Source of the DNA: a virus
Reading direction: 5' to 3' (one strand)
Length of the DNA stretch: 45,732 nt
Virus record (IMG/VR): IMGVR_UViG_3300050821_004160
Location: 1 to 45,732 of that record
Below, one piece after another: positions 1 through 45,732 of this stretch; position 1 is the stretch's first letter; every line of letters begins with the position of its first letter. The notes beneath the pieces were generated by a model that was given only the letters and a program-made list of their open reading frames with translations, was not told where the DNA came from and searched no databases. Both the position numbers and the translations under genes were made by a program.

Positions 1-14
1 ATTGCAATGCCGCC
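1..14. repeat. Left copy of 14-bp terminal direct repeat (circular contig)
   Basis: The first 14 bases (ATTGCAATGCCGCC) are identical to the last 14 bases of the window. The collagen-like gene on the minus strand keeps its frame when the two copies are superimposed. This indicates an artificially opened circle (circular or circularly permuted genome) rather than a natural end inside a gene. Confidence 0.9.
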
Positions 15-1217
15 CGCTGTGGTGATAACTGTTGTCGTTGTCGTAACGCCTAGATCGGTTTTCCCGGCAACCGCAGCACCTATATTTCCGCTAAGCGTTA
101 CACTGCTAGAGAAAGTAGCAGTTCGCGAAGTTAGCACTAGCGCATTCTGCCCTTCTGCTATTATCGATGTCGGAAATCCCGTAAAACAGCCCATTTGAAA
201 CGTAGTGCCGCCGAATCCGAATCCTGAAGCTGAATTTAAATTAGATGAACACAGAAGAGAGAGAGGGCCCGCCGCTGTAGCGTATATGGTAAGGGGTACC
301 GTATTAATAGCCGATCCCGCACCGTATATAGTCAACGCAGAGCCATTCGCGGGGGTTCCAATGATATTGCTCCAAGCAAGATCCCCGCGCCAAAATTGGT
401 TGGGCGTGCTAGGGGTATTCTCTCTGCCCGGTGGCACTACAATGATGGGGTCATCGCTTAAATCGTCCGGAATCATGGTCTGCCCTGGCAGCCCCATAGC
501 CCCGGTTGAACCCGTGGTCCCCTGAATACCCGTCAGCCCGCGCAATCCTTGCGGCCCTATATCCCCATCTGCTCCGTCATCAGATGCTAGAAAGACAGCG
601 ACGCCTGCCAGCCCCGTGGCTCCTGCTGAACCTGTGGTACCCGTAGCCCCAGGGGTACCGGTGGGCCCCACAGGCCCCGGCGGTCCGCGCTCCCCTTCAT
701 CGCCTTGATCCGCTTCCAAAAACGTAGCAACGCCTGATAGCCCTTGCGCTCCAGTACCCGGCGGCCCCTGTGCTCCTGTCGGACCTATGGGCCCTACGGC
801 CCCAGGCGGCCCCGGATCGCCATCAGCACCGTCATCGGCAGATAGATAGGTCGCAGGACCTTGAGCCCCTGTGCCCCCAGTGGCGCCTGCTACCCCTGCT
901 TTGCCCGCAGCTCCTGGCGGCCCTGAATCACCATCAGCCCCGTCCTCCGTCCAAAAAACAGGGATAGGCGCTGTCAACCGAATAGGGACACTGCCGACAA
1001 GAGTACCGCCCCCGGCCAGCCCTGGGCCCAAGGCAATGGACGCCTCATCGCCGGTTCCGATATTGCCCCCACCCGTATTGGGCGGATTTTGCAATTGCGA
1101 AACGATCGCCGCGAGCTGCGCCAATGCCTCGGAGATGGTTGTCAGAATCGCATTATTGTTATCCGTTGTCCGGATGACCTTGCGAATACCGCCGATCGTG
1201 GGAGTTTGATATTTCAC
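1..1217 (-). CDS. Collagen-like phage tail/virion protein, N-terminal 405 codons (continues at 45732)
   Basis: Starts with GTG at 1217 in a GTGA overlap with the stop of the upstream gene, and reads to the left edge without a stop. Across the circle it continues at 45718 and ends at 45643, giving a 430-residue protein. Residues 1-60 are a non-collagenous, possibly coiled-coil head. Residues about 85-235 are Gly-X-Y tracts rich in GPPG, GPTG and GATG. Four related modules each begin with an aromatic/hydrophobic strand followed by acidic (D/E)DGxDG(D/E)xG. The C-terminal 190 residues are a beta-rich Ser/Thr/Ala/Gly domain. Collagen-like tracts form trimeric stalks in phage fibres and appendages, so a host-contact or virion-surface role is inferred. 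Receptor specificity is unknown. Confidence 0.85.
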   Translation of the reverse strand, partial: MKYQTPTIGGIRKVIRTTDNNNAILTTISEALAQLAAIVSQLQNPPNTGGGNIGTGDEASIALGPGLAGGGTLVGSVPIRLTAPIPVFWTEDGADGDSGPPGAAGKAGVAGATGGTGAQGPATYLSADDGADGDPGPPGAVGPIGPTGAQGPPGTGAQGLSGVATFLEADQGDEGERGPPGPVGPTGTPGATGTTGSAGATGLAGVAVFLASDDGADGDIGPQGLRGLTGIQGTTGSTGAMGLPGQTMIPDDLSDDPIIVVPPGRENTPSTPNQFWRGDLAWSNIIGTPANGSALTIYGAGSAINTVPLTIYATAAGPLSLLCSSNLNSASGFGFGGTTFQMGCFTGFPTSIIAEGQNALVLTSRTATFSSSVTLSGNIGAAVAGKTDLGVTTTTTVITTAGGIA

Positions 1218-3214
1218 AACAAATCACCCAACGATAATCCTCGGCCGCCCGCTAGCGCTCGATTCATCAAGCCTTTAGCGTGTGATGACGGCAAACCGCC
1301 TCGGTCAAGAATCGTATAGGGAGTTCCCCCTACCCCTTTCTGGATGATGATTGACCCCGGAGGCGCTTTGGCATCGGCTGCTTCGACCCCACGAACAGGC
1401 CACATCTTTCCATCGGGATCTACCAAGAAACGATCTTGGCCTAATGCTTGCTCTCGCTTTCCCCGATTAATCGCCTCCACGCTCGCAGCCGATTCCCCGG
1501 ACGCATTATTTTGGGTACGCGTCATGATATCTTCTGGCACCCCTTGACTCTTGACCCCCGCGAAGTCGCTCATGGGCATCGGCTGCCCACGGAAAGGGGT
1601 ACCCCCTAGCGAGAGATCGCCCGCTGTATGCGCGGCGTCGCGGGTAAACGGAATGCCAGACGGTGCAGGAGCCCCCATAGGACCAACGGAGAGGCCCACT
1701 GGCGGGGGTTGCTCGACCCCGTGTGATAGTAGGTCCGCCAAGGAGATCTGCCCAGGCGGCCCAGCGGCGGGAGCCGGTGGGGCAGTCGGAGGGGACGCAG
1801 TGAAATTGTCAGCCCCCGTGCCAAAGAAATCCCGTTGCGGGGCGCCCGTGGCTGCTTCCGGTTGATGAGGGGTGAATGCTTGCCCCGGCGGCGGTCGAAG
1901 ATCCAAGGGCGGCGGCTGGCGGGGCGCCAGCGGCCCAAACTCGCCCCCAAGTCCGGTAACGGGCACCTGCGGGGTGGGCGGGGCGCCCCCCGTCAATCGG
2001 CTCCGCGCCGCCGCGCCAAAGAAGGGTTGAGAGAACGTGACCGGCTTTAGCGGGTTGACGGCTGCAATATCCTTCACCACACCAGACGGATTGAACCGTT
2101 CGGCATTAGACGGTAGGGACGTTACTTCCGGATGATCGCTCGCAAATTGCGCAATGTCCGCCATAGGGCCCGTCAGGAGCTTGGGGTTATCCCGGTGCAG
2201 CTTGGCTAGCTTCTGTAGGTCAAGATTTCCGCCGGCCGAAATGAGATTTTCGACCGTATGATTTTGGGCCAACGCGGTGCGCGCAGCATTCAGTTGATCC
2301 GCCGACACAGGGGCATTTTCTTGAAGCGTATCGAGCATGTGCTGATGGAGCGCATCAGAGAACGTCAATTGCGCTTTACCGATCGCTTGCTGTTCTGGAT
2401 CGAGCGAGTTCACTCCTTTGAATCCATTGAACCGCAGAGTCCGCTGCGCGTTCACGACTTGCGGGCCCGTCAAGTTACCCGATAGCAATCGCTCTTTTTG
2501 CGCATCGATTTGCGCTTGGACATTCGGTGAACGCACCACCAGGTCATCAGCACCCACGGAATTGACGATGCCCGCCGCATTGGGGCTTAAGGGTCCTGTG
2601 GGGAGAGCTTGTTCAGCCCGCTGGTAAACCGAATTAGGCGCCTCGCGCGCTGTCTCCAAAGTCTGCGGGTTGATAGGGGTACCCGGCGGCACCCCGGCTT
2701 GCGCACCTAAGGCAGGCTCCGCAATCGCTTGGTTGTGTGCAGCTACGGCGGGCTGTGCCGACTCGCCCGCAACATTGCGCGCAATCGGATTATCCGCACC
2801 CGTTCGCATATCGAGAGGGGGCGCCGATGCAGCACGCGCAGCGGCGGTATCCGCCATCCCGGCTGCTGCGCCCCCCAGTTCATTCACCCCCGCTCCCACT
2901 AACGCGGGTGCTAGAACATTTTTGCCTACTTGTTGAGGCGTCGCATTCTTGATCGCCGATAACGCAGCGTCGGGGTCTGCCGTGACCGAATGAATGGCGC
3001 GGGTGAGATTAGCCACATTCTCAAGGGGGTTAAGACTCGATACCACACCTTTGAGCGCGGGGATAATTCCCGATGGGGCCGCTCGAATCATATCAATCAC
3101 ATCTTGCACCGGGCCATGCTCTGTTCGCGCAGCCGCAGCGTTCGCTTCGCCCACGGGATCAGGCGGCGGAGCGTCCGGTACAAACTTAGTCGGTGCGTCA
3201 GGAACGAATGCCAT
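1214..3214 (-). CDS. Large proline/alanine-rich putative internal virion protein
   Basis: A 666-aa protein I cannot assign to a named family. The first 16 residues contain a near-tandem repeat (AFVPDAP, KFVPDAP). Residues 60-150 are Ala-rich helices. The middle (about 150-400) is helical. The region 400-560 is Pro/Gly-rich, low-complexity linker, and the C-terminus is a compact domain ending in SLGDLL. Its place between tail/ejection-type proteins and the collagen-like gene, with 1- to 4-bp overlaps on both sides (TGA/ATG at 3214, GTGA at 1217), suggests a virion protein ejected with or covering the DNA. No lytic transglycosylase or peptidase motif was found, so the role is inferred from context only. 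Confidence 0.75.
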   Translation of the reverse strand: MAFVPDAPTKFVPDAPPPDPVGEANAAAARTEHGPVQDVIDMIRAAPSGIIPALKGVVSSLNPLENVANLTRAIHSVTADPDAALSAIKNATPQQVGKNVLAPALVGAGVNELGGAAAGMADTAAARAASAPPLDMRTGADNPIARNVAGESAQPAVAAHNQAIAEPALGAQAGVPPGTPINPQTLETAREAPNSVYQRAEQALPTGPLSPNAAGIVNSVGADDLVVRSPNVQAQIDAQKERLLSGNLTGPQVVNAQRTLRFNGFKGVNSLDPEQQAIGKAQLTFSDALHQHMLDTLQENAPVSADQLNAARTALAQNHTVENLISAGGNLDLQKLAKLHRDNPKLLTGPMADIAQFASDHPEVTSLPSNAERFNPSGVVKDIAAVNPLKPVTFSQPFFGAAARSRLTGGAPPTPQVPVTGLGGEFGPLAPRQPPPLDLRPPPGQAFTPHQPEAATGAPQRDFFGTGADNFTASPPTAPPAPAAGPPGQISLADLLSHGVEQPPPVGLSVGPMGAPAPSGIPFTRDAAHTAGDLSLGGTPFRGQPMPMSDFAGVKSQGVPEDIMTRTQNNASGESAASVEAINRGKREQALGQDRFLVDPDGKMWPVRGVEAADAKAPPGSIIIQKGVGGTPYTILDRGGLPSSHAKGLMNRALAGGRGLSLGDLL

Positions 3215-4515
3215 TATCTCAAAGTTCCTGTCTGACCGTTGATCACCACTCGGTCGCCTATTTTATGGCCCGCCGCTAATGCTGCGGCCTCACTGGGGTA
3301 GGATGGAGCACTCGGAACCGGCGCTGCACTAGCGCCGCCTCCCATAGTGGGCACGGTTTCACCCAACCCTGGTGTAGCAGGAGGTGCCCCAGCAGAGGGT
3401 GCCGCCAAAGGTTGCGTTCCCTGTCCTGCTTCGCCTAAATGCACGATGCGACTATTTTTCTCAATCATCGGTTTAAGGACCGATAGCTGACCTTTCAGCC
3501 ATGCATCAAGAGCATATGGCGCCAGCGTGGGCGCAAACGCTTCTTGCTCCGTTTTATTCGCCATATCTGAAGCGCCTTGTCCGCGCATCAAATACGCCAA
3601 TCGAAGTAGCGCATCGTTACGCACGGGCATATATTCCGCGTACGCAGGGTCATTCAATTCGCCATTCATGAATTGTTGTAGCTTGCCAACCGTTCTCAAA
3701 TCACTATAGCCAGCACCGCTATCGAGCGCTTTCCCAAGCTGCGTTACGTGTTGCAAAATACCCGGCATAATTTCCAAGCCATTGGCCCGCTGCTGAAACG
3801 TCGGATTATTTTGAAGCGTAGCATCCGCGTGAAGCCGGTTGTAATTCGTGCCGGGATTCGCTAGCTCCATTTGCGCGAGGATCGGTGCTGTGCGGCTATT
3901 GACTCGTGTGGGATCAAGCCTCTCTTCTTGCACCGCTTTGGTTATAGCTGCAATCCCATCGGGTGAGGTATTGCCAAACACCTGACTCTTGAAATCCTGC
4001 GGCGCTACATCTCTATGCGTATTCAAACCCGCCAAGGCGTTAGTTTCTGCCGTCTGCGCCGCACCTTGCGGAGATTGTTGAATAGGTACATTCGCCAGCA
4101 GCGAACCGGGCGGCATCTGAAAGTTAGCAGGGGTAGCCACAGGCCCCGCTTCCTTCCCCTCAAACATCTGCTGCCCTTGTGTCTGACTTTGGACGGTTCC
4201 ATACCCCAGCTTCGCCATGCTCAGCGCTTTCAACGCGGTGACCGGATCACCATTGTTCGATCCCACTAAAAAGTCGCGTGCCAGAGACGCTTCCGATTCA
4301 GGAGCGCCTGCCGCCATCAGTTCATCTTTTATTTTTCCATGCGCAGCCATTTGCTCCTGCGCCTGCGATGCCTTAATCAAGGCGTCTTCCGTCTGCGCAG
4401 AACGCAAGCTATTAGTCGCTTGCGAGTTAGCGACGAATGCGCTCAGTGCAGGACGATTCACCGGAGCACCGGCTACGCCAGACAGTAAATCGCCAAGAGC
4501 TTGAGAGTCAGGCAT
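3214..4515 (-). CDS. Putative internal/ejection virion protein
   Basis: A 433-aa protein of unknown family in the internal-protein block. Residues 1-120 are Ala/Gln-rich helices and 120-330 are mostly helical. About 330-395 is a Pro/Gly/Ala linker. The last 35 residues form a small beta module of the type ...AALAAGHKIGDRVVINGQ, a short SH3-like tail also seen at the C-termini of other phage structural proteins. It follows the 253-aa gene by 3 bp and overlaps the 666-aa gene by one base, consistent with one translational block. A DNA-ejection or inner-core role is inferred from position next to the nozzle and the gp13-like gene. Confidence 0.75.
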   Translation of the reverse strand: MPDSQALGDLLSGVAGAPVNRPALSAFVANSQATNSLRSAQTEDALIKASQAQEQMAAHGKIKDELMAAGAPESEASLARDFLVGSNNGDPVTALKALSMAKLGYGTVQSQTQGQQMFEGKEAGPVATPANFQMPPGSLLANVPIQQSPQGAAQTAETNALAGLNTHRDVAPQDFKSQVFGNTSPDGIAAITKAVQEERLDPTRVNSRTAPILAQMELANPGTNYNRLHADATLQNNPTFQQRANGLEIMPGILQHVTQLGKALDSGAGYSDLRTVGKLQQFMNGELNDPAYAEYMPVRNDALLRLAYLMRGQGASDMANKTEQEAFAPTLAPYALDAWLKGQLSVLKPMIEKNSRIVHLGEAGQGTQPLAAPSAGAPPATPGLGETVPTMGGGASAAPVPSAPSYPSEAAALAAGHKIGDRVVINGQTGTLR

Positions 4516-4518
4516 AGC

Positions 4519-5280
4519 TTATCCGTAAGGCAAATTGGGGTTGACGGTATTCGTAAATTCAGCGGAAGGCGCAGAGCTACCTACTTTAGGTGTCCACCCC
4601 GTATAGCTTCCGCCCGCATTCGTCGCATAAGCATTCGCTCCATTCTTGGCAAGCCCCGCGAAGAGTGAAACCCACGGATTCGCCTGTCCTGCGGTTTGCG
4701 CGCGAAGTTGATCCACAAAGTTCTGCGTATAGGATTGCGCTTGTAGCCCTTGAAGATTGGTCCCCAAGGTCTGCATCGCGAGCCCTTCATTCTGCCGCTG
4801 ACGCACGGCTGCATCTACCGCGCCCAATTCGCTTGCGTTGGTCTGCCCATAATCTTGTACGGATTTTTGCGACGTAGCCTTATCCGCGCCATATCGCGAA
4901 CTGCCGCCCGCCACAGGAGCCAATGCGGATACCGATTGCCCCCCATTCGTCGGATTCAAGTTGGTCGGACCGCCTTCGGTACTACCCGCAGCGTTCTTGC
5001 GTAACGTATCGACGAAAGCGCCCGTCTCCTGCCCCTGAATTTGTGCAGGCGTGTTCTGCCCAATTTGACTCGTGAGCGCTTTGATTTGAGCGTTCGCATT
5101 ACCGCGAATCTGATTTTGGTTCTGGATCGCCTGCACTTCGCTGGCGTTCTGCCGCGCATTGGCGTTGCTCTGATTAACGTACTGCGCGCCCGTGCCGACA
5201 GCCGCAAGCACTGCCGGCACCCAGAATTCCTCGGTACCACATGCTACCCGTTCGTGCCATAGCTTAGGAAGAAGGCTCAT
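4519..5280 (-). CDS. Asn/Gln-rich virion-associated protein
   Basis: A 253-aa protein starting in an ATGA overlap with the upstream 69-aa gene. After an N-terminal 30 residues with a hydrophobic patch (VPAVLAAVGTG) comes a long Asn/Gln/Ala-rich helical region (about 40-180) with coiled-coil character, then a Gly/Ser/Asn-rich tail ending NPNLPYG. Composition resembles the 205-aa gene at 5922, suggesting that both belong to the same inner-virion assembly. No enzymatic motif is visible. An alternative start further in cannot be excluded, but the ATGA junction favours this one. Confidence 0.7.
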   Translation of the reverse strand: MSLLPKLWHERVACGTEEFWVPAVLAAVGTGAQYVNQSNANARQNASEVQAIQNQNQIRGNANAQIKALTSQIGQNTPAQIQGQETGAFVDTLRKNAAGSTEGGPTNLNPTNGGQSVSALAPVAGGSSRYGADKATSQKSVQDYGQTNASELGAVDAAVRQRQNEGLAMQTLGTNLQGLQAQSYTQNFVDQLRAQTAGQANPWVSLFAGLAKNGANAYATNAGGSYTGWTPKVGSSAPSAEFTNTVNPNLPYG

Positions 5281-5486
5281 AGCTTAGGACCTTTCGGATA
5301 AGCACCATCGGTTTTCTGCGGCTTGAACTTCGATTTGTTCAACGCCATCGCTTGAGTGAGCCCTTTCTGCGCGCCGCTCGCTGCCGCCCGCCCCTGATAA
5401 GCAGATGACCCCAAGGTGCGAGCTTCTAGCCCTTGCCCGGCAACACCAATCTTGGGGCTGTTTGATTTGAAGAAACCGCTACCCAT
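5277..5486 (-). CDS. Small basic virion-module protein (69 aa)
   Basis: A 69-aa basic, Lys/Gly/Ser-rich protein (MGSGFFKSNSPK... ending YPKGPKL). The start at 5486 is chosen because a very strong AGGAGGGGGG ribosome-binding site lies at 5500-5491. A longer frame upstream would run entirely inside the 146-aa gene. The start overlaps the stop of the 146-aa gene by 8 bases and its own stop overlaps the next start (ATGA). Function unknown. Confidence 0.7.
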   Translation of the reverse strand: MGSGFFKSNSPKIGVAGQGLEARTLGSSAYQGRAAASGAQKGLTQAMALNKSKFKPQKTDGAYPKGPKL

Positions 5487-5919
5487 AGAGCCCCCCTCCT
5501 GCTTTCTGCGCAGCAGCCGAATACGGATTGACTTGGCCCACAGGCCCTGTCTGACTGGGGCTTGCGTTGGACAGATTCGGCGCCTTGAATTGCGGGTTAG
5601 TCGTCGGCAGCAGCGGGGTATTACCGCCCACATCCATCACATTGCCGAATTGCGTGGCGCCCCCTTGCAGAGCGCCCAACAACCCGCCTTGATGCCACGG
5701 TTGCGGCTGACGCCACATGGGGTTAGACCCAGGGCCGCCAGGCGCGTAGCCCGCATTAGCCCCCGCCAACGTCGGCGCAATGCCGCTATAAGGGCCGTTA
5801 GACCCTGGCAGATGCGCATTAGCTTGCGCCTTGGCATAAGCGTTATACCCCGGCAGATGCAGAGCTTGTGCGATCGGATCGACACTCGCTATCTTGGAAA
5901 AGAAATTATTGCCGCCCAT
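5479..5919 (-). CDS. Gly/Asn/Pro-rich virion-module protein (146 aa)
   Basis: Low-complexity 146-aa protein rich in Gly, Asn, Pro and Ala, starting MGGNNFFSKIASVDP and ending AGGGLYG. The N-terminal FFSKIASVDPIAQALHLPG is the only clearly helical segment. It sits two bases downstream of the 205-aa gene and overlaps the 69-aa gene. Probably a virion-associated linker or inner protein. No family recognised. Confidence 0.65.
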   Translation of the reverse strand: MGGNNFFSKIASVDPIAQALHLPGYNAYAKAQANAHLPGSNGPYSGIAPTLAGANAGYAPGGPGSNPMWRQPQPWHQGGLLGALQGGATQFGNVMDVGGNTPLLPTTNPQFKAPNLSNASPSQTGPVGQVNPYSAAAQKAGGGLYG

Positions 5920-5921
5920 AG

Positions 5922-6539
5922 CTACCCTTGAAACGGACTCGCGCCGCCCGTCGTGCTGCCGCCATACAAACTCCCAATCGGCTGCTGTTGCGCCTTGCGG
6001 TTAGCCGCCGCTGTTTGTTCAGTCTGATAGATGTTGCCCGTACTCTGGAAGAGATTCCCCAATGCCGCCGGGTTAAACGCAGTCTGTGCATTGCCGAGCG
6101 CGGCACTCTGCGCCTGCGCGACTTGCGTCGGAATCGCCCCTGTATAATTCCCCTGCTGTGCCAAGCTGATCATTTGATTCTTGGCGTTGATATCCGCCTG
6201 CTGAAGTGCGGCTTTACCGCTCTGTGCTTGCTGCGACGCTTGGAGTAGCCCTTGCGTGTAGTCTTTTTGGAGCTGCGTATTGGAATCAACCGCTGCCGAG
6301 CCACCCGTCAATCCGCTTCGGGCACCCGCAAACTTCAAATTGCGGGCGTTGACCGCTTCCTGATTATTGACTTGCCCTGTGAGGTATTTGCCAAGATTTG
6401 CGCCATAGGCGTCGTATTGCGCTTGACGGGCAGGCGAATTAAACGCGTTATTGATCTGCCCAACCGATTGCTGAATCTGCTGCTGTTGCTGCTGATTCGC
6501 CGCATTGGCCGCATTGGCTGCGCTATTTCCTGTGCCCAC
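5922..6539 (-). CDS. Gln/Ala-rich helical inner virion protein
   Basis: A 205-aa protein with an N-terminal Ala/Asn/Gln run (including QQQQQQ at residues 17-22). A long heptad-like helical stretch follows to about residue 150, and a Gly/Ser tail ends GASPFQG. Similar Gln/Ala-rich helical proteins occupy the internal-virion-protein slot of podophages. It starts 2 bases after the gp13-like gene. Role as a DNA-ejection or core protein is inferred from composition and position. Confidence 0.7.
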   Translation of the reverse strand: MGTGNSAANAANAANQQQQQQIQQSVGQINNAFNSPARQAQYDAYGANLGKYLTGQVNNQEAVNARNLKFAGARSGLTGGSAAVDSNTQLQKDYTQGLLQASQQAQSGKAALQQADINAKNQMISLAQQGNYTGAIPTQVAQAQSAALGNAQTAFNPAALGNLFQSTGNIYQTEQTAAANRKAQQQPIGSLYGGSTTGGASPFQG

Positions 6540-6540
6540 G

Positions 6541-7026
6541 CTAATTCCTCACTCGTGAAAAAAGGATGGCATCGGAACCATCCGCACAATATCTCCAGAG
6601 CGTGGCTTCACGTTTATAGTTTAGAACACGATACCACTTCTCAATGCAGGGGCGGTAGGCCAATCGCTGCGCGGGGGCGATGCACTCTAACCGATGGGCT
6701 TGTTCACTGGTGAACATGGCGTCCATTGCTTTGCGTGCGATCCGCGTCACGGCGAACCAGTGCTTGCCCCAGGCGTCCGGTGTCGTCAGCATGAAGTCTC
6801 GCCAAACCCCCGGCCGCTGAAGCACAAAACCGCCAATCGCAATTGGTTCGTCATCGGCTTTGATCACCCATTTAGGGCCCACGACGGTGAAGTTACCCAC
6901 TGCTGCGCCATCGACGGTATATGGCTCCCCGGTGAATGCTTCCAATTGCTCGCGTTCGTCTTGCGGCATGGCGATACAGACCTTGATAAAATCCAACATC
7001 AACGGATTGGTGTAGACCTGAATCAT
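6541..7026 (-). CDS. GNAT-fold-like internal virion protein (T7 gp13-like family)
   Basis: A 161-aa protein resembling the acetyltransferase-fold proteins found beside podophage tail genes (T7 gp13 and relatives). Visible features are the beta-strand pair around IAIGGFVLQRPGVWRDFML, a Trp-rich helix (DAWGKHWFAVTR), and the C-terminal LAYRPCIEKWYRVLNYKREA, which fits the closing strands of a GNAT fold. The usual RxxGxG/A acetyl-CoA loop is not obvious, as in the phage members, so catalytic activity is doubtful. It starts in an ATGA overlap with the nozzle-like gene and precedes the inner-protein block, fitting a virion assembly role. Confidence 0.65.
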   Translation of the reverse strand: MIQVYTNPLMLDFIKVCIAMPQDEREQLEAFTGEPYTVDGAAVGNFTVVGPKWVIKADDEPIAIGGFVLQRPGVWRDFMLTTPDAWGKHWFAVTRIARKAMDAMFTSEQAHRLECIAPAQRLAYRPCIEKWYRVLNYKREATLWRYCADGSDAILFSRVRN

Positions 7027-10000
7027 CCCATAGCCCCCGCGCCGCGAGCGTCCGTAAGATAAATGTTAGCCGCTTGCCAGCTCCAAGCATTAGGGCTGCT
7101 AGAGCTACCCGTAAAGGTCAGAATGAGCGAATAGCTGGGCGCGTTACAAGGAATAGCAAGCGGTTCCCCAGGCACGGTATCATCTACCGTTACAAAATAA
7201 GGCGCCGTTACTCCGGTCGATACGGCAAAATTCGGGTTATCATTGAATGTTGATTTATCCGATTGATTGAGGGCAATCTGAATCGAGCAATTGCCCTCTC
7301 CTACAAGGTCTACCCCGACCAACATTTTATTGAGCCCTAGCGAACCCATATCCAAATACGGCCACTGGACAACCCCATTGAAGGGGGTATTGGCGCCAGT
7401 TGTTAATGAACTACTGTCGTCAATGCCAATCGTATTGGCATCAAACTGCCAGACAAGATTGCCGGCAGTACGCAAATAGAGAATTCCTGCATTCAATGTC
7501 CAATCGGTAATGGTATCGGGGAACAGATAGCGGCTCCACGTTTTTTGCCCTGCGCCATTAATCGTCAGCACAAACGCTTGCGGCCCAAAAATAAGCCAGT
7601 ATTGCCCGCGCCCCGGATAGTAAAGCGAGATCGGATTATAAACAGCGGGGGAAGAGGCGAAAGGCCCCGCCGGGGTATAGTTGGCGGTGTATCGCGCCAC
7701 GCCATTGGTTAAACGAAATTCGTCGATCTCCCCCGCAATGGCCCCCACACTGCCCGCCGCAGCACCGACAGAAAGGGTTCCCGCCGTAGCATTAGGCGTT
7801 CCCGTCAAGGTGCCCGGAGACCCGCCACTTCCGTTAATGTACACGGTTACGGCACCATTGTTAGACACCACAGCAAAGGAATACCAAACGTTAGTTGTTA
7901 CACCGATATTTGGAGAGGTAGCAAAAAATTGCCCCGTGGAGGTGTTATAAAGGAACTGAACTTGTGCGCCGTCGTATTGCACAGACCACTTAAACGGGCC
8001 CCCATTAAAATGGCAGTCGGCCGCAATGCCTCCCCCCGCGTTGACATGTAATAGGAACCAGCCCTCAATAGTGAATGATGCTGTCGTGTTGTAGTTAAGA
8101 TCTAACGGACCATTTGCTACTATCGACGTCGTAACGGCGGTAAGATTTCCGGTGCTATTCCCATAGTTGGCTGCGCCCGTTCCGAATTTAGGATTCGACG
8201 TATCGATGGTCACCGTCCCGCCCACATTAACGGTACCCAGTGCCCAATGGTACGAAGATGAATCGCTAAAGACGGCGCTGCCATTCACTCCGTCCATATG
8301 AAGGAGAAGTCCCACAGACGAAAAGAAGGGGTCAAAATTAGCCCCCGTACCACTCGTCACCGCGTAGATGGGAATTCCTGATAGCTGCGCTTTAACGAGC
8401 GGATCAACAGGCTGCCCGGTATTGCCGATTTGCATGTTGGCGGTGGCGCCCACCGTGCCTAAATTGCGTACGCCGACTTCTGTTAGGAACAGTAAATCAT
8501 TAGCGACGCTCTGTGCGGCTCGCGGCCAGATGGACCCCACGGGTTGCGCATCCAAGAGCGCCATGTTGGCGGGATCAGGATCGATCTGCCACATCTGATA
8601 TCCGCCCGCATTGAAGGCCATCAGATTAGAGCGGTAGAGCGCCAGCATGGCTACCGGGTTGTCGCCATAGTTATTGAGCCCGGTCGGTAAATAGCCCGCG
8701 TTGTTTGTGCTCGACCAATCGGTAGGATCAACCGCCGCCGAGAAATCAACAATGTCCTTGTCCCCGGCAAACACATGCGAGGCCCCTAATGCTACCGCAT
8801 TCGTATTTGGGCATTTGGGGTCCGTAATTTGCCGGCTGACGCATTCCCACGACATGCTGCAAGCGCTCGTAATGACGTTATTTTTGTCCGTGAACGTGCT
8901 ATGGTCTGCTACCGATATCCCCACCGTCGTTGGGAACGTCGGCTGCGTTGCGCCCGACAACATGAGGGGGATCGCTTCCCAGGTAATAATCGAGGTTCCG
9001 ATCGCTTCCCAGGTAACCGTACCATCCACCACGGTAGATCCTGCCGATGTGGGCCAGGTAGGTTCTACCGTGCTGGAGCTACCTGCTGCAGGCTGCACCG
9101 CTTCAAACAGGAAATTGCTCACCGCCGCCGGCTGCTCTAAATTCCAAATGACCAAATCAGCAAAAGCGGTATTGCGTGAATTTGTTCCGCTACCCGCGCC
9201 GATGGCCACACGGCAATGCGCGGCGCCGGCAGGCGCTGACCCTGTTACGGACGTTTTACGATAGCCGCCTCCCTCTTGCTCATTCTGCTGGTTGCCCGTG
9301 GCGCTTAGAAAAATATCACTTGCGTCATACCAATTAAGCTGTATCCAGAGAGTCAGATTCGCGCCCGTGTTATTGGGGTTCAAATACGCGGAAGCCGTAA
9401 CCGATTGCCCTGGCGTTACCAAGCTATAGCTCGTCATCGTGGCAAAATCGCCACCCGCCGACATGCTGCCGGTAGGGATCGCTATACACCAGTTGCCCTG
9501 ATAGGTTCCTGAGTTAGAAAAAGCCCATGGTGTCGTGCCAGTAAACGTCCAATTGCCATCGTTACCGTTTTCAAAATCCCCGTTGGGTATCGCATTGATG
9601 AAGGCGCCTTGCCCCGTCGTCGGCCGCACCACGGCTCCCGGTGCATAGTGGGTTCCCGCTTTCCACGTCGTGACGGCAGTGGACGCTACGGCGGGCAACG
9701 TCAGCGCACCCGATGCGGGCGTACCGCCATTGGCGATCGTCGCTGAATCTCCATAGCGATCCGTGAGCGTGAGCCCTAGCCCCGCGCTGGCGGACGTCGT
9801 TGTGCCTTGAGTTGTTCCCGCATCGGTAGAGGACGCATCAAAATCCCCGAACTCTTGAATGGTACCTGCTGATACCGTGGGCCATACAGGTTCGGAAGAT
9901 CCCGTATGAGGATTTAGCCCCGCCACCGCCACCGCTTTGTAGGCGTACCCGGTATATTCAGTCGGCTCGACAATCGTGTTCGTCGCAATGGTCGCGTTAG

Positions 10001-10511
10001 CAGTCCACAACGGATTCGGCGGAAAATCGCGCACCGCCTCATAGGCCAAACCATTGGGGACCGTAGGGGTAACGATACTTCCATTGACATAGACAGTATT
10101 GCTGGTCCACGTTCCGTTGCTCTGAAGCCAGTAATGAAACGTCAATCCATCGGAGAATTGCGCCACCACATAAGGGAATCCCATGAAGGGCTTCGCAAAC
10201 CAAATGATCGTGGGCGTTGCCGTCGAATTAACAGGGTCAACCAGCACATTCAATTGATACCCTGCCGGCACTGTTGCGGTTGATGTCGAAAACGTATTGG
10301 AGAAAATATTGAATATGCCATCATTTGCCATGAGGCCAACCGTGGCGCTCGTCAATGTCGCCGATCGGATCGTACCCTCACGAGGAACTATCGATCCTGC
10401 ATTGGTGATATAGGCATTCTGTAGATCATACAATTGGCTAGCCGACGCGCCCCCCTTCACCCTCAATCGGTTTATTCCACCGTTAAGAACTGTTAGCGGA
10501 AATGCGCGCAT
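7023..10511 (-). CDS. Tail nozzle-like protein with inserted carbohydrate-binding and LamG-like domains
   Basis: A 1162-aa protein. The N-terminus (LNGGINRLRVKGGASASQ...) and the propeller-like region around residues 590-720 (DNPVAMLALYRSNLMAFNAG, SVANDLLFLTEVGVR) resemble podophage tail-nozzle proteins. Residues about 305-460 look like a CBM_4_9-type jelly roll (IPNGDFENGNDGNWTFTGT...). Residues about 730-955 look like a concanavalin/LamG-type domain (LLLHMDGVNGSAVFSDSS, then GEIDEFRLTNGVARY). Residues 955-1162 return to the core fold. It follows the adaptor gene with a one-base overlap. Inference: a short-tail tube or nozzle whose surface carries two sugar-binding decorations. Confidence 0.75.
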   Translation of the reverse strand: MRAFPLTVLNGGINRLRVKGGASASQLYDLQNAYITNAGSIVPREGTIRSATLTSATVGLMANDGIFNIFSNTFSTSTATVPAGYQLNVLVDPVNSTATPTIIWFAKPFMGFPYVVAQFSDGLTFHYWLQSNGTWTSNTVYVNGSIVTPTVPNGLAYEAVRDFPPNPLWTANATIATNTIVEPTEYTGYAYKAVAVAGLNPHTGSSEPVWPTVSAGTIQEFGDFDASSTDAGTTQGTTTSASAGLGLTLTDRYGDSATIANGGTPASGALTLPAVASTAVTTWKAGTHYAPGAVVRPTTGQGAFINAIPNGDFENGNDGNWTFTGTTPWAFSNSGTYQGNWCIAIPTGSMSAGGDFATMTSYSLVTPGQSVTASAYLNPNNTGANLTLWIQLNWYDASDIFLSATGNQQNEQEGGGYRKTSVTGSAPAGAAHCRVAIGAGSGTNSRNTAFADLVIWNLEQPAAVSNFLFEAVQPAAGSSSTVEPTWPTSAGSTVVDGTVTWEAIGTSIITWEAIPLMLSGATQPTFPTTVGISVADHSTFTDKNNVITSACSMSWECVSRQITDPKCPNTNAVALGASHVFAGDKDIVDFSAAVDPTDWSSTNNAGYLPTGLNNYGDNPVAMLALYRSNLMAFNAGGYQMWQIDPDPANMALLDAQPVGSIWPRAAQSVANDLLFLTEVGVRNLGTVGATANMQIGNTGQPVDPLVKAQLSGIPIYAVTSGTGANFDPFFSSVGLLLHMDGVNGSAVFSDSSSYHWALGTVNVGGTVTIDTSNPKFGTGAANYGNSTGNLTAVTTSIVANGPLDLNYNTTASFTIEGWFLLHVNAGGGIAADCHFNGGPFKWSVQYDGAQVQFLYNTSTGQFFATSPNIGVTTNVWYSFAVVSNNGAVTVYINGSGGSPGTLTGTPNATAGTLSVGAAAGSVGAIAGEIDEFRLTNGVARYTANYTPAGPFASSPAVYNPISLYYPGRGQYWLIFGPQAFVLTINGAGQKTWSRYLFPDTITDWTLNAGILYLRTAGNLVWQFDANTIGIDDSSSLTTGANTPFNGVVQWPYLDMGSLGLNKMLVGVDLVGEGNCSIQIALNQSDKSTFNDNPNFAVSTGVTAPYFVTVDDTVPGEPLAIPCNAPSYSLILTFTGSSSSPNAWSWQAANIYLTDARGAGAMG

Positions 10512-11782
10512 TATCCGCCGCTACCCGCCGGATCGAACTGAATTAATGTCGGACGCACAGCCGGCGGAACTGCGATCGTCCCCGGCAAATAGTGCGCCGT
10601 TTGATGGGTGCCCGCGATCAACTCCGCGCGATACGCATTCGCTTGCGCTTCGATATTGTTGGCATCGGGTTGCCCATAATGCGACTTTGCATTAGCTAGG
10701 GCATGTAGGAACACCAGTTCGCTATCCAGTGTCGTTGTATCGGTCGGATTGATGAATGAAGTTAAACCAAAATGCCCCTTGATCCATAGCCAATAGGTTT
10801 GATCGGGCATCGGATACAATTCAATTGCCTGACGAATATCATAGCGCGCCGGCCGCCAGGGCTTTGTGATCATCGTGTAAAGCTGCGGCGGGATGCCCTG
10901 AATCAGCGGATACCAGACGTTGCGCGAATCTTGAATGCCTGCCCATTCGATACTCTTGAGCGGGTCCATCGTGAAGTTGCACAGAACATCTTCATCGTTA
11001 TCCTTCAAAGAATAGAACCGTTGGCCGGGGTTCACTTTCCAGCGAAACAATCGTTTCGTATGAAGCTGGAGGTAGCGCTTGTACAGATACGTTTGCGCAC
11101 TCGTTAAAAAATCTTGAACCAGAAGCGCCATCCCCGGCGGGGGATTCGTCGCTTGATTGGCAAACCCTAATCGCACCAAAATGCGCGCCGATAGCGAAGA
11201 CATGGTAGCGGTGGGTACCACATTATCCATGCACGCTGCGTTATAGTTGATTGGGTCAAACGGATTCGGATTATCCCAGGACAGCCCTTCATTGACATTA
11301 CGCGTGATCGCAATCGCTATCTGATAGGGCTTCGCGGATGCGCTCGATATACCCCCTGTGGAATAAACCTGAAGCTTTAACACGCTCGTCGTTGACAGCG
11401 TATTGAGCGGAACAATAATTTGCCCGTTCTGGATGCCCCCCAACTGCGCGCCCGCACTGGAAAGAGTCGCTGTCGTCCAGGCGCTACCGCTGGTGAGATA
11501 GGCCAACTGCGGCGTGCTGCCATCGGTCGCCGCCTGTACGACGCTCCATTGCAGGTTGACGCTGCCTGTCGAGACAAACGCCGGATTACCGATAAAGGTG
11601 ATGGGGCCGCTAGTATTGGTCGCAAACGTGTTGGTTTGAAACCAATAGCGGCCATCGCCATTCAGCGGGAAATTGACGTTGTAAGGGACGTTGCTGAACT
11701 CAGCCGGCGGCACATTGCCGGCGGCGTCCTGCCAGGCTGCCGGATCGACCACATCCCCTTGACCGCCGATCACGACTGTCAT
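10511..11782 (-). CDS. Head-to-tail adaptor-like protein with N-terminal beta domain
   Basis: A 423-aa protein. The C-terminal 220 residues (SARILVRLGFANQATNPPPG, AQTYLYKRYLQLHTKRLFRW, ... AIELYPMPDQTYWLWIKG) match the general pattern of podophage adaptor/tail-tubular-A proteins that dock under the portal. The first about 190 residues form a beta-rich extension (NGDGRYWFQTNTF, SVNLQWSVVQAATDG) not needed for that fold. The start at 11782 is preferred over a TTG at 11800 because CAGGAGT lies 6 bases upstream and because the earlier start would sit in the terminator. The gene begins immediately after the terminator that closes the capsid unit. Confidence 0.7.
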   Translation of the reverse strand: MTVVIGGQGDVVDPAAWQDAAGNVPPAEFSNVPYNVNFPLNGDGRYWFQTNTFATNTSGPITFIGNPAFVSTGSVNLQWSVVQAATDGSTPQLAYLTSGSAWTTATLSSAGAQLGGIQNGQIIVPLNTLSTTSVLKLQVYSTGGISSASAKPYQIAIAITRNVNEGLSWDNPNPFDPINYNAACMDNVVPTATMSSLSARILVRLGFANQATNPPPGMALLVQDFLTSAQTYLYKRYLQLHTKRLFRWKVNPGQRFYSLKDNDEDVLCNFTMDPLKSIEWAGIQDSRNVWYPLIQGIPPQLYTMITKPWRPARYDIRQAIELYPMPDQTYWLWIKGHFGLTSFINPTDTTTLDSELVFLHALANAKSHYGQPDANNIEAQANAYRAELIAGTHQTAHYLPGTIAVPPAVRPTLIQFDPAGSGG

Positions 11783-11798
11783 ACCGCACTCCTGCAAC

Positions 11799-11827
11799 AA
11801 AAAGGCCCCTGAGCTATCCCAGGGGCC
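11799..11827 (-). terminator. Rho-independent terminator after the capsid block
   Basis: On the minus strand, GGCCCCTG and CAGGGGCC pair (11827-11820 with 11811-11804) around an 8-nt loop and are followed by TTTTT (11803-11799). A second small hairpin (CTATCG/CGATAG, 11834-11850) lies just upstream. It separates the capsid-level genes from adaptor and tail genes, like the terminator behind the capsid gene of T7. Confidence 0.9.
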
Positions 11828-11859
11828 ATAACCCTATCGCCACACGATAGGAGCCCCAC

Positions 11860-12261
11860 TCAACTCAGGAGTGCCTCAACCGGCCGGCGACGGCCATTTT
11901 TGCGAGCGGGAAGGGGCTGAGCTTCCGCCGCAGCCGCCTCATCTGCTTCGCGTGCATCATCAATGAGCTTCTGAAGCGCCCGCTCTCCGCCGCGACCGTT
12001 GCCGTAAACAGAAATCGCATACGGGATACCACTTTTCGGATCGCTCTTGTAGGCATCGATCAAGCGCTTGAGCTCGGTGCGCGCATCCGGATACTCACCC
12101 TGATTGATGAGTTTCCCCGGTATCGGCTCCACATAGACGCCGGTTCGCACCACATTACCCTCATCGAACAGATGCTCCACCATAGGGATTTCCCACGGTG
12201 GCATCTCCCGCGCGTGAACCGTATTGGTGTCGCGCTGTATTCTCACTCGTTCGTACCGCAT
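11860..12261 (-). CDS. Hypothetical head-module protein (133 aa)
   Basis: A 133-aa charged protein with a good ribosome-binding site (AGGAG, 9 bases before the ATG). The N-terminal half has beta-strand character (VEHLFDEGNVVRTGVYVEPIPG). The C-terminal 50 residues are a helical Ala/Glu stretch ending in a basic patch (ARKNGRRRP). It lies between the 221-aa capsid-associated protein and the terminator, so it probably belongs to the highly expressed capsid unit. Function unknown. Confidence 0.65.
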   Translation of the reverse strand: MRYERVRIQRDTNTVHAREMPPWEIPMVEHLFDEGNVVRTGVYVEPIPGKLINQGEYPDARTELKRLIDAYKSDPKSGIPYAISVYGNGRGGERALQKLIDDAREADEAAAAEAQPLPARKNGRRRPVEALLS

Positions 12262-12278
12262 TCGGGGCTACTCCTGCG

Positions 12279-12944
12279 TTAGTTTTGGATCAAGATCAAC
12301 GTTGAGGTTGAACCGCTGGCGACAATCCAGTCGTTGGACAACTGCACGAGCTTCGGCGCACCAAACCCAATGGTCGCGATTACCGAGAACGTGCTGGGCC
12401 CCAAGACCGTACCGTAGGCCGCTGTCGTGGTCGTAGACGCCTTATCGGGCGCCCCCATGAGCGTGATCGCCCCGTAGCCCGCGCTACCCGTCGCAATGGC
12501 GCCGGCATAGCCGCCATTCATCGCCAACACGGTGGCCCCCGTCTCAAACGGGCAGACCGGACCATCCGCTTGCCCTGAGAGTGTATGCAGCGTGATCAAT
12601 GACGCTGTGCCTGCCTGAAGGCCGGTGGTGAAGGCGTTCAACGGGGTGCCGTTGGCGACAGTGGACACGGAGAACGTCTGCCCGGAGATCGACGTCGTGT
12701 AGTAGATCTGGTTCGCACTCACCGTCAAACTGGTGAGGGTTCCCAGCACCGCGCCGCCGCCCACCGAGAGCGATACCAAGCCGTTCTGCGTCGGATTGAA
12801 CCCTGGCACGGTAATCACGCTGGGGGTTGCCGCCGTCATGGTGACATCCGACCACGGTTCGCCAAAGGGGAGCGGCGAGATGTTGAAGGGGAGATAGATC
12901 GGTGCCGTACCCGCCACCGTACCCGTATTGATGAGAACTTGCAT
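12279..12944 (-). CDS. Putative capsid-associated (decoration-type) protein
   Basis: A 221-aa, strongly beta-rich, Ser/Thr/Gly/Ala protein directly after the major capsid gene. The start at 12944 (MQVLINTGTVAG) is chosen because it has an AAGGA site 9 bases upstream and lies just beyond the capsid stop; a longer frame reads back through the capsid gene. Repeated strand-turn patterns (SLSVGGGAVLGTLTSLTVSA) suggest a small jelly-roll or Ig-like fold. Decoration or minor capsid protein is an inference from position. Confidence 0.65.
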   Translation of the reverse strand: MQVLINTGTVAGTAPIYLPFNISPLPFGEPWSDVTMTAATPSVITVPGFNPTQNGLVSLSVGGGAVLGTLTSLTVSANQIYYTTSISGQTFSVSTVANGTPLNAFTTGLQAGTASLITLHTLSGQADGPVCPFETGATVLAMNGGYAGAIATGSAGYGAITLMGAPDKASTTTTAAYGTVLGPSTFSVIATIGFGAPKLVQLSNDWIVASGSTSTLILIQN

Positions 12945-12964
12945 GTGTGCGTTTCCTTTAAGGG

Positions 12965-14035
12965 TTAGGCGATGGAGAGAACAGCGTGCGCGTTGCGCTT
13001 GCCGGTGGTGAGAGCCGCCTTCGCCGTCAGCGCGAAGTAGTGGACGTAGCGATCGTACACGCGCGGAGGCGTGCGATTGATCATCCAGTGCCCCTGAATC
13101 GGCCGCAGCTTCAAGAACTTCGTATTCAGGAAATAGCAGCGCTTCTCCCAAGGGATCGTTGGCGCGTAGAGGCCATCGAGAACGGTCATCACCGGGTCCC
13201 AGATGATTTCTATATTTTTGAAGTACATTCCGGTGCGAATGCCTTCACCCACCGAGGCATCGAGCTTGGTCGGCTCCGCGTCGTCCTTCATGTACACCGT
13301 GCGGTTGATGGTGTTCTTCGCATCGAGCCGGTACGCATCTAGGAAGAGTTCCCCCACCAGGATGTAGTTCGGCGCCATGCCGCCATACCGGGTGCAATCG
13401 CGCCAGCCGATTTCCATCTGCTGGACCAAGTTACCGGCGGTTGTCGTGGAGATGCCGGTGATGGCCGTATTCTGCCACCAGGTATAAATCGACTGATCGA
13501 GGCCGCCCACCACTTGCGATATGGTGGGAGTCGTGGAGACCAGTAGATCCAAGCCGGGGATGTTCGTCGCCGACTGCGTGCCGTCCAGATGCAGCATGTA
13601 GTCGAAATTTTCTTGAAAGCCCAGCTTCAAGGTCTCACTATTCTCTTGAAGCAGATTGGTGAGCTGAACTTTTTCCGCTTCGGTCGGTACGCTGGACTTG
13701 TCGTCCGTCATCACAATCCCGTTCTGCGTCAGCTCATCTTCGTTGAGGCCGAAACCATCATGGAATGACCCCCACGTGTATTTCGCCTGCTGCAAGGTGC
13801 GCTTGCGGTTGTACGTGACTTGCTGATCGCCGAAGTAGGACTGGAAATTTGAATCGTTGCTATACCGCAGCTGCTCAACCACGTACTGGAGGCCCCCAAC
13901 ATAGGGTTTCTTTTCCTCCATCAGCTTTTTGATGAGAGGACGCGCGACGTTCACGTTATCTATCGGGTCGTTTCTCAAGAAAAAGTTAATTGCAGCGTTA
14001 CCCGCATAACTTAGTTGCTCCGTTGTAAATGGCAT
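12965..14035 (-). CDS. Major capsid protein
   Basis: A 356-aa protein without signal or membrane segments, placed after scaffold and staple-like genes and inside its own promoter/terminator unit, as expected for the coat protein. The start at 14035 (MPFTTEQLSYAGNAAINFF) is preferred to an upstream frame because a GGGGGA site lies about 8-10 bases before it. Features consistent with a coat protein are the N-terminal helix, the long helix/loop around residues 90-150, the central TWWQNTAITGI region and the C-terminal ILVGELFLDAYR and RCYFLNTKFLKLRPIQGHW strands. The assignment rests on context plus overall pattern rather than a diagnostic motif. Confidence 0.8.
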   Translation of the reverse strand: MPFTTEQLSYAGNAAINFFLRNDPIDNVNVARPLIKKLMEEKKPYVGGLQYVVEQLRYSNDSNFQSYFGDQQVTYNRKRTLQQAKYTWGSFHDGFGLNEDELTQNGIVMTDDKSSVPTEAEKVQLTNLLQENSETLKLGFQENFDYMLHLDGTQSATNIPGLDLLVSTTPTISQVVGGLDQSIYTWWQNTAITGISTTTAGNLVQQMEIGWRDCTRYGGMAPNYILVGELFLDAYRLDAKNTINRTVYMKDDAEPTKLDASVGEGIRTGMYFKNIEIIWDPVMTVLDGLYAPTIPWEKRCYFLNTKFLKLRPIQGHWMINRTPPRVYDRYVHYFALTAKAALTTGKRNAHAVLSIA

Positions 14036-14168
14036 ATGTAAAATCCCCCAAGGTTGTGACAAAGTTAGAAACCATGTCTTCTTGGGTTGGCGCAACCCGA
14101 ATACGCCCATGCCGAATGGCCATGCCAGTTGACGATGCTGGATTGCAGTCAGAAGGTAAACGCTATAG

Positions 14169-14198
14169 AGCCTATGCTTGTCCGTACTACTCTGTCAA
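14169..14198 (-). promoter_or_regulatory. Candidate sigma70-type promoter for the major capsid unit
   Basis: Reading leftward, a perfect TTGACA (14198-14193) is followed after 18 bases by TAGGCT (14174-14169). The -35 lies in the last codons of the HNH gene and the predicted start is about 125 bases before the capsid ATG. The leader holds a GGGTTG/CAACCC hairpin (14084-14098). The -10 is poor, so confidence is moderate. Confidence 0.45.
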
Positions 14199-14717
14199 AT
14201 TGTGCGCGTCTAGGTAATCAGCGGCTATCCGAAGACGTGTCGCATCTTCATCGAAAAAGCCGATTCCCCGATTGCAACGATCGCACAATAACGCACGTAC
14301 TTTTCCGCTTTTATGGTTATGATCTACCGCAAGCCGCTTCTCCGGCCTATCTAGTTCTGGGCACATTGCGCAATGCCCCTCTTGAGCAATTACCATCGCT
14401 TCGTATTGCTCAATAGTCAGATCAAACTTGTTATTTAGATGATGCGCGCGGCGGTAACGCCGATACGCTTCTCGATCCCTTTCAGAATGCTGCTCTGGCG
14501 TATGCCGAGCACGCCACTCTCTGTTCAGCTCCTTAACCCGTTCTGGATTTTTAACTCTCCATGCAGCGGAGGCCGCTCTGGCTCTTTCGGGGTTCGCCCG
14601 CTGCCAAGCCTTTACGCGCTCGCGATTCAATGCTGCCTGCACAGGATCTTTACGACGTTCGGCCATGTATAAGCGCTGTTTTTCTCGGCGCTCAGCGAGT
14701 TGTTCTGGGGTTTTCAT
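14187..14717 (-). CDS. HNH homing-type endonuclease (endonuclease VII-like)
   Basis: A 176-aa protein with a basic, helical N-terminus containing repeated (N)PER(A/V) motifs (ANPERARAA, KNPERVKEL), followed by the endonuclease VII zinc/HNH core: CAMCPE, AVDHNHKSGKVRALLCDRCN and a C-terminal helix (IAADYLDAHN). This family cleaves DNA with a beta-beta-alpha-metal fold and is a frequent free-standing homing endonuclease in phages. It sits between the staple-like gene and the capsid gene, interrupting the head cluster, and is bordered upstream by a 21-bp palindrome. It is one of three endonuclease VII-type genes in this genome and shares the NPE-repeat N-terminus with the one at 41428. Confidence 0.9.
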   Translation of the reverse strand: MKTPEQLAERREKQRLYMAERRKDPVQAALNRERVKAWQRANPERARAASAAWRVKNPERVKELNREWRARHTPEQHSERDREAYRRYRRAHHLNNKFDLTIEQYEAMVIAQEGHCAMCPELDRPEKRLAVDHNHKSGKVRALLCDRCNRGIGFFDEDATRLRIAADYLDAHNLTE

Positions 14718-14726
14718 ACCCTTTAT

Positions 14727-14747
14727 ATTAAGTTTTTAAAACTTAAT
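14727..14747. repeat. 21-bp perfect palindrome upstream of the HNH gene
   Basis: ATTAAGTTTT and AAAACTTAAT flank one central T. The site is very AT-rich compared with its surroundings and lies between the staple-like gene and the HNH start. It may be an operator, a weak terminator of the head operon, or a scar of the HNH insertion. Confidence 0.6.
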
Positions 14748-14762
14748 TGTCAATAGCAAACG

Positions 14763-15176
14763 CTAATCCCCGCCACCCCGTACCGGCGGCGTCTTGCCTT
14801 TGGCGTTGCCCTTCTCGGCTTCGCTGCCAGCCGCCTTGGATAGCGCTTTGTCAATCGCGCCTTTCATGCCGTCTTTTTGACTCTCTTCCGAGTTATCCGT
14901 GCCCATATCCATCTTGTGAAGGTGCAGCGTCATGCTCCGGCGTTTTCCGCCGTCAATGCCGGGATCATCATCCTCACTCGTTGAGCCGACATGCGCCAGT
15001 CCGCTGATCTTGATCTTGGAGCCCACGGCAGGCATTTTATCCATGCCCAGTTTTTCCAGGTGGTGATGCTCCAAATATAGCCGAGGCGGTGATTGATGCT
15101 CTGATGAATTATCTTTTGGCAATGAGCCTTTCGCTTTGCCTTTTTCGGTTGAAAGTTTCGGTGTGAAGTCTGCCAT
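14763..15176 (-). CDS. Capsid staple/decoration-like protein
   Basis: A 137-aa protein with flexible charged ends around a conserved-looking core at residues 25-90: LEHHHLEKLGMDKMPAVGSK, then IKISGLAHVGSTSEDDD and RRSMTLHLHKMDM. The order 'L..LGL..MP.VG..V.I.A.V', then a spaced 'R.V.LQI..M' is typical of small phage head proteins encoded just before the coat gene that lace neighbouring capsomers (capsid staple type). The start at 15176 has AAGGA 6 bases upstream. The C-terminal 45 residues are Lys/Gly-rich and probably disordered. Confidence 0.65.
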   Translation of the reverse strand: MADFTPKLSTEKGKAKGSLPKDNSSEHQSPPRLYLEHHHLEKLGMDKMPAVGSKIKISGLAHVGSTSEDDDPGIDGGKRRSMTLHLHKMDMGTDNSEESQKDGMKGAIDKALSKAAGSEAEKGNAKGKTPPVRGGGD

Positions 15177-15186
15177 GATGGTTCCT

Positions 15187-15894
15187 TTACGAGCTGTAAG
15201 CGCTCGGTTCTGTTTCAATGTCGTGCTTATCGCCGAGGACTATAGTGCCGTGCCACGTCTTGCCCAGTGGCTTTAAGCACATCAACCCGCCTTCGTCTAA
15301 ATCAAGCGCCACTCGATCGCCCGTGAGCCATTGGCTGATTTCACGGATGTTGCTGCCCGATGTGACCAGGAGCACCGGCCCGGAACGCTTTTCATCCATC
15401 ATCCCGCGCAGCCAGCCCATGAACCGCTTAACGAATTGGTTCAAGGATTCGCCCTCTTCCGGTATTTCGGTGGGGTGCTCCATGTAGTATTTGACGATGG
15501 GCTTATTGGGGTACTTCTTGCTGCCCAACATCTTCTTGCCCATATTCCAGGTGCGCGCAGCGTCCACCACATCAATGTCCACGGGATCAGCATCACCTGA
15601 TTGAATAATCTCGGCCGTTTCCATCGTACGTTTTAGAGATGGCGCGTAGATGCAGGCCAGCGGTTTGGGGAGATCCTTCAAGTACTGCTGAGCGGCAATA
15701 ATCCCCATTCGGCCTTCATCCGTGAGCGGAAAGTCAAGCCACCCGTCCGAACGCTTCAAGGCGTCGAGCGCGGTGCGCCCGTGGCGCATGACATACACCG
15801 GCTCTTTGGAATTGCCGAGTGCTTTGCCCATGGCTTTGGTCGCACCCCTGATGCGATCCGCTTCCACCCCGCCTGCATAGCCGACTCGTGCCAT
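15187..15894 (-). CDS. Histidine phosphatase family protein (phosphoglycerate mutase-like)
   Basis: A 235-aa member of the histidine phosphatase superfamily. The catalytic RHG motif is at residues 37-39 (VYVMRHGRTALD), followed by LTDEGRMGIIAAQQ, the second arginine in YAPSLKRTMETAEII, a catalytic-acid region around IPEEGESLNQF and the late SGSNIREI segment, where the family usually has a second His (here Ser-Asn). Substrate unknown; relatives dephosphorylate sugar phosphates, nucleotides or phosphoproteins. The start shares a base with the stop of the glycosyltransferase gene. Coupling to two glycosyltransferases suggests action on a sugar phosphate, but that is inference. Confidence 0.85.
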   Translation of the reverse strand: MARVGYAGGVEADRIRGATKAMGKALGNSKEPVYVMRHGRTALDALKRSDGWLDFPLTDEGRMGIIAAQQYLKDLPKPLACIYAPSLKRTMETAEIIQSGDADPVDIDVVDAARTWNMGKKMLGSKKYPNKPIVKYYMEHPTEIPEEGESLNQFVKRFMGWLRGMMDEKRSGPVLLVTSGSNIREISQWLTGDRVALDLDEGGLMCLKPLGKTWHGTIVLGDKHDIETEPSAYSS

Positions 15895-16748
15895 CAGTAC
15901 CCCGTCATGGTCATGCGCTTCTTTAGCACATCCGCTTCGGCGAGTCTATGATTAGCGGTGAGAATACGATTCGCTACTTCATACCGCGACCATAAGAATT
16001 GTCGGATCATCTCATTCAGATTCTTCTTCAGTTCCAAATCAGCGAGATTGTTTTGGAAGATATCATGGGCGAGTACTTCCAACCCCGCCCGGTAGGAATC
16101 AAAATCCGTCAAGCATTGCTGATCGCCCATCTTTTGACGCATCCCGACCGGATGGTTGGTCAAGTTCCGATAATACGGAGTCTTGGCGAAATGCACCGGA
16201 CCCCGAAGCGCTGCATTGGCGAGATCCACAAAGCACCAATAAGCAGGAGTTCGCGGCTGCATGATTTCTTCTAGCCGATCGCGCCGATAGATCGCATGCT
16301 CTGGCCACACATGCTTATGCATCACAAAGTTCCAAAGCAAATCCGCCCGCGTAAAGGTTTCATCTTCCGCAGGATAGAACGCTTCCCACGTGGGTTTCTG
16401 CTCGACTTCATCGTAGAGCTGGCAGGGCGCGAAATAGGCTAGCACGGTCGGATTATTTTCCAGGAAATCGATCCCTTTTTGGACTTCATCCGGTAGCAGG
16501 TAGTCATCATCCCCGAGATACGCACAATATTTCGTATGCGAGGCGAGCAAGGCGGCTCGCATGTTGGGGAAGGCCCCGATGTTCGATGCCTGACGAATAT
16601 ACCGATGGCCGTTGAACACAACCGCACTCTTGCCGTTGTCGGATACGATCACTTTCGTATCGGGGAAGTCCGCTGCGGTTTTGTCGAGCGTCCATCGCAA
16701 AAAAGGGTCACGGTTATAGGTTGGAATGCAGATACTAAAGTTCTGCAT
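15894..16748 (-). CDS. Family 2-type glycosyltransferase
   Basis: A 284-aa GT-A fold enzyme. The N-terminus FSICIPTYNRDPFLRWTLDK is the classic GT2 entry strand. The nucleotide-binding region VIVSDNGKSA follows, and AYLGDDDYLLPDEVQ at about residue 80 supplies the DxD-type metal site. The C-terminal half (residues 150-284) is helical and probably recognises the acceptor. It overlaps the neighbouring glycosyltransferase by 14 bases and touches the phosphatase gene, so the three are one coupled cassette. The acceptor may be a virion protein or a host surface glycan; the head-operon location favours the former. Confidence 0.88.
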   Translation of the reverse strand: MQNFSICIPTYNRDPFLRWTLDKTAADFPDTKVIVSDNGKSAVVFNGHRYIRQASNIGAFPNMRAALLASHTKYCAYLGDDDYLLPDEVQKGIDFLENNPTVLAYFAPCQLYDEVEQKPTWEAFYPAEDETFTRADLLWNFVMHKHVWPEHAIYRRDRLEEIMQPRTPAYWCFVDLANAALRGPVHFAKTPYYRNLTNHPVGMRQKMGDQQCLTDFDSYRAGLEVLAHDIFQNNLADLELKKNLNEMIRQFLWSRYEVANRILTANHRLAEADVLKKRMTMTGY

Positions 16749-17448
16749 GCGCGGCTCCGTTCGTCAGCTTTGCTGGGGGCGGTGAGAATTGCGCGGCCGG
16801 AGTTTGCGTTTCAGGCTGCACCATCACTTGGGGATCTAGCGTCCGTCCATCGTGGTTCAAGCGCACGCCGCAGTTAATCCACGGCTGAATACCCGCGCTA
16901 TAGACTAAATCCGAAAACGAATAATCCTCCGATAGTAAATTATCCATCGCAATACGACCAAAATAAAAATGATGGAAAGCCCCTTTGCCATAAGCGTTCA
17001 CCAGTTTCTTGTCGATGAGAGTTTGGAACACACTACGATCGATTTTCAGAAATCCGCCGGGGACAAACCGCGCTTTGAGTAGCCCCTGCTTAGGGATGTC
17101 TTCTAGCGCTACTGTTGCCCCTTCATTGTCGCGACAAAAAGGCATCGGCGGTTGGCATTTATCCGTGTAGAGCCCACTCACGAACGGTTCTTCCGTATCA
17201 ATTAAATTTTGCAGATCGACACGCGTAAACCCCATGTCGCTATCAATGCAAATCATGGTGTCGTATTCGGTACGCTTCAAGAATTCATTGGCGAGGACAT
17301 TGCGCGCAACGTAAATGTCTGATTGCCCCGCCATCGGCAACCAGCCACCGTGAAGTCCGTTCGATTGCAGCAATCCGGCGGTATAGAGCGTTACCGTTTG
17401 GTTCCCTCGGATCGGCGTAGCAACTAATACCTTGTTGTAGTTTCTCAT
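16735..17448 (-). CDS. Second glycosyltransferase-like protein (GT-A fold)
   Basis: A 237-aa protein with KVLVATPIRGNQTVTLYTAG, a basic/aromatic acceptor region, and DTMICIDSDMGFTRVDLQNL at about residues 63-82, where D-x-D is the expected metal-binding motif. The segment KARFVPGGFLKIDRSVF is typical of this group of phage and capsule glycosyltransferases. Its ATG lies within the scaffold stop (ATGA, 17448-17445), so it is translated together with the scaffold protein. The C-terminal 35 residues are Pro/Ala/Gln-rich and probably disordered. Confidence 0.8.
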   Translation of the reverse strand: MRNYNKVLVATPIRGNQTVTLYTAGLLQSNGLHGGWLPMAGQSDIYVARNVLANEFLKRTEYDTMICIDSDMGFTRVDLQNLIDTEEPFVSGLYTDKCQPPMPFCRDNEGATVALEDIPKQGLLKARFVPGGFLKIDRSVFQTLIDKKLVNAYGKGAFHHFYFGRIAMDNLLSEDYSFSDLVYSAGIQPWINCGVRLNHDGRTLDPQVMVQPETQTPAAQFSPPPAKLTNGAAHAEL

Positions 17449-18509
17449 TTGTGCATCCCGTTGAGCGCGCCGCTGACAGCTTCTAGCATGCTGCTCGGCG
17501 CCTTCGTCTGTCCGCCGGCCGGCTGTTTGCCCGCACGCAACGGCTGATTGACGGGCGCCTTTTTAACGGGCGCAGCACCATTCACCTTGATCGCTTTGTA
17601 CGCCTCAATAAACTTGGCTTTCCACTGAGACGGTGGAAGTACGGCAAATACCGGCTTTAACGCGGGAACTAGAATCGCTTTCTTAGCTTCGTACTGATCA
17701 GGATCGGTACTGATCAACGTTTGTTCCAGCGCTGAGAGATCCGCTCGCGCAGTGGCCAACTCTTGTGCAGCTTGCTGCTGTTGCTGTTGCTCGCGGCTGG
17801 CGCTGGTGCTGAGTTCGGTGCGGAATTGCTGCCCATTTCGAGTTCGCGCAATTTCTTTTGCATACTCAGGAGTGAGTTTTCCAGATCTAACCGCTTCCTT
17901 GAGATCAGCGTGAGTTCCCAATGGATCGCCGACAGTTCGTTCTTTACCCAACAGAGTTGCGAGTCGTTCTGCGACGTTTTCAACCAGCTCAAGGGCCTTC
18001 TCCTGTTGCGCGGGATCGTTACTGTTGAACAACGCCAACCACGACAGTGTTTCGCCATATTGTGCCGGCGTTGCGCCTGTGGCTTGAATGCCATTCACCA
18101 TGTAGTCGAAATTTTGCTTGATCTCGTCGCGCTCGGCGGTGACCGTCTTGGTGGTATCGATGAGCGTGCGGATGCGATCTTGGGTGTCTTTCTTCAGTTC
18201 CTTCGGGATCGGGTCATTCAGCGGGTCCGCTTTCTTAGGCTCGACTTTGGCGGGCGGCTCTTTGCCTTCAGCCGGTTTCTCTTCGCCCTTTTTCTTGAAC
18301 GTACCATCCGCATTGCGTTCCGCGCCGCGCGCTTCGGCTTCCTCGTCGGTTTCTTCGCCTTCAAGGGTTTCAGTCTCTTCCCCCTCCGGCGTTTCGGTTT
18401 CTTCGCCTTCCGGTTCCGGGGTTTCAACAATCTCCTCATCCGGCGGATCGGCCACAATCGCTTCGCCGAGGGCGGCGTCCACTTCTTCCATCAAGGTATT
18501 TTCAGGCAT
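17445..18509 (-). CDS. Capsid scaffolding protein
   Basis: A 354-aa protein with the usual scaffold architecture. A very acidic N-terminus comes first (residues 1-60, repeated EGEETET-type blocks), then a Lys/Pro linker, long helices (residues 90-290, including a QQQQQQQ run near 235-245) and a basic, Pro/Ala-rich C-terminus. It lies between portal and coat genes, starts 25 bases after the portal stop with an AGGAAG site, and overlaps the first glycosyltransferase gene. No protease domain is visible, so scaffold removal may depend on exit or another protease. Confidence 0.85.
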   Translation of the reverse strand: MPENTLMEEVDAALGEAIVADPPDEEIVETPEPEGEETETPEGEETETLEGEETDEEAEARGAERNADGTFKKKGEEKPAEGKEPPAKVEPKKADPLNDPIPKELKKDTQDRIRTLIDTTKTVTAERDEIKQNFDYMVNGIQATGATPAQYGETLSWLALFNSNDPAQQEKALELVENVAERLATLLGKERTVGDPLGTHADLKEAVRSGKLTPEYAKEIARTRNGQQFRTELSTSASREQQQQQQAAQELATARADLSALEQTLISTDPDQYEAKKAILVPALKPVFAVLPPSQWKAKFIEAYKAIKVNGAAPVKKAPVNQPLRAGKQPAGGQTKAPSSMLEAVSGALNGMHK

Positions 18510-18534
18510 GGGGGCTTCCTATCGTGTTATTCAA

Positions 18535-20703
18535 TCAAGACGGGGCAGACGGAGACGCGAGACCGGCCGACGGTGTGGCACCGTTCGGGCTCGGAGAAGA
18601 GGGCGTGGGCTGCGGCGGCGTGTCGCGCGCCAACACCGGAGCGACGATTTGCTGCGCGGTAGAGGAATCGATGGCACCTTTGATACTGACGCTGACTTGC
18701 GGCACGATCGGCGGCGGAGGCGCACCGGCTCCGGGGGAGCCTGGCGGCGGCTGGCGCGGAATGAAGCGCTCCACATCACTCTCGTCGCCCAATCGCAGCA
18801 TGGTTTCTTTCACGAGTTCAATCAGCGCATTTGCCATCGGGGCGTCGCCCGTAGCAAACGCTCGCGCGATATCCTGAAGCGATTTTTGAATCAGCGGGAG
18901 GATGGTACTCCATGCCTGCATATCGGTAGCCTGTCGTGGCTTTCCGGTAGATCCGGCTTCAATCTGAATCTCTACGAGCGTGAACAAATCCTCAATATCC
19001 ATCCCCGTAGGCCAAAAGGCTTTTGGGCCCGCCAAGCGCTGCACGTCCCGAATTTCCAAACATTGTAGCGCTTGCTGCGCGGTGTATTCCGCTAATTCCG
19101 TCAGCGTCGCTTCAAGGTTATCGCGGTCGGAGGTGGTGCGAGCCTGCGTACCTGACTGCTGGATATTGGCTTCCGTAGCTGTCTTTGGATTTCCGGGGCT
19201 GTTGATCGCAGCCGACAACGCCTCCTGCACTCCAGATATTCGCTCCATGTCATTGAGGATAAGCGTTGGATCATAGAGCCTCATGTCGATCGATTGAACC
19301 GGCTTCGGCGCGAAGAGGTTATCGAGTGGTATAGACGGATCGCTCGGCCGAAGTGCTGTGTACTCTTGCGCTTTCGACTCGGTGAGTTTCTTCGCTTCTA
19401 CTTCGTCCAACATCGTCGCGTTGAAAAGAACGCCAGGTATAGAGCGCTCGCGCGTCAGCCGAAAGTTGGAGCGGCAACTGCTGTACTCGTCTTGCAATTT
19501 GTATAGGCGCCAACTGAGAGATTGTGCATGCCGTTGTCCATCGACTTCGTAGAAGGCGAAATAAAAGTAAGGATAAAATCGACTTGTCGGATACGGAGGG
19601 GGGTACGGTTCTTTGGCCCACTTTTTCACTCCGTCGATCATGGTTCTAATTTGCTTATCGCGCCGATCCCAAATCTCCACGCAGCGGATGAAAGCCGGTG
19701 ATTCCTGGGTACTCGTGTTCGTCACGAACGCTTGTGCGCTTTCGGCGGTGAGCATCCCCTGTGGCAACACGTTGTCAATGTCACGCGTCGTCAGTTCCTT
19801 GGGCGCCCGCTGATAGTAGATCTTGGCTGACTTTAGGTCTTCTACCGATAGTCTTGGGAAGCGTGATAACGCGTCATCATCTTTCGCCAGATACAATTCA
19901 TTGCCGATCCAATCCGCATCGGTGTAATTCTCAATGCAGTTGATATCGGTGGAAACTTGAATGTTCTCCGTCTCGACGTAATCGATGACAAACATTTTAT
20001 TGACGGCGAGTTCTAGCTTTTCTTCTAGTTCCTCGATCAGCTTTTCTTTCTCCGCTCGCTGCATCTCCAGCGTTTCGGGATCTTGGTCCTGTGGGTCTTC
20101 TAGCAGCTTTTGCTGCGCGACGATGCGGGCATGCGTTTCTTGCGCGTCATTCAGCGCTTTCTCCACTTCCGGTTTCGGCTGCTTCTCCGACACCATCGTG
20201 CATTTGAACCAGCCCTCGCCGTTAGAAAGTACGGAACGGACCCCCTTACGGGCAGGCTTTTTGAGATTGCCCTTCTTCCAAAGGCTCGATATCACAATCT
20301 CCAAAGTACGAGCGAAAACCTGGATCTGATACGTATTCGACTCGTCTACCTGCGGCGCTTTTCTAACCGATACATCGGGGTTTCGCGCGTACAAGAGCGC
20401 CACCAAGATGTCAATAAAAGCGCCGATGAGGTTCGTGGTGACAGCCCAGGACAAGTCAGAGGTGCCAGCGGCGTACCGCCGGTCAATGGCAACCTGCTTG
20501 CGGAAATTTTCATCGAACTTGCGGGCGTCGTCATATTGCTTCCAGAGTTTTTCGACGAGTAGAAGTTCTGCCTCTTCGTCTTCTTTACTTTGTGGTTCCT
20601 CCTGATCGACGCCGTCATCTTTGCCTTCCGTCGCCTGACGCGGATCGCTTTGGACGCCAGAGGCGCCCCCATGCAACGAATTCGACGCGCCCGAAGTCGC
20701 CAT
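18535..20703 (-). CDS. Portal protein
   Basis: A 722-aa protein between terminase and scaffold genes, the canonical portal position. Residues 45-140 (VEKLWKQYDDARKFDENFRK, then FIDILVALLYARNPDVSV) match the N-terminal part of large podophage-type portals. A central helical insert lies at 170-260. The long helix and crown region follow (SAAINSPGNPKTATEANIQQ, YTAQQALQCLEIRDVQR). The C-terminal 90 residues are Pro/Ser/Ala-rich. Expected role: dodecameric ring at the packaging vertex through which DNA enters and leaves. The ribosome-binding site (TAAGG) lies very close to the ATG. Confidence 0.88.
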   Translation of the reverse strand: MATSGASNSLHGGASGVQSDPRQATEGKDDGVDQEEPQSKEDEEAELLLVEKLWKQYDDARKFDENFRKQVAIDRRYAAGTSDLSWAVTTNLIGAFIDILVALLYARNPDVSVRKAPQVDESNTYQIQVFARTLEIVISSLWKKGNLKKPARKGVRSVLSNGEGWFKCTMVSEKQPKPEVEKALNDAQETHARIVAQQKLLEDPQDQDPETLEMQRAEKEKLIEELEEKLELAVNKMFVIDYVETENIQVSTDINCIENYTDADWIGNELYLAKDDDALSRFPRLSVEDLKSAKIYYQRAPKELTTRDIDNVLPQGMLTAESAQAFVTNTSTQESPAFIRCVEIWDRRDKQIRTMIDGVKKWAKEPYPPPYPTSRFYPYFYFAFYEVDGQRHAQSLSWRLYKLQDEYSSCRSNFRLTRERSIPGVLFNATMLDEVEAKKLTESKAQEYTALRPSDPSIPLDNLFAPKPVQSIDMRLYDPTLILNDMERISGVQEALSAAINSPGNPKTATEANIQQSGTQARTTSDRDNLEATLTELAEYTAQQALQCLEIRDVQRLAGPKAFWPTGMDIEDLFTLVEIQIEAGSTGKPRQATDMQAWSTILPLIQKSLQDIARAFATGDAPMANALIELVKETMLRLGDESDVERFIPRQPPPGSPGAGAPPPPIVPQVSVSIKGAIDSSTAQQIVAPVLARDTPPQPTPSSPSPNGATPSAGLASPSAPS

Positions 20704-20706
20704 ACC

Positions 20707-20940
20707 TTACTTCCCTGGTTCTAGAACTTTCGGCGGATCGCTGGGGGTGGGATTCACCAAGATATCGGGCGCCGGATAATCCTTGGCTAGCTTCGCCATC
20801 TCAGCGCGCGCCTGCAACAGTGGCCCCAAGTTGGTTTCCTTCGGCCGCTTACGGTGCAGCGCGGGTACCATGTCATCATTCAAACGCGCGGGCACTTTGT
20901 CGGTCACACGCGGCGCGAAACCAGGGCGGCTGTGGATCAT
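20707..20940 (-). CDS. Small hypothetical protein upstream of portal (77 aa)
   Basis: A 77-aa charged protein, basic in the first 35 residues and Pro-rich at the end (TPSDPPKVLEPGK). It overlaps the preceding small gene by an ATGA junction and ends 3 bases before the portal start. It is part of the small-gene string between terL and portal. Function unknown. Confidence 0.6.
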   Translation of the reverse strand: MIHSRPGFAPRVTDKVPARLNDDMVPALHRKRPKETNLGPLLQARAEMAKLAKDYPAPDILVNPTPSDPPKVLEPGK

Positions 20941-21149
20941 GGCTGAAAAAATCCTACTTGATTAGGAAGGGTTATAGGCGTTGAGCTGGTGAACGGCGAT
21001 ACCACAACCCCTTGCTGAAGCAGTACCGCCGGCCATACATTCGTTTCTGTTGAGAGGATGACTTTACCCGCGAGAACTGGCGTCGCTGAACTCGCTACCA
21101 CGGTAGGCAGCGTCTTAGGCACTCCGGGGGAGGAATTAACTTGCGTCAC
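20937..21149 (-). CDS. Small QVNSxPGV protein, copy 2 (70 aa)
   Basis: A 70-aa beta-prone protein beginning MTQVNSSPGVPKTLPTV. Its opening matches that of the next upstream gene (MAQVNSEPGVSQTPVTT), so the two look like a tandem duplication that diverged after the first 20 residues. ATGA overlaps on both sides. Probably a small head- or portal-associated protein. No family recognised. Confidence 0.65.
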   Translation of the reverse strand: MTQVNSSPGVPKTLPTVVASSATPVLAGKVILSTETNVWPAVLLQQGVVVSPFTSSTPITLPNQVGFFQP

Positions 21150-21313
21150 GAGCGCTTAGGCTTGTTTGCCCCCGGCTCCGTCTGTGAATAGCTTACCGTC
21201 GTGAGCGTCGCGGTATTGCGCTCCAGCGAGGACCCTTTTTGCGGGATGCTAGCCGGTGCTACCGTAGTGACAGGAGTCTGCGAGACGCCCGGTTCTGAGT
21301 TGACTTGTGCCAT
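21146..21313 (-). CDS. Small QVNSxPGV protein, copy 1 (55 aa)
   Basis: A 55-aa protein starting MAQVNSEPGVSQTP at 21313 and ending in a basic tail (NKPKRS). The start is fixed by the TAATG overlap with the 59-aa membrane-type ORF upstream. An earlier start at 21355 would lie inside that ORF. It is a paralogue of the downstream gene at 20937 by its N-terminal motif. Function unknown. Confidence 0.6.
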   Translation of the reverse strand: MAQVNSEPGVSQTPVTTVAPASIPQKGSSLERNTATLTTVSYSQTEPGANKPKRS

Positions 21314-21492
21314 TAGAGGAATTTCCCTAAGAGTCCGAAGTGGGAGACCGCCCAACCGATCGCTGCAGCGATCAGCTTGGAATAATGCGCTTGCAGGAAG
21401 GCAAAGGCGGCATTTTCGACCTTCTGCAGAACCGCGGGAGTAGCCGGTGCTGCCGGTACCGGAGTAGGGGTGCCTGTCGTGATTTCAGCCAT
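21313..21492 (-). CDS. 59-aa protein with C-terminal hydrophobic helix
   Basis: This short ORF starts MAEITTGTPTPVPAAP at 21492, in a TAATG overlap with the terL nuclease stop, and ends in a TAATG overlap with the next gene. A Pro/Thr/Ala N-terminus is followed by an amphipathic to hydrophobic helix (residues 22-59: FAFLQAHYSKLIAAAIGWAV, then HFGLLGKFL). It may be membrane-active or bind another protein through the helix. Context is packaging/head, so holin function is not implied. The chain of junctions is the main evidence that it is real. Confidence 0.6.
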   Translation of the reverse strand: MAEITTGTPTPVPAAPATPAVLQKVENAAFAFLQAHYSKLIAAAIGWAVSHFGLLGKFL

Positions 21493-22139
21493 TAATAATA
21501 CCTCACTTTAGGTTTCTCGTTCCGGTCATTAAACGTCAACCAAGCCTCCGTAAACGGCGTGAGCCAAGGCTTTGTCGTAGCCGATGGTAGTCTAGCATCC
21601 ATCATCTTGTCCACCATGCGCCCAATCAGGCCGCAAACGTCGGCCGCATCATCATGTTTTCCGCCGGGAAATTTGCACAATTGGTCTATCACGTGATCGG
21701 TCCATTTACGCCGTAACGGGAAGTGAATCGTCCTGGCAGTCGCCCTGGCGTGGAACGCCTGGAGCTTGACCGATTTATCATCCAGGGAGGGGAGCGACTC
21801 GATAGCGACAAACTTTTGGGCGTGCTGCATGGCGCTTCGGATCGACGGGCCAATGGCTTTATCAATCAGGCCGCCTTCATTCGCCCATCGCACCGGTTTG
21901 TAGAGCCCCACCAAGCGGATGAACTGTGCGATCCCGACATCGGTTTCGCATTGCTTGTACCACCAATCGATCGCCCATAAATCTCCGGTGTGATCGACTC
22001 CCCATATTCCATGTTCGGTAAAATCGGGCTCGCGCTTACCGTGCTGAACCTCCATTGTGGCGTAATCCGAAGCGCCGTACATTCGTAGAGATAGTGGCAA
22101 CGCTTTATCTTCATAAGGCAACAGGTAGGCGTAGCTCAT
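21492..22139 (-). CDS. terL: Terminase large subunit, C-terminal nuclease part (separate ORF)
   Basis: 215 aa carrying the RNase H-like nuclease half of TerL. MYGASDYATM gives the first catalytic Asp (D25); GIWGVDHTGDLWAIDWW and KFPGGKHDDAADVCGLIGR give the strand and the late acidic cluster. It is in the same frame as the upstream ATPase ORF but is separated from it by TAA (22178-22176) and TAG (22151-22149). The ATG at 22139 is used here; a TTG at 22148 is in frame. The ATG lies in the loop of a GTAGC/GCTAC hairpin and has no clear ribosome-binding site, so expression as a free polypeptide depends on re-initiation. Alternatively the two halves are joined by an unknown recoding event. Confidence 0.75.
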   Translation of the reverse strand: MSYAYLLPYEDKALPLSLRMYGASDYATMEVQHGKREPDFTEHGIWGVDHTGDLWAIDWWYKQCETDVGIAQFIRLVGLYKPVRWANEGGLIDKAIGPSIRSAMQHAQKFVAIESLPSLDDKSVKLQAFHARATARTIHFPLRRKWTDHVIDQLCKFPGGKHDDAADVCGLIGRMVDKMMDARLPSATTKPWLTPFTEAWLTFNDRNEKPKVRYY

Positions 22140-22148
22140 GCTACCCAA

Positions 22149-22178
22149 CTACAGCCGCGTCCACAGCGGCACAAATTA
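22149..22178 (-). other. Interruption between terL ATPase and nuclease ORFs
   Basis: The same reading frame is interrupted by TAA and TAG, 27 bases apart. Bases between the GAT codon at 22199 and the GAT codon at 22109 (90 nt apart) contain two tandem hairpins: GCCGC/GCGGC, and GTAGC/GCTAC with ATGA as loop. Joining the two GAT codons would give a TerL linker of normal-looking length. Whether this is a natural split, a recoding or excised element, or an inactivating insertion cannot be decided here. Confidence 0.6.
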
Positions 22179-23219
22179 ACTGTCTGACCTTGGACGATCA
22201 GCGTTGTAATACTGAAACATCTCGCGGTTGAAGTGTATACCGCCGTAAGGAGCGGGGCGCTGTTGAAAGAGTGCGGCCCAAGTTCGGGCAGCTCGCGGAT
22301 TATCACGCCAGGTCGCCCAATGTTCGCGCGGCCAAAATTCGGGCCATAGAAACTCTCCTGGTTTTCGCCCCAATACATCATCTTCGCGCTCCGCTTCGGC
22401 AGGTATACATAGCACATCCCACACTTGGCCGTCACGACAATGGATAAGCCCGCTCTCCCCTTCATAGTTTTCCGGCAATATGAGCCCCACCAAATCCTCT
22501 TCGTGCCATCGGGTCATAATCAGGATCACCGACATCCACGGCTTGGCGCGGGTCATCGCCGTGTCGATGTACTCCGCATAGATCTTCTCTCGGATAGTGG
22601 CTGAATCCGCTTGCTCACGATTCGCCACCGGGTCATCCAGAATCAACAAGTCACACCGATTGCCGGTAATCCCCGCGAGCATGCCCGCTGCCATGAGGCT
22701 AGAGCCGTTGGTGAGGCTCCAATCATCAATCGCGCGTTGATCGTCGGTGAGTATGGGCCGCCCTTCCCAAATTGCAGAGTAACGCGGATTGCGCACCACC
22801 GAGCGCACCTTGCGACTTTGCTTGGCCGCGATCCCCGTGGCGTAACTGCCAATGATGACTTGAGTGTTGGGCTTTCTCCCCATCGCCCAGGAGCCGCCCA
22901 CCACAGGGGCGTAGGTTGACTTCGCACAGCCGGGGGGCCCCAAAATAATCTGTCGGCCGCGCGGGGTTTCTATGCACTTCTGAATTTTCTGCATCATCAA
23001 AATGTGATGCAGCGCGAGACGGGCTTCGACCGGTTCGTAGTTAACCGGTTTGTCTTCAAATCGATTGAGCAGCTTGTGCGTAACCGGGTCTTCTTCATCT
23101 GGCGCATCCAGAAGCGGCACGCCGGGAATATCGATCGATTGGCTGTACTCAATCAGCGAGGCACGAGCTCGCTTACGACGAAGATATTCCTGTGCGGCCC
23201 ATTCCGGCGATACGCTCAC
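22176..23219 (-). CDS. terL: Terminase large subunit, N-terminal ATPase part (separate ORF)
   Basis: 347 aa with the packaging ATPase. Walker A is QIILGPPGCAKST at about residue 93, Walker B is CDLLILDDPV at about 195, and the coupling region is LIMTRWHEEDLVG at about 238. RTWAALFQQRPAPYGG follows, normally just before the nuclease domain. The protein stops 12 codons later (YYNADRPRSDS). GTG start in a GTGA overlap with the Cys-rich ORF. The nuclease half is the next ORF in the same frame. The ATPase alone would lack headful cutting activity. Confidence 0.85.
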   Translation of the reverse strand: MSVSPEWAAQEYLRRKRARASLIEYSQSIDIPGVPLLDAPDEEDPVTHKLLNRFEDKPVNYEPVEARLALHHILMMQKIQKCIETPRGRQIILGPPGCAKSTYAPVVGGSWAMGRKPNTQVIIGSYATGIAAKQSRKVRSVVRNPRYSAIWEGRPILTDDQRAIDDWSLTNGSSLMAAGMLAGITGNRCDLLILDDPVANREQADSATIREKIYAEYIDTAMTRAKPWMSVILIMTRWHEEDLVGLILPENYEGESGLIHCRDGQVWDVLCIPAEAEREDDVLGRKPGEFLWPEFWPREHWATWRDNPRAARTWAALFQQRPAPYGGIHFNREMFQYYNADRPRSDS

Positions 23220-23395
23220 GCGAGCAACGGGTCAATTGGAAACCCTTCCTTGCGGTAGTAGCCTTTGCCGTGCTTGTCGTCAAAACCGTGGTGGATACGC
23301 CAGATGCAGCATTCTGCTGTGGTTGGGCATCGCTTGGGGCATACGCATTGTATTCGTCGCTTGCCGCTATCAAGTGCTACGAAGCGACAGTTCAT
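23216..23395 (-). CDS. 59-aa cysteine-rich protein between terS and terL
   Basis: A short ORF starting MNCRFVALDSGKRR at 23395 within the terS stop (ATGA), and ending within the terL start (GTGA). It has six Cys (residues 3, 17, 19, 23, 29, 30) and several His (35, 36, 42), suggesting a zinc-binding knuckle. The last six residues, IDPLLA, are the same as those of TerS. The DNA encoding them differs at synonymous positions, which supports selection on the peptide. Perhaps a packaging accessory. No family recognised. Confidence 0.65.
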   Translation of the reverse strand: MNCRFVALDSGKRRIQCVCPKRCPTTAECCIWRIHHGFDDKHGKGYYRKEGFPIDPLLA

Positions 23396-23754
23396 GCAAG
23401 CAACGGATCGATGGCGGTTTCGTCTTCCAAAGGCCCATGGGCGCCGACATAGGCGCGTGCAATCGCTTTCGCCCCTTCCACCGTTATCATCGGCTGCCGC
23501 AATCGAGGAAGTTGCTTTTGCTCTATAACCGCGACTAAATCTTCATCGCTCATCCCGGCCAGGAGCGCCGCTTGCCGCCGGTTCGCGGGCACTTGAATAA
23601 TCGCCTGCGCCGGCTTGCCGTAACCGCGATCCAGTAACGCTTCCGCCGCGCGGATGCGGTCTCGATCTTCTACCGCCGATTCCATCGTATCCGCCAGCAA
23701 TTCAATTGCCCGTGGCGCGTGGACCCTCGCCAGTTCGTCCGCCGATTTGCTCAT
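23392..23754 (-). CDS. terS: Terminase small subunit
   Basis: A 120-aa helical protein with the pattern of phage small terminases that carry an armadillo-like helical core: ARVHAPRAIELLADTMES followed by DRIRAAEALLDRGYGKPAQA. It sits at the head of the packaging operon directly before terL. The ATG at 23754 is preferred to a TTG at 23790 because the TTG is part of a candidate -35 box. Role: recognises the packaging start on phage DNA and regulates TerL. Ends with ETAIDPLLA, a tail shared by several proteins in this genome. Confidence 0.8.
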   Translation of the reverse strand: MSKSADELARVHAPRAIELLADTMESAVEDRDRIRAAEALLDRGYGKPAQAIIQVPANRRQAALLAGMSDEDLVAVIEQKQLPRLRQPMITVEGAKAIARAYVGAHGPLEDETAIDPLLA

Positions 23755-23760
23755 ACCCCC

Positions 23761-23790
23761 AGAGTACCCGCCGTGTGCTGATCGCGTCAA
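23761..23790 (-). promoter_or_regulatory. Candidate late leftward promoter in front of terS
   Basis: On the minus strand, TTGACG (23790-23785) and TACTCT (23766-23761) are separated by 18 bases. The expected start point falls at or within two bases of the terS ATG, predicting a leaderless or nearly leaderless message. Moderate match only. Confidence 0.4.
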
Positions 23791-23797
23791 GGTACCG

Positions 23798-23820
23798 AAA
23801 AAGCCCCCTACCGGGGGCTT
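23798..23820 (-). terminator. Rho-independent terminator upstream of terS
   Basis: AAGCCCCC and GGGGGCTT (23801-23808 and 23813-23820) flank TACC. On the minus strand the hairpin is followed by TTTTT (23802-23798); on the plus strand there is no T-run. It would stop leftward transcripts from the control region before terS, so late genes need the promoter inside or relief of termination. Confidence 0.8.
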
Positions 23821-23959
23821 CTATATTTGAGACAAAACGAGATAGCTACAAGCTGCCGGCTATGAGGTGTAGGCGCTCGCAACAAAGCCCCGGCTCGCTA
23901 CCAGAAGCTTACCTCCTGAAAAGGGCCCCCTACCCCTCGTCTAGAAATTTTATAAAATT

Positions 23960-24045
23960 GGCGCACCGCAACAATATCAAGCCCGCACTGCAGCAAAAAG
24001 ATGGCGCACCGCAACAATATCAAGCCCGCACTGCAGCAAAAAGAT
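23960..24045. repeat. 43-bp perfect tandem duplication
   Basis: Two adjacent identical copies, 23960-24002 and 24003-24045, beginning GGCGCACCGCAACAATATC and ending CTGCAGCAAAAAGAT. The unit length is not a multiple of three and no gene spans it. It is either a recent slippage duplication or a two-copy iteron in the control region. Confidence 0.95.
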
Positions 24046-24136
24046 TATGGCAAATAGCTATAAGACAATGTGAGACATGCTGAGACTAGCTGTTAGCCGT
24101 GCGCCAGGAGAGTCTGAAACCATAACGGCCTCGCCG

Positions 24137-24417
24137 TGTCCCGCCTAAAACGTGTGACAGATGCAAACGGGACAGCAAACGGGACCGCCCCGTTTTAAAG
24201 CCTTTTCTTATTCTTTTGTCCCATTGTCCCAAGAAAAGTATAGTAAATAGGCTATAAACGTATTATTGCATTACCGGGTATAGGCTATCGACATCAGTCT
24301 CTTGCAACAACGGGACAAAACCCACTAAAACAGCTTATAACCTTTTGATTCTAAAGGCTGTCCCGGATATTTTTACCCATTGATTTTACGCCTGTGTATT
24401 TTAGAAATTACGGGACT
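24137..24417. repeat. Cluster of GGGACA / TGTCCC motifs
   Basis: Exact copies on either strand begin at 24137 (TGTCCCG), 24168 (CGGGACA), 24217 and 24225 (both TGTCCCA), 24311 (CGGGACA) and 24359 (TGTCCCG). Near copies are at 24180 (CGGGACC) and 24411 (CGGGACT). Less than one exact copy is expected by chance in 280 bases. Candidate binding sites for a replication initiator or regulator. Confidence 0.7.
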
Positions 24418-24446
24418 TGACACATCACGCTACTTGATGATACCAA
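24417..24446 (+). promoter_or_regulatory. Candidate early rightward promoter
   Basis: A perfect TTGACA (24417-24422) is followed after 18 bases by TACCAA (24441-24446), about 30 bases before the first rightward gene. The -10 is weak, which would suit activation or repression by proteins binding the adjacent repeats. Confidence 0.4.
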
Positions 24447-24474
24447 TACCGCTTTTCTAACCGCTGGAGGCTTT

Positions 24475-24732
24475 ATGCTTTATCGAATCACGCGCCGCGC
24501 TAAACTGCTTAAAGATGGCGAACGGCTCATAGCCGCTATCAAGGCCGGCCGCAGCCCGCGCGACCTGCTATTAACCTTCTCCGGCAGCCGAGCGACGTTT
24601 TACAGAGCCATCAAAGCCGCATCTGTGAATGGTGCGTTGCCACGCGCCAATTACGGCCGCACACGGCGCGTAGCCCCCATCAGTGCTGACGATGATTCGC
24701 AGCCTGAATTGCGCGATCCATTATTGGAGTGA
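24475..24732 (+). CDS. Small putative DNA-binding protein, first early gene
   Basis: An 85-aa basic protein with GGAGG 5 bases before the ATG. Residues 25-48 (SPRDLLLTFSGSRATFYRAI) have the spacing of a helix-turn-helix, with ATFYRAIKAA as possible recognition helix. The C-terminus is acidic and ends PELRDPLLE, the tail type shared with TerS and SSB. As the first gene after the control region, with palindromic operators over its stop codon, it is a good candidate for an early regulator. No family match is claimed. Confidence 0.65.
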   Translation: MLYRITRRAKLLKDGERLIAAIKAGRSPRDLLLTFSGSRATFYRAIKAASVNGALPRANYGRTRRVAPISADDDSQPELRDPLLE

Positions 24733-24783
24733 CACAAATTGTCACAAAGTGACACAAGTGTCAGTTAGTGACAAAAATTGTCA
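24729..24783. promoter_or_regulatory. Three evenly spaced TGACA...TGTCA operators
   Basis: Palindromes GTGACA-N5-TGTCAC (24729-24745), TGACACAAGTGTCA (24750-24763) and TGACAAAAATTGTCA (24769-24783). Their centres are about 19.5 bases apart, i.e. two helical turns, so bound dimers would stack on one face. The first overlaps the stop codon of the preceding gene. Typical layout for cooperative repressor binding. Confidence 0.75.
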
Positions 24784-24820
24784 TGAGACATATTGAGATA
24801 TCAAGCAACCAACCGACTAC

Positions 24821-24871
24821 TGAGACAATTTGAGACTTGGCACGCGCAATGCATGTATCTAATTGTCTCAG
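24821..24871. repeat. TGAGAC motif pair and inverted partner
   Basis: TGAGAC at 24821 and 24831 (10 bp apart), plus GTCTCA at 24865. The outer arms form CTGAGACAATT (24820-24830) and AATTGTCTCAG (24861-24871), an 11-bp inverted repeat just before the ribosome-binding site of the 62-aa gene. The same 10-bp-phased pair occurs at 24071/24081, and single copies are at 23828 and 24784. Confidence 0.65.
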
Positions 24872-24892
24872 TTAACCAGGAGCAAAGAGCCA

Positions 24893-25081
24893 ATGATCTA
24901 CCGCAACTATTGGACAATGATGACTAGTGAGGATTACGACATCATGTATCGCAAGGGCACTTCACACCGCGATATCTACAAAGCGTGCGATACGCTTGAC
25001 GCTGGCACCATGAATTTACTCACTCGCTTGGCGCAGGGCGCTTATTCCAGCGTCGCCGCCCGTTGCGTAACTGAAGAATAG
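24893..25081 (+). CDS. Small early protein of unknown function (62 aa)
   Basis: A 62-aa protein (MIYRNYWTMMTSEDYDIMYR...) with a CAGGAGCAAAGAGCC leader that is repeated almost exactly before the gene at 26343. No motif recognised; helical and mixed charge. The covarying RNA hairpin A begins at its stop codon. Probably an early host-takeover or regulatory protein, by position only. Confidence 0.6.
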   Translation: MIYRNYWTMMTSEDYDIMYRKGTSHRDIYKACDTLDAGTMNLLTRLAQGAYSSVAARCVTEE

Positions 25082-25136
25082 ATTTCAGCCTGTAGCATCT
25101 GCTAACGCGGATGCTATGGGGTGCAATCTCGCATCA
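25081..25136 (+). ncRNA. Structured intergenic RNA element, copy A
   Basis: Begins at the stop codon of the 62-aa gene. A 14-bp stem (25089-25102 with 25107-25120, three G-U pairs) is closed by the loop UAAC (25103-25106). It is followed by an AATCTC loop between GTGC and GCAT (25121-25134). Compared with copy B it differs at two paired positions with matching changes on the other arm, and in the loop by A to C. No T-run follows, so it is not a simple terminator. Confidence 0.75.
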
Positions 25137-25176
25137 CTGACGCGCACCAGGTGTTGCGCAACGTTAGGAGAATTCT

Positions 25177-26268
25177 ATGGAACTCATGCAAGCTAATCAC
25201 CAATGGGCCAACCGCCCCGACGATCAGCGCTTCCTGTCGCTGATCGAATTGAACGATCACATGCAACTGCTGCGCAGCAGGTCAGCGGCAAAGATCGTCA
25301 GCTCCCGCGCGCTCACCGCGCATCCCGTCGAAGGCGATAGCGAAGCGCTCATGCTCACGGGCCCAAACGGCGCTCCGGTCAATATCACCAATTGGTCGTT
25401 TGGCCAGCTCGCACAGCGCGCAGGTGCGCCGGCTGGATACCTTCGCGATATCCCGACCGCGCTGGCAGCCGACTGCTTGAACTACGGGCTACATCATGCA
25501 CGTGATGTCGAAAGCTGCGGCGTGCTACTCACCAAGCTGGAAGAGACTGCCACGGCTCGCGCAGTCACGGGACCGAACTACGGCCGCATTTGGAATGCGA
25601 CCATAACGGCCGCATTGGTCAAGCAGTTTGGCGACGGCGTCACGGGCAAGTTCCGCGTGCCGGGAGAATTCGGCGTGCAGGGCAACCCCATCACCAAACA
25701 ATCGACTACGCTGTATGGCTCCGATCGCGATATGTGGGTTTTTCTCGCCGATGAGGTGAATCGGATTGAGCTGCCCAACCGGCGCAACGGCCGTAGCGGC
25801 TCACTGGCGCGCGGATTCTTTGCGAGCAATTCGGAGGTGGGCGCCAGCACATTCATTCTAGGGCAGTTCCTGTTTGACTACATGTGCGGCAACCATATCA
25901 TCTGGGGTGTGGAGCAGTTCCAGGAGCTGCGCATACGGCACACGGCAGGCGCACCGGACAAGTACCTGGAACAGGCAGCCCCTGCGATCCTGGCCATGTC
26001 CAATGCATCGACAGGCGGTATGGTGGATATGTTGAAAGCCGCACAGGCCAAGAAGGTTGAGAATGTGGACGAATTCTTGAACCATCGGTTCTCGAAGTCC
26101 CAGACGTCGGCCATCAAGGCGGCGCATATGGCCGATGAGCAACGGCCGATAGAGTCTCTGTGGGACGTATCCACGGGCATCACGGCGTATGCTCGCAATA
26201 TCCAGCATACGGATGACCGCGTGAAGTTGGAACGCGAAGCGGGTAAGGTGCTGAAGCTGGCCGCGTAG
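25177..26268 (+). CDS. DUF932-family phage/plasmid protein
   Basis: A 363-aa protein of the DUF932 type common in phages and plasmids: N-terminal SFGQLAQRAGAPAGYLRDIP, central LLTKLEETATARAVTGPNYGR and ASTFILGQFLFDYMCGNHII, and a helical C-terminus. The biochemical role of the family is not established. Start supported by TTAGGAG 7 bases upstream. It is flanked on both sides by the same covarying RNA hairpin, suggesting that it is regulated or processed as a separate cistron within the early transcript. Confidence 0.8.
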   Translation: MELMQANHQWANRPDDQRFLSLIELNDHMQLLRSRSAAKIVSSRALTAHPVEGDSEALMLTGPNGAPVNITNWSFGQLAQRAGAPAGYLRDIPTALAADCLNYGLHHARDVESCGVLLTKLEETATARAVTGPNYGRIWNATITAALVKQFGDGVTGKFRVPGEFGVQGNPITKQSTTLYGSDRDMWVFLADEVNRIELPNRRNGRSGSLARGFFASNSEVGASTFILGQFLFDYMCGNHIIWGVEQFQELRIRHTAGAPDKYLEQAAPAILAMSNASTGGMVDMLKAAQAKKVENVDEFLNHRFSKSQTSAIKAAHMADEQRPIESLWDVSTGITAYARNIQHTDDRVKLEREAGKVLKLAA

Positions 26269-26270
26269 CT

Positions 26271-26326
26271 GATTGCAGCCTGTAGCGACTGCTCACGCGG
26301 TCGCTATGGGGTGCAATCTCGCATCA
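26271..26326 (+). ncRNA. Structured intergenic RNA element, copy B
   Basis: Starts 3 bases after the DUF932 stop. It has the same 14-bp stem geometry as copy A, with TAGCGAC (26283-26289) pairing with GTCGCTA (26300-26306) and loop UCAC. Fifty of 56 bases match copy A. Four of the six differences form two compensated base pairs, and a fifth keeps the UMAC loop class. It ends just before the AGGAG site of the next gene. Confidence 0.75.
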
Positions 26327-26342
26327 ACAGGAGCAAAGAGCC

Positions 26343-26525
26343 ATGACACGCAAAGACTACATTCTCATCGCACGCGTTTGCGCGGAAGCCCGCGTAGCAG
26401 TTCGAGAATACAAAGAACCCGTCTACGCGATCGATACCCTAACGTTTAAATTGGCGGATATGCTGGCGGTCGATAATCCCCGGTTTGATCGGCAGCGTTT
26501 CCTTGTCGCGTGTGCAGCAACATGA
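26343..26525 (+). CDS. Small early phage protein (60 aa)
   Basis: A 60-aa protein of a widespread phage type: starts MTRKDYILIARV and ends FDRQRFLVACAAT, the common pattern '(T/K)KDY.LIA ... FDR.RFL.AC'. Function unknown in the family. The leader CAGGAGCAAAGAGCC is shared with the gene at 24893. First gene of a four-gene overlap chain (ATGA at 26522). Confidence 0.7.
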   Translation: MTRKDYILIARVCAEARVAVREYKEPVYAIDTLTFKLADMLAVDNPRFDRQRFLVACAAT

Positions 26526-26707
26526 GCGCTATTCAACCATTACCTATCATCACGCAAGCATGGGCCCGCTTTTGCGTCTACCAGGACGCGACGATCACGG
26601 AGCTTGGCGCCGGCTTGGAACTGCTAAACGGCCCACACGGCGGAGAGTGGCTGGCACGGGGGTTTGACGCCACGCTGCAAGCGGTACGCAATTCGAGGGC
26701 AGCGTGA
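26522..26707 (+). CDS. Small early protein (61 aa)
   Basis: A 61-aa protein (MSAIQPLPIITQAWARFCVY...) starting in an ATGA overlap with the preceding stop and ending in a GTGA overlap with the next gene. Mixed alpha/beta, ending in a basic helix (LQAVRNSRAA). No family recognised. Confidence 0.55.
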   Translation: MSAIQPLPIITQAWARFCVYQDATITELGAGLELLNGPHGGEWLARGFDATLQAVRNSRAA

Positions 26708-26892
26708 ACAAACGCGTATGGTTTTGTGGCGTCATCCAAGGCAGTGTCGCGATCCGACCAGGAGAAACCCAGGATCAAGCAATTCAACGCGCCGAGGAAG
26801 CGCTATTAGCACTGCTAGGCTCGCGTGCAAAGCGCTTCAGCGATGATGGCAGCGGGCCTGTCATCGGGCTGGAAAGGAATGACAACCCATGA
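26704..26892 (+). CDS. Small early protein (62 aa)
   Basis: A GTG-started 62-aa protein (MNKRVWFCGVIQGSVAIRPG...) with a beta-strand N-terminus, then an amphipathic helix (DQAIQRAEEALLALLGSRAK). Coupled by GTGA to the preceding gene and by ATGA to the next. No family recognised. Confidence 0.55.
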   Translation: MNKRVWFCGVIQGSVAIRPGETQDQAIQRAEEALLALLGSRAKRFSDDGSGPVIGLERNDNP

Positions 26893-27005
26893 GCATCCGC
26901 CGATATCAAGGCTATTGGACCGTGTTTGTCCAGGAGCAACCCGTCATTCAATGCGTCGATTTCGCGTCCGCTTGGGCCAAAATCTGGGAAATTTGCAATC
27001 ATTGA
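26889..27005 (+). CDS. 38-aa micro-ORF at the end of an overlap chain
   Basis: A short ORF (MSIRRYQGYWTVFVQEQPVI...) whose ATG lies in the preceding stop (ATGA). It is rich in aromatic residues (six Trp/Tyr/Phe in the first 20 plus two Trp later). The decayed third copy of the RNA hairpin begins at its stop. Supported only by the junction and codon-like composition. Confidence 0.5.
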   Translation: MSIRRYQGYWTVFVQEQPVIQCVDFASAWAKIWEICNH

Positions 27006-27029
27006 TTCCCGCCTGTAGCATATGCTCAC
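27004..27029 (+). ncRNA. Truncated third copy of the intergenic RNA element
   Basis: GATT...GCCTGTAGCATATGCTCAC matches the 5' half of copies A and B (17 of 19 in the last part) and again starts at a gene stop. The 3' arm is missing; the sequence passes directly into TAATAAGGA, the ribosome-binding region of the next gene. Probably a decayed copy. Confidence 0.5.
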
Positions 27030-27048
27030 CTAATAAGGACCCCACTCA

Positions 27049-27678
27049 ATGACAAACAAATATGAATTTACCGGCGAAGTAAAAGTAGTTTTTGGCATTA
27101 CCTTAAGACAAATTCGCGCGCTCGTTAGCTTTGGAGTAGTAACCAAAGGCGACATTGGCGGATGGATAGAATCGGAAAATAACTTATCGCAGGTGGCTGG
27201 CAACGCGTGGGTGTATGGCGACGCGCAGGTGTATGGCGACGCGTGGGTGTCTGGCAACGCGTGGGTGTTTGGCAACGCGCAGGTGTCTGGCAACGCGCAG
27301 GTGTCTGGCAACGCGTGGGTGTATGGCGACGCGCGGGTGTATGGCGACGCGTGGGTGTCTGGCAACGCGTGGGTGTTTGGCAACGCGCAGGTGTCTGGCA
27401 ACGCGCGGGTGTATGGCAACGCGCGGGTGTATGGCGACGCGCGGGTGTATGGCAACGCGTCTTTTCTATTGGTAGGGCCCATCGGCTCACGTCGAGCGTT
27501 TCTTACTGTGACAGCCGATGCCAAAATCAAAGTGCGATTCTCTACAGGCTGCTTTAGCGGGGATCTTGAGACGTTCAAAGCCGCCATCAAAGCAACACAC
27601 GGTGAAGGATCTTTATTCGCATGCCAATATGCGGCGGCAATTGAGTTAGCCGCCATCTGCATCAAGGAGCCACAATGA
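27049..27678 (+). CDS. Tandem hexapeptide-repeat (beta-helix) protein
   Basis: A 209-aa protein. Residues 53-136 are 14 consecutive hexapeptides of consensus A(W/Q/R)V(Y/S/F)G(N/D), the signature of a left-handed beta-helix in which six residues form one side of each coil. The N-terminal 52 residues (FTGEVKVVFGITLRQIRALV...) and C-terminal 70 residues (with FSTGCFSGDLETFKAAIKAT) form caps. Such proteins occur widely in phages and as polymer-forming or decoy-like proteins; the role here is unknown. The repeat DNA is nearly identical between units, so copy number may vary between isolates. Confidence 0.85.
   Translation: MTNKYEFTGEVKVVFGITLRQIRALVSFGVVTKGDIGGWIESENNLSQVAGNAWVYGDAQVYGDAWVSGNAWVFGNAQVSGNAQVSGNAWVYGDARVYGDAWVSGNAWVFGNAQVSGNARVYGNARVYGDARVYGNASFLLVGPIGSRRAFLTVTADAKIKVRFSTGCFSGDLETFKAAIKATHGEGSLFACQYAAAIELAAICIKEPQ
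27205..27456 (+). repeat. 14 x 18-bp in-frame tandem repeat with 108-bp higher-order unit
   Basis: Fourteen 18-bp units of type GCGTGGGTGTATGGCGAC. Units 1-6 and 7-12 form a higher-order 108-bp duplication (protein order: WVYGD, xVYGD, WVSGN, WVFGN, QVSGN). All six frames stay open through the array, so the long antisense frames here are by-products of the repeat. Confidence 0.95.
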
Positions 27679-27767
27679 CCCGCTTCGATCGATTGATACA
27701 TTGCATGATCTGGATAGCGGTCGCTATCGCCATCCTCGGCAGTGTCGCGGTACGCGCCCATGGCTAA
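27675..27767 (+). CDS. 30-aa single-span membrane micro-protein
   Basis: Starts in the stop of the beta-helix gene (ATGA). A short charged head (MTRFDRLIHC) is followed by one hydrophobic segment (MIWIAVAIAILGSVAV) and a basic tail (RAHG). Its last 8 bases overlap the ATG of the next gene. Probably a small inner-membrane protein. Evidence is junctional and by composition. Confidence 0.5.
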   Translation: MTRFDRLIHCMIWIAVAIAILGSVAVRAHG

Positions 27768-27981
27768 ACACAAACCGGGCTCCGATCTGACCATCAAGCA
27801 GAAAAAGGCCGCTGCTGATTTGCGCGCCAAGCGGCCACTGTGCTTGCCAGGAACTAACGATATCATCCGCGCGAGTGAAGCCAGAGAATGGTATAATTTA
27901 GTGGGAGACGCGGCCGTGGAATACGATATTAGTCCGGAGCAAGCGGACGCCTTCTTTAACCTGTGTGGAGTAGCCGACTAG
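27760..27981 (+). CDS. Small basic/acidic early protein (73 aa)
   Basis: A 73-aa protein with a Lys-rich N-terminus (MAKHKPGSDLTIKQKKAAAD) and an acidic helical C-terminus (YDISPEQADAFFNLCGVAD). The ATG overlaps the membrane micro-ORF, which probably supplies coupling because no strong ribosome-binding site is visible. It ends one base before the HNH gene. Function unknown. Confidence 0.55.
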   Translation: MAKHKPGSDLTIKQKKAAADLRAKRPLCLPGTNDIIRASEAREWYNLVGDAAVEYDISPEQADAFFNLCGVAD

Positions 27982-27982
27982 C

Positions 27983-28366
27983 ATGGCGGATTACAGCCAC
28001 GAGCTGCGGCGACGTGTGTTAGCAGGGGATGAACCCGCATGGCTCCGATGTCATCCGCGCCGGCCGTACCTAGTCAACATCATTCGCGCGACACCCTACT
28101 GGGTCGATCAACGGCAAATTCGTGCTATCAAGAAAGAGGCGAAGCGCCGGACGATTCGGGATGGCGTCTATCAAGTGGCGGATCATATTGTGCCATTGAC
28201 CCACAAGCTCGTGTGTGGTTTGAATGTTCCGTGGAATCTGCGCATCATCACGCATGCGGAAAACGCCAAACGCAGTAATCGTTGGTGGGAATGGACGGAT
28301 GATATGTTTGCCGAACCAGAGCAGCTATCGCTACCGTTGATGGGCCATGCATCGCTATACGTATGA
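27983..28366 (+). CDS. HNH endonuclease
   Basis: A 127-aa classical HNH nuclease. After a basic N-terminus comes VADHIVPLTHKLVCGLNVPW, then NLRIITHAENAKRSNRWWEW, giving the H-N-H core (D-H, N and N/K-N-R). This small phage group acts on double-stranded DNA and may be a homing or packaging-type nicking enzyme. Here it lies in the early arm, far from terminase. The stop overlaps the next start (ATGA). Confidence 0.85.
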   Translation: MADYSHELRRRVLAGDEPAWLRCHPRRPYLVNIIRATPYWVDQRQIRAIKKEAKRRTIRDGVYQVADHIVPLTHKLVCGLNVPWNLRIITHAENAKRSNRWWEWTDDMFAEPEQLSLPLMGHASLYV

Positions 28367-28608
28367 TAAACGGCGCCGATATCGGCGCTATTACTGCCGT
28401 TGCGCGCACAAAGGCAACGCCTGCCAGGCACGACGGGTATTTAGAAAGCATCCTGATACCTATCGGCGAACGCCGCATTGTAGAGTATGTGGCGGCGCTC
28501 GATGGTATCTCGATCGGTACCGAACCGTGCATGAAAAGAAAAGTCCGTCGCGTATTGCCTGTCGGTGCGCGGCATCCTGGTACCCCCATCGCCGAGCGTG
28601 GTGTATAA
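28363..28608 (+). CDS. Hypothetical early protein (81 aa)
   Basis: An 81-aa protein (MINGADIGAITAVARTKATP...) starting in an ATGA overlap with the HNH gene. Mixed beta/alpha with a basic central patch (KRKVRRVLP). No family recognised. It ends 4 bases before the zinc-finger-like gene. Confidence 0.5.
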   Translation: MINGADIGAITAVARTKATPARHDGYLESILIPIGERRIVEYVAALDGISIGTEPCMKRKVRRVLPVGARHPGTPIAERGV

Positions 28609-28612
28609 AATT

Positions 28613-28822
28613 ATGACTGACTTCATTACCTGCCCGTTTTGCTCCGGGCATGAAGCCGTTACGCAAGAGGCGGCCCACATCATCAAAGAAGCCATTGCCC
28701 TACACTTACACCGCTGGCGTGCGACGCTACCGAACCATGTAGTCTGCGAGATGGAAAATATCTGTAATGTCATCCTCAATACCGCCGAGCGTGAGCAAGA
28801 GATTGACCCCCTGCTTGAGTAG
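28613..28822 (+). CDS. Small zinc-knuckle-like protein (69 aa)
   Basis: A 69-aa protein starting MTDFITCPFCSGHEAVTQEA. CPFC-x-GH gives a possible zinc knuckle. The rest is an amphipathic helix region and an acidic end (TAEREQEIDPLLE). The start at 28613 is preferred over an upstream one that would overlap the previous gene deeply. Its C-terminal IDPLLE tail matches the recurrent tail of TerS and SSB. Confidence 0.6.
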   Translation: MTDFITCPFCSGHEAVTQEAAHIIKEAIALHLHRWRATLPNHVVCEMENICNVILNTAEREQEIDPLLE

Positions 28823-28854
28823 CGCTATTGTCATGACCCCAACCAGGAGCCCCC

Positions 28855-29130
28855 ATGCCCCAGTCTAAAAACGCCATTCGTCAATGGCTCGATCGCGCGA
28901 CCCCCCTCCAGAAGAAAGCACTGGCCAAAGCCGCTAAGACATCCGTAGGCCAGCTCAAGCACCTGTCCGCCGGTCGGCGCAGCGCGAGTGCGGACCTTGC
29001 CCAGCGGTTAGCGGCCGCTAGCCGAACCCTGGGGCACCGCGCGCTGTATCTCGATCCACGAGACGTTTGCGAAGCGTGCGGGACCTGTCCGCTGACGGAG
29101 CGGCGAACCAGAAAAGCAAAAGCTGCCTAA
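28855..29130 (+). CDS. Cro/YdaS-like helix-turn-helix protein
   Basis: A 91-aa basic protein. Residues 8-60 (IRQWLDRATPLQKKALAKAA, then SVGQLKHLSAGRRSASADLA) fit a small five-helix DNA-binding domain of Cro/YdaS type, with SVGQLKHLSAG as turn and recognition helix. The C-terminal CEACGTCPL could bind metal. AGGAG lies 7 bases before the ATG. Probably an early transcription regulator; its sites could be the palindromes near 24.75 kb, but this is untested. Confidence 0.65.
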   Translation: MPQSKNAIRQWLDRATPLQKKALAKAAKTSVGQLKHLSAGRRSASADLAQRLAAASRTLGHRALYLDPRDVCEACGTCPLTERRTRKAKAA

Positions 29131-29139
29131 AACGCAGCT

Positions 29140-29550
29140 ATGCCGTATGCTGATAAGAAGCGCAACGCCGCATGCAAACGCATGTGGCAGATGGCAAATC
29201 GTGCGCAGCTAAGCCGCGATGAACTAGCGGCTTACCATCGTAATCCGGCACCCTTCAAGGCTCGCGTAAAACGCTATAAGGAAAAGCTCGGTCCAGTAGA
29301 ACTACGCATTCGTAAGCGTAGAAATAGGGGCATGCCGGAACCTACACGGCCAGAACCGACACATTGCGAAGTCTGCGGGGCTCCCGCAATCATCTTTGCT
29401 CGCGGGCTTCACTTAGATCATTGCCATCTTATGGATAAGTTCAGGGGATGGCTTTGCCCGCGTTGTAATCGAGCAATAGGAGAAGCAAAAGATAACCCTG
29501 TGACGCTCAGAGCGTTAGCCACCTACGTGGAAAACAGCTACAAAAAATGA
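29140..29550 (+). CDS. Endonuclease VII-like HNH endonuclease
   Basis: A 136-aa protein with a basic N-terminus and the endonuclease VII core: CEVCGAPA, LHLDHCHLMDKFRGWLCPRC, then NRAIGEAKDNPVTLRALATY. Four Cys bind the structural zinc and D-H-C-H carries the active site. It may resolve branched replication DNA or be a homing enzyme. The ATGA overlap into the primase gene links it to replication. Confidence 0.88.
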   Translation: MPYADKKRNAACKRMWQMANRAQLSRDELAAYHRNPAPFKARVKRYKEKLGPVELRIRKRRNRGMPEPTRPEPTHCEVCGAPAIIFARGLHLDHCHLMDKFRGWLCPRCNRAIGEAKDNPVTLRALATYVENSYKK

Positions 29551-31760
29551 GCTTCCGTGCATATGTTCAACATGGATGGAAACTCTGCGCGATAGAAAAG
29601 CGTCAGAAAGGCCCTACATACGATCGTTGGCAGTTGAACCCTATTGATGAGGAAGTTGCTGACGGCGTAGACGGTGCTGGTTTGCTCCACGCTTTAAGCG
29701 GCACGTGTGCTTTAGATATCGATAATATCAGCCTAGCGCGTGATTGGTTGATGGAGCGCGGGGTTGATCTAGATTCGCTATTGGAGTCTAAGGATGCCGT
29801 CAGGATTGATTCTGGTACGCCTAATAGAGCTAAATTGCTATATAGGCTAAAGGTACCAATGCGTACCGTCAAGCCAAAGAGCAGCGGCATAGAGCTGCGT
29901 TGCGCCACGCTAGGTGGTACGAGTGCCCAAGACGTTTTACCTCCTTCAATCCACCCCAGTGGTCGAAAATATGAATGGAAGTACGCTGAACCGCTATTAG
30001 GCGATTGGGCATCGTTGCCGGCGATTCCCGCCGCGCTCAAAGCCGCCTGGCGCGAGCTGATTGCCGAAGAACCCCCTATGCCGCAGACCAACGGCGATAT
30101 GGACGTGGCGCTTGAAAAGCTCCATACCTGGATCGTGACCCAAGATCCGAATATGGAGTATGACGACTGGCTTAAAGTCGGCATGAAGCTCCACCATGCA
30201 ACGCATGGCGCCGAGGAAGGACTAGAGCTGTGGGGCCATTGGAGCAAGCAGGCAACCCGCAGCCAACATGGTAAAACGACCCCCGTCCAAGACAGTGCCA
30301 ACTGCCGGGCGCATTGGGTATCTTTTTCCAGCACCAAGGGTAAGGTACTGGCAACACTCGATAACGAGATTCCGGCCGATGCAGATGAATTCGATATCGT
30401 ACCGATAGATACACCCGCGAAGGCAGCCGATGATACCCCTATCGAGAAAAAGGTCCGCGAAGCCGCTCAGCAACAACGTAAGGACGCCATCGCTAAATTA
30501 GAAGCGCGATTGGTGTATGTAGTCAACTCCGAAAAATATTTTGATGTAGAGCGCCATCGGTTAATCGGCAGTGAAGCGGCACTGGAGCACATGTTCACAT
30601 CCAGCATGCCGCTAAACAAAAGTGGGCGCTTGAATCCAGTCAAGGTGCTGAAAAACAGTAAGTCAAAACGTCTGGTGGAAGGTTTAGGATTCCACCCCGG
30701 CGAGGGCGCGCTATTCCAAGTAGGGGATGACACGTTCGCCAACAATTATCGCAATCGCCTACCAACTCCGCTAGAACCTACCCCCGAAGAATTCAAGAAA
30801 ATAAATTGGCTATTCGATAGAATCGATGACGTCACCTATTGCACATGGCTCAAGCAATACTACGCGCATGTCGTGCAACGGCCGGCGATTAAGATCAAAA
30901 GCGCTCCGCTTTTATGGTCAGAAACGCAGCGCAACGGCAAATCAACACTCATCAAAACAATTCCCATGTTACTGGTGGGGAGAGAATATTCGGAAGACGT
31001 GAACCATGATCTCCTGAATAGCCCCTTCAACGACTACCTGCAAAGCGCCTGGCATGTCAATCTGACAGAGTTCAGAGCGGGCACGCGCAGTGAGCGCAAC
31101 ATGGTGTATAACAAGCTGAAAGCCTATATTGCGGATGACATGGTGACGGTTCATCCCAAGGGCGGACGCGGCTATACGATGCCCAATCATGCTTTCGTCA
31201 CCGCCAGCAGCAACAATGAAGACGCCGCGACAATTGATAACAACGATGAGCGCTGGGGCGTGCATGAATTTAAACAGCCAAAATTTACTCACTCTGAGCG
31301 TGAATGGATCTACAACGAATTTTTGCTACTTCCCAGGGCAGCAGCGGTGCTTCGGCACTATTTCCTGCATGTGGACCTCAAAGGGTTTTATGCAGCCGGA
31401 AGCGCGCCCATGACCGACGCCAAAGCCGATATGGCTTCCGCCTCGATGGCCTCCGATCGAGAGATGTTGCTGCTGATGTTTGAGGAGCACGCTGAAATGT
31501 TCTCACGGGATATTGTAGTCACGAGTGAAGTCATGGCATACGTCCACAAGCATTCGTCGGTGCGTCCCTCAGCCAATCGTATTGGCAAGATCTTGACCAG
31601 CGACCCCTTTAATGGGATCGCTATACAGTTTCGAGCCGGGGAAGGGCGTTTCCGGGGGGTAATCATTCGCAACCACCAAAAATGGAAAGGGCTATCAGGT
31701 CGCCAGCTTAAAGATCACATTGATGGCGATGACGATATTGAGATTGATTTGATGTCTTAG
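29547..31760 (+). CDS. Primase-polymerase/helicase fusion (D5/VirE-type)
   Basis: A 737-aa bifunctional replication protein. Residues 1-180 resemble a prim-pol domain (GTCALDIDN gives a D-x-D motif; ELRCATLGGTSAQDVLPPS is a typical later motif). Residues about 195-260 resemble PriCT_2 (YDDWLKVGMKLHHATHGAEE). Residues about 400-640 form the SF3-like helicase: ETQRNGKST Walker A at about 465, VNLTEFRAGT as Walker B region, AFVTASSNNEDAATI and DERWGV. The first Gly of the P-loop is replaced. It ends DDDIEIDLMS, an acidic/hydrophobic tail resembling the DPLL-type tails. Confidence 0.85.
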   Translation: MSFRAYVQHGWKLCAIEKRQKGPTYDRWQLNPIDEEVADGVDGAGLLHALSGTCALDIDNISLARDWLMERGVDLDSLLESKDAVRIDSGTPNRAKLLYRLKVPMRTVKPKSSGIELRCATLGGTSAQDVLPPSIHPSGRKYEWKYAEPLLGDWASLPAIPAALKAAWRELIAEEPPMPQTNGDMDVALEKLHTWIVTQDPNMEYDDWLKVGMKLHHATHGAEEGLELWGHWSKQATRSQHGKTTPVQDSANCRAHWVSFSSTKGKVLATLDNEIPADADEFDIVPIDTPAKAADDTPIEKKVREAAQQQRKDAIAKLEARLVYVVNSEKYFDVERHRLIGSEAALEHMFTSSMPLNKSGRLNPVKVLKNSKSKRLVEGLGFHPGEGALFQVGDDTFANNYRNRLPTPLEPTPEEFKKINWLFDRIDDVTYCTWLKQYYAHVVQRPAIKIKSAPLLWSETQRNGKSTLIKTIPMLLVGREYSEDVNHDLLNSPFNDYLQSAWHVNLTEFRAGTRSERNMVYNKLKAYIADDMVTVHPKGGRGYTMPNHAFVTASSNNEDAATIDNNDERWGVHEFKQPKFTHSEREWIYNEFLLLPRAAAVLRHYFLHVDLKGFYAAGSAPMTDAKADMASASMASDREMLLLMFEEHAEMFSRDIVVTSEVMAYVHKHSSVRPSANRIGKILTSDPFNGIAIQFRAGEGRFRGVIIRNHQKWKGLSGRQLKDHIDGDDDIEIDLMS

Positions 31761-31804
31761 TGAGCATGTGCTATTTTTCTTGTCCCAACTAGTTAGGAGA
31801 TACC

Positions 31805-32227
31805 ATGTCAGAAGCAAGCAGAGCAGCAGCGTTAGCGCATGCTGCCACCGTCCACTACGGAAGCGGCGACGCCGAGGGCACACTAGCCACGGCCGAACTG
31901 TTCCATCAGTTCGTTGCGGGAAATGCGGAAGCGGCGACCAAACCGGCCGCTACGAAACCCGCAGCGACTAAGCCGGCTGCCACGAAGCCCAAGAAGGCTG
32001 CGCCCCCGGTCGATGAAGACGCAGCGGAAGAGGAGCCCACGACAGAGAGCGACGGCCCGACGAAGGAGGAAGTCGGCGAAGCGATCGAAGCGTTGCTCAA
32101 TGCCAACCTTCGCGATAAGGTCATCAAACTGTATGCGAAGTTCAAGGCGAAGAGCCTGTCCAGCGTGAAGCCGGAGGATTACGCGGCGATCAAGCAGGAA
32201 GCCGAGGATTTGCTGCTCAATTCATAA
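31805..32227 (+). CDS. Small acidic protein with ATKPA-repeat linker (140 aa)
   Basis: A 140-aa protein. The N-terminal 40 residues are helical. A linker has four TKPA/TKPK-type repeats at about 44-62, followed by an acidic stretch (DEDAAEEEP). A compact helical C-terminal domain (EAIEALLNANLRDKVIKLYA, then SVKPEDYAAIKQEAEDLL) resembles small domains encoded near phage recombination genes. It lies between primase and the nuclease/SSB genes. Function unknown; a replisome or recombination accessory is plausible. Confidence 0.65.
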   Translation: MSEASRAAALAHAATVHYGSGDAEGTLATAELFHQFVAGNAEAATKPAATKPAATKPAATKPKKAAPPVDEDAAEEEPTTESDGPTKEEVGEAIEALLNANLRDKVIKLYAKFKAKSLSSVKPEDYAAIKQEAEDLLLNS

Positions 32228-32228
32228 T

Positions 32229-32325
32229 TCCGAGCCGCACGCGCCTCGCACGCGCCTCCCCGCGTGCGGTGATACGACCTGTGTTTGCCGAGCAGGGGAA
32301 GACGGATCGGCTACAGGAGAAAATC
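32229..32325 (+). ncRNA. GC-rich hairpin element between 140-aa and membrane-protein genes
   Basis: CCGCACGCG (32235-32243) and CGCGTGCGG (32261-32269) pair. GCACGCG (32248-32254) competes for the same 3' arm. No T-run follows. The edges (CCGAG...ACGCGCC and GGGGAA...GGCT before AGGAG) weakly resemble the tandem elements at 35186-35333. Possible regulatory leader. Confidence 0.45.
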
Positions 32326-32326
32326 T

Positions 32327-32581
32327 ATGAGTAAGAACTACCTGTACAAAGTGCTGCTATTTCTCGATATATTCATCTGCGCGCTGGTATTCCGCGATCC
32401 TGATGTCACGATATCCGCCGAAGTCGGGCTGGCAATGGAACGCGCGCAGCCGCCCTTATGGGCCAAAATTCTCAATGGGATCTTGAATACGATTCAACCC
32501 AATCATTGCGCATCGGCCATTACCGCCGACATTCGCCGCGCGCAAACCGCTATTCGATATCTGGAAACCAAACAACCATGA
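32327..32581 (+). CDS. Small membrane-anchored protein (84 aa)
   Basis: An 84-aa protein starting MSKNYLYKVLLFLDIFICAL: one N-terminal membrane segment (residues 6-23), then a soluble, mostly helical tail. CAGGAG lies 8 bases before the ATG. Ends in an ATGA overlap with the HNH gene. Unknown function; could be a host membrane effector. Confidence 0.6.
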   Translation: MSKNYLYKVLLFLDIFICALVFRDPDVTISAEVGLAMERAQPPLWAKILNGILNTIQPNHCASAITADIRRAQTAIRYLETKQP

Positions 32582-33057
32582 GGTGGAAACTCATAAAAGG
32601 TTGGCCATATGAAGTAAGCGATTGTGGGCATATCCGTTCACTTCATACCGGCAAACTAAAAGCTATTCGTTTAGATTCAGATGGGTATTGCATCGTGGAT
32701 TTATATAACGACGGAAAAGTACAAACGCTTAAGGTTCATCGGTTAGTAGCGCAAGCTTTTATTCCTAATCCGAGACGAAAACCCCAGATAAATCATAAAG
32801 ACTTTGTACGCAGCAACAATGTAGTAGCTAATTTAAAGTGGGCTACTTCAAAAGAAAATATAAACTATAGCGCTGACGCGGGGCGCATGTGGGAAGGCCC
32901 CCAATGTCGTCCGATCGTCGCTAGACTTGGCGGCAGCGAAGTACGATTCTTTTCAATCCGAGCGGCGGAGCGCGCTGGATACCACAGAAATTCAATCTAT
33001 TTGTGCTTGCAGGGAAAGCAAGCGCATCATCGTAAGCGAACTTGGGGGTATGCTTAG
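32578..33057 (+). CDS. NUMOD4/HNH homing endonuclease
   Basis: A 159-aa mobile HNH enzyme. The NUMOD4 motif is at the N-terminus (WKLIKGWPYEVSDCGHIRSL). The HNH core is VHRLVAQAFIPNPRRKPQIN followed by HKDFVRSNNVVANLKWATSK. A NUMOD1-like DNA-binding helix lies at the C-terminus (FFSIRAAERAGYHRNSIYLC). The start at 32578 is set by ATGA. Lower GC than its neighbours (AT-rich codons throughout 32600-32870) supports recent acquisition. The stop overlaps the DUF2800 start by one base. Confidence 0.9.
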   Translation: MRWKLIKGWPYEVSDCGHIRSLHTGKLKAIRLDSDGYCIVDLYNDGKVQTLKVHRLVAQAFIPNPRRKPQINHKDFVRSNNVVANLKWATSKENINYSADAGRMWEGPQCRPIVARLGGSEVRFFSIRAAERAGYHRNSIYLCLQGKQAHHRKRTWGYA

Positions 33058-34376
33058 TGAAACAGCCTGAACATTCGGTATTTGCTTTTAGCGCTACGCA
33101 AAGATGGGCTAATTGCCCTGGATCAATGGCGTATCCAGAAAACACCGCGCAAGGCGATGACGCGGGCGAATACGCGGATGAAGGCACTGCAGCTCATACG
33201 CTCGCCAGCGATTGCCTCAAAACCAAAACCGATGCAGCCAAGTACATCGGCGCCATCATCAAAGTCGCCAGCGGGCGCGAGTTTGAAGTCACCGAAGAAT
33301 TTGCCGACCATGTACAAACCTACGTGGATGATGTCCGTCGCCGCGCCATGGGCGGGTATCTGATGGTAGAGCAGCGTGTCACTTTAGACGGTGTTGAAGG
33401 CTTCGATGAATCCAACTATGGCACCAGCGACGCGGTGATGGCCATCAAAGATTATGGTGTGGTAGAAGATTTGAAATTCGGTCAAGGCGAAAAGGTCTAC
33501 GCCTGGCAGCCCGCTTATGACGGCGCGCTGTTCACCATGAGCGTACAGACCGAGGATGAAGAATCCGCCGAAGTGGAGCCCAACTACCAGCTCATGATGT
33601 ACGCCCTCGCGTGCTTGGCGGATCTGCGCCTATTGATCGATAAAGTGAAGGGTATTCACATAGTCATCAACCAACCCCGCCTTGGCATTTTATCCGAACT
33701 GTGGGTACCGATCGCCGTACTAGAACGCTTCGGCCTATTCGCCGCCGAAGCGCTGGCGAAAGCTGAATACGCCATGAATATAGGCGTTGAGGCTATCGAA
33801 GCTCAAAAGGATTATCTCAATCCCGGCGAAAAACAGTGCCGCTGGTGCAAGGCCCTAGCCCGTTGTCCTGCTGCTGCCAAAAAAGCCGAAGAGGAAACAG
33901 CCGCCGGCTTTGATATCATCGCGGATGATCCGCCCAAGGTGCCTACGGACGCCAAGCGCATCGCCAAGGCGATGCTCGCCGTGCCATTCGTCGCTGACTG
34001 GTGCCGCGCGGTGATGGCGAAAGCCAATGAGATGGTGAGCGCGGGGGAGGAAATTATCGGCCCGGACAAGAAGCCCTATAAGTTTGTGGAAGGGGATTTG
34101 GGTAGCCGCAAGTGGACCAACGTCAAGGCGGCGGAAGCGGCGCTACTCGGCGTCCTGCCACGGGAAAAGGTCTACGTCGAAAAGATGATCACCGCGCCGG
34201 CTGCCGCCAAGATCCTGGATAAAAAGGCCACCAAGCAAACGTGGGCGGATATCTTTGCGCCCTTGGTCAGCCGCGCTCCGGGCAAGCCGATCTTGGCGCT
34301 AGGGTCCGATCCCCGGCCGCCCTATAGCCCCGCAGCGGATGCGAACGAATTTGACATAGAGGACGATGCTGAATGA
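33057..34376 (+). CDS. DUF2800 RecB/Cas4-like nuclease
   Basis: A 439-aa protein of the DUF2800 group of PD-(D/E)xK exonucleases. Starts with SATQRWANCPGS, then DEGTAAH, VVEDLKFGQGEKVYA carrying the D...K active site, NYQLMMYALACLAD, and a Cys cluster near the end (QCRWCKALARCPAAA) that may bind iron-sulfur or zinc. The GTG at 33057 overlaps the preceding TAG. Likely processes DNA ends for recombination with the adjacent SSB. The C-terminus is acidic (NEFDIEDDAE). Confidence 0.82.
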   Translation: MKQPEHSVFAFSATQRWANCPGSMAYPENTAQGDDAGEYADEGTAAHTLASDCLKTKTDAAKYIGAIIKVASGREFEVTEEFADHVQTYVDDVRRRAMGGYLMVEQRVTLDGVEGFDESNYGTSDAVMAIKDYGVVEDLKFGQGEKVYAWQPAYDGALFTMSVQTEDEESAEVEPNYQLMMYALACLADLRLLIDKVKGIHIVINQPRLGILSELWVPIAVLERFGLFAAEALAKAEYAMNIGVEAIEAQKDYLNPGEKQCRWCKALARCPAAAKKAEEETAAGFDIIADDPPKVPTDAKRIAKAMLAVPFVADWCRAVMAKANEMVSAGEEIIGPDKKPYKFVEGDLGSRKWTNVKAAEAALLGVLPREKVYVEKMITAPAAAKILDKKATKQTWADIFAPLVSRAPGKPILALGSDPRPPYSPAADANEFDIEDDAE

Positions 34377-34564
34377 CCCTCATGACATGCGATCTATGCG
34401 ATGGCTCCGGGCAAGCGCTGACTGTTATTTGCCCGCGCTGCGATGGCATCGGAAAGATTGCAGAACGGGTTAAGCGTGTGCTACCCTCCACCTCACGCGG
34501 GCAGACATTCTTCAGGGGTGCGCTCGTGACTCAAAAACACACAGCTAAAGGACCAAAACGATGA
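34373..34564 (+). CDS. DnaJ-type zinc-finger mini-protein (63 aa)
   Basis: A 63-aa protein with two C-x2-C-x-G-x-G units (CDLCDGSGQ and CPRCDGIGK), the repeat of DnaJ zinc fingers, followed by a basic tail. ATGA overlaps on both sides tie it to the nuclease and SSB genes. It may act as a small metal-binding adaptor in recombination. No chaperone J-domain is present. Confidence 0.75.
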   Translation: MTLMTCDLCDGSGQALTVICPRCDGIGKIAERVKRVLPSTSRGQTFFRGALVTQKHTAKGPKR

Positions 34565-35181
34565 GATTCCGATTACTTGATGTCAGGCAATCATTTATGT
34601 GCTATTGGGAAGCAGAACCCTTCCCCGACAGCCTGGACAAGACCGCCTACTACAGCGGCACCTATCTTCTCACCGACAATTCGCAGCTCCAGTATCAGGA
34701 TGAGAAGGGCAAGCCGGTCGGCAAGAAACTCCCGGCGAAGGATGAACTGGACAAGCTCTGCGCCAAGCTCTGCAATGACAAATGGGCGAAGAAGGGCCCG
34801 GCGATTTTGAAGGCCATCACCATGACCGGGAAAATCTTTTTCCGGGACGGCGACACCAAGCCTGACTATGAGGGCTTCCCCGGTACGCACTTCATCTCCG
34901 CGCGTTCCAAGGTGCGGCCGACCTATTTCGATCAGCAGAAGCAGCCGATCACCGAGGAACAAGGTATCTTGTTCAGCGGTGTGTTCGTCAACGTCAACCT
35001 GGAAGCCTATGCCTATACCAAGGGCAACAACGGTCTAGGCGCTCGCATTCGCGGCGTGCAACTTCTACGCACGGGCGAAGCCTTTGGCGGCGGCGGACCG
35101 CCGGCTGATGAAGACGAGTTCGATGAGATTGATGCGCCAGCCGAAGAAGAGGAAGGCGAGACCGATCCGTTGATGGGTTAG
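34561..35181 (+). CDS. Single-stranded DNA-binding protein (DUF2815 family)
   Basis: A 206-aa protein with the DUF2815 SSB pattern: beta-rich OB-type body with AILKAITMTGKIFFRDGD, GILFSGVFVNVNLEAYAYTK and the closing RIRGVQLLRTGEAFGGG. A strongly acidic tail follows (residues 180-206) ending GETDPLMG. Acidic tails with a hydrophobic tip are how SSBs recruit partners; this tip belongs to the recurrent DPL(L/M)x tail set in this genome. It functions with the DUF2800 nuclease, PolA and primase. Confidence 0.85.
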   Translation: MRFRLLDVRQSFMCYWEAEPFPDSLDKTAYYSGTYLLTDNSQLQYQDEKGKPVGKKLPAKDELDKLCAKLCNDKWAKKGPAILKAITMTGKIFFRDGDTKPDYEGFPGTHFISARSKVRPTYFDQQKQPITEEQGILFSGVFVNVNLEAYAYTKGNNGLGARIRGVQLLRTGEAFGGGGPPADEDEFDEIDAPAEEEEGETDPLMG

Positions 35182-35185
35182 CAAC

Positions 35186-35250
35186 GAGTCCCGCCCGCGC
35201 GTCTGAAATCGTTGTACGGTCGAAAGCCCGAGACGCGCGGGAGATGGGCT
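35186..35250 (+). ncRNA. Tandem RNA hairpin element, copy 1
   Basis: GAGTCCCGCCC (35186-35196) and GGGAGATGGGCT (35239-35250) frame an 11-bp perfect stem CCCGCGCGTCT/AGACGCGCGGG (35194-35204 with 35231-35241) with a 26-nt loop. Outer CCC/GGG and AG/CT pairs extend it. It starts 5 bases after the SSB stop. Confidence 0.7.
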
Positions 35251-35255
35251 AAACC

Positions 35256-35333
35256 GAGTCCCGCCCCACGCGCCGATGGCTTGTTGACCAGCATCGCGGT
35301 AGAAATCCGCAGCGGCGCGTGGGGAAATGGGCT
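35256..35333 (+). ncRNA. Tandem RNA hairpin element, copy 2
   Basis: Same edges as copy 1 (GAGTCCCGCCC and GGGAAATGGGCT) but a different 12-bp perfect stem, CCCCACGCGCCG/CGGCGCGTGGGG (35264-35275 with 35313-35324). The 37-nt loop contains an inner GCGG/CCGC hairpin. Edge conservation with changed but still complementary stems indicates RNA structure. It ends 7 bases before the AGGAG site region of the next gene. Confidence 0.7.
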
Positions 35334-35346
35334 GATAGGAGCCTCC

Positions 35347-35601
35347 ATGTTTAGTTCCAACATTGATGAAAATTGCGAGACGCTGAAAGAACTCCTGCGC
35401 GGCTTGCCGCCGTCAGCTCGTGGCCGCGCCAAGAAAGCGGCGGCAGCGATCGAGAAGGTATTCGTTGGCTTGCAAAAGGACAACCCGAAAGATGGAGCTA
35501 CGGCTTTAGGCGCGGCCTTCGCGATCTACATGATTGGCGCGCGGATTGTGGAGCAGGCCAAAGAAGGCAAACACGATAACCTTATTCAGTTACTGCAATG
35601 A
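35347..35601 (+). CDS. Small helical early protein (84 aa)
   Basis: An 84-aa, all-helical, Ala/Lys-rich protein (MFSSNIDENCETLKELLRGL...). TAGGAG lies 6 bases upstream. Central basic stretch ARGRAKKAAAAIEKVF, then TALGAAFAIYMIGARIVEQA. Expression probably depends on the tandem hairpins that form its leader. No family recognised. Confidence 0.65.
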   Translation: MFSSNIDENCETLKELLRGLPPSARGRAKKAAAAIEKVFVGLQKDNPKDGATALGAAFAIYMIGARIVEQAKEGKHDNLIQLLQ

Positions 35602-35849
35602 AAACACGCGACTGGCTATTAGCCGAATTAGTAAAAGTTCACACGCAATTGGCGGCGAAGCAAGCGGAGTATTTGCAGGTATCTCTTAATGCCGCGAACG
35701 AAGAAGTAGCAGCGCTAAAAGAACGGGTTAAAGAATTGGCGCCGCAAAAACAATTCGTTGTTAAAGAGAGTTCGCTAGCCGGCGATAGTGCAATCAGAAC
35801 GATTCAATCCGTGTACAGTTCTAATGGCGTGACGACGATTACGCTATGA
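35598..35849 (+). CDS. Coiled-coil small protein (83 aa)
   Basis: An 83-aa protein with a heptad-type helix at residues 5-50 (LLAELVKVHTQLAAKQAEYL, then ALKERVKELAPQ) and a short beta-rich tail (SVYSSNGVTTITL). ATGA overlaps with both neighbours. Function unknown. Confidence 0.6.
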   Translation: MKTRDWLLAELVKVHTQLAAKQAEYLQVSLNAANEEVAALKERVKELAPQKQFVVKESSLAGDSAIRTIQSVYSSNGVTTITL

Positions 35850-36097
35850 AACAAATCGTTTTCTACTCGGCGATTGACTATTGCGTAGTGGGGCAGTCGG
35901 CGCATTGCGTTACCGTCAATCATCCAAAACTTAATCGCGCGGATAATGGCGATTGGGTTTTTACTAGCCCCGTCGTTCAAATCCTAGAGCCCGGCGCTAG
36001 GCCAATGTTTGAAACTTGGAACTCGCTGTACTCGCCGATTGAGAAATGGACCGAAGAATCTGACGCGGGGTTACGGGCTGAAGAGGTGACCAGTTAA
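35846..36097 (+). CDS. Small hypothetical protein (83 aa)
   Basis: An 83-aa protein (MKQIVFYSAIDYCVVGQSAH...), beta-rich N-terminal half, acidic C-terminus. The first 50 residues (VTVNHPKLNRADNGDWVFTS PVV) look like a small barrel. ATGA with the gene before, TAATG with the gene after. No family recognised. Confidence 0.6.
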   Translation: MKQIVFYSAIDYCVVGQSAHCVTVNHPKLNRADNGDWVFTSPVVQILEPGARPMFETWNSLYSPIEKWTEESDAGLRAEEVTS

Positions 36098-36327
36098 TGG
36101 ATCAACACTCAAAGCTGTCCTGGCGATTGCACCTTATAGTGCGAGCGCTTGAGATTAATCAACTGCCAACAACGGGTGTCGCCTATTTGGCAAGCGAAGA
36201 TGAATGGCAATCGCTGATAAAAGACGTAGAAGAACAAACGCAACACCAATTTATAACCGGTCTTCGTGATGCCAAAGATATAACCTATAGAGGCATCACA
36301 GTTATAAAGCCGAAAACTCTTGCGTAG
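36097..36327 (+). CDS. Small hypothetical protein upstream of DNA polymerase (76 aa)
   Basis: A 76-aa helical protein (MDQHSKLSWRLHLIVRALEI...) starting in a TAATG overlap. Ends with a beta hairpin (DITYRGITVIKPKTLA). Its last 8 bases overlap the TTG start proposed for the polymerase. No family recognised. Confidence 0.6.
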   Translation: MDQHSKLSWRLHLIVRALEINQLPTTGVAYLASEDEWQSLIKDVEEQTQHQFITGLRDAKDITYRGITVIKPKTLA

Positions 36328-38428
36328 ATTGTTTTTGGACTGCGAAACCCGCAGCCGGGTTCCGATCCGACAAGGAAATGTGAAGTACGCAACTGCTGTC
36401 GAAATGACCATGTTGCAGTACGCCGTGAACAACGGCCCCGTGGTCATCATCGATATGCTAAGCCGCAAAAATGCGGTACGCCGCGAGCTTCAGCTAGTCA
36501 AGCTCAAAATTGAAATCGAACGCGCGGATGAAGTATGGGCGCACCAAGCAGAGTTCGACCGTACGATGGTGGAAGCCACCAAGACGCTCGATATACCTGA
36601 AGCTAAATGGCGCTGCACCGCTGCGCTCGCGCGCATGCACGGGCTGCCAGGCGGTCTCGACAAGCTCTGTACGATCTTCAAGGTGCCCGCCCGTTTTGCC
36701 AAGCTCAAAGGTAAAGATATTGGCGAAACGTTTTGGAAACCAAACAAAGCTGGAAACTACAATACCCCTGAGACACATCCCAAGGAATGGGCCCAATTTC
36801 TCCGATACGGGGGCCGGGATGTGGAAGCGATGCGCTACATCTGGCGCAAGATCCCGAAGTGGAACGCCACACCCCGCATGTGGGCGATTTGGGCCCTGGA
36901 CTTCCGGATGAATCATCGTGGCGTCGCCATGGACATCCAGCTCGCGGAAGGCGCCGTAGAGGCCACCACACGCGCCAAGGCGCGTCTCGCCCGGCAGACA
37001 GCCAAGCTCTCCAAGATCCAAGCCAGTGGCCTAGAGGGCGACGAGAGTGCGCTAGAAGCCACCACCCAGGTGAAACGGCTGCTAGCGTATATGGCCGACT
37101 TCGGCGTACATCTACCCGATCTAACTGCCGACACCGTTGAACGGAGACTAGAAGATGAATCCCTGCCTGAACACATTAAAGAGCTATTGCGCATCCGCCA
37201 GAAAGCGAGTAAAGCCAGTACTGCAAAATATCAACGGGTACTCAATCAGCATGTTCGTGGTCGCCTGTATAATCTTCTGGTGTTTTGTGGTGCTATGCGC
37301 ACTGGTCGTTGGGCGGGGCGTACTATTCAGCCACAAAATCTACCGCGCCCTAAGCACGAGCCGTGGGACATAGCCCATGCGATCAAATGCTTTCAGAATG
37401 GCACCATTGACGACTACGCCCCAGACGATGTTCTCGGCCTTGCGTCAAGCGCTTTGCGTGGTCTCATCATCGCCCCCAAGGGACGTCGTTTGGTCACCGC
37501 AGACCTTGCGAACATTGAAGGCCGGTTCATGGCATGGATTGCGGGCGAGGACTGGAAAATCGCCGCCTACGAAGCGTATGATCGCAAAGAAGGGCCCGAC
37601 TTATACAAGGTAGCGTATGCTCGACCATTCAACATCGATCCCGATGACATCGCAGACGAAGGTGACTGGCGCCGACAAGTCGGTAAGGTCATGGAGCTGG
37701 CGCTTCAGTACTATGGGGGTGTCGGCGCCTTCTGTGCGATGGCAGAGACATATGGCCTGCGTCTCGAAGAACTTGCCGTTACGGCCTGGAGCACCATACC
37801 GCTTGACGTTAAGCGTGAAGCGCAACGGCTCTGGCTCAAAGCCATCAAACGTCGCCGCACCTACGGATTGGAAGAACGGGTATGGGTGGTCTGCCAGTCC
37901 CTTGTACTCATGTGGCGCGCGGCGCACCCCATGGTCGTCGCTTTCTGGGAAGCGTTAGACAATGCCGTTAAATCCGCCATCCGAAATCCCGGCAAACGAT
38001 TCAAAGCCGGCGAGCGAATTACCGTTGATCGCGTTGGAAATTGGCTCCGTATTAAGCTACCAAGTGGGCGCTACCTCAATTATCCCGCACCCCGAATTCG
38101 GTCTGACGGCCGATATACTTCGCGATCTTTCATAGGCGTCAACCCTTACACCAAGCAATGGGAGCGCATCACTACATACAGCGGCAAGGATGCAGAAAAC
38201 GTCTGCCAAGGCGGCTGTGCCGATATCATCATGGACGGATTGTTGGCTGCCGATGAGGCGGGGTACAATCCGGTTCTCAGCGTGCATGATGAAGCGATTA
38301 CTGAGCCACCAGATGAGGACAGGTACAACGATAAAGAGCTTAGCAAGCTGCTGGTGGAATCAAGTTTATGGGCAGACGGTATGCCCATGGCTGCTAAAGG
38401 GAAGGTTAGCTATAGGTACTCGAAATAG
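36320..38428 (+). CDS. Family A DNA polymerase with 3'-5' exonuclease
   Basis: A 702-aa replicative polymerase. Exonuclease motifs: LFLDCETRS (D7, E9), WAHQAEFDRTM and YGGRDVEAM (Y-x3-D), all intact, so proofreading is likely. Polymerase motifs: TADLANIEGRFMAWIAGE (motif A Asp, about residue 394), RRQVGKVMELALQYYGG (motif B region) and SVHDEAITE (motif C His-Asp-Glu, about 655). No ATG is available; TTG at 36320 or TTG at 36329 must start it. Weak initiation plus overlap with the upstream gene suggests low, coupled expression. Confidence 0.92.
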   Translation: MRRLFLDCETRSRVPIRQGNVKYATAVEMTMLQYAVNNGPVVIIDMLSRKNAVRRELQLVKLKIEIERADEVWAHQAEFDRTMVEATKTLDIPEAKWRCTAALARMHGLPGGLDKLCTIFKVPARFAKLKGKDIGETFWKPNKAGNYNTPETHPKEWAQFLRYGGRDVEAMRYIWRKIPKWNATPRMWAIWALDFRMNHRGVAMDIQLAEGAVEATTRAKARLARQTAKLSKIQASGLEGDESALEATTQVKRLLAYMADFGVHLPDLTADTVERRLEDESLPEHIKELLRIRQKASKASTAKYQRVLNQHVRGRLYNLLVFCGAMRTGRWAGRTIQPQNLPRPKHEPWDIAHAIKCFQNGTIDDYAPDDVLGLASSALRGLIIAPKGRRLVTADLANIEGRFMAWIAGEDWKIAAYEAYDRKEGPDLYKVAYARPFNIDPDDIADEGDWRRQVGKVMELALQYYGGVGAFCAMAETYGLRLEELAVTAWSTIPLDVKREAQRLWLKAIKRRRTYGLEERVWVVCQSLVLMWRAAHPMVVAFWEALDNAVKSAIRNPGKRFKAGERITVDRVGNWLRIKLPSGRYLNYPAPRIRSDGRYTSRSFIGVNPYTKQWERITTYSGKDAENVCQGGCADIIMDGLLAADEAGYNPVLSVHDEAITEPPDEDRYNDKELSKLLVESSLWADGMPMAAKGKVSYRYSK

Positions 38429-38437
38429 GAGATACCC

Positions 38438-38524
38438 ATGAGAATCGTCATAGTGATTATTCTGGTATTAGCACTTGCTATCCTTATAGGTAAGATGATA
38501 CTCTTTGGTACCGGCGATGACTGA
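38438..38524 (+). CDS. 28-aa single-span membrane micro-protein
   Basis: Begins MRIVIVIILVLALAILIGKM after a strong TAGGAG site at 7 bases, and ends FGTGDD. Almost the whole protein is one membrane helix. It lies just after the polymerase stop. The strong ribosome-binding site makes it credible despite its size. Function unknown. Confidence 0.55.
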   Translation: MRIVIVIILVLALAILIGKMILFGTGDD

Positions 38525-38579
38525 TCTTGAAACTCAATCTGCCATTGCCGCAACAGGTTTGGTTGATGCCACAGTCTAA
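38517..38579 (+). CDS. Possible 20-aa ORF overlapping the membrane micro-protein
   Basis: ATG at 38517 overlaps the preceding stop by 8 bases, and the frame encodes MTDLETQSAIAATGLVDATV. It fits the coupling style of the genome but is too short for independent support. Confidence 0.25.
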   Translation: MTDLETQSAIAATGLVDATV

Positions 38580-38594
38580 TCCAGGAGCAGCCAA

Positions 38595-38759
38595 ATGACC
38601 GAGCCGACGCGTTGCATTCACGCCATACCAGTTGACCTTCCGTGCCAGGCATGCGCGGACATGGTGGAACTGCCGTCCGCCGATGGTTGGTATCGAGTTA
38701 TCTGCTACGCGCCCGATGGCGTCAGCACTGTTGAAACAGGAGAAAAGCATGGCGCGTGA
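38595..38759 (+). CDS. Cys-containing small protein (54 aa)
   Basis: A 54-aa protein (MTEPTRCIHAIPVDLPCQAC...) with CAGGAG 9 bases upstream. Cys 7, 17, 20 and 37 plus His 9 could bind zinc. It overlaps the next gene by 11 bases. No family recognised. Confidence 0.55.
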   Translation: MTEPTRCIHAIPVDLPCQACADMVELPSADGWYRVICYAPDGVSTVETGEKHGA

Positions 38760-38982
38760 GAGATTCAGCGACTGCGGGGCGACCGATGAGGAGGTTGTCG
38801 AATCGCTCCAGGAAGAAGTCGATTATATGCAGCGGACAGCGAGAACCTACGCCGCACGTTGTCGCGATCTTGAAGCGGTCCTCAAAATCTATACGAACTG
38901 CCGCCACGCATCGATTGATTGCTTCTGCACGAAGGAAGCTCGTGCGGCGCTGTATCCTGCCGACACAGGAACAGAGCCATGA
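38749..38982 (+). CDS. Small coiled-coil protein (77 aa)
   Basis: A 77-aa protein starting MARERFSDCGATDEEVVESL with AGGAG 7 bases upstream. Residues 16-50 form a charged helix likely to dimerise; the tail has a Cys-rich segment (NCRHASIDCFCTKEAR). ATGA with the next gene. Function unknown. Confidence 0.55.
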   Translation: MARERFSDCGATDEEVVESLQEEVDYMQRTARTYAARCRDLEAVLKIYTNCRHASIDCFCTKEARAALYPADTGTEP

Positions 38983-39308
38983 GCCGTGAACAGGAATTGG
39001 AAGGGCTATTACGCGAGATAGCGCCAGCGGTACGCGACATCCTATGGTGTGCCCTCGTGTGGAACGATCACAATTTTGACGAGAGGGCGCTGTTTGAGAA
39101 AGCCACAAGAGCGGCTGACTCCCTCGGTTTGAACCGGCATAACGGCGTCTATTCCGTCAATTGGTGGATGGAGCGGGTCGATAAGGCGCTAGGCTGCCTG
39201 AACGAAATGGCGACTGGGCGGATCGCGGTTTACCCCGACGCGTGCCCGCATTGCCGATGCGCTGTCGCGGTCGCATCCACGAACAGCGGGGGAACAGAGC
39301 ATGGGTAA
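38979..39308 (+). CDS. Hypothetical early protein with C-terminal CPHC (109 aa)
   Basis: A 109-aa helical protein (MSREQELEGLLREIAPAVRD...) ending with a possible zinc knuckle CPHCRC and a Ser/Gly tail. Starts in an ATGA overlap and shares its last 8 bases with the next gene. No family recognised. Confidence 0.55.
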   Translation: MSREQELEGLLREIAPAVRDILWCALVWNDHNFDERALFEKATRAADSLGLNRHNGVYSVNWWMERVDKALGCLNEMATGRIAVYPDACPHCRCAVAVASTNSGGTEHG

Positions 39309-39738
39309 GAGACCCGAAGAAAATTATGGTCTTACAGGACTTCCAACCGAAGTTGAATATCTTCGTGCAGACCGTAAATGGCTGGTAGATCGAATCCGCG
39401 AGCTTGAATGTGCTTATGGCATCGACGCGTCCGCTAAACATGACGATAAAAGCACGGAAGATAGACAAATGACACTTAAACACTACGATTTCGACAATGA
39501 CGGAAATCGCCTGGTCGGCCCTGATGGCATTTATGTTCTGTCATCCGATATATATCGGCGGCTCGAAATCATCGAGAAACTGCTGGATGATCCAACGCTA
39601 GTGCATCCCGCTGGCTGCAATTGTGCAATCAAAAGTCGGGATATAGGCCACCACGCAACTGACTGCCCATATCGGGCGCTGCGACAGTTTCTTGCCGATT
39701 TAGGCTCTACCTCTGATGCCGCAGAGAAGCATGGGTAA
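39301..39738 (+). CDS. Hypothetical early protein (145 aa)
   Basis: A 145-aa protein with an N-terminal helix (VEYLRADRKWLVDRIRELEC), a central DFDNDGNRLVGPDGIYVLSS beta hairpin and a C-terminal Cys/His group (CNCAIKSRDIGHHATDCPYR) that may bind metal. Joined by an 8-base overlap to the nuclease gene downstream. No family recognised. Confidence 0.55.
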   Translation: MGKRPEENYGLTGLPTEVEYLRADRKWLVDRIRELECAYGIDASAKHDDKSTEDRQMTLKHYDFDNDGNRLVGPDGIYVLSSDIYRRLEIIEKLLDDPTLVHPAGCNCAIKSRDIGHHATDCPYRALRQFLADLGSTSDAAEKHG

Positions 39739-40027
39739 GCCGGAAGCTACCGTTGAAGACTATTTAGTGGCCGGTGTAATCGAACGCAAAGGATGGCCGG
39801 CAAAAATGGTGGATAAAGGCCGGCGCGGCGCCCCCGATCGTGAGTGCCGCTTTCCAGAAGCATTAGTAATCTACGTGGAGACTAAAGCTAAAAATGGCGT
39901 CCTTAAAAAGTGGCAAGAGGAATACCACAACGATTTGCGAGCTTTGGGCCACATTGTGTTAGTGCTCTGGACTATTCCCCAAGTTGATCACTTTTTTGCG
40001 CTCTACGATCGCGGCGTCTATGGCTGA
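39731..40027 (+). CDS. VRR-NUC domain nuclease
   Basis: A 98-aa stand-alone VRR-NUC protein of the PD-(D/E)xK superfamily: TVEDYLVAGVIERKGWPAKM, then GRRGAPDRECRF (catalytic Asp) and YVETKAKNG (E-x-K), followed by WQEEYHNDLRALGHIVLVLW. Typical length for phage members, which are Holliday-junction-type nucleases usually paired with an SNF2 helicase, as here (8-base overlap with the helicase gene). The start at 39731 is inside the end of the previous gene. Confidence 0.88.
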   Translation: MGKPEATVEDYLVAGVIERKGWPAKMVDKGRRGAPDRECRFPEALVIYVETKAKNGVLKKWQEEYHNDLRALGHIVLVLWTIPQVDHFFALYDRGVYG

Positions 40028-41435
40028 ACTATTGACGCTTCGGCCCATACAGCTTCCTATGGTGAACTTCATTCGATCCACCCCCCGATGCGGGCTGTTT
40101 GCAGGCATGGGGACAGGGAAAACGTCTGCTGCTTTTTTCGTAATCGACATCATGATGATGCTGGACGAATTGGATTTAAAGCACCCCGCATTAGTTATTG
40201 GCCCTGCGCGGGTAGCCAAAGATACTTGGATAGACGAGCGCGACAAATGGACGCAGTTTCAAGACATCGTTGTTATACCCCTCTGCGGCACGCCGGAAGA
40301 ACGCCTTAAAAAGCTCAAGATCCCCGCGCATGTCTATACAATCAGCTATGAGCTACTACCTTGGCTTGTCGAATACTGGATGGCGAAGTGGCCCTATAAA
40401 ACGGTCATCGCTGATGAGCTAGAACGGCTCAAAGGGTTTCGGGAGAAATCACATGGAACAAACCTTCGTAGTGACAAGAGTGGAGCCAGCGGTAAACGCG
40501 CCCACGCTATCGGAAGAGTTGCGCATAACCTCACAGATCGGTGGATTAACATGGGCGGTACACCTGCGCCTGCCGGTCTCAAAGATCTTTGGGGTAGCAC
40601 CTGGTTTCTGGACCGAGGTGAAAGGCTGGGAAGGACTTTTACAGCTTTTAAGGACCGTTGGTTTAGACTTCGTTGGAGTGGACAAGGTATTGAACCTTTG
40701 CCATTCGCAGAACGAGAAATTCATACGGCTCTGGCTGATATCTGTCTCACCGTGGACCCCGCAGACTACTACGACCTTAAAAAACCCCGCATCAACAACA
40801 TCAAAGTTCATCTCCCACCACGCGCCCGCACCCTCTACCAAAAGCTCGAAAAAGAAATGTTTATAGAACTTGAGAGCGGCGCTAAAATCAATGCGCTGAC
40901 GGCTGCAGGATTGACCAACAAATGTTTGCAGCTCGCCAATGGCGCCATGTACACCGACTATCCGGCTTGGGAGGAAATCCACCGTGCGAAACTGGATGTG
41001 CTCGAATCCTGTGTCTCAGAATCCGGCGGCATGCCGCTCTTGGTCCAATATTCGTACAAGAGCGATAAGGCTCGTATCCTCAAAGCTTTCCGCCGCTCGG
41101 TTGATATTTCAACGCCCCGAGGGCTGGCTGCTTTTAAGGCTGGCGATGCTGATTTGGGTGTTGCTCATCCTGGATCGATGGGTCACGGCATTGATGGCCT
41201 CCAGTACGTCACCAATCAACTCGTGCGCCTGGGCCACGTTTGGAAACTTTCTGAAACCATGCAGTTTTTAGAACGGATCGGACCCATGAGACAGTTCAAC
41301 GCGGGGTTGCATCGCGAAGTTGCGATTCATAACCTGATCGCAGAGGATACCTTGGATGAAGATGTGCTTGATGCGCACGAGAACCACCGTAGCGTTCAGG
41401 ACGCTTTATTGCGAGCTATGAAACGTCATGGCTGA
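40020..41435 (+). CDS. SNF2-family DNA helicase/translocase
   Basis: A 471-aa helicase. The Q/N-terminal LRPIQLPMVNFI is followed by Walker A CGLFAGMGTGKTSA (about residue 37), motif Ia LVIGPARVAKDTW, Walker B TVIADELERLKG (DE-L-E) and motif III INMGGTPAPAGLKDLW. The second RecA domain carries GHGIDGLQYV and the late LERIGPMRQFN arginine region. Phage SNF2 proteins of this size act in replication or recombination with a VRR-NUC partner, which precedes it here. The start at 40020 (MAELLTLRPIQ) overlaps the VRR-NUC stop by 8 bases. Confidence 0.9.
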   Translation: MAELLTLRPIQLPMVNFIRSTPRCGLFAGMGTGKTSAAFFVIDIMMMLDELDLKHPALVIGPARVAKDTWIDERDKWTQFQDIVVIPLCGTPEERLKKLKIPAHVYTISYELLPWLVEYWMAKWPYKTVIADELERLKGFREKSHGTNLRSDKSGASGKRAHAIGRVAHNLTDRWINMGGTPAPAGLKDLWGSTWFLDRGERLGRTFTAFKDRWFRLRWSGQGIEPLPFAEREIHTALADICLTVDPADYYDLKKPRINNIKVHLPPRARTLYQKLEKEMFIELESGAKINALTAAGLTNKCLQLANGAMYTDYPAWEEIHRAKLDVLESCVSESGGMPLLVQYSYKSDKARILKAFRRSVDISTPRGLAAFKAGDADLGVAHPGSMGHGIDGLQYVTNQLVRLGHVWKLSETMQFLERIGPMRQFNAGLHREVAIHNLIAEDTLDEDVLDAHENHRSVQDALLRAMKRHG

Positions 41436-41889
41436 AAGCGAAGCACGAAAAAAGTATAGACGCGAATGGGCTGCAGCGCATAGAGAACGCGGAAATGTAG
41501 CAAGACGACGTTGGGCTTTAGCAAACCCAGAGAAAGAGCGATTATTGCGCGCAAATTACAGAGTGCGCAATATAGAAAAAATTACCGCCAGAAATACCGC
41601 ATGGCGAGCGGCGAACCCCGAAAAGATAAGAGACATAAACCTACGTAGAAAAGGGTGGACGCTCCAGCAATTTAATATCGCACTTAAAGTGCAAAAGTTC
41701 CGCTGTGCAATTTGCAATATAGACCTGCGATCACTACCACAAAAGCAAGTTCATGCTGATCACTGTCATCTGAGTGGACGCAGACGCGACGTGCTTTGCC
41801 ACCACTGTAACGCCGGGTTAGGTGCTTTCCGTGATACGCCGAAACTGTTGATGGCGGCAAGAGCCTACTTATTAAAGCGCCGCCGATGA
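41428..41889 (+). CDS. Endonuclease VII-like HNH endonuclease
   Basis: A 153-aa protein with a basic N-terminal repeat region (LANPEKERLLRAN, RAANPEKIRDIN) followed by CAICNIDLRSLPQKQVHADH, then CHLSGRRRDVLCHHCNAGLG and a terminal helix. Same build as the HNH gene at 14187. Overlaps the SNF2 stop by 8 bases with the identical ATGGCTGA junction used at 40020. Lower GC than the helicase gene suggests mobility. Confidence 0.88.
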   Translation: MAESEARKKYRREWAAAHRERGNVARRRWALANPEKERLLRANYRVRNIEKITARNTAWRAANPEKIRDINLRRKGWTLQQFNIALKVQKFRCAICNIDLRSLPQKQVHADHCHLSGRRRDVLCHHCNAGLGAFRDTPKLLMAARAYLLKRRR

Positions 41890-42170
41890 ATATCCCTATC
41901 GTGTCCCTGGCGCCCGTACGCGGGGCGCTAGCGCCAGCTAAATGCGCCCAATGCAATCGCTACCACAACCCGGCCAAAGGCTGCCCCGGCCGGAAGAGAA
42001 TCAGCCACTGCAAACGCGGCCATGAGCTGGCGGGTAAGAATCTCTACCTAACCCCCGGCGGGGAGCGGCGCTGTCAGGCTTGCCGTGAGCTGCACCGTAG
42101 CCTAAGATCCGACCATGGCCATAAGTCCAAAACGCGAGGGATAGATTCTAATGCCGCAAGTCAATCCTGA
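41886..42170 (+). CDS. Zinc-finger protein related to HNH N-terminal domains (94 aa)
   Basis: A 94-aa basic protein with two metal sites: CAQCNRYHNPAKGCPGR and HCKRGHELAGKNLYLTPGGE followed by RRCQACRELHR. The second motif is common at the N-terminus of phage HNH proteins, but no catalytic H-N-H follows, so this may be a stand-alone DNA-binding fragment. ATGA overlap with the endonuclease gene suggests that the pair functions or moved together. Confidence 0.65.
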   Translation: MNIPIVSLAPVRGALAPAKCAQCNRYHNPAKGCPGRKRISHCKRGHELAGKNLYLTPGGERRCQACRELHRSLRSDHGHKSKTRGIDSNAASQS

Positions 42171-42387
42171 TGGAACGATCCAGGTAGCGCCCCCGACCAT
42201 GAGCGCTTTTTCGCCGGCCGCCAGCCCTTCCGCTCCCCCGCCTCCGGCTGCGCCAGGGCCTACGGCGGCGCCACAAGCCGCAGGCGCGATCCAAGCGCTC
42301 ATCGCCGCTTTAGCACAGGCATTCGCCCCCAAAGCCATTACGCAGCGTAAGGCGGTCATAAACCAGCAATTGGGCGATCAGTTCTAA
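42151..42387 (+). CDS. Pro/Ala-rich small protein ending LGDQF (78 aa)
   Basis: A 78-aa protein with a Pro/Ala-rich disordered first half (PSAPPPPAAPGPTAAP) and a helical second half (IQALIAALAQAFAPKAITQR), ending INQQLGDQF. GAGGG lies 11 bases upstream and the start overlaps the preceding gene by 20 bases. The last five residues are shared with the 58-aa protein at 42933, on the other side of the methyltransferase. Function unknown. Confidence 0.6.
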   Translation: MPQVNPDGTIQVAPPTMSAFSPAASPSAPPPPAAPGPTAAPQAAGAIQALIAALAQAFAPKAITQRKAVINQQLGDQF

Positions 42388-42942
42388 ATGAACTTTGAAT
42401 ACCATTTCAAACACCATGTTGGCCGCCGTGTCGATAAGTGGTATCACTATTTCGAGATCTACGATCGACATTTTGACCGTTTCCGCGGCAAGCGGATTCG
42501 GGTGCTAGAAATCGGGGTGGATCACGGAGGCTCGCTCCAGATATGGAAAAGGTACTTCGGCACTGATGCGAGGATTGTGGGCTTAGATATCGACCCCCAT
42601 TGCAAAACCTATGAGGAAGATCGAATCGAGGTGAGAACGGGTAACCAGTCGGATGTTGCGCTGCTAAAATCCCTGGGCACGTTTGACATCGTAATCGATG
42701 ACGGCTCGCATCGGCTCCAAGACCAACTAGCGAGCTTTGAAACGCTATGGCCACATACGCGCGGTGTCTATCTGATTGAAGATTGCCACCAATCACTTCC
42801 CCAGTTATCCAATGCGCCTTTAACCTATACCTATCCCTGGGTAGTGGTTGCTGAGACCCCGCAGCGGTTGATTCGCGGCGATGCCTCCCGCGAGCTGCGG
42901 CCGGATGAACAAGAGGCAACGGAGAAATACGGATGCCTATAG
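42388..42942 (+). CDS. Class I SAM-dependent methyltransferase
   Basis: A 184-aa Rossmann methyltransferase: motif [17 protein letters not shown], acidic end of strand 2 [10 protein letters not shown], later [20 protein letters not shown] and the catalytic-looking [10 protein letters not shown]. The IDDGSH and EDCH pattern is typical of sugar O-methyltransferases of natural-product and surface-glycan pathways rather than DNA methylases (no NPPY or PC motif). It starts directly after the previous stop. It may cap sugars added by the two phage glycosyltransferases, which is inference. Confidence 0.82.
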
Positions 42943-43109
42943 AAAGCGATGCGCAGCGTCGGGCCATGTATGCCGCCGCTGCCGGCAAAAGCACCTTGGG
43001 TATCCCCCAATCAGTCGGCAAAGATTTTGTTGCCGCTGGCCCCGCCAGCAAGAATTTGCCTGAGCGAAAAGCGCCCAAGAAAAACAAGCCGCTCGGCGAT
43101 CAGTTCTGA
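42933..43109 (+). CDS. 58-aa basic protein ending LGDQF (DUF3008-like pattern)
   Basis: A short ORF starting [20 protein letters not shown] with GGAG 9 bases upstream. The pattern AQRR.M..A..GK...[10 protein letters not shown]...LPER resembles a widespread group of small phage proteins of unknown function. Ends KNKPLGDQF. Overlaps the methyltransferase stop by 10 bases, and its own stop lies within the 3' end of the convergent Fis-like gene. Last gene of the early arm. Confidence 0.65.
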
Positions 43110-43354
43110 AGGTCCCCCCAATCGCCCCTGTGGCCGCCCCATCGGGTGCCACAGGGGTTTTTCAGTTTGAGCTTCACCATTTCCTTATGCAGCCAGGTGC
43201 GGCTTACCTTCGCCGTCCGAGCGGTTGCAGTGACATTACCATCATGCTTTCGTAGCAAATGGCGCCAATACCCCGCTTTAAAACGCTGATACGCTTCTCG
43301 ATAGCTCTTTACACTCCGCACCATCGGCAAATTCTGCACTCTCGTGGCAGCCAC
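43100..43354 (-). CDS. Fis-type helix-turn-helix protein, last gene of the leftward arm
   Basis: An 84-aa basic protein whose C-terminal half is a Fis/NtrC-type [23 protein letters not shown], then [18 protein letters not shown]. The GTG at 43354 opens the frame; an ATG at 43324 ([11 protein letters not shown]) is an equally plausible start, and neither has a strong ribosome-binding site. Its 3' end contains the whole plus-strand terminator, so its message and the early transcript are complementary here. Probably a DNA-binding regulator, placed downstream of the lysis genes. Confidence 0.7.
43125..43162 (+). terminator. Strong rho-independent terminator ending the rightward arm
   Basis: CCCCTGTGGC (43125-43134) and GCCACAGGGG (43148-43157) pair around a 13-nt loop that can itself pair CCC/GGG, followed by TTTTT (43158-43162). 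It lies 16 bases after the last early gene and within the coding sequence of the convergent Fis-like gene. Confidence 0.93.
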
Positions 43355-43370
43355 CGTCTAACCCAACGGA

Positions 43371-43706
43371 TTAGACTGCAGAAAAATTTGAAGGCGGGTT
43401 CGGCACAGGCAGCGGAGGCGCGGCAATCGCAAACATCGTTTCTGTGCTCCATGCACTCACCACTAGGCCGTCTGAGCGGATCGCAGCCGCATAGCTATCG
43501 GGTTTCAACACCGTAGACAACGCGCTAATCGCTTCGCTGGTTGCCGCAGGATCGATGATGCTGGTCAACGCAGAGTAGGTGCCGGCTGCGGAACCTGCGG
43601 CAGTCGTTGAACGCACTCCGATGGTGTAGCCCGTGACTTCGCCGGGAACTAGTGGTGAACCGTCCACACTCGTGGTGGGATCGGCCCAAGTAAATTGAGT
43701 CGCCAT
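43371..43706 (-). CDS. Fibronectin type III-like domain protein
   Basis: A 111-aa single-domain beta protein: WADPTTSVDGSPLVPGEVTG, then YTIGVRSTTAAGS and TVLKPDSYAAAIRSDGLVVS follow the FN3/Ig-like strand order seen on phage virion surfaces. ATG at 43706 with AGGAG 8 bases upstream. Located behind the lysozyme gene, so its virion association is uncertain. Such domains usually mediate weak surface binding. Confidence 0.65.
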   Translation of the reverse strand: MATQFTWADPTTSVDGSPLVPGEVTGYTIGVRSTTAAGSAAGTYSALTSIIDPAATSEAISALSTVLKPDSYAAAIRSDGLVVSAWSTETMFAIAAPPLPVPNPPSNFSAV

Positions 43707-43720
43707 GATCAAATCTCCTT

Positions 43721-44149
43721 TTAAGATAAAAATAAAGCCTGTTCTGCTTGTCGTCGTCGCAAGAGCCCTGCATTAGGAACTCCGTCGATGTGATCCCAGC
43801 GCGGGAACTGCGCGGCAGCGCCGGCAAAATCCCGCGCGTTGATGAGCTGCGCCAGGGTTGAGTGACCTTCAGCACCTACGCCCACATTGAACGTGAAGCT
43901 CACGAGGGCATCAAATTGGTTTTGGGTAACATTGGTTGTGATCGATGCATCGACGCCATCTACGGCGGCTTGAGAATCTTCCTGGAACCAGATTTCAGCT
44001 TGCTCTGGCGTACACGTATCACCTAACTTGACGCCCTTTGTGTGGCCCCAACCAATGGTGGGTATGCCTTTTGAGTCAGGATAAGCAACCAGGCGCAATT
44101 CCTCAAACGATTTGATCAGCGCCTCGCCTGTGGAACTCAAGGTATTCAT
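43721..44149 (-). CDS. Endolysin, T4-type lysozyme (GH24)
   Basis: A 142-aa muramidase. The catalytic triad of T4 lysozyme aligns as E16, D25 and T31 (SFEELRLVAYPDSKGIPTIGWGHT region, residues 14-37), followed by TPEQAEIWFQED, VTQNQFDALVSFTFNVG and LLRRRQAEQALF. There is no signal peptide or SAR helix, so release depends on a large-hole holin. It overlaps the one-TM gene by ATGA in a compact lysis cassette. Confidence 0.95.
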   Translation of the reverse strand: MNTLSSTGEALIKSFEELRLVAYPDSKGIPTIGWGHTKGVKLGDTCTPEQAEIWFQEDSQAAVDGVDASITTNVTQNQFDALVSFTFNVGVGAEGHSTLAQLINARDFAGAAAQFPRWDHIDGVPNAGLLRRRQAEQALFLS

Positions 44150-44439
44150 GGCTTGCCGTTTCCGTTCGTGCCGATATGCAATATGATTTGATCGAGGCGC
44201 TTGGTATTGCTTTCGTGGTTTCTATCTTGGCGCTCAATGAAATCCTTGATGTCTCTCTTCAAATCGTCTACATCGCACTTATCGGCTTTAGCGTCCAGTT
44301 GAGCAAAGGTTCGCTTGGTGAAGAATGCCACAATAGCACCTGCTACGGTTATGATCGCCGTCCATGTGGTGTGAAAAACTTGAAACCCAGTCTGCGGGTC
44401 TTCCACGCTATAAACACTCCTCTCTTGTCCGATAGTCAC
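44146..44439 (-). CDS. One-TM coiled-coil lysis-cassette protein
   Basis: A 97-aa protein with a short head, one membrane segment at about residues 24-42 (TTWTAIITVAGAIVAFF) and a charged coiled-coil tail (DDLKRDIKDFIERQDRNHES...). Position between holin and lysozyme fits an i-spanin or XhlA-type accessory. No lipobox-bearing o-spanin was found nested in or after it, so the spanin assignment is tentative. Confidence 0.6.
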   Translation of the reverse strand: MTIGQERSVYSVEDPQTGFQVFHTTWTAIITVAGAIVAFFTKRTFAQLDAKADKCDVDDLKRDIKDFIERQDRNHESNTKRLDQIILHIGTNGNGKP

Positions 44440-44451
44440 GTAGGACCCCGC

Positions 44452-44853
44452 TTACTTCGCGAGGGCTTTGACGATGGGAAGCGCAACCTTCTCGACCGAA
44501 CGTCCTACGGTGTAGCCCCCAATGCCGACTTGTAACAAAGTCCACGCTTGAGGCGCAAGAGGGGAATGTAGCCATCCAAAAGAATCGCATACCACTAAAA
44601 ACAGAAACGTCAGCATTGTAATCGGCCGCCAGGACGACGTCAGCCAATTACCCGATGTCGCCTCCGCAGCAATCACCTTCTGTTGCCCGTCCAGGAGCTG
44701 CGCTTCGTAGCCTTGAGTTGCAGTCGCTGCCGCCATCCCTGCCTGAAGCTGCGCGAGTTGCAGTTTGACCTTATCTTCGCCACTCACGGTCACATGATCA
44801 ATCACATCACTGATGGGCTTTAGAATCCCCGATACAATATCGCTGAGTACCAT
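44452..44853 (-). CDS. Holin (GTA_holin_3TM-like)
   Basis: A 133-aa protein with an N-terminal amphipathic region (MVLSDIVSGILKPISDVIDH), a Gln/Ala-rich central helix and the typical segment EATSGNWLTSSWRPITMLTF that begins the first clear membrane span (LTFLFLVVCDSFGWL). A second span follows (AWTLLQVGIGGYTVGRSVEK). The start at 44853 lies two bases after the preceding stop (TAATTATG). This family forms large inner-membrane holes for lysozyme release. Confidence 0.82.
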   Translation of the reverse strand: MVLSDIVSGILKPISDVIDHVTVSGEDKVKLQLAQLQAGMAAATATQGYEAQLLDGQQKVIAAEATSGNWLTSSWRPITMLTFLFLVVCDSFGWLHSPLAPQAWTLLQVGIGGYTVGRSVEKVALPIVKALAK

Positions 44854-44855
44854 AA

Positions 44856-45212
44856 TTACACGTTCGCCGTGGTGAAGATGCTGTAGGCGGTCGTCAGCGT
44901 GCCGTAAACGCCGGGGCCGGTGGATTGCTGCTGAAAAGGTACGCGCCGAATGACACGCTCGTTGGTTTGCAATCGTTGATTGCTCAACCCCGCCGACCCG
45001 CTCGCCGTGGGCCCTATAGCAATAGAGCACGTGGTATCAGTGCTGATTTCAACGAACTTAGTCGTTGATTGAATCGGCTGCGCTGCGCCGCTCGATCCTG
45101 CTGACACGATGACCGTGTATTCGGCCGTAGGCGGCAACGCTAAAATAGCAACCGAATCGCTTTGATCGGTAGTCGCTAACCCTGGATATTCTGCTACGTA
45201 GATCTTACTCAT
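44856..45212 (-). CDS. Small beta-rich virion-type protein (118 aa)
   Basis: A 118-aa Ser/Thr/Ala-rich beta protein (MSKIYVAEYPGLATTDQSDS...). Strand-rich middle (VAILALPPTAEYTVIVSAGS, KFVEISTDTTCSIAIG) and QTNERVIRRVPF near the end. Overlaps the preceding gene by ATGA. Similar small proteins lie between tail and lysis genes in many podophages. Function unknown. Confidence 0.65.
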   Translation of the reverse strand: MSKIYVAEYPGLATTDQSDSVAILALPPTAEYTVIVSAGSSGAAQPIQSTTKFVEISTDTTCSIAIGPTASGSAGLSNQRLQTNERVIRRVPFQQQSTGPGVYGTLTTAYSIFTTANV

Positions 45213-45601
45213 GACAGCCCTATCTCCCCATCCATGTTAATGATGACGGACTGCGCGAGGCTGGCAATACCGCTTAAATAATCGGCCGTATCGAAGCGCG
45301 CTTGCCCGTACCAATCAAGATAAGAGTTAGCGGGCACCGACACGCTGCTAAACGCGAAGATGCTGTTGCCGACGCTGGAGAGAATGCTGCTCTTGTAGAG
45401 CGTGCAGGACACTGCGGAAGTCGCCAGGTTATTGGTGATGCGCAAATGCTTCAAAATGATGTAGGGTTGAGTGCCCGTGAAACCGACACCCCCCGGCGTC
45501 AACGTCGTGACTGTAGAGTTCAACAAATTGAACCCCATAGTCGTCAGCGATAACGTACTCAAGTACGCATCAGGACAGTTGAGAATTTTATTTGCGGCCA
45601 T
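45209..45601 (-). CDS. Small beta-rich virion-type protein (130 aa)
   Basis: A 130-aa protein starting MAANKILNCPDAYLSTLSLT with AGGAG 9 bases upstream. Beta-rich throughout (TGTQPYIILKHLRITNNLAT, FAFSSVSVPANSYLDWYGQA), resembling small tail- or head-associated proteins. It lies 41 bases after the end of the collagen-like gene (stop at 45643) and is coupled by ATGA to the 118-aa gene. Confidence 0.65.
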   Translation of the reverse strand: MAANKILNCPDAYLSTLSLTTMGFNLLNSTVTTLTPGGVGFTGTQPYIILKHLRITNNLATSAVSCTLYKSSILSSVGNSIFAFSSVSVPANSYLDWYGQARFDTADYLSGIASLAQSVIINMDGEIGLS

Positions 45602-45642
45602 TGTCAAAATCTCCTATGCAAGACATATACCATTGAACACGC

Positions 45643-45732
45643 TTATAAAGCAAAACACGGGACACCATAAGCCACCCCATTCACGTTAACCCGCCAAAAA
45701 GTGGATGCTAGAGCGGGGATTGCAATGCCGCC
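45643..45732 (-). CDS. Collagen-like protein, C-terminal end (wraps from position 1)
   Basis: The last 29 codons plus TAA of the gene that begins at 1217, entering from the right edge in the same frame (GGIAIPALASTFWRVNVNG... ending CFAL). Fourteen of these bases duplicate positions 1-14. The segment W-R-V-N-V-N-G-V-A-Y-G-V-P looks like a terminal strand pair of a trimeric beta domain. Confidence 0.85.
   Translation of the reverse strand, partial: GGIAIPALASTFWRVNVNGVAYGVPCFAL
45719..45732. repeat. Right copy of 14-bp terminal direct repeat
   Basis: Identical to bases 1-14. See the left copy; superimposing both closes the contig into a 45,718-bp circle without disturbing any reading frame. 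Confidence 0.9.

Follow-up and report, generated by a model that had tools for sequence, protein, structure and literature searches.

Covarying three-helix RNA elements behind phage stop codons and their possible role at cistron borders

A family of RNA elements with three helices (P1, P2, and P3) was found between the cistrons of more than 50 metagenomic viral contigs from about 19 phage groups, which comprise both tailed and filamentous phages. The fold is well supported across these carriers, and its strong covariation makes it a candidate new RNA family. Judged from position, the best explanation is an intercistronic element that stabilizes or processes mRNA, a function that we put forward tentatively.

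The window, that is, the whole stretch of DNA analyzed, is a 45,732-base IMG/VR viral record. A sequence-only reading of it had described two 56-nt repeats flanking a DUF932 gene, and these were recovered at 25081–25136 and 26271–26326 with 89% identity. Copy 1 starts on the final G of the TAG stop codon at 25079–25081, and copy 2 starts 3 nt past the TAG at 26266–26268. All six reported differences were present: two compensated pairs (A-U to G-C and U-A to A-U), a loop change between UAAC and UCAC, and, as the sixth, a T-to-G change by which copy 2 gains a complete outer pair. Compared with dinucleotide shuffles, the folds gave z = -5.7 for copy 1 and z = -7.3 for copy 2, and 0 of 200 shuffles equaled them. 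Both copies proved intergenic, which disposes of the alternative that they are part of a coding sequence. The 14-bp hairpin that had been taken as the unit is real, but it forms only the middle of the element. Three parts were absent from the earlier description: an outer helix, which in copy 2 is GATTGCA/TGCAATC; a second hairpin with the sequence GGUGC...GCAUC; and a pairing between the loop of this hairpin and the strand next to the stop codon. The features of the locus are as follows.

24863–25081, plus strand: small ORF ending at copy 1; the real start may be the ATG at 24893
25078–25135, plus strand: element copy 1, whole model span, between the small ORF and the DUF932 gene; R1 70.2 bits, E 2e-13; z -5.7
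25081–25084, plus strand: copy 1 P1 5' strand GATT, sharing its G with the end of the TAG stop; complementary to 25125–25128; covered by the P1 permutation test
25089–25120, plus strand: copy 1 P2 hairpin, 14 pairs (25089–25102 with 25107–25120), loop TAAC
25121–25134, plus strand: copy 1 P3 hairpin, GTGC 25121–25124 with GCAT 25131–25134; the loop contains the P1 3' strand AATC 25125–25128
25177–26268, plus strand: gene for a DUF932-like protein (phrog_1362) of 363 aa, bracketed by both copies; phrog_1362 E 9e-43, PF06067 E 0.011, below cut-off
26268–26325, plus strand: element copy 2, whole model span, between the DUF932 gene and the next small gene; R1 68.3 bits, E 6e-13; z -7.3
26271–26274, plus strand: copy 2 P1 5' strand GATT, complementary to 26315–26318
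26279–26310, plus strand: copy 2 P2 hairpin, 14 pairs (26279–26292 with 26297–26310), loop TCAC
26311–26324, plus strand: copy 2 P3 hairpin, GTGC 26311–26314 with GCAT 26321–26324; the loop contains AATC 26315–26318
26343–26525, plus strand: small ORF with its start 17 nt past copy 2 and an AGGAG ribosome-binding site
27001–27029, plus strand: 5'-half remnant of a third copy, lacking the P2 3' strand and P3; 83% over 29 nt, no fold

The remnant, previously noted as a decayed copy near 27004–27029, likewise lies directly after a stop codon and has lost its fold (z = +0.8). It is adjoined by an ORF (27049–27678) with fifteen in-register 18-nt repeats of six residues each at 27134–27514, which encode a beta-solenoid protein (PF18836, YdcK type). 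The translated ORF at 24893–25078 matched no protein family, and no tRNA was found in the whole window. Just 5' of the element-bearing operon, clustered palindromes at 24730–24785 (TGACAC-N-GTGTCA and TGACA...TGTCA) are operator- or iteron-like. Near the start of the region that separates the minus-strand and plus-strand gene blocks, a 43-nt stretch is directly duplicated in tandem at 23954–24039 (95% identical).

Relatives were collected by pattern and model searches. A pattern made from the two window copies led to nine further viral contigs, and a looser one to 41 stretches, in nearly all of which the inner stem differs yet stays complementary between constant bases. Three further scans added true members amid many chance matches. 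The matches L075, L081, L083, and L085 were rejected as chance on account of poor pairing or coding context, and L094 was also treated as chance. The covariance-model search that had been proposed as a check was carried out with model R1, built from 29 sequences. It matched 72 times in the loci of the first set and 75 times in a set that was enlarged and chosen; a few of these matches were reverse-strand shadows. Such matches, lying on the reverse strand at the same places, were left out as shadows of the palindrome. With these removed and the copies seen only in the first set added, the set used for context held 79 copies, some of them in near-identical contigs. Each carrier contig holds one to four copies. 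The first carriers fell into 12 groups by the proteins common to the compared loci; after later finds, 19 groups, assigned partly by eye, were used for statistics. The carrier groups are a small minority of IMG/VR. A sequence-free descriptor of the three helices was discarded because reversed sequence gave about as many matches as real sequence.

The conserved parts are the stem foot, a CAG linker, and the second hairpin. P2 is a long stem with CCUGUAG...CUAYGGG at its conserved base, preceded by CAG, and with a variable upper part. P3 is the second hairpin, GRUGC...GCAYC, and P1 consists of about 4–7 bases that start at the stop codon or shortly behind it and pair with the P3 loop. The UMAC tetraloop, earlier regarded as a class feature, did not hold up, since apical loop sequence and length vary freely across the family. 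In the MAFFT alignment A2 of 29 sequences, trimmed to the element, pairing reached 93.3% of cells versus 77.1% when shuffled, and covariation was 0.433 versus 0.147, with slid versions at 0.090 or less. In alignment A5, 94.7% of cells pair, 15 of 18 pairs changed on both sides, and covariation was 0.487 versus 0.181 (slid versions 0.131 or less), counts that lean toward P2 and P3 because A5 was fitted to the model for those helices. P1 lies outside the covariance model and was tested by permuting P3 loops among members. This gave z = 9.4 for 62 members and a mean z of 4.4 (3.3–5.7) with one member per group, while the reversed-strand control gave z = -0.6.

The P2 foot is nearly invariant. Its UAG:CUA deviates on both sides in L095 copy 2, L101, L121, the L144 group, and L161; the U-G at P2 position 3 is retained in 65 of 75 rows, followed in most by G-Y. 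Paired cells amounted to 95.7% in the sense direction versus 79.7% in antisense, which indicates that selection acts on the RNA strand. The opposite strand of both window copies folds clearly weaker because the G-U pairs turn into mismatches. Covariation and strand asymmetry support the earlier proposal of a selected RNA structure, which acts on the sense strand.

Nearly all conserved bases are helical, and CAG is the only conserved unpaired stretch. This bears on a self-cleaving ribozyme that would yield monocistronic mRNAs. Small ribozymes are known in phages, and the element is compact, possibly pseudoknotted, and intergenic; however, conserved bases of such a kind and the lack of a match to any Rfam ribozyme make this the least probable of the readings considered. 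In nested energy models, an extended P1-P2 hairpin was preferred over P2 plus P3, a result that rests on single rows and minimum free energies, the P2 and P2+P3 means having been dropped because some rows contained infeasible structures. Simultaneous formation of P1 and P3 would require a pseudoknot; without one, the two helices would be alternatives, P1 then extending the P2 stem.

In 51 of 66 members, P2 begins 5–11 nt behind the stop codon of a frame that is open for 45 codons or more, versus 4.4% of random positions. The next start is mostly 17–36 nt beyond P3, and the ribosome-binding site falls outside the fold. The stable fold that lies directly past the stop codon within an operon agrees with an intercistronic mRNA stabilizer. 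A terminating ribosome spans about 10 nt beyond the stop codon, as toeprints show, so that P2 would lie just outside its footprint and the P1 5' strand would be covered. The element could also be a ribosome-sensing switch. A ribosome positioned on the stop codon would then occlude the P1 5' strand and drive the RNA from the extended P1-P2 rod into P2 plus P3, affecting decay, re-initiation, or transcription. P1 starts on the stop codon or no more than a few bases from it, its extension competes with P3 in nested folds, and both covary, all of which agrees with such a switch. We consider it improbable, as P1 and P3 may coexist as a pseudoknot and as locus L022, if functional at all, does without P3.

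Two further interpretations of the position were rejected. An intrinsic terminator was discarded because TTTT occurs within 12 nt past P3 in 2 of 66 cases (T fraction 0.20); no U-run follows the window copies, and the earlier dismissal of an ordinary terminator stands. Stop-codon readthrough was discarded because over half of 49 frames run into a further stop within 10 codons. The element of L062 may end a transcript unit; a promoter-like sequence (TTGACG-N18-TAAACT, 424–506, minus strand) lies there between the element and the next gene.

The neighboring genes were then compared. Among pairs of copies with homologous neighbors, only the upstream gene was common 25 times and only the downstream gene 29 times. 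Recurrent neighbors, sometimes with copies on both sides, are genes for sliding clamps (clamp-like in several groups; PF02767 at its cut-off, phrog_947), DUF932 proteins in independent groups, and the SSB (phrog_2866) and coat (PF05356, phrog_6548) of filamentous phages. The L121 protein matched PF06067 (E 7e-58) and TIGR03299, and the element again follows the DUF932/TIGR03299 genes of the unrelated phages L121 and L144. DUF932 as an obligatory partner was rejected, phrog_1362 being present in only 3 of 30 carrier records, many of which are fragments. The compared loci revealed no protein family common to all carrier groups, which points to host machinery, although most records are fragments. 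The bracketed single genes may be of kinds needed in quantity, where the abundance of clamp-like and DUF932 proteins is assumed from relatives.

These neighborhoods bear on whether the element serves in the 5' UTR of the gene behind it, as a translation enhancer, a standby site, or a regulated leader to which a protein of the phage or host binds. A gene always follows the element, and in the filamentous L078, L082, L093, L095, and L130 that gene encodes the coat despite differing upstream genes. Ties to the upstream gene are, however, equally frequent, the ribosome-binding site is outside the fold, the compared loci offered no protein family common to all carrier groups, and the promoter-like sequence of L062 separates element and gene. 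We regard a 5' UTR function as quite unlikely. Slightly more weight, still that of an unlikely reading, is given to an endonucleolytic processing site at which host RNase III or RNase E cuts the element and frees separate mRNAs. The extended P1-P2 rod of about 20 pairs with inner mismatches and the location between cistrons, flanking single genes on both sides, would suit such cleavage, but it leaves the conserved, covarying P3 unexplained, and T7 is without any model match.

DUF932 homologs allowed a syntenic check. In phages with related DUF932 genes (L012, L018, and L011/L017), the upstream copy is kept with compensatory changes; a loss of complementarity in homologs, which would have spoken against the structure, was not seen in those phages that keep the element. 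Downstream of the DUF932 gene, L016 retains the three helices with other letters, and L022, whose protein is 90% identical, has a longer plain hairpin without P3. Where DUF932 homologs are free of the element, the same gap usually has another strong, unrelated hairpin, behind which a T-run sometimes lies. Over 39 loci, the 70 nt that follow the DUF932 stop had a mean z of -3.0, with 25 below -2. The gap thus seems to need a hairpin, and the element family appears to be one conserved way of providing it. Two other hairpin arrangements were observed beside DUF932-type genes. In L029 (about 6081–6135), the post-stop GTCTCCT pairs with AGGAGAT, the ribosome-binding site of the next gene, possibly as a translational switch. 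In L056 (about 4860–5000 and 6100–6165), the hairpins flanking the gene have GCGTCATGCCCGGG...CCCGGGCATGGCGATG in common and allow the same P1/P3 pairing in a different sequence; they were missed by models R1 and R2 and possibly represent a second subfamily.

Searches beyond the carriers gave few matches. Among 84,980 species with one genome each, the pattern found two stretches, of which only L095, a contig of a Burkholderiaceae MAG with filamentous-phage genes, was true. In samples of 201, 398, and 369 genomes from the family, phylum, and class of L095, the covariance model matched only the L095 genome; these searches used stricter filters, and the samples overlap slightly and together exceed 900 Pseudomonadota genomes. 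A single phage-like insert among the sampled bacterial genomes indicates that the element is essentially a virus feature. A REP/RAYT element was rejected on these results, as the species genomes held one true contig, in place of the many near-identical chromosomal copies typical of such elements, and the model samples added none. In blastn, neither 50,697 phage records, queried with the locus or element, nor 72,556 plasmids, queried with the element, returned a credible relative, and no cultured phage with the element was found in the phage collection, which was searched by similarity. Erythrobacter ZS04, Synechococcus S-ESS1, and Caulobacter RW, cultured relatives by protein or distant DNA, showed no model match. 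In Rfam 15, no family reached gathering in the window, none matched at E up to 1 at the locus, and none matched the elements of 11 other loci. No account of the motif was found in the open-access literature, with subscription papers and preprints outside the scope. The family is apparently uncatalogued; a survey reportedly covering structured RNAs in human microbiomes and another said to report 104 motifs were compared as far as they are in Rfam.

The absence of host copies, the structured nature of the element, its several copies along early-type operons, and the lack of an obvious protein partner would also suit an element that acts on RNA polymerase in transcription antitermination or pausing, as the put RNA of HK022 does. 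Such action does not require a border position right after stop codons, and HK022 is without a model match (R2 against its genome, none at E up to 5), on which ground put was rejected; we regard antitermination in general as highly improbable.

We infer that the evidence fits mRNA processing or stability at cistron borders better than a terminator, REP, readthrough, put, or a ribozyme. Counted for it were the covarying P1, P2, and P3, the better pairing of the sense strand, the placement at stop codons, the bracketing of genes, the ties to either neighbor, the other hairpins in element-free DUF932 gaps, and the plain long hairpin of L022. The fold occupies the short gap from the stop codon to the next ribosome-binding site; in the proposed mechanism, it would mark a cistron border in a polycistronic phage mRNA. 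P2, beyond the footprint of the terminating ribosome, would not be melted by translation, and the fold would stop 3'-to-5' exonucleases from reaching the upstream cistron, protect the 5' side of the downstream cistron following endonucleolytic cleavage, or both. Bracketed genes would thereby gain their own stability and yield, and the element probably sets the yield of each neighboring protein. The wobble-bearing P2 foot and the CAG linker would most likely contact a host ribonuclease or RNA-binding factor, or form a tertiary contact that stiffens the fold. The conserved P2 foot and P3 exceed what a generic exonuclease barrier needs, so that a specific partner or another function is possible. 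A role in processing or cistron-specific stability, suggested by the sequence-only reading, remains the leading idea. That the elements form a new pseudoknotted class of viral RNA, common to tailed and filamentous phages and capping single cistrons, for example as the bacterial-virus equivalent of exonuclease-resistant RNAs or as a switch that senses ribosomes on the stop codon, is possible but doubtful.

Phage transcripts combine genes needed in very different amounts. If the border role is true, part of phage expression control would be explained by a small portable fold that unrelated phages use next to their clamp, SSB, and coat genes, and the fold would offer a compact element for tuning bacterial expression.

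Several known systems are close. REP/RAYT palindromes (REP in general: PMC12306157) are likewise intergenic, imperfectly palindromic, and have GTAG near the foot. In contrast to them, the phage element is virus-specific, has one sense, depends on G-U pairs, and has stems that differ among the copies of one genome. It shares with the put RNA of HK022, a cis-acting phage RNA with two hairpins, this general design, but differs in operon position, in the P1 pairing, and in the absence of a model match in HK022. Viral exonuclease-resistant RNAs are small pseudoknotted folds that border a stable RNA segment, as the element, with its putative pseudoknot and resistance, would be; no sequence or Rfam match links the two, and bacterial RNA decay proceeds 3' to 5'. 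The early mRNA of T7 has RNase III sites between cistrons, and these too are repeated intercistronic hairpins around phage genes. Shape and position are compatible with a putative cleavage here, whereas the covarying P3 and P1 set the element apart from the T7 sites, to which the model found no match. The REP hairpin of malE-malF and the hairpins of the puf operon are intercistronic mRNA-stabilizing stem-loops, similarly located right behind a stop codon within an operon, where they separate the stability of cistrons. Unlike these, the phage element combines a foot of conserved sequence with a second hairpin and a pairing of the pseudoknot type, and it is common to unrelated phages and nearly absent from bacterial chromosomes.
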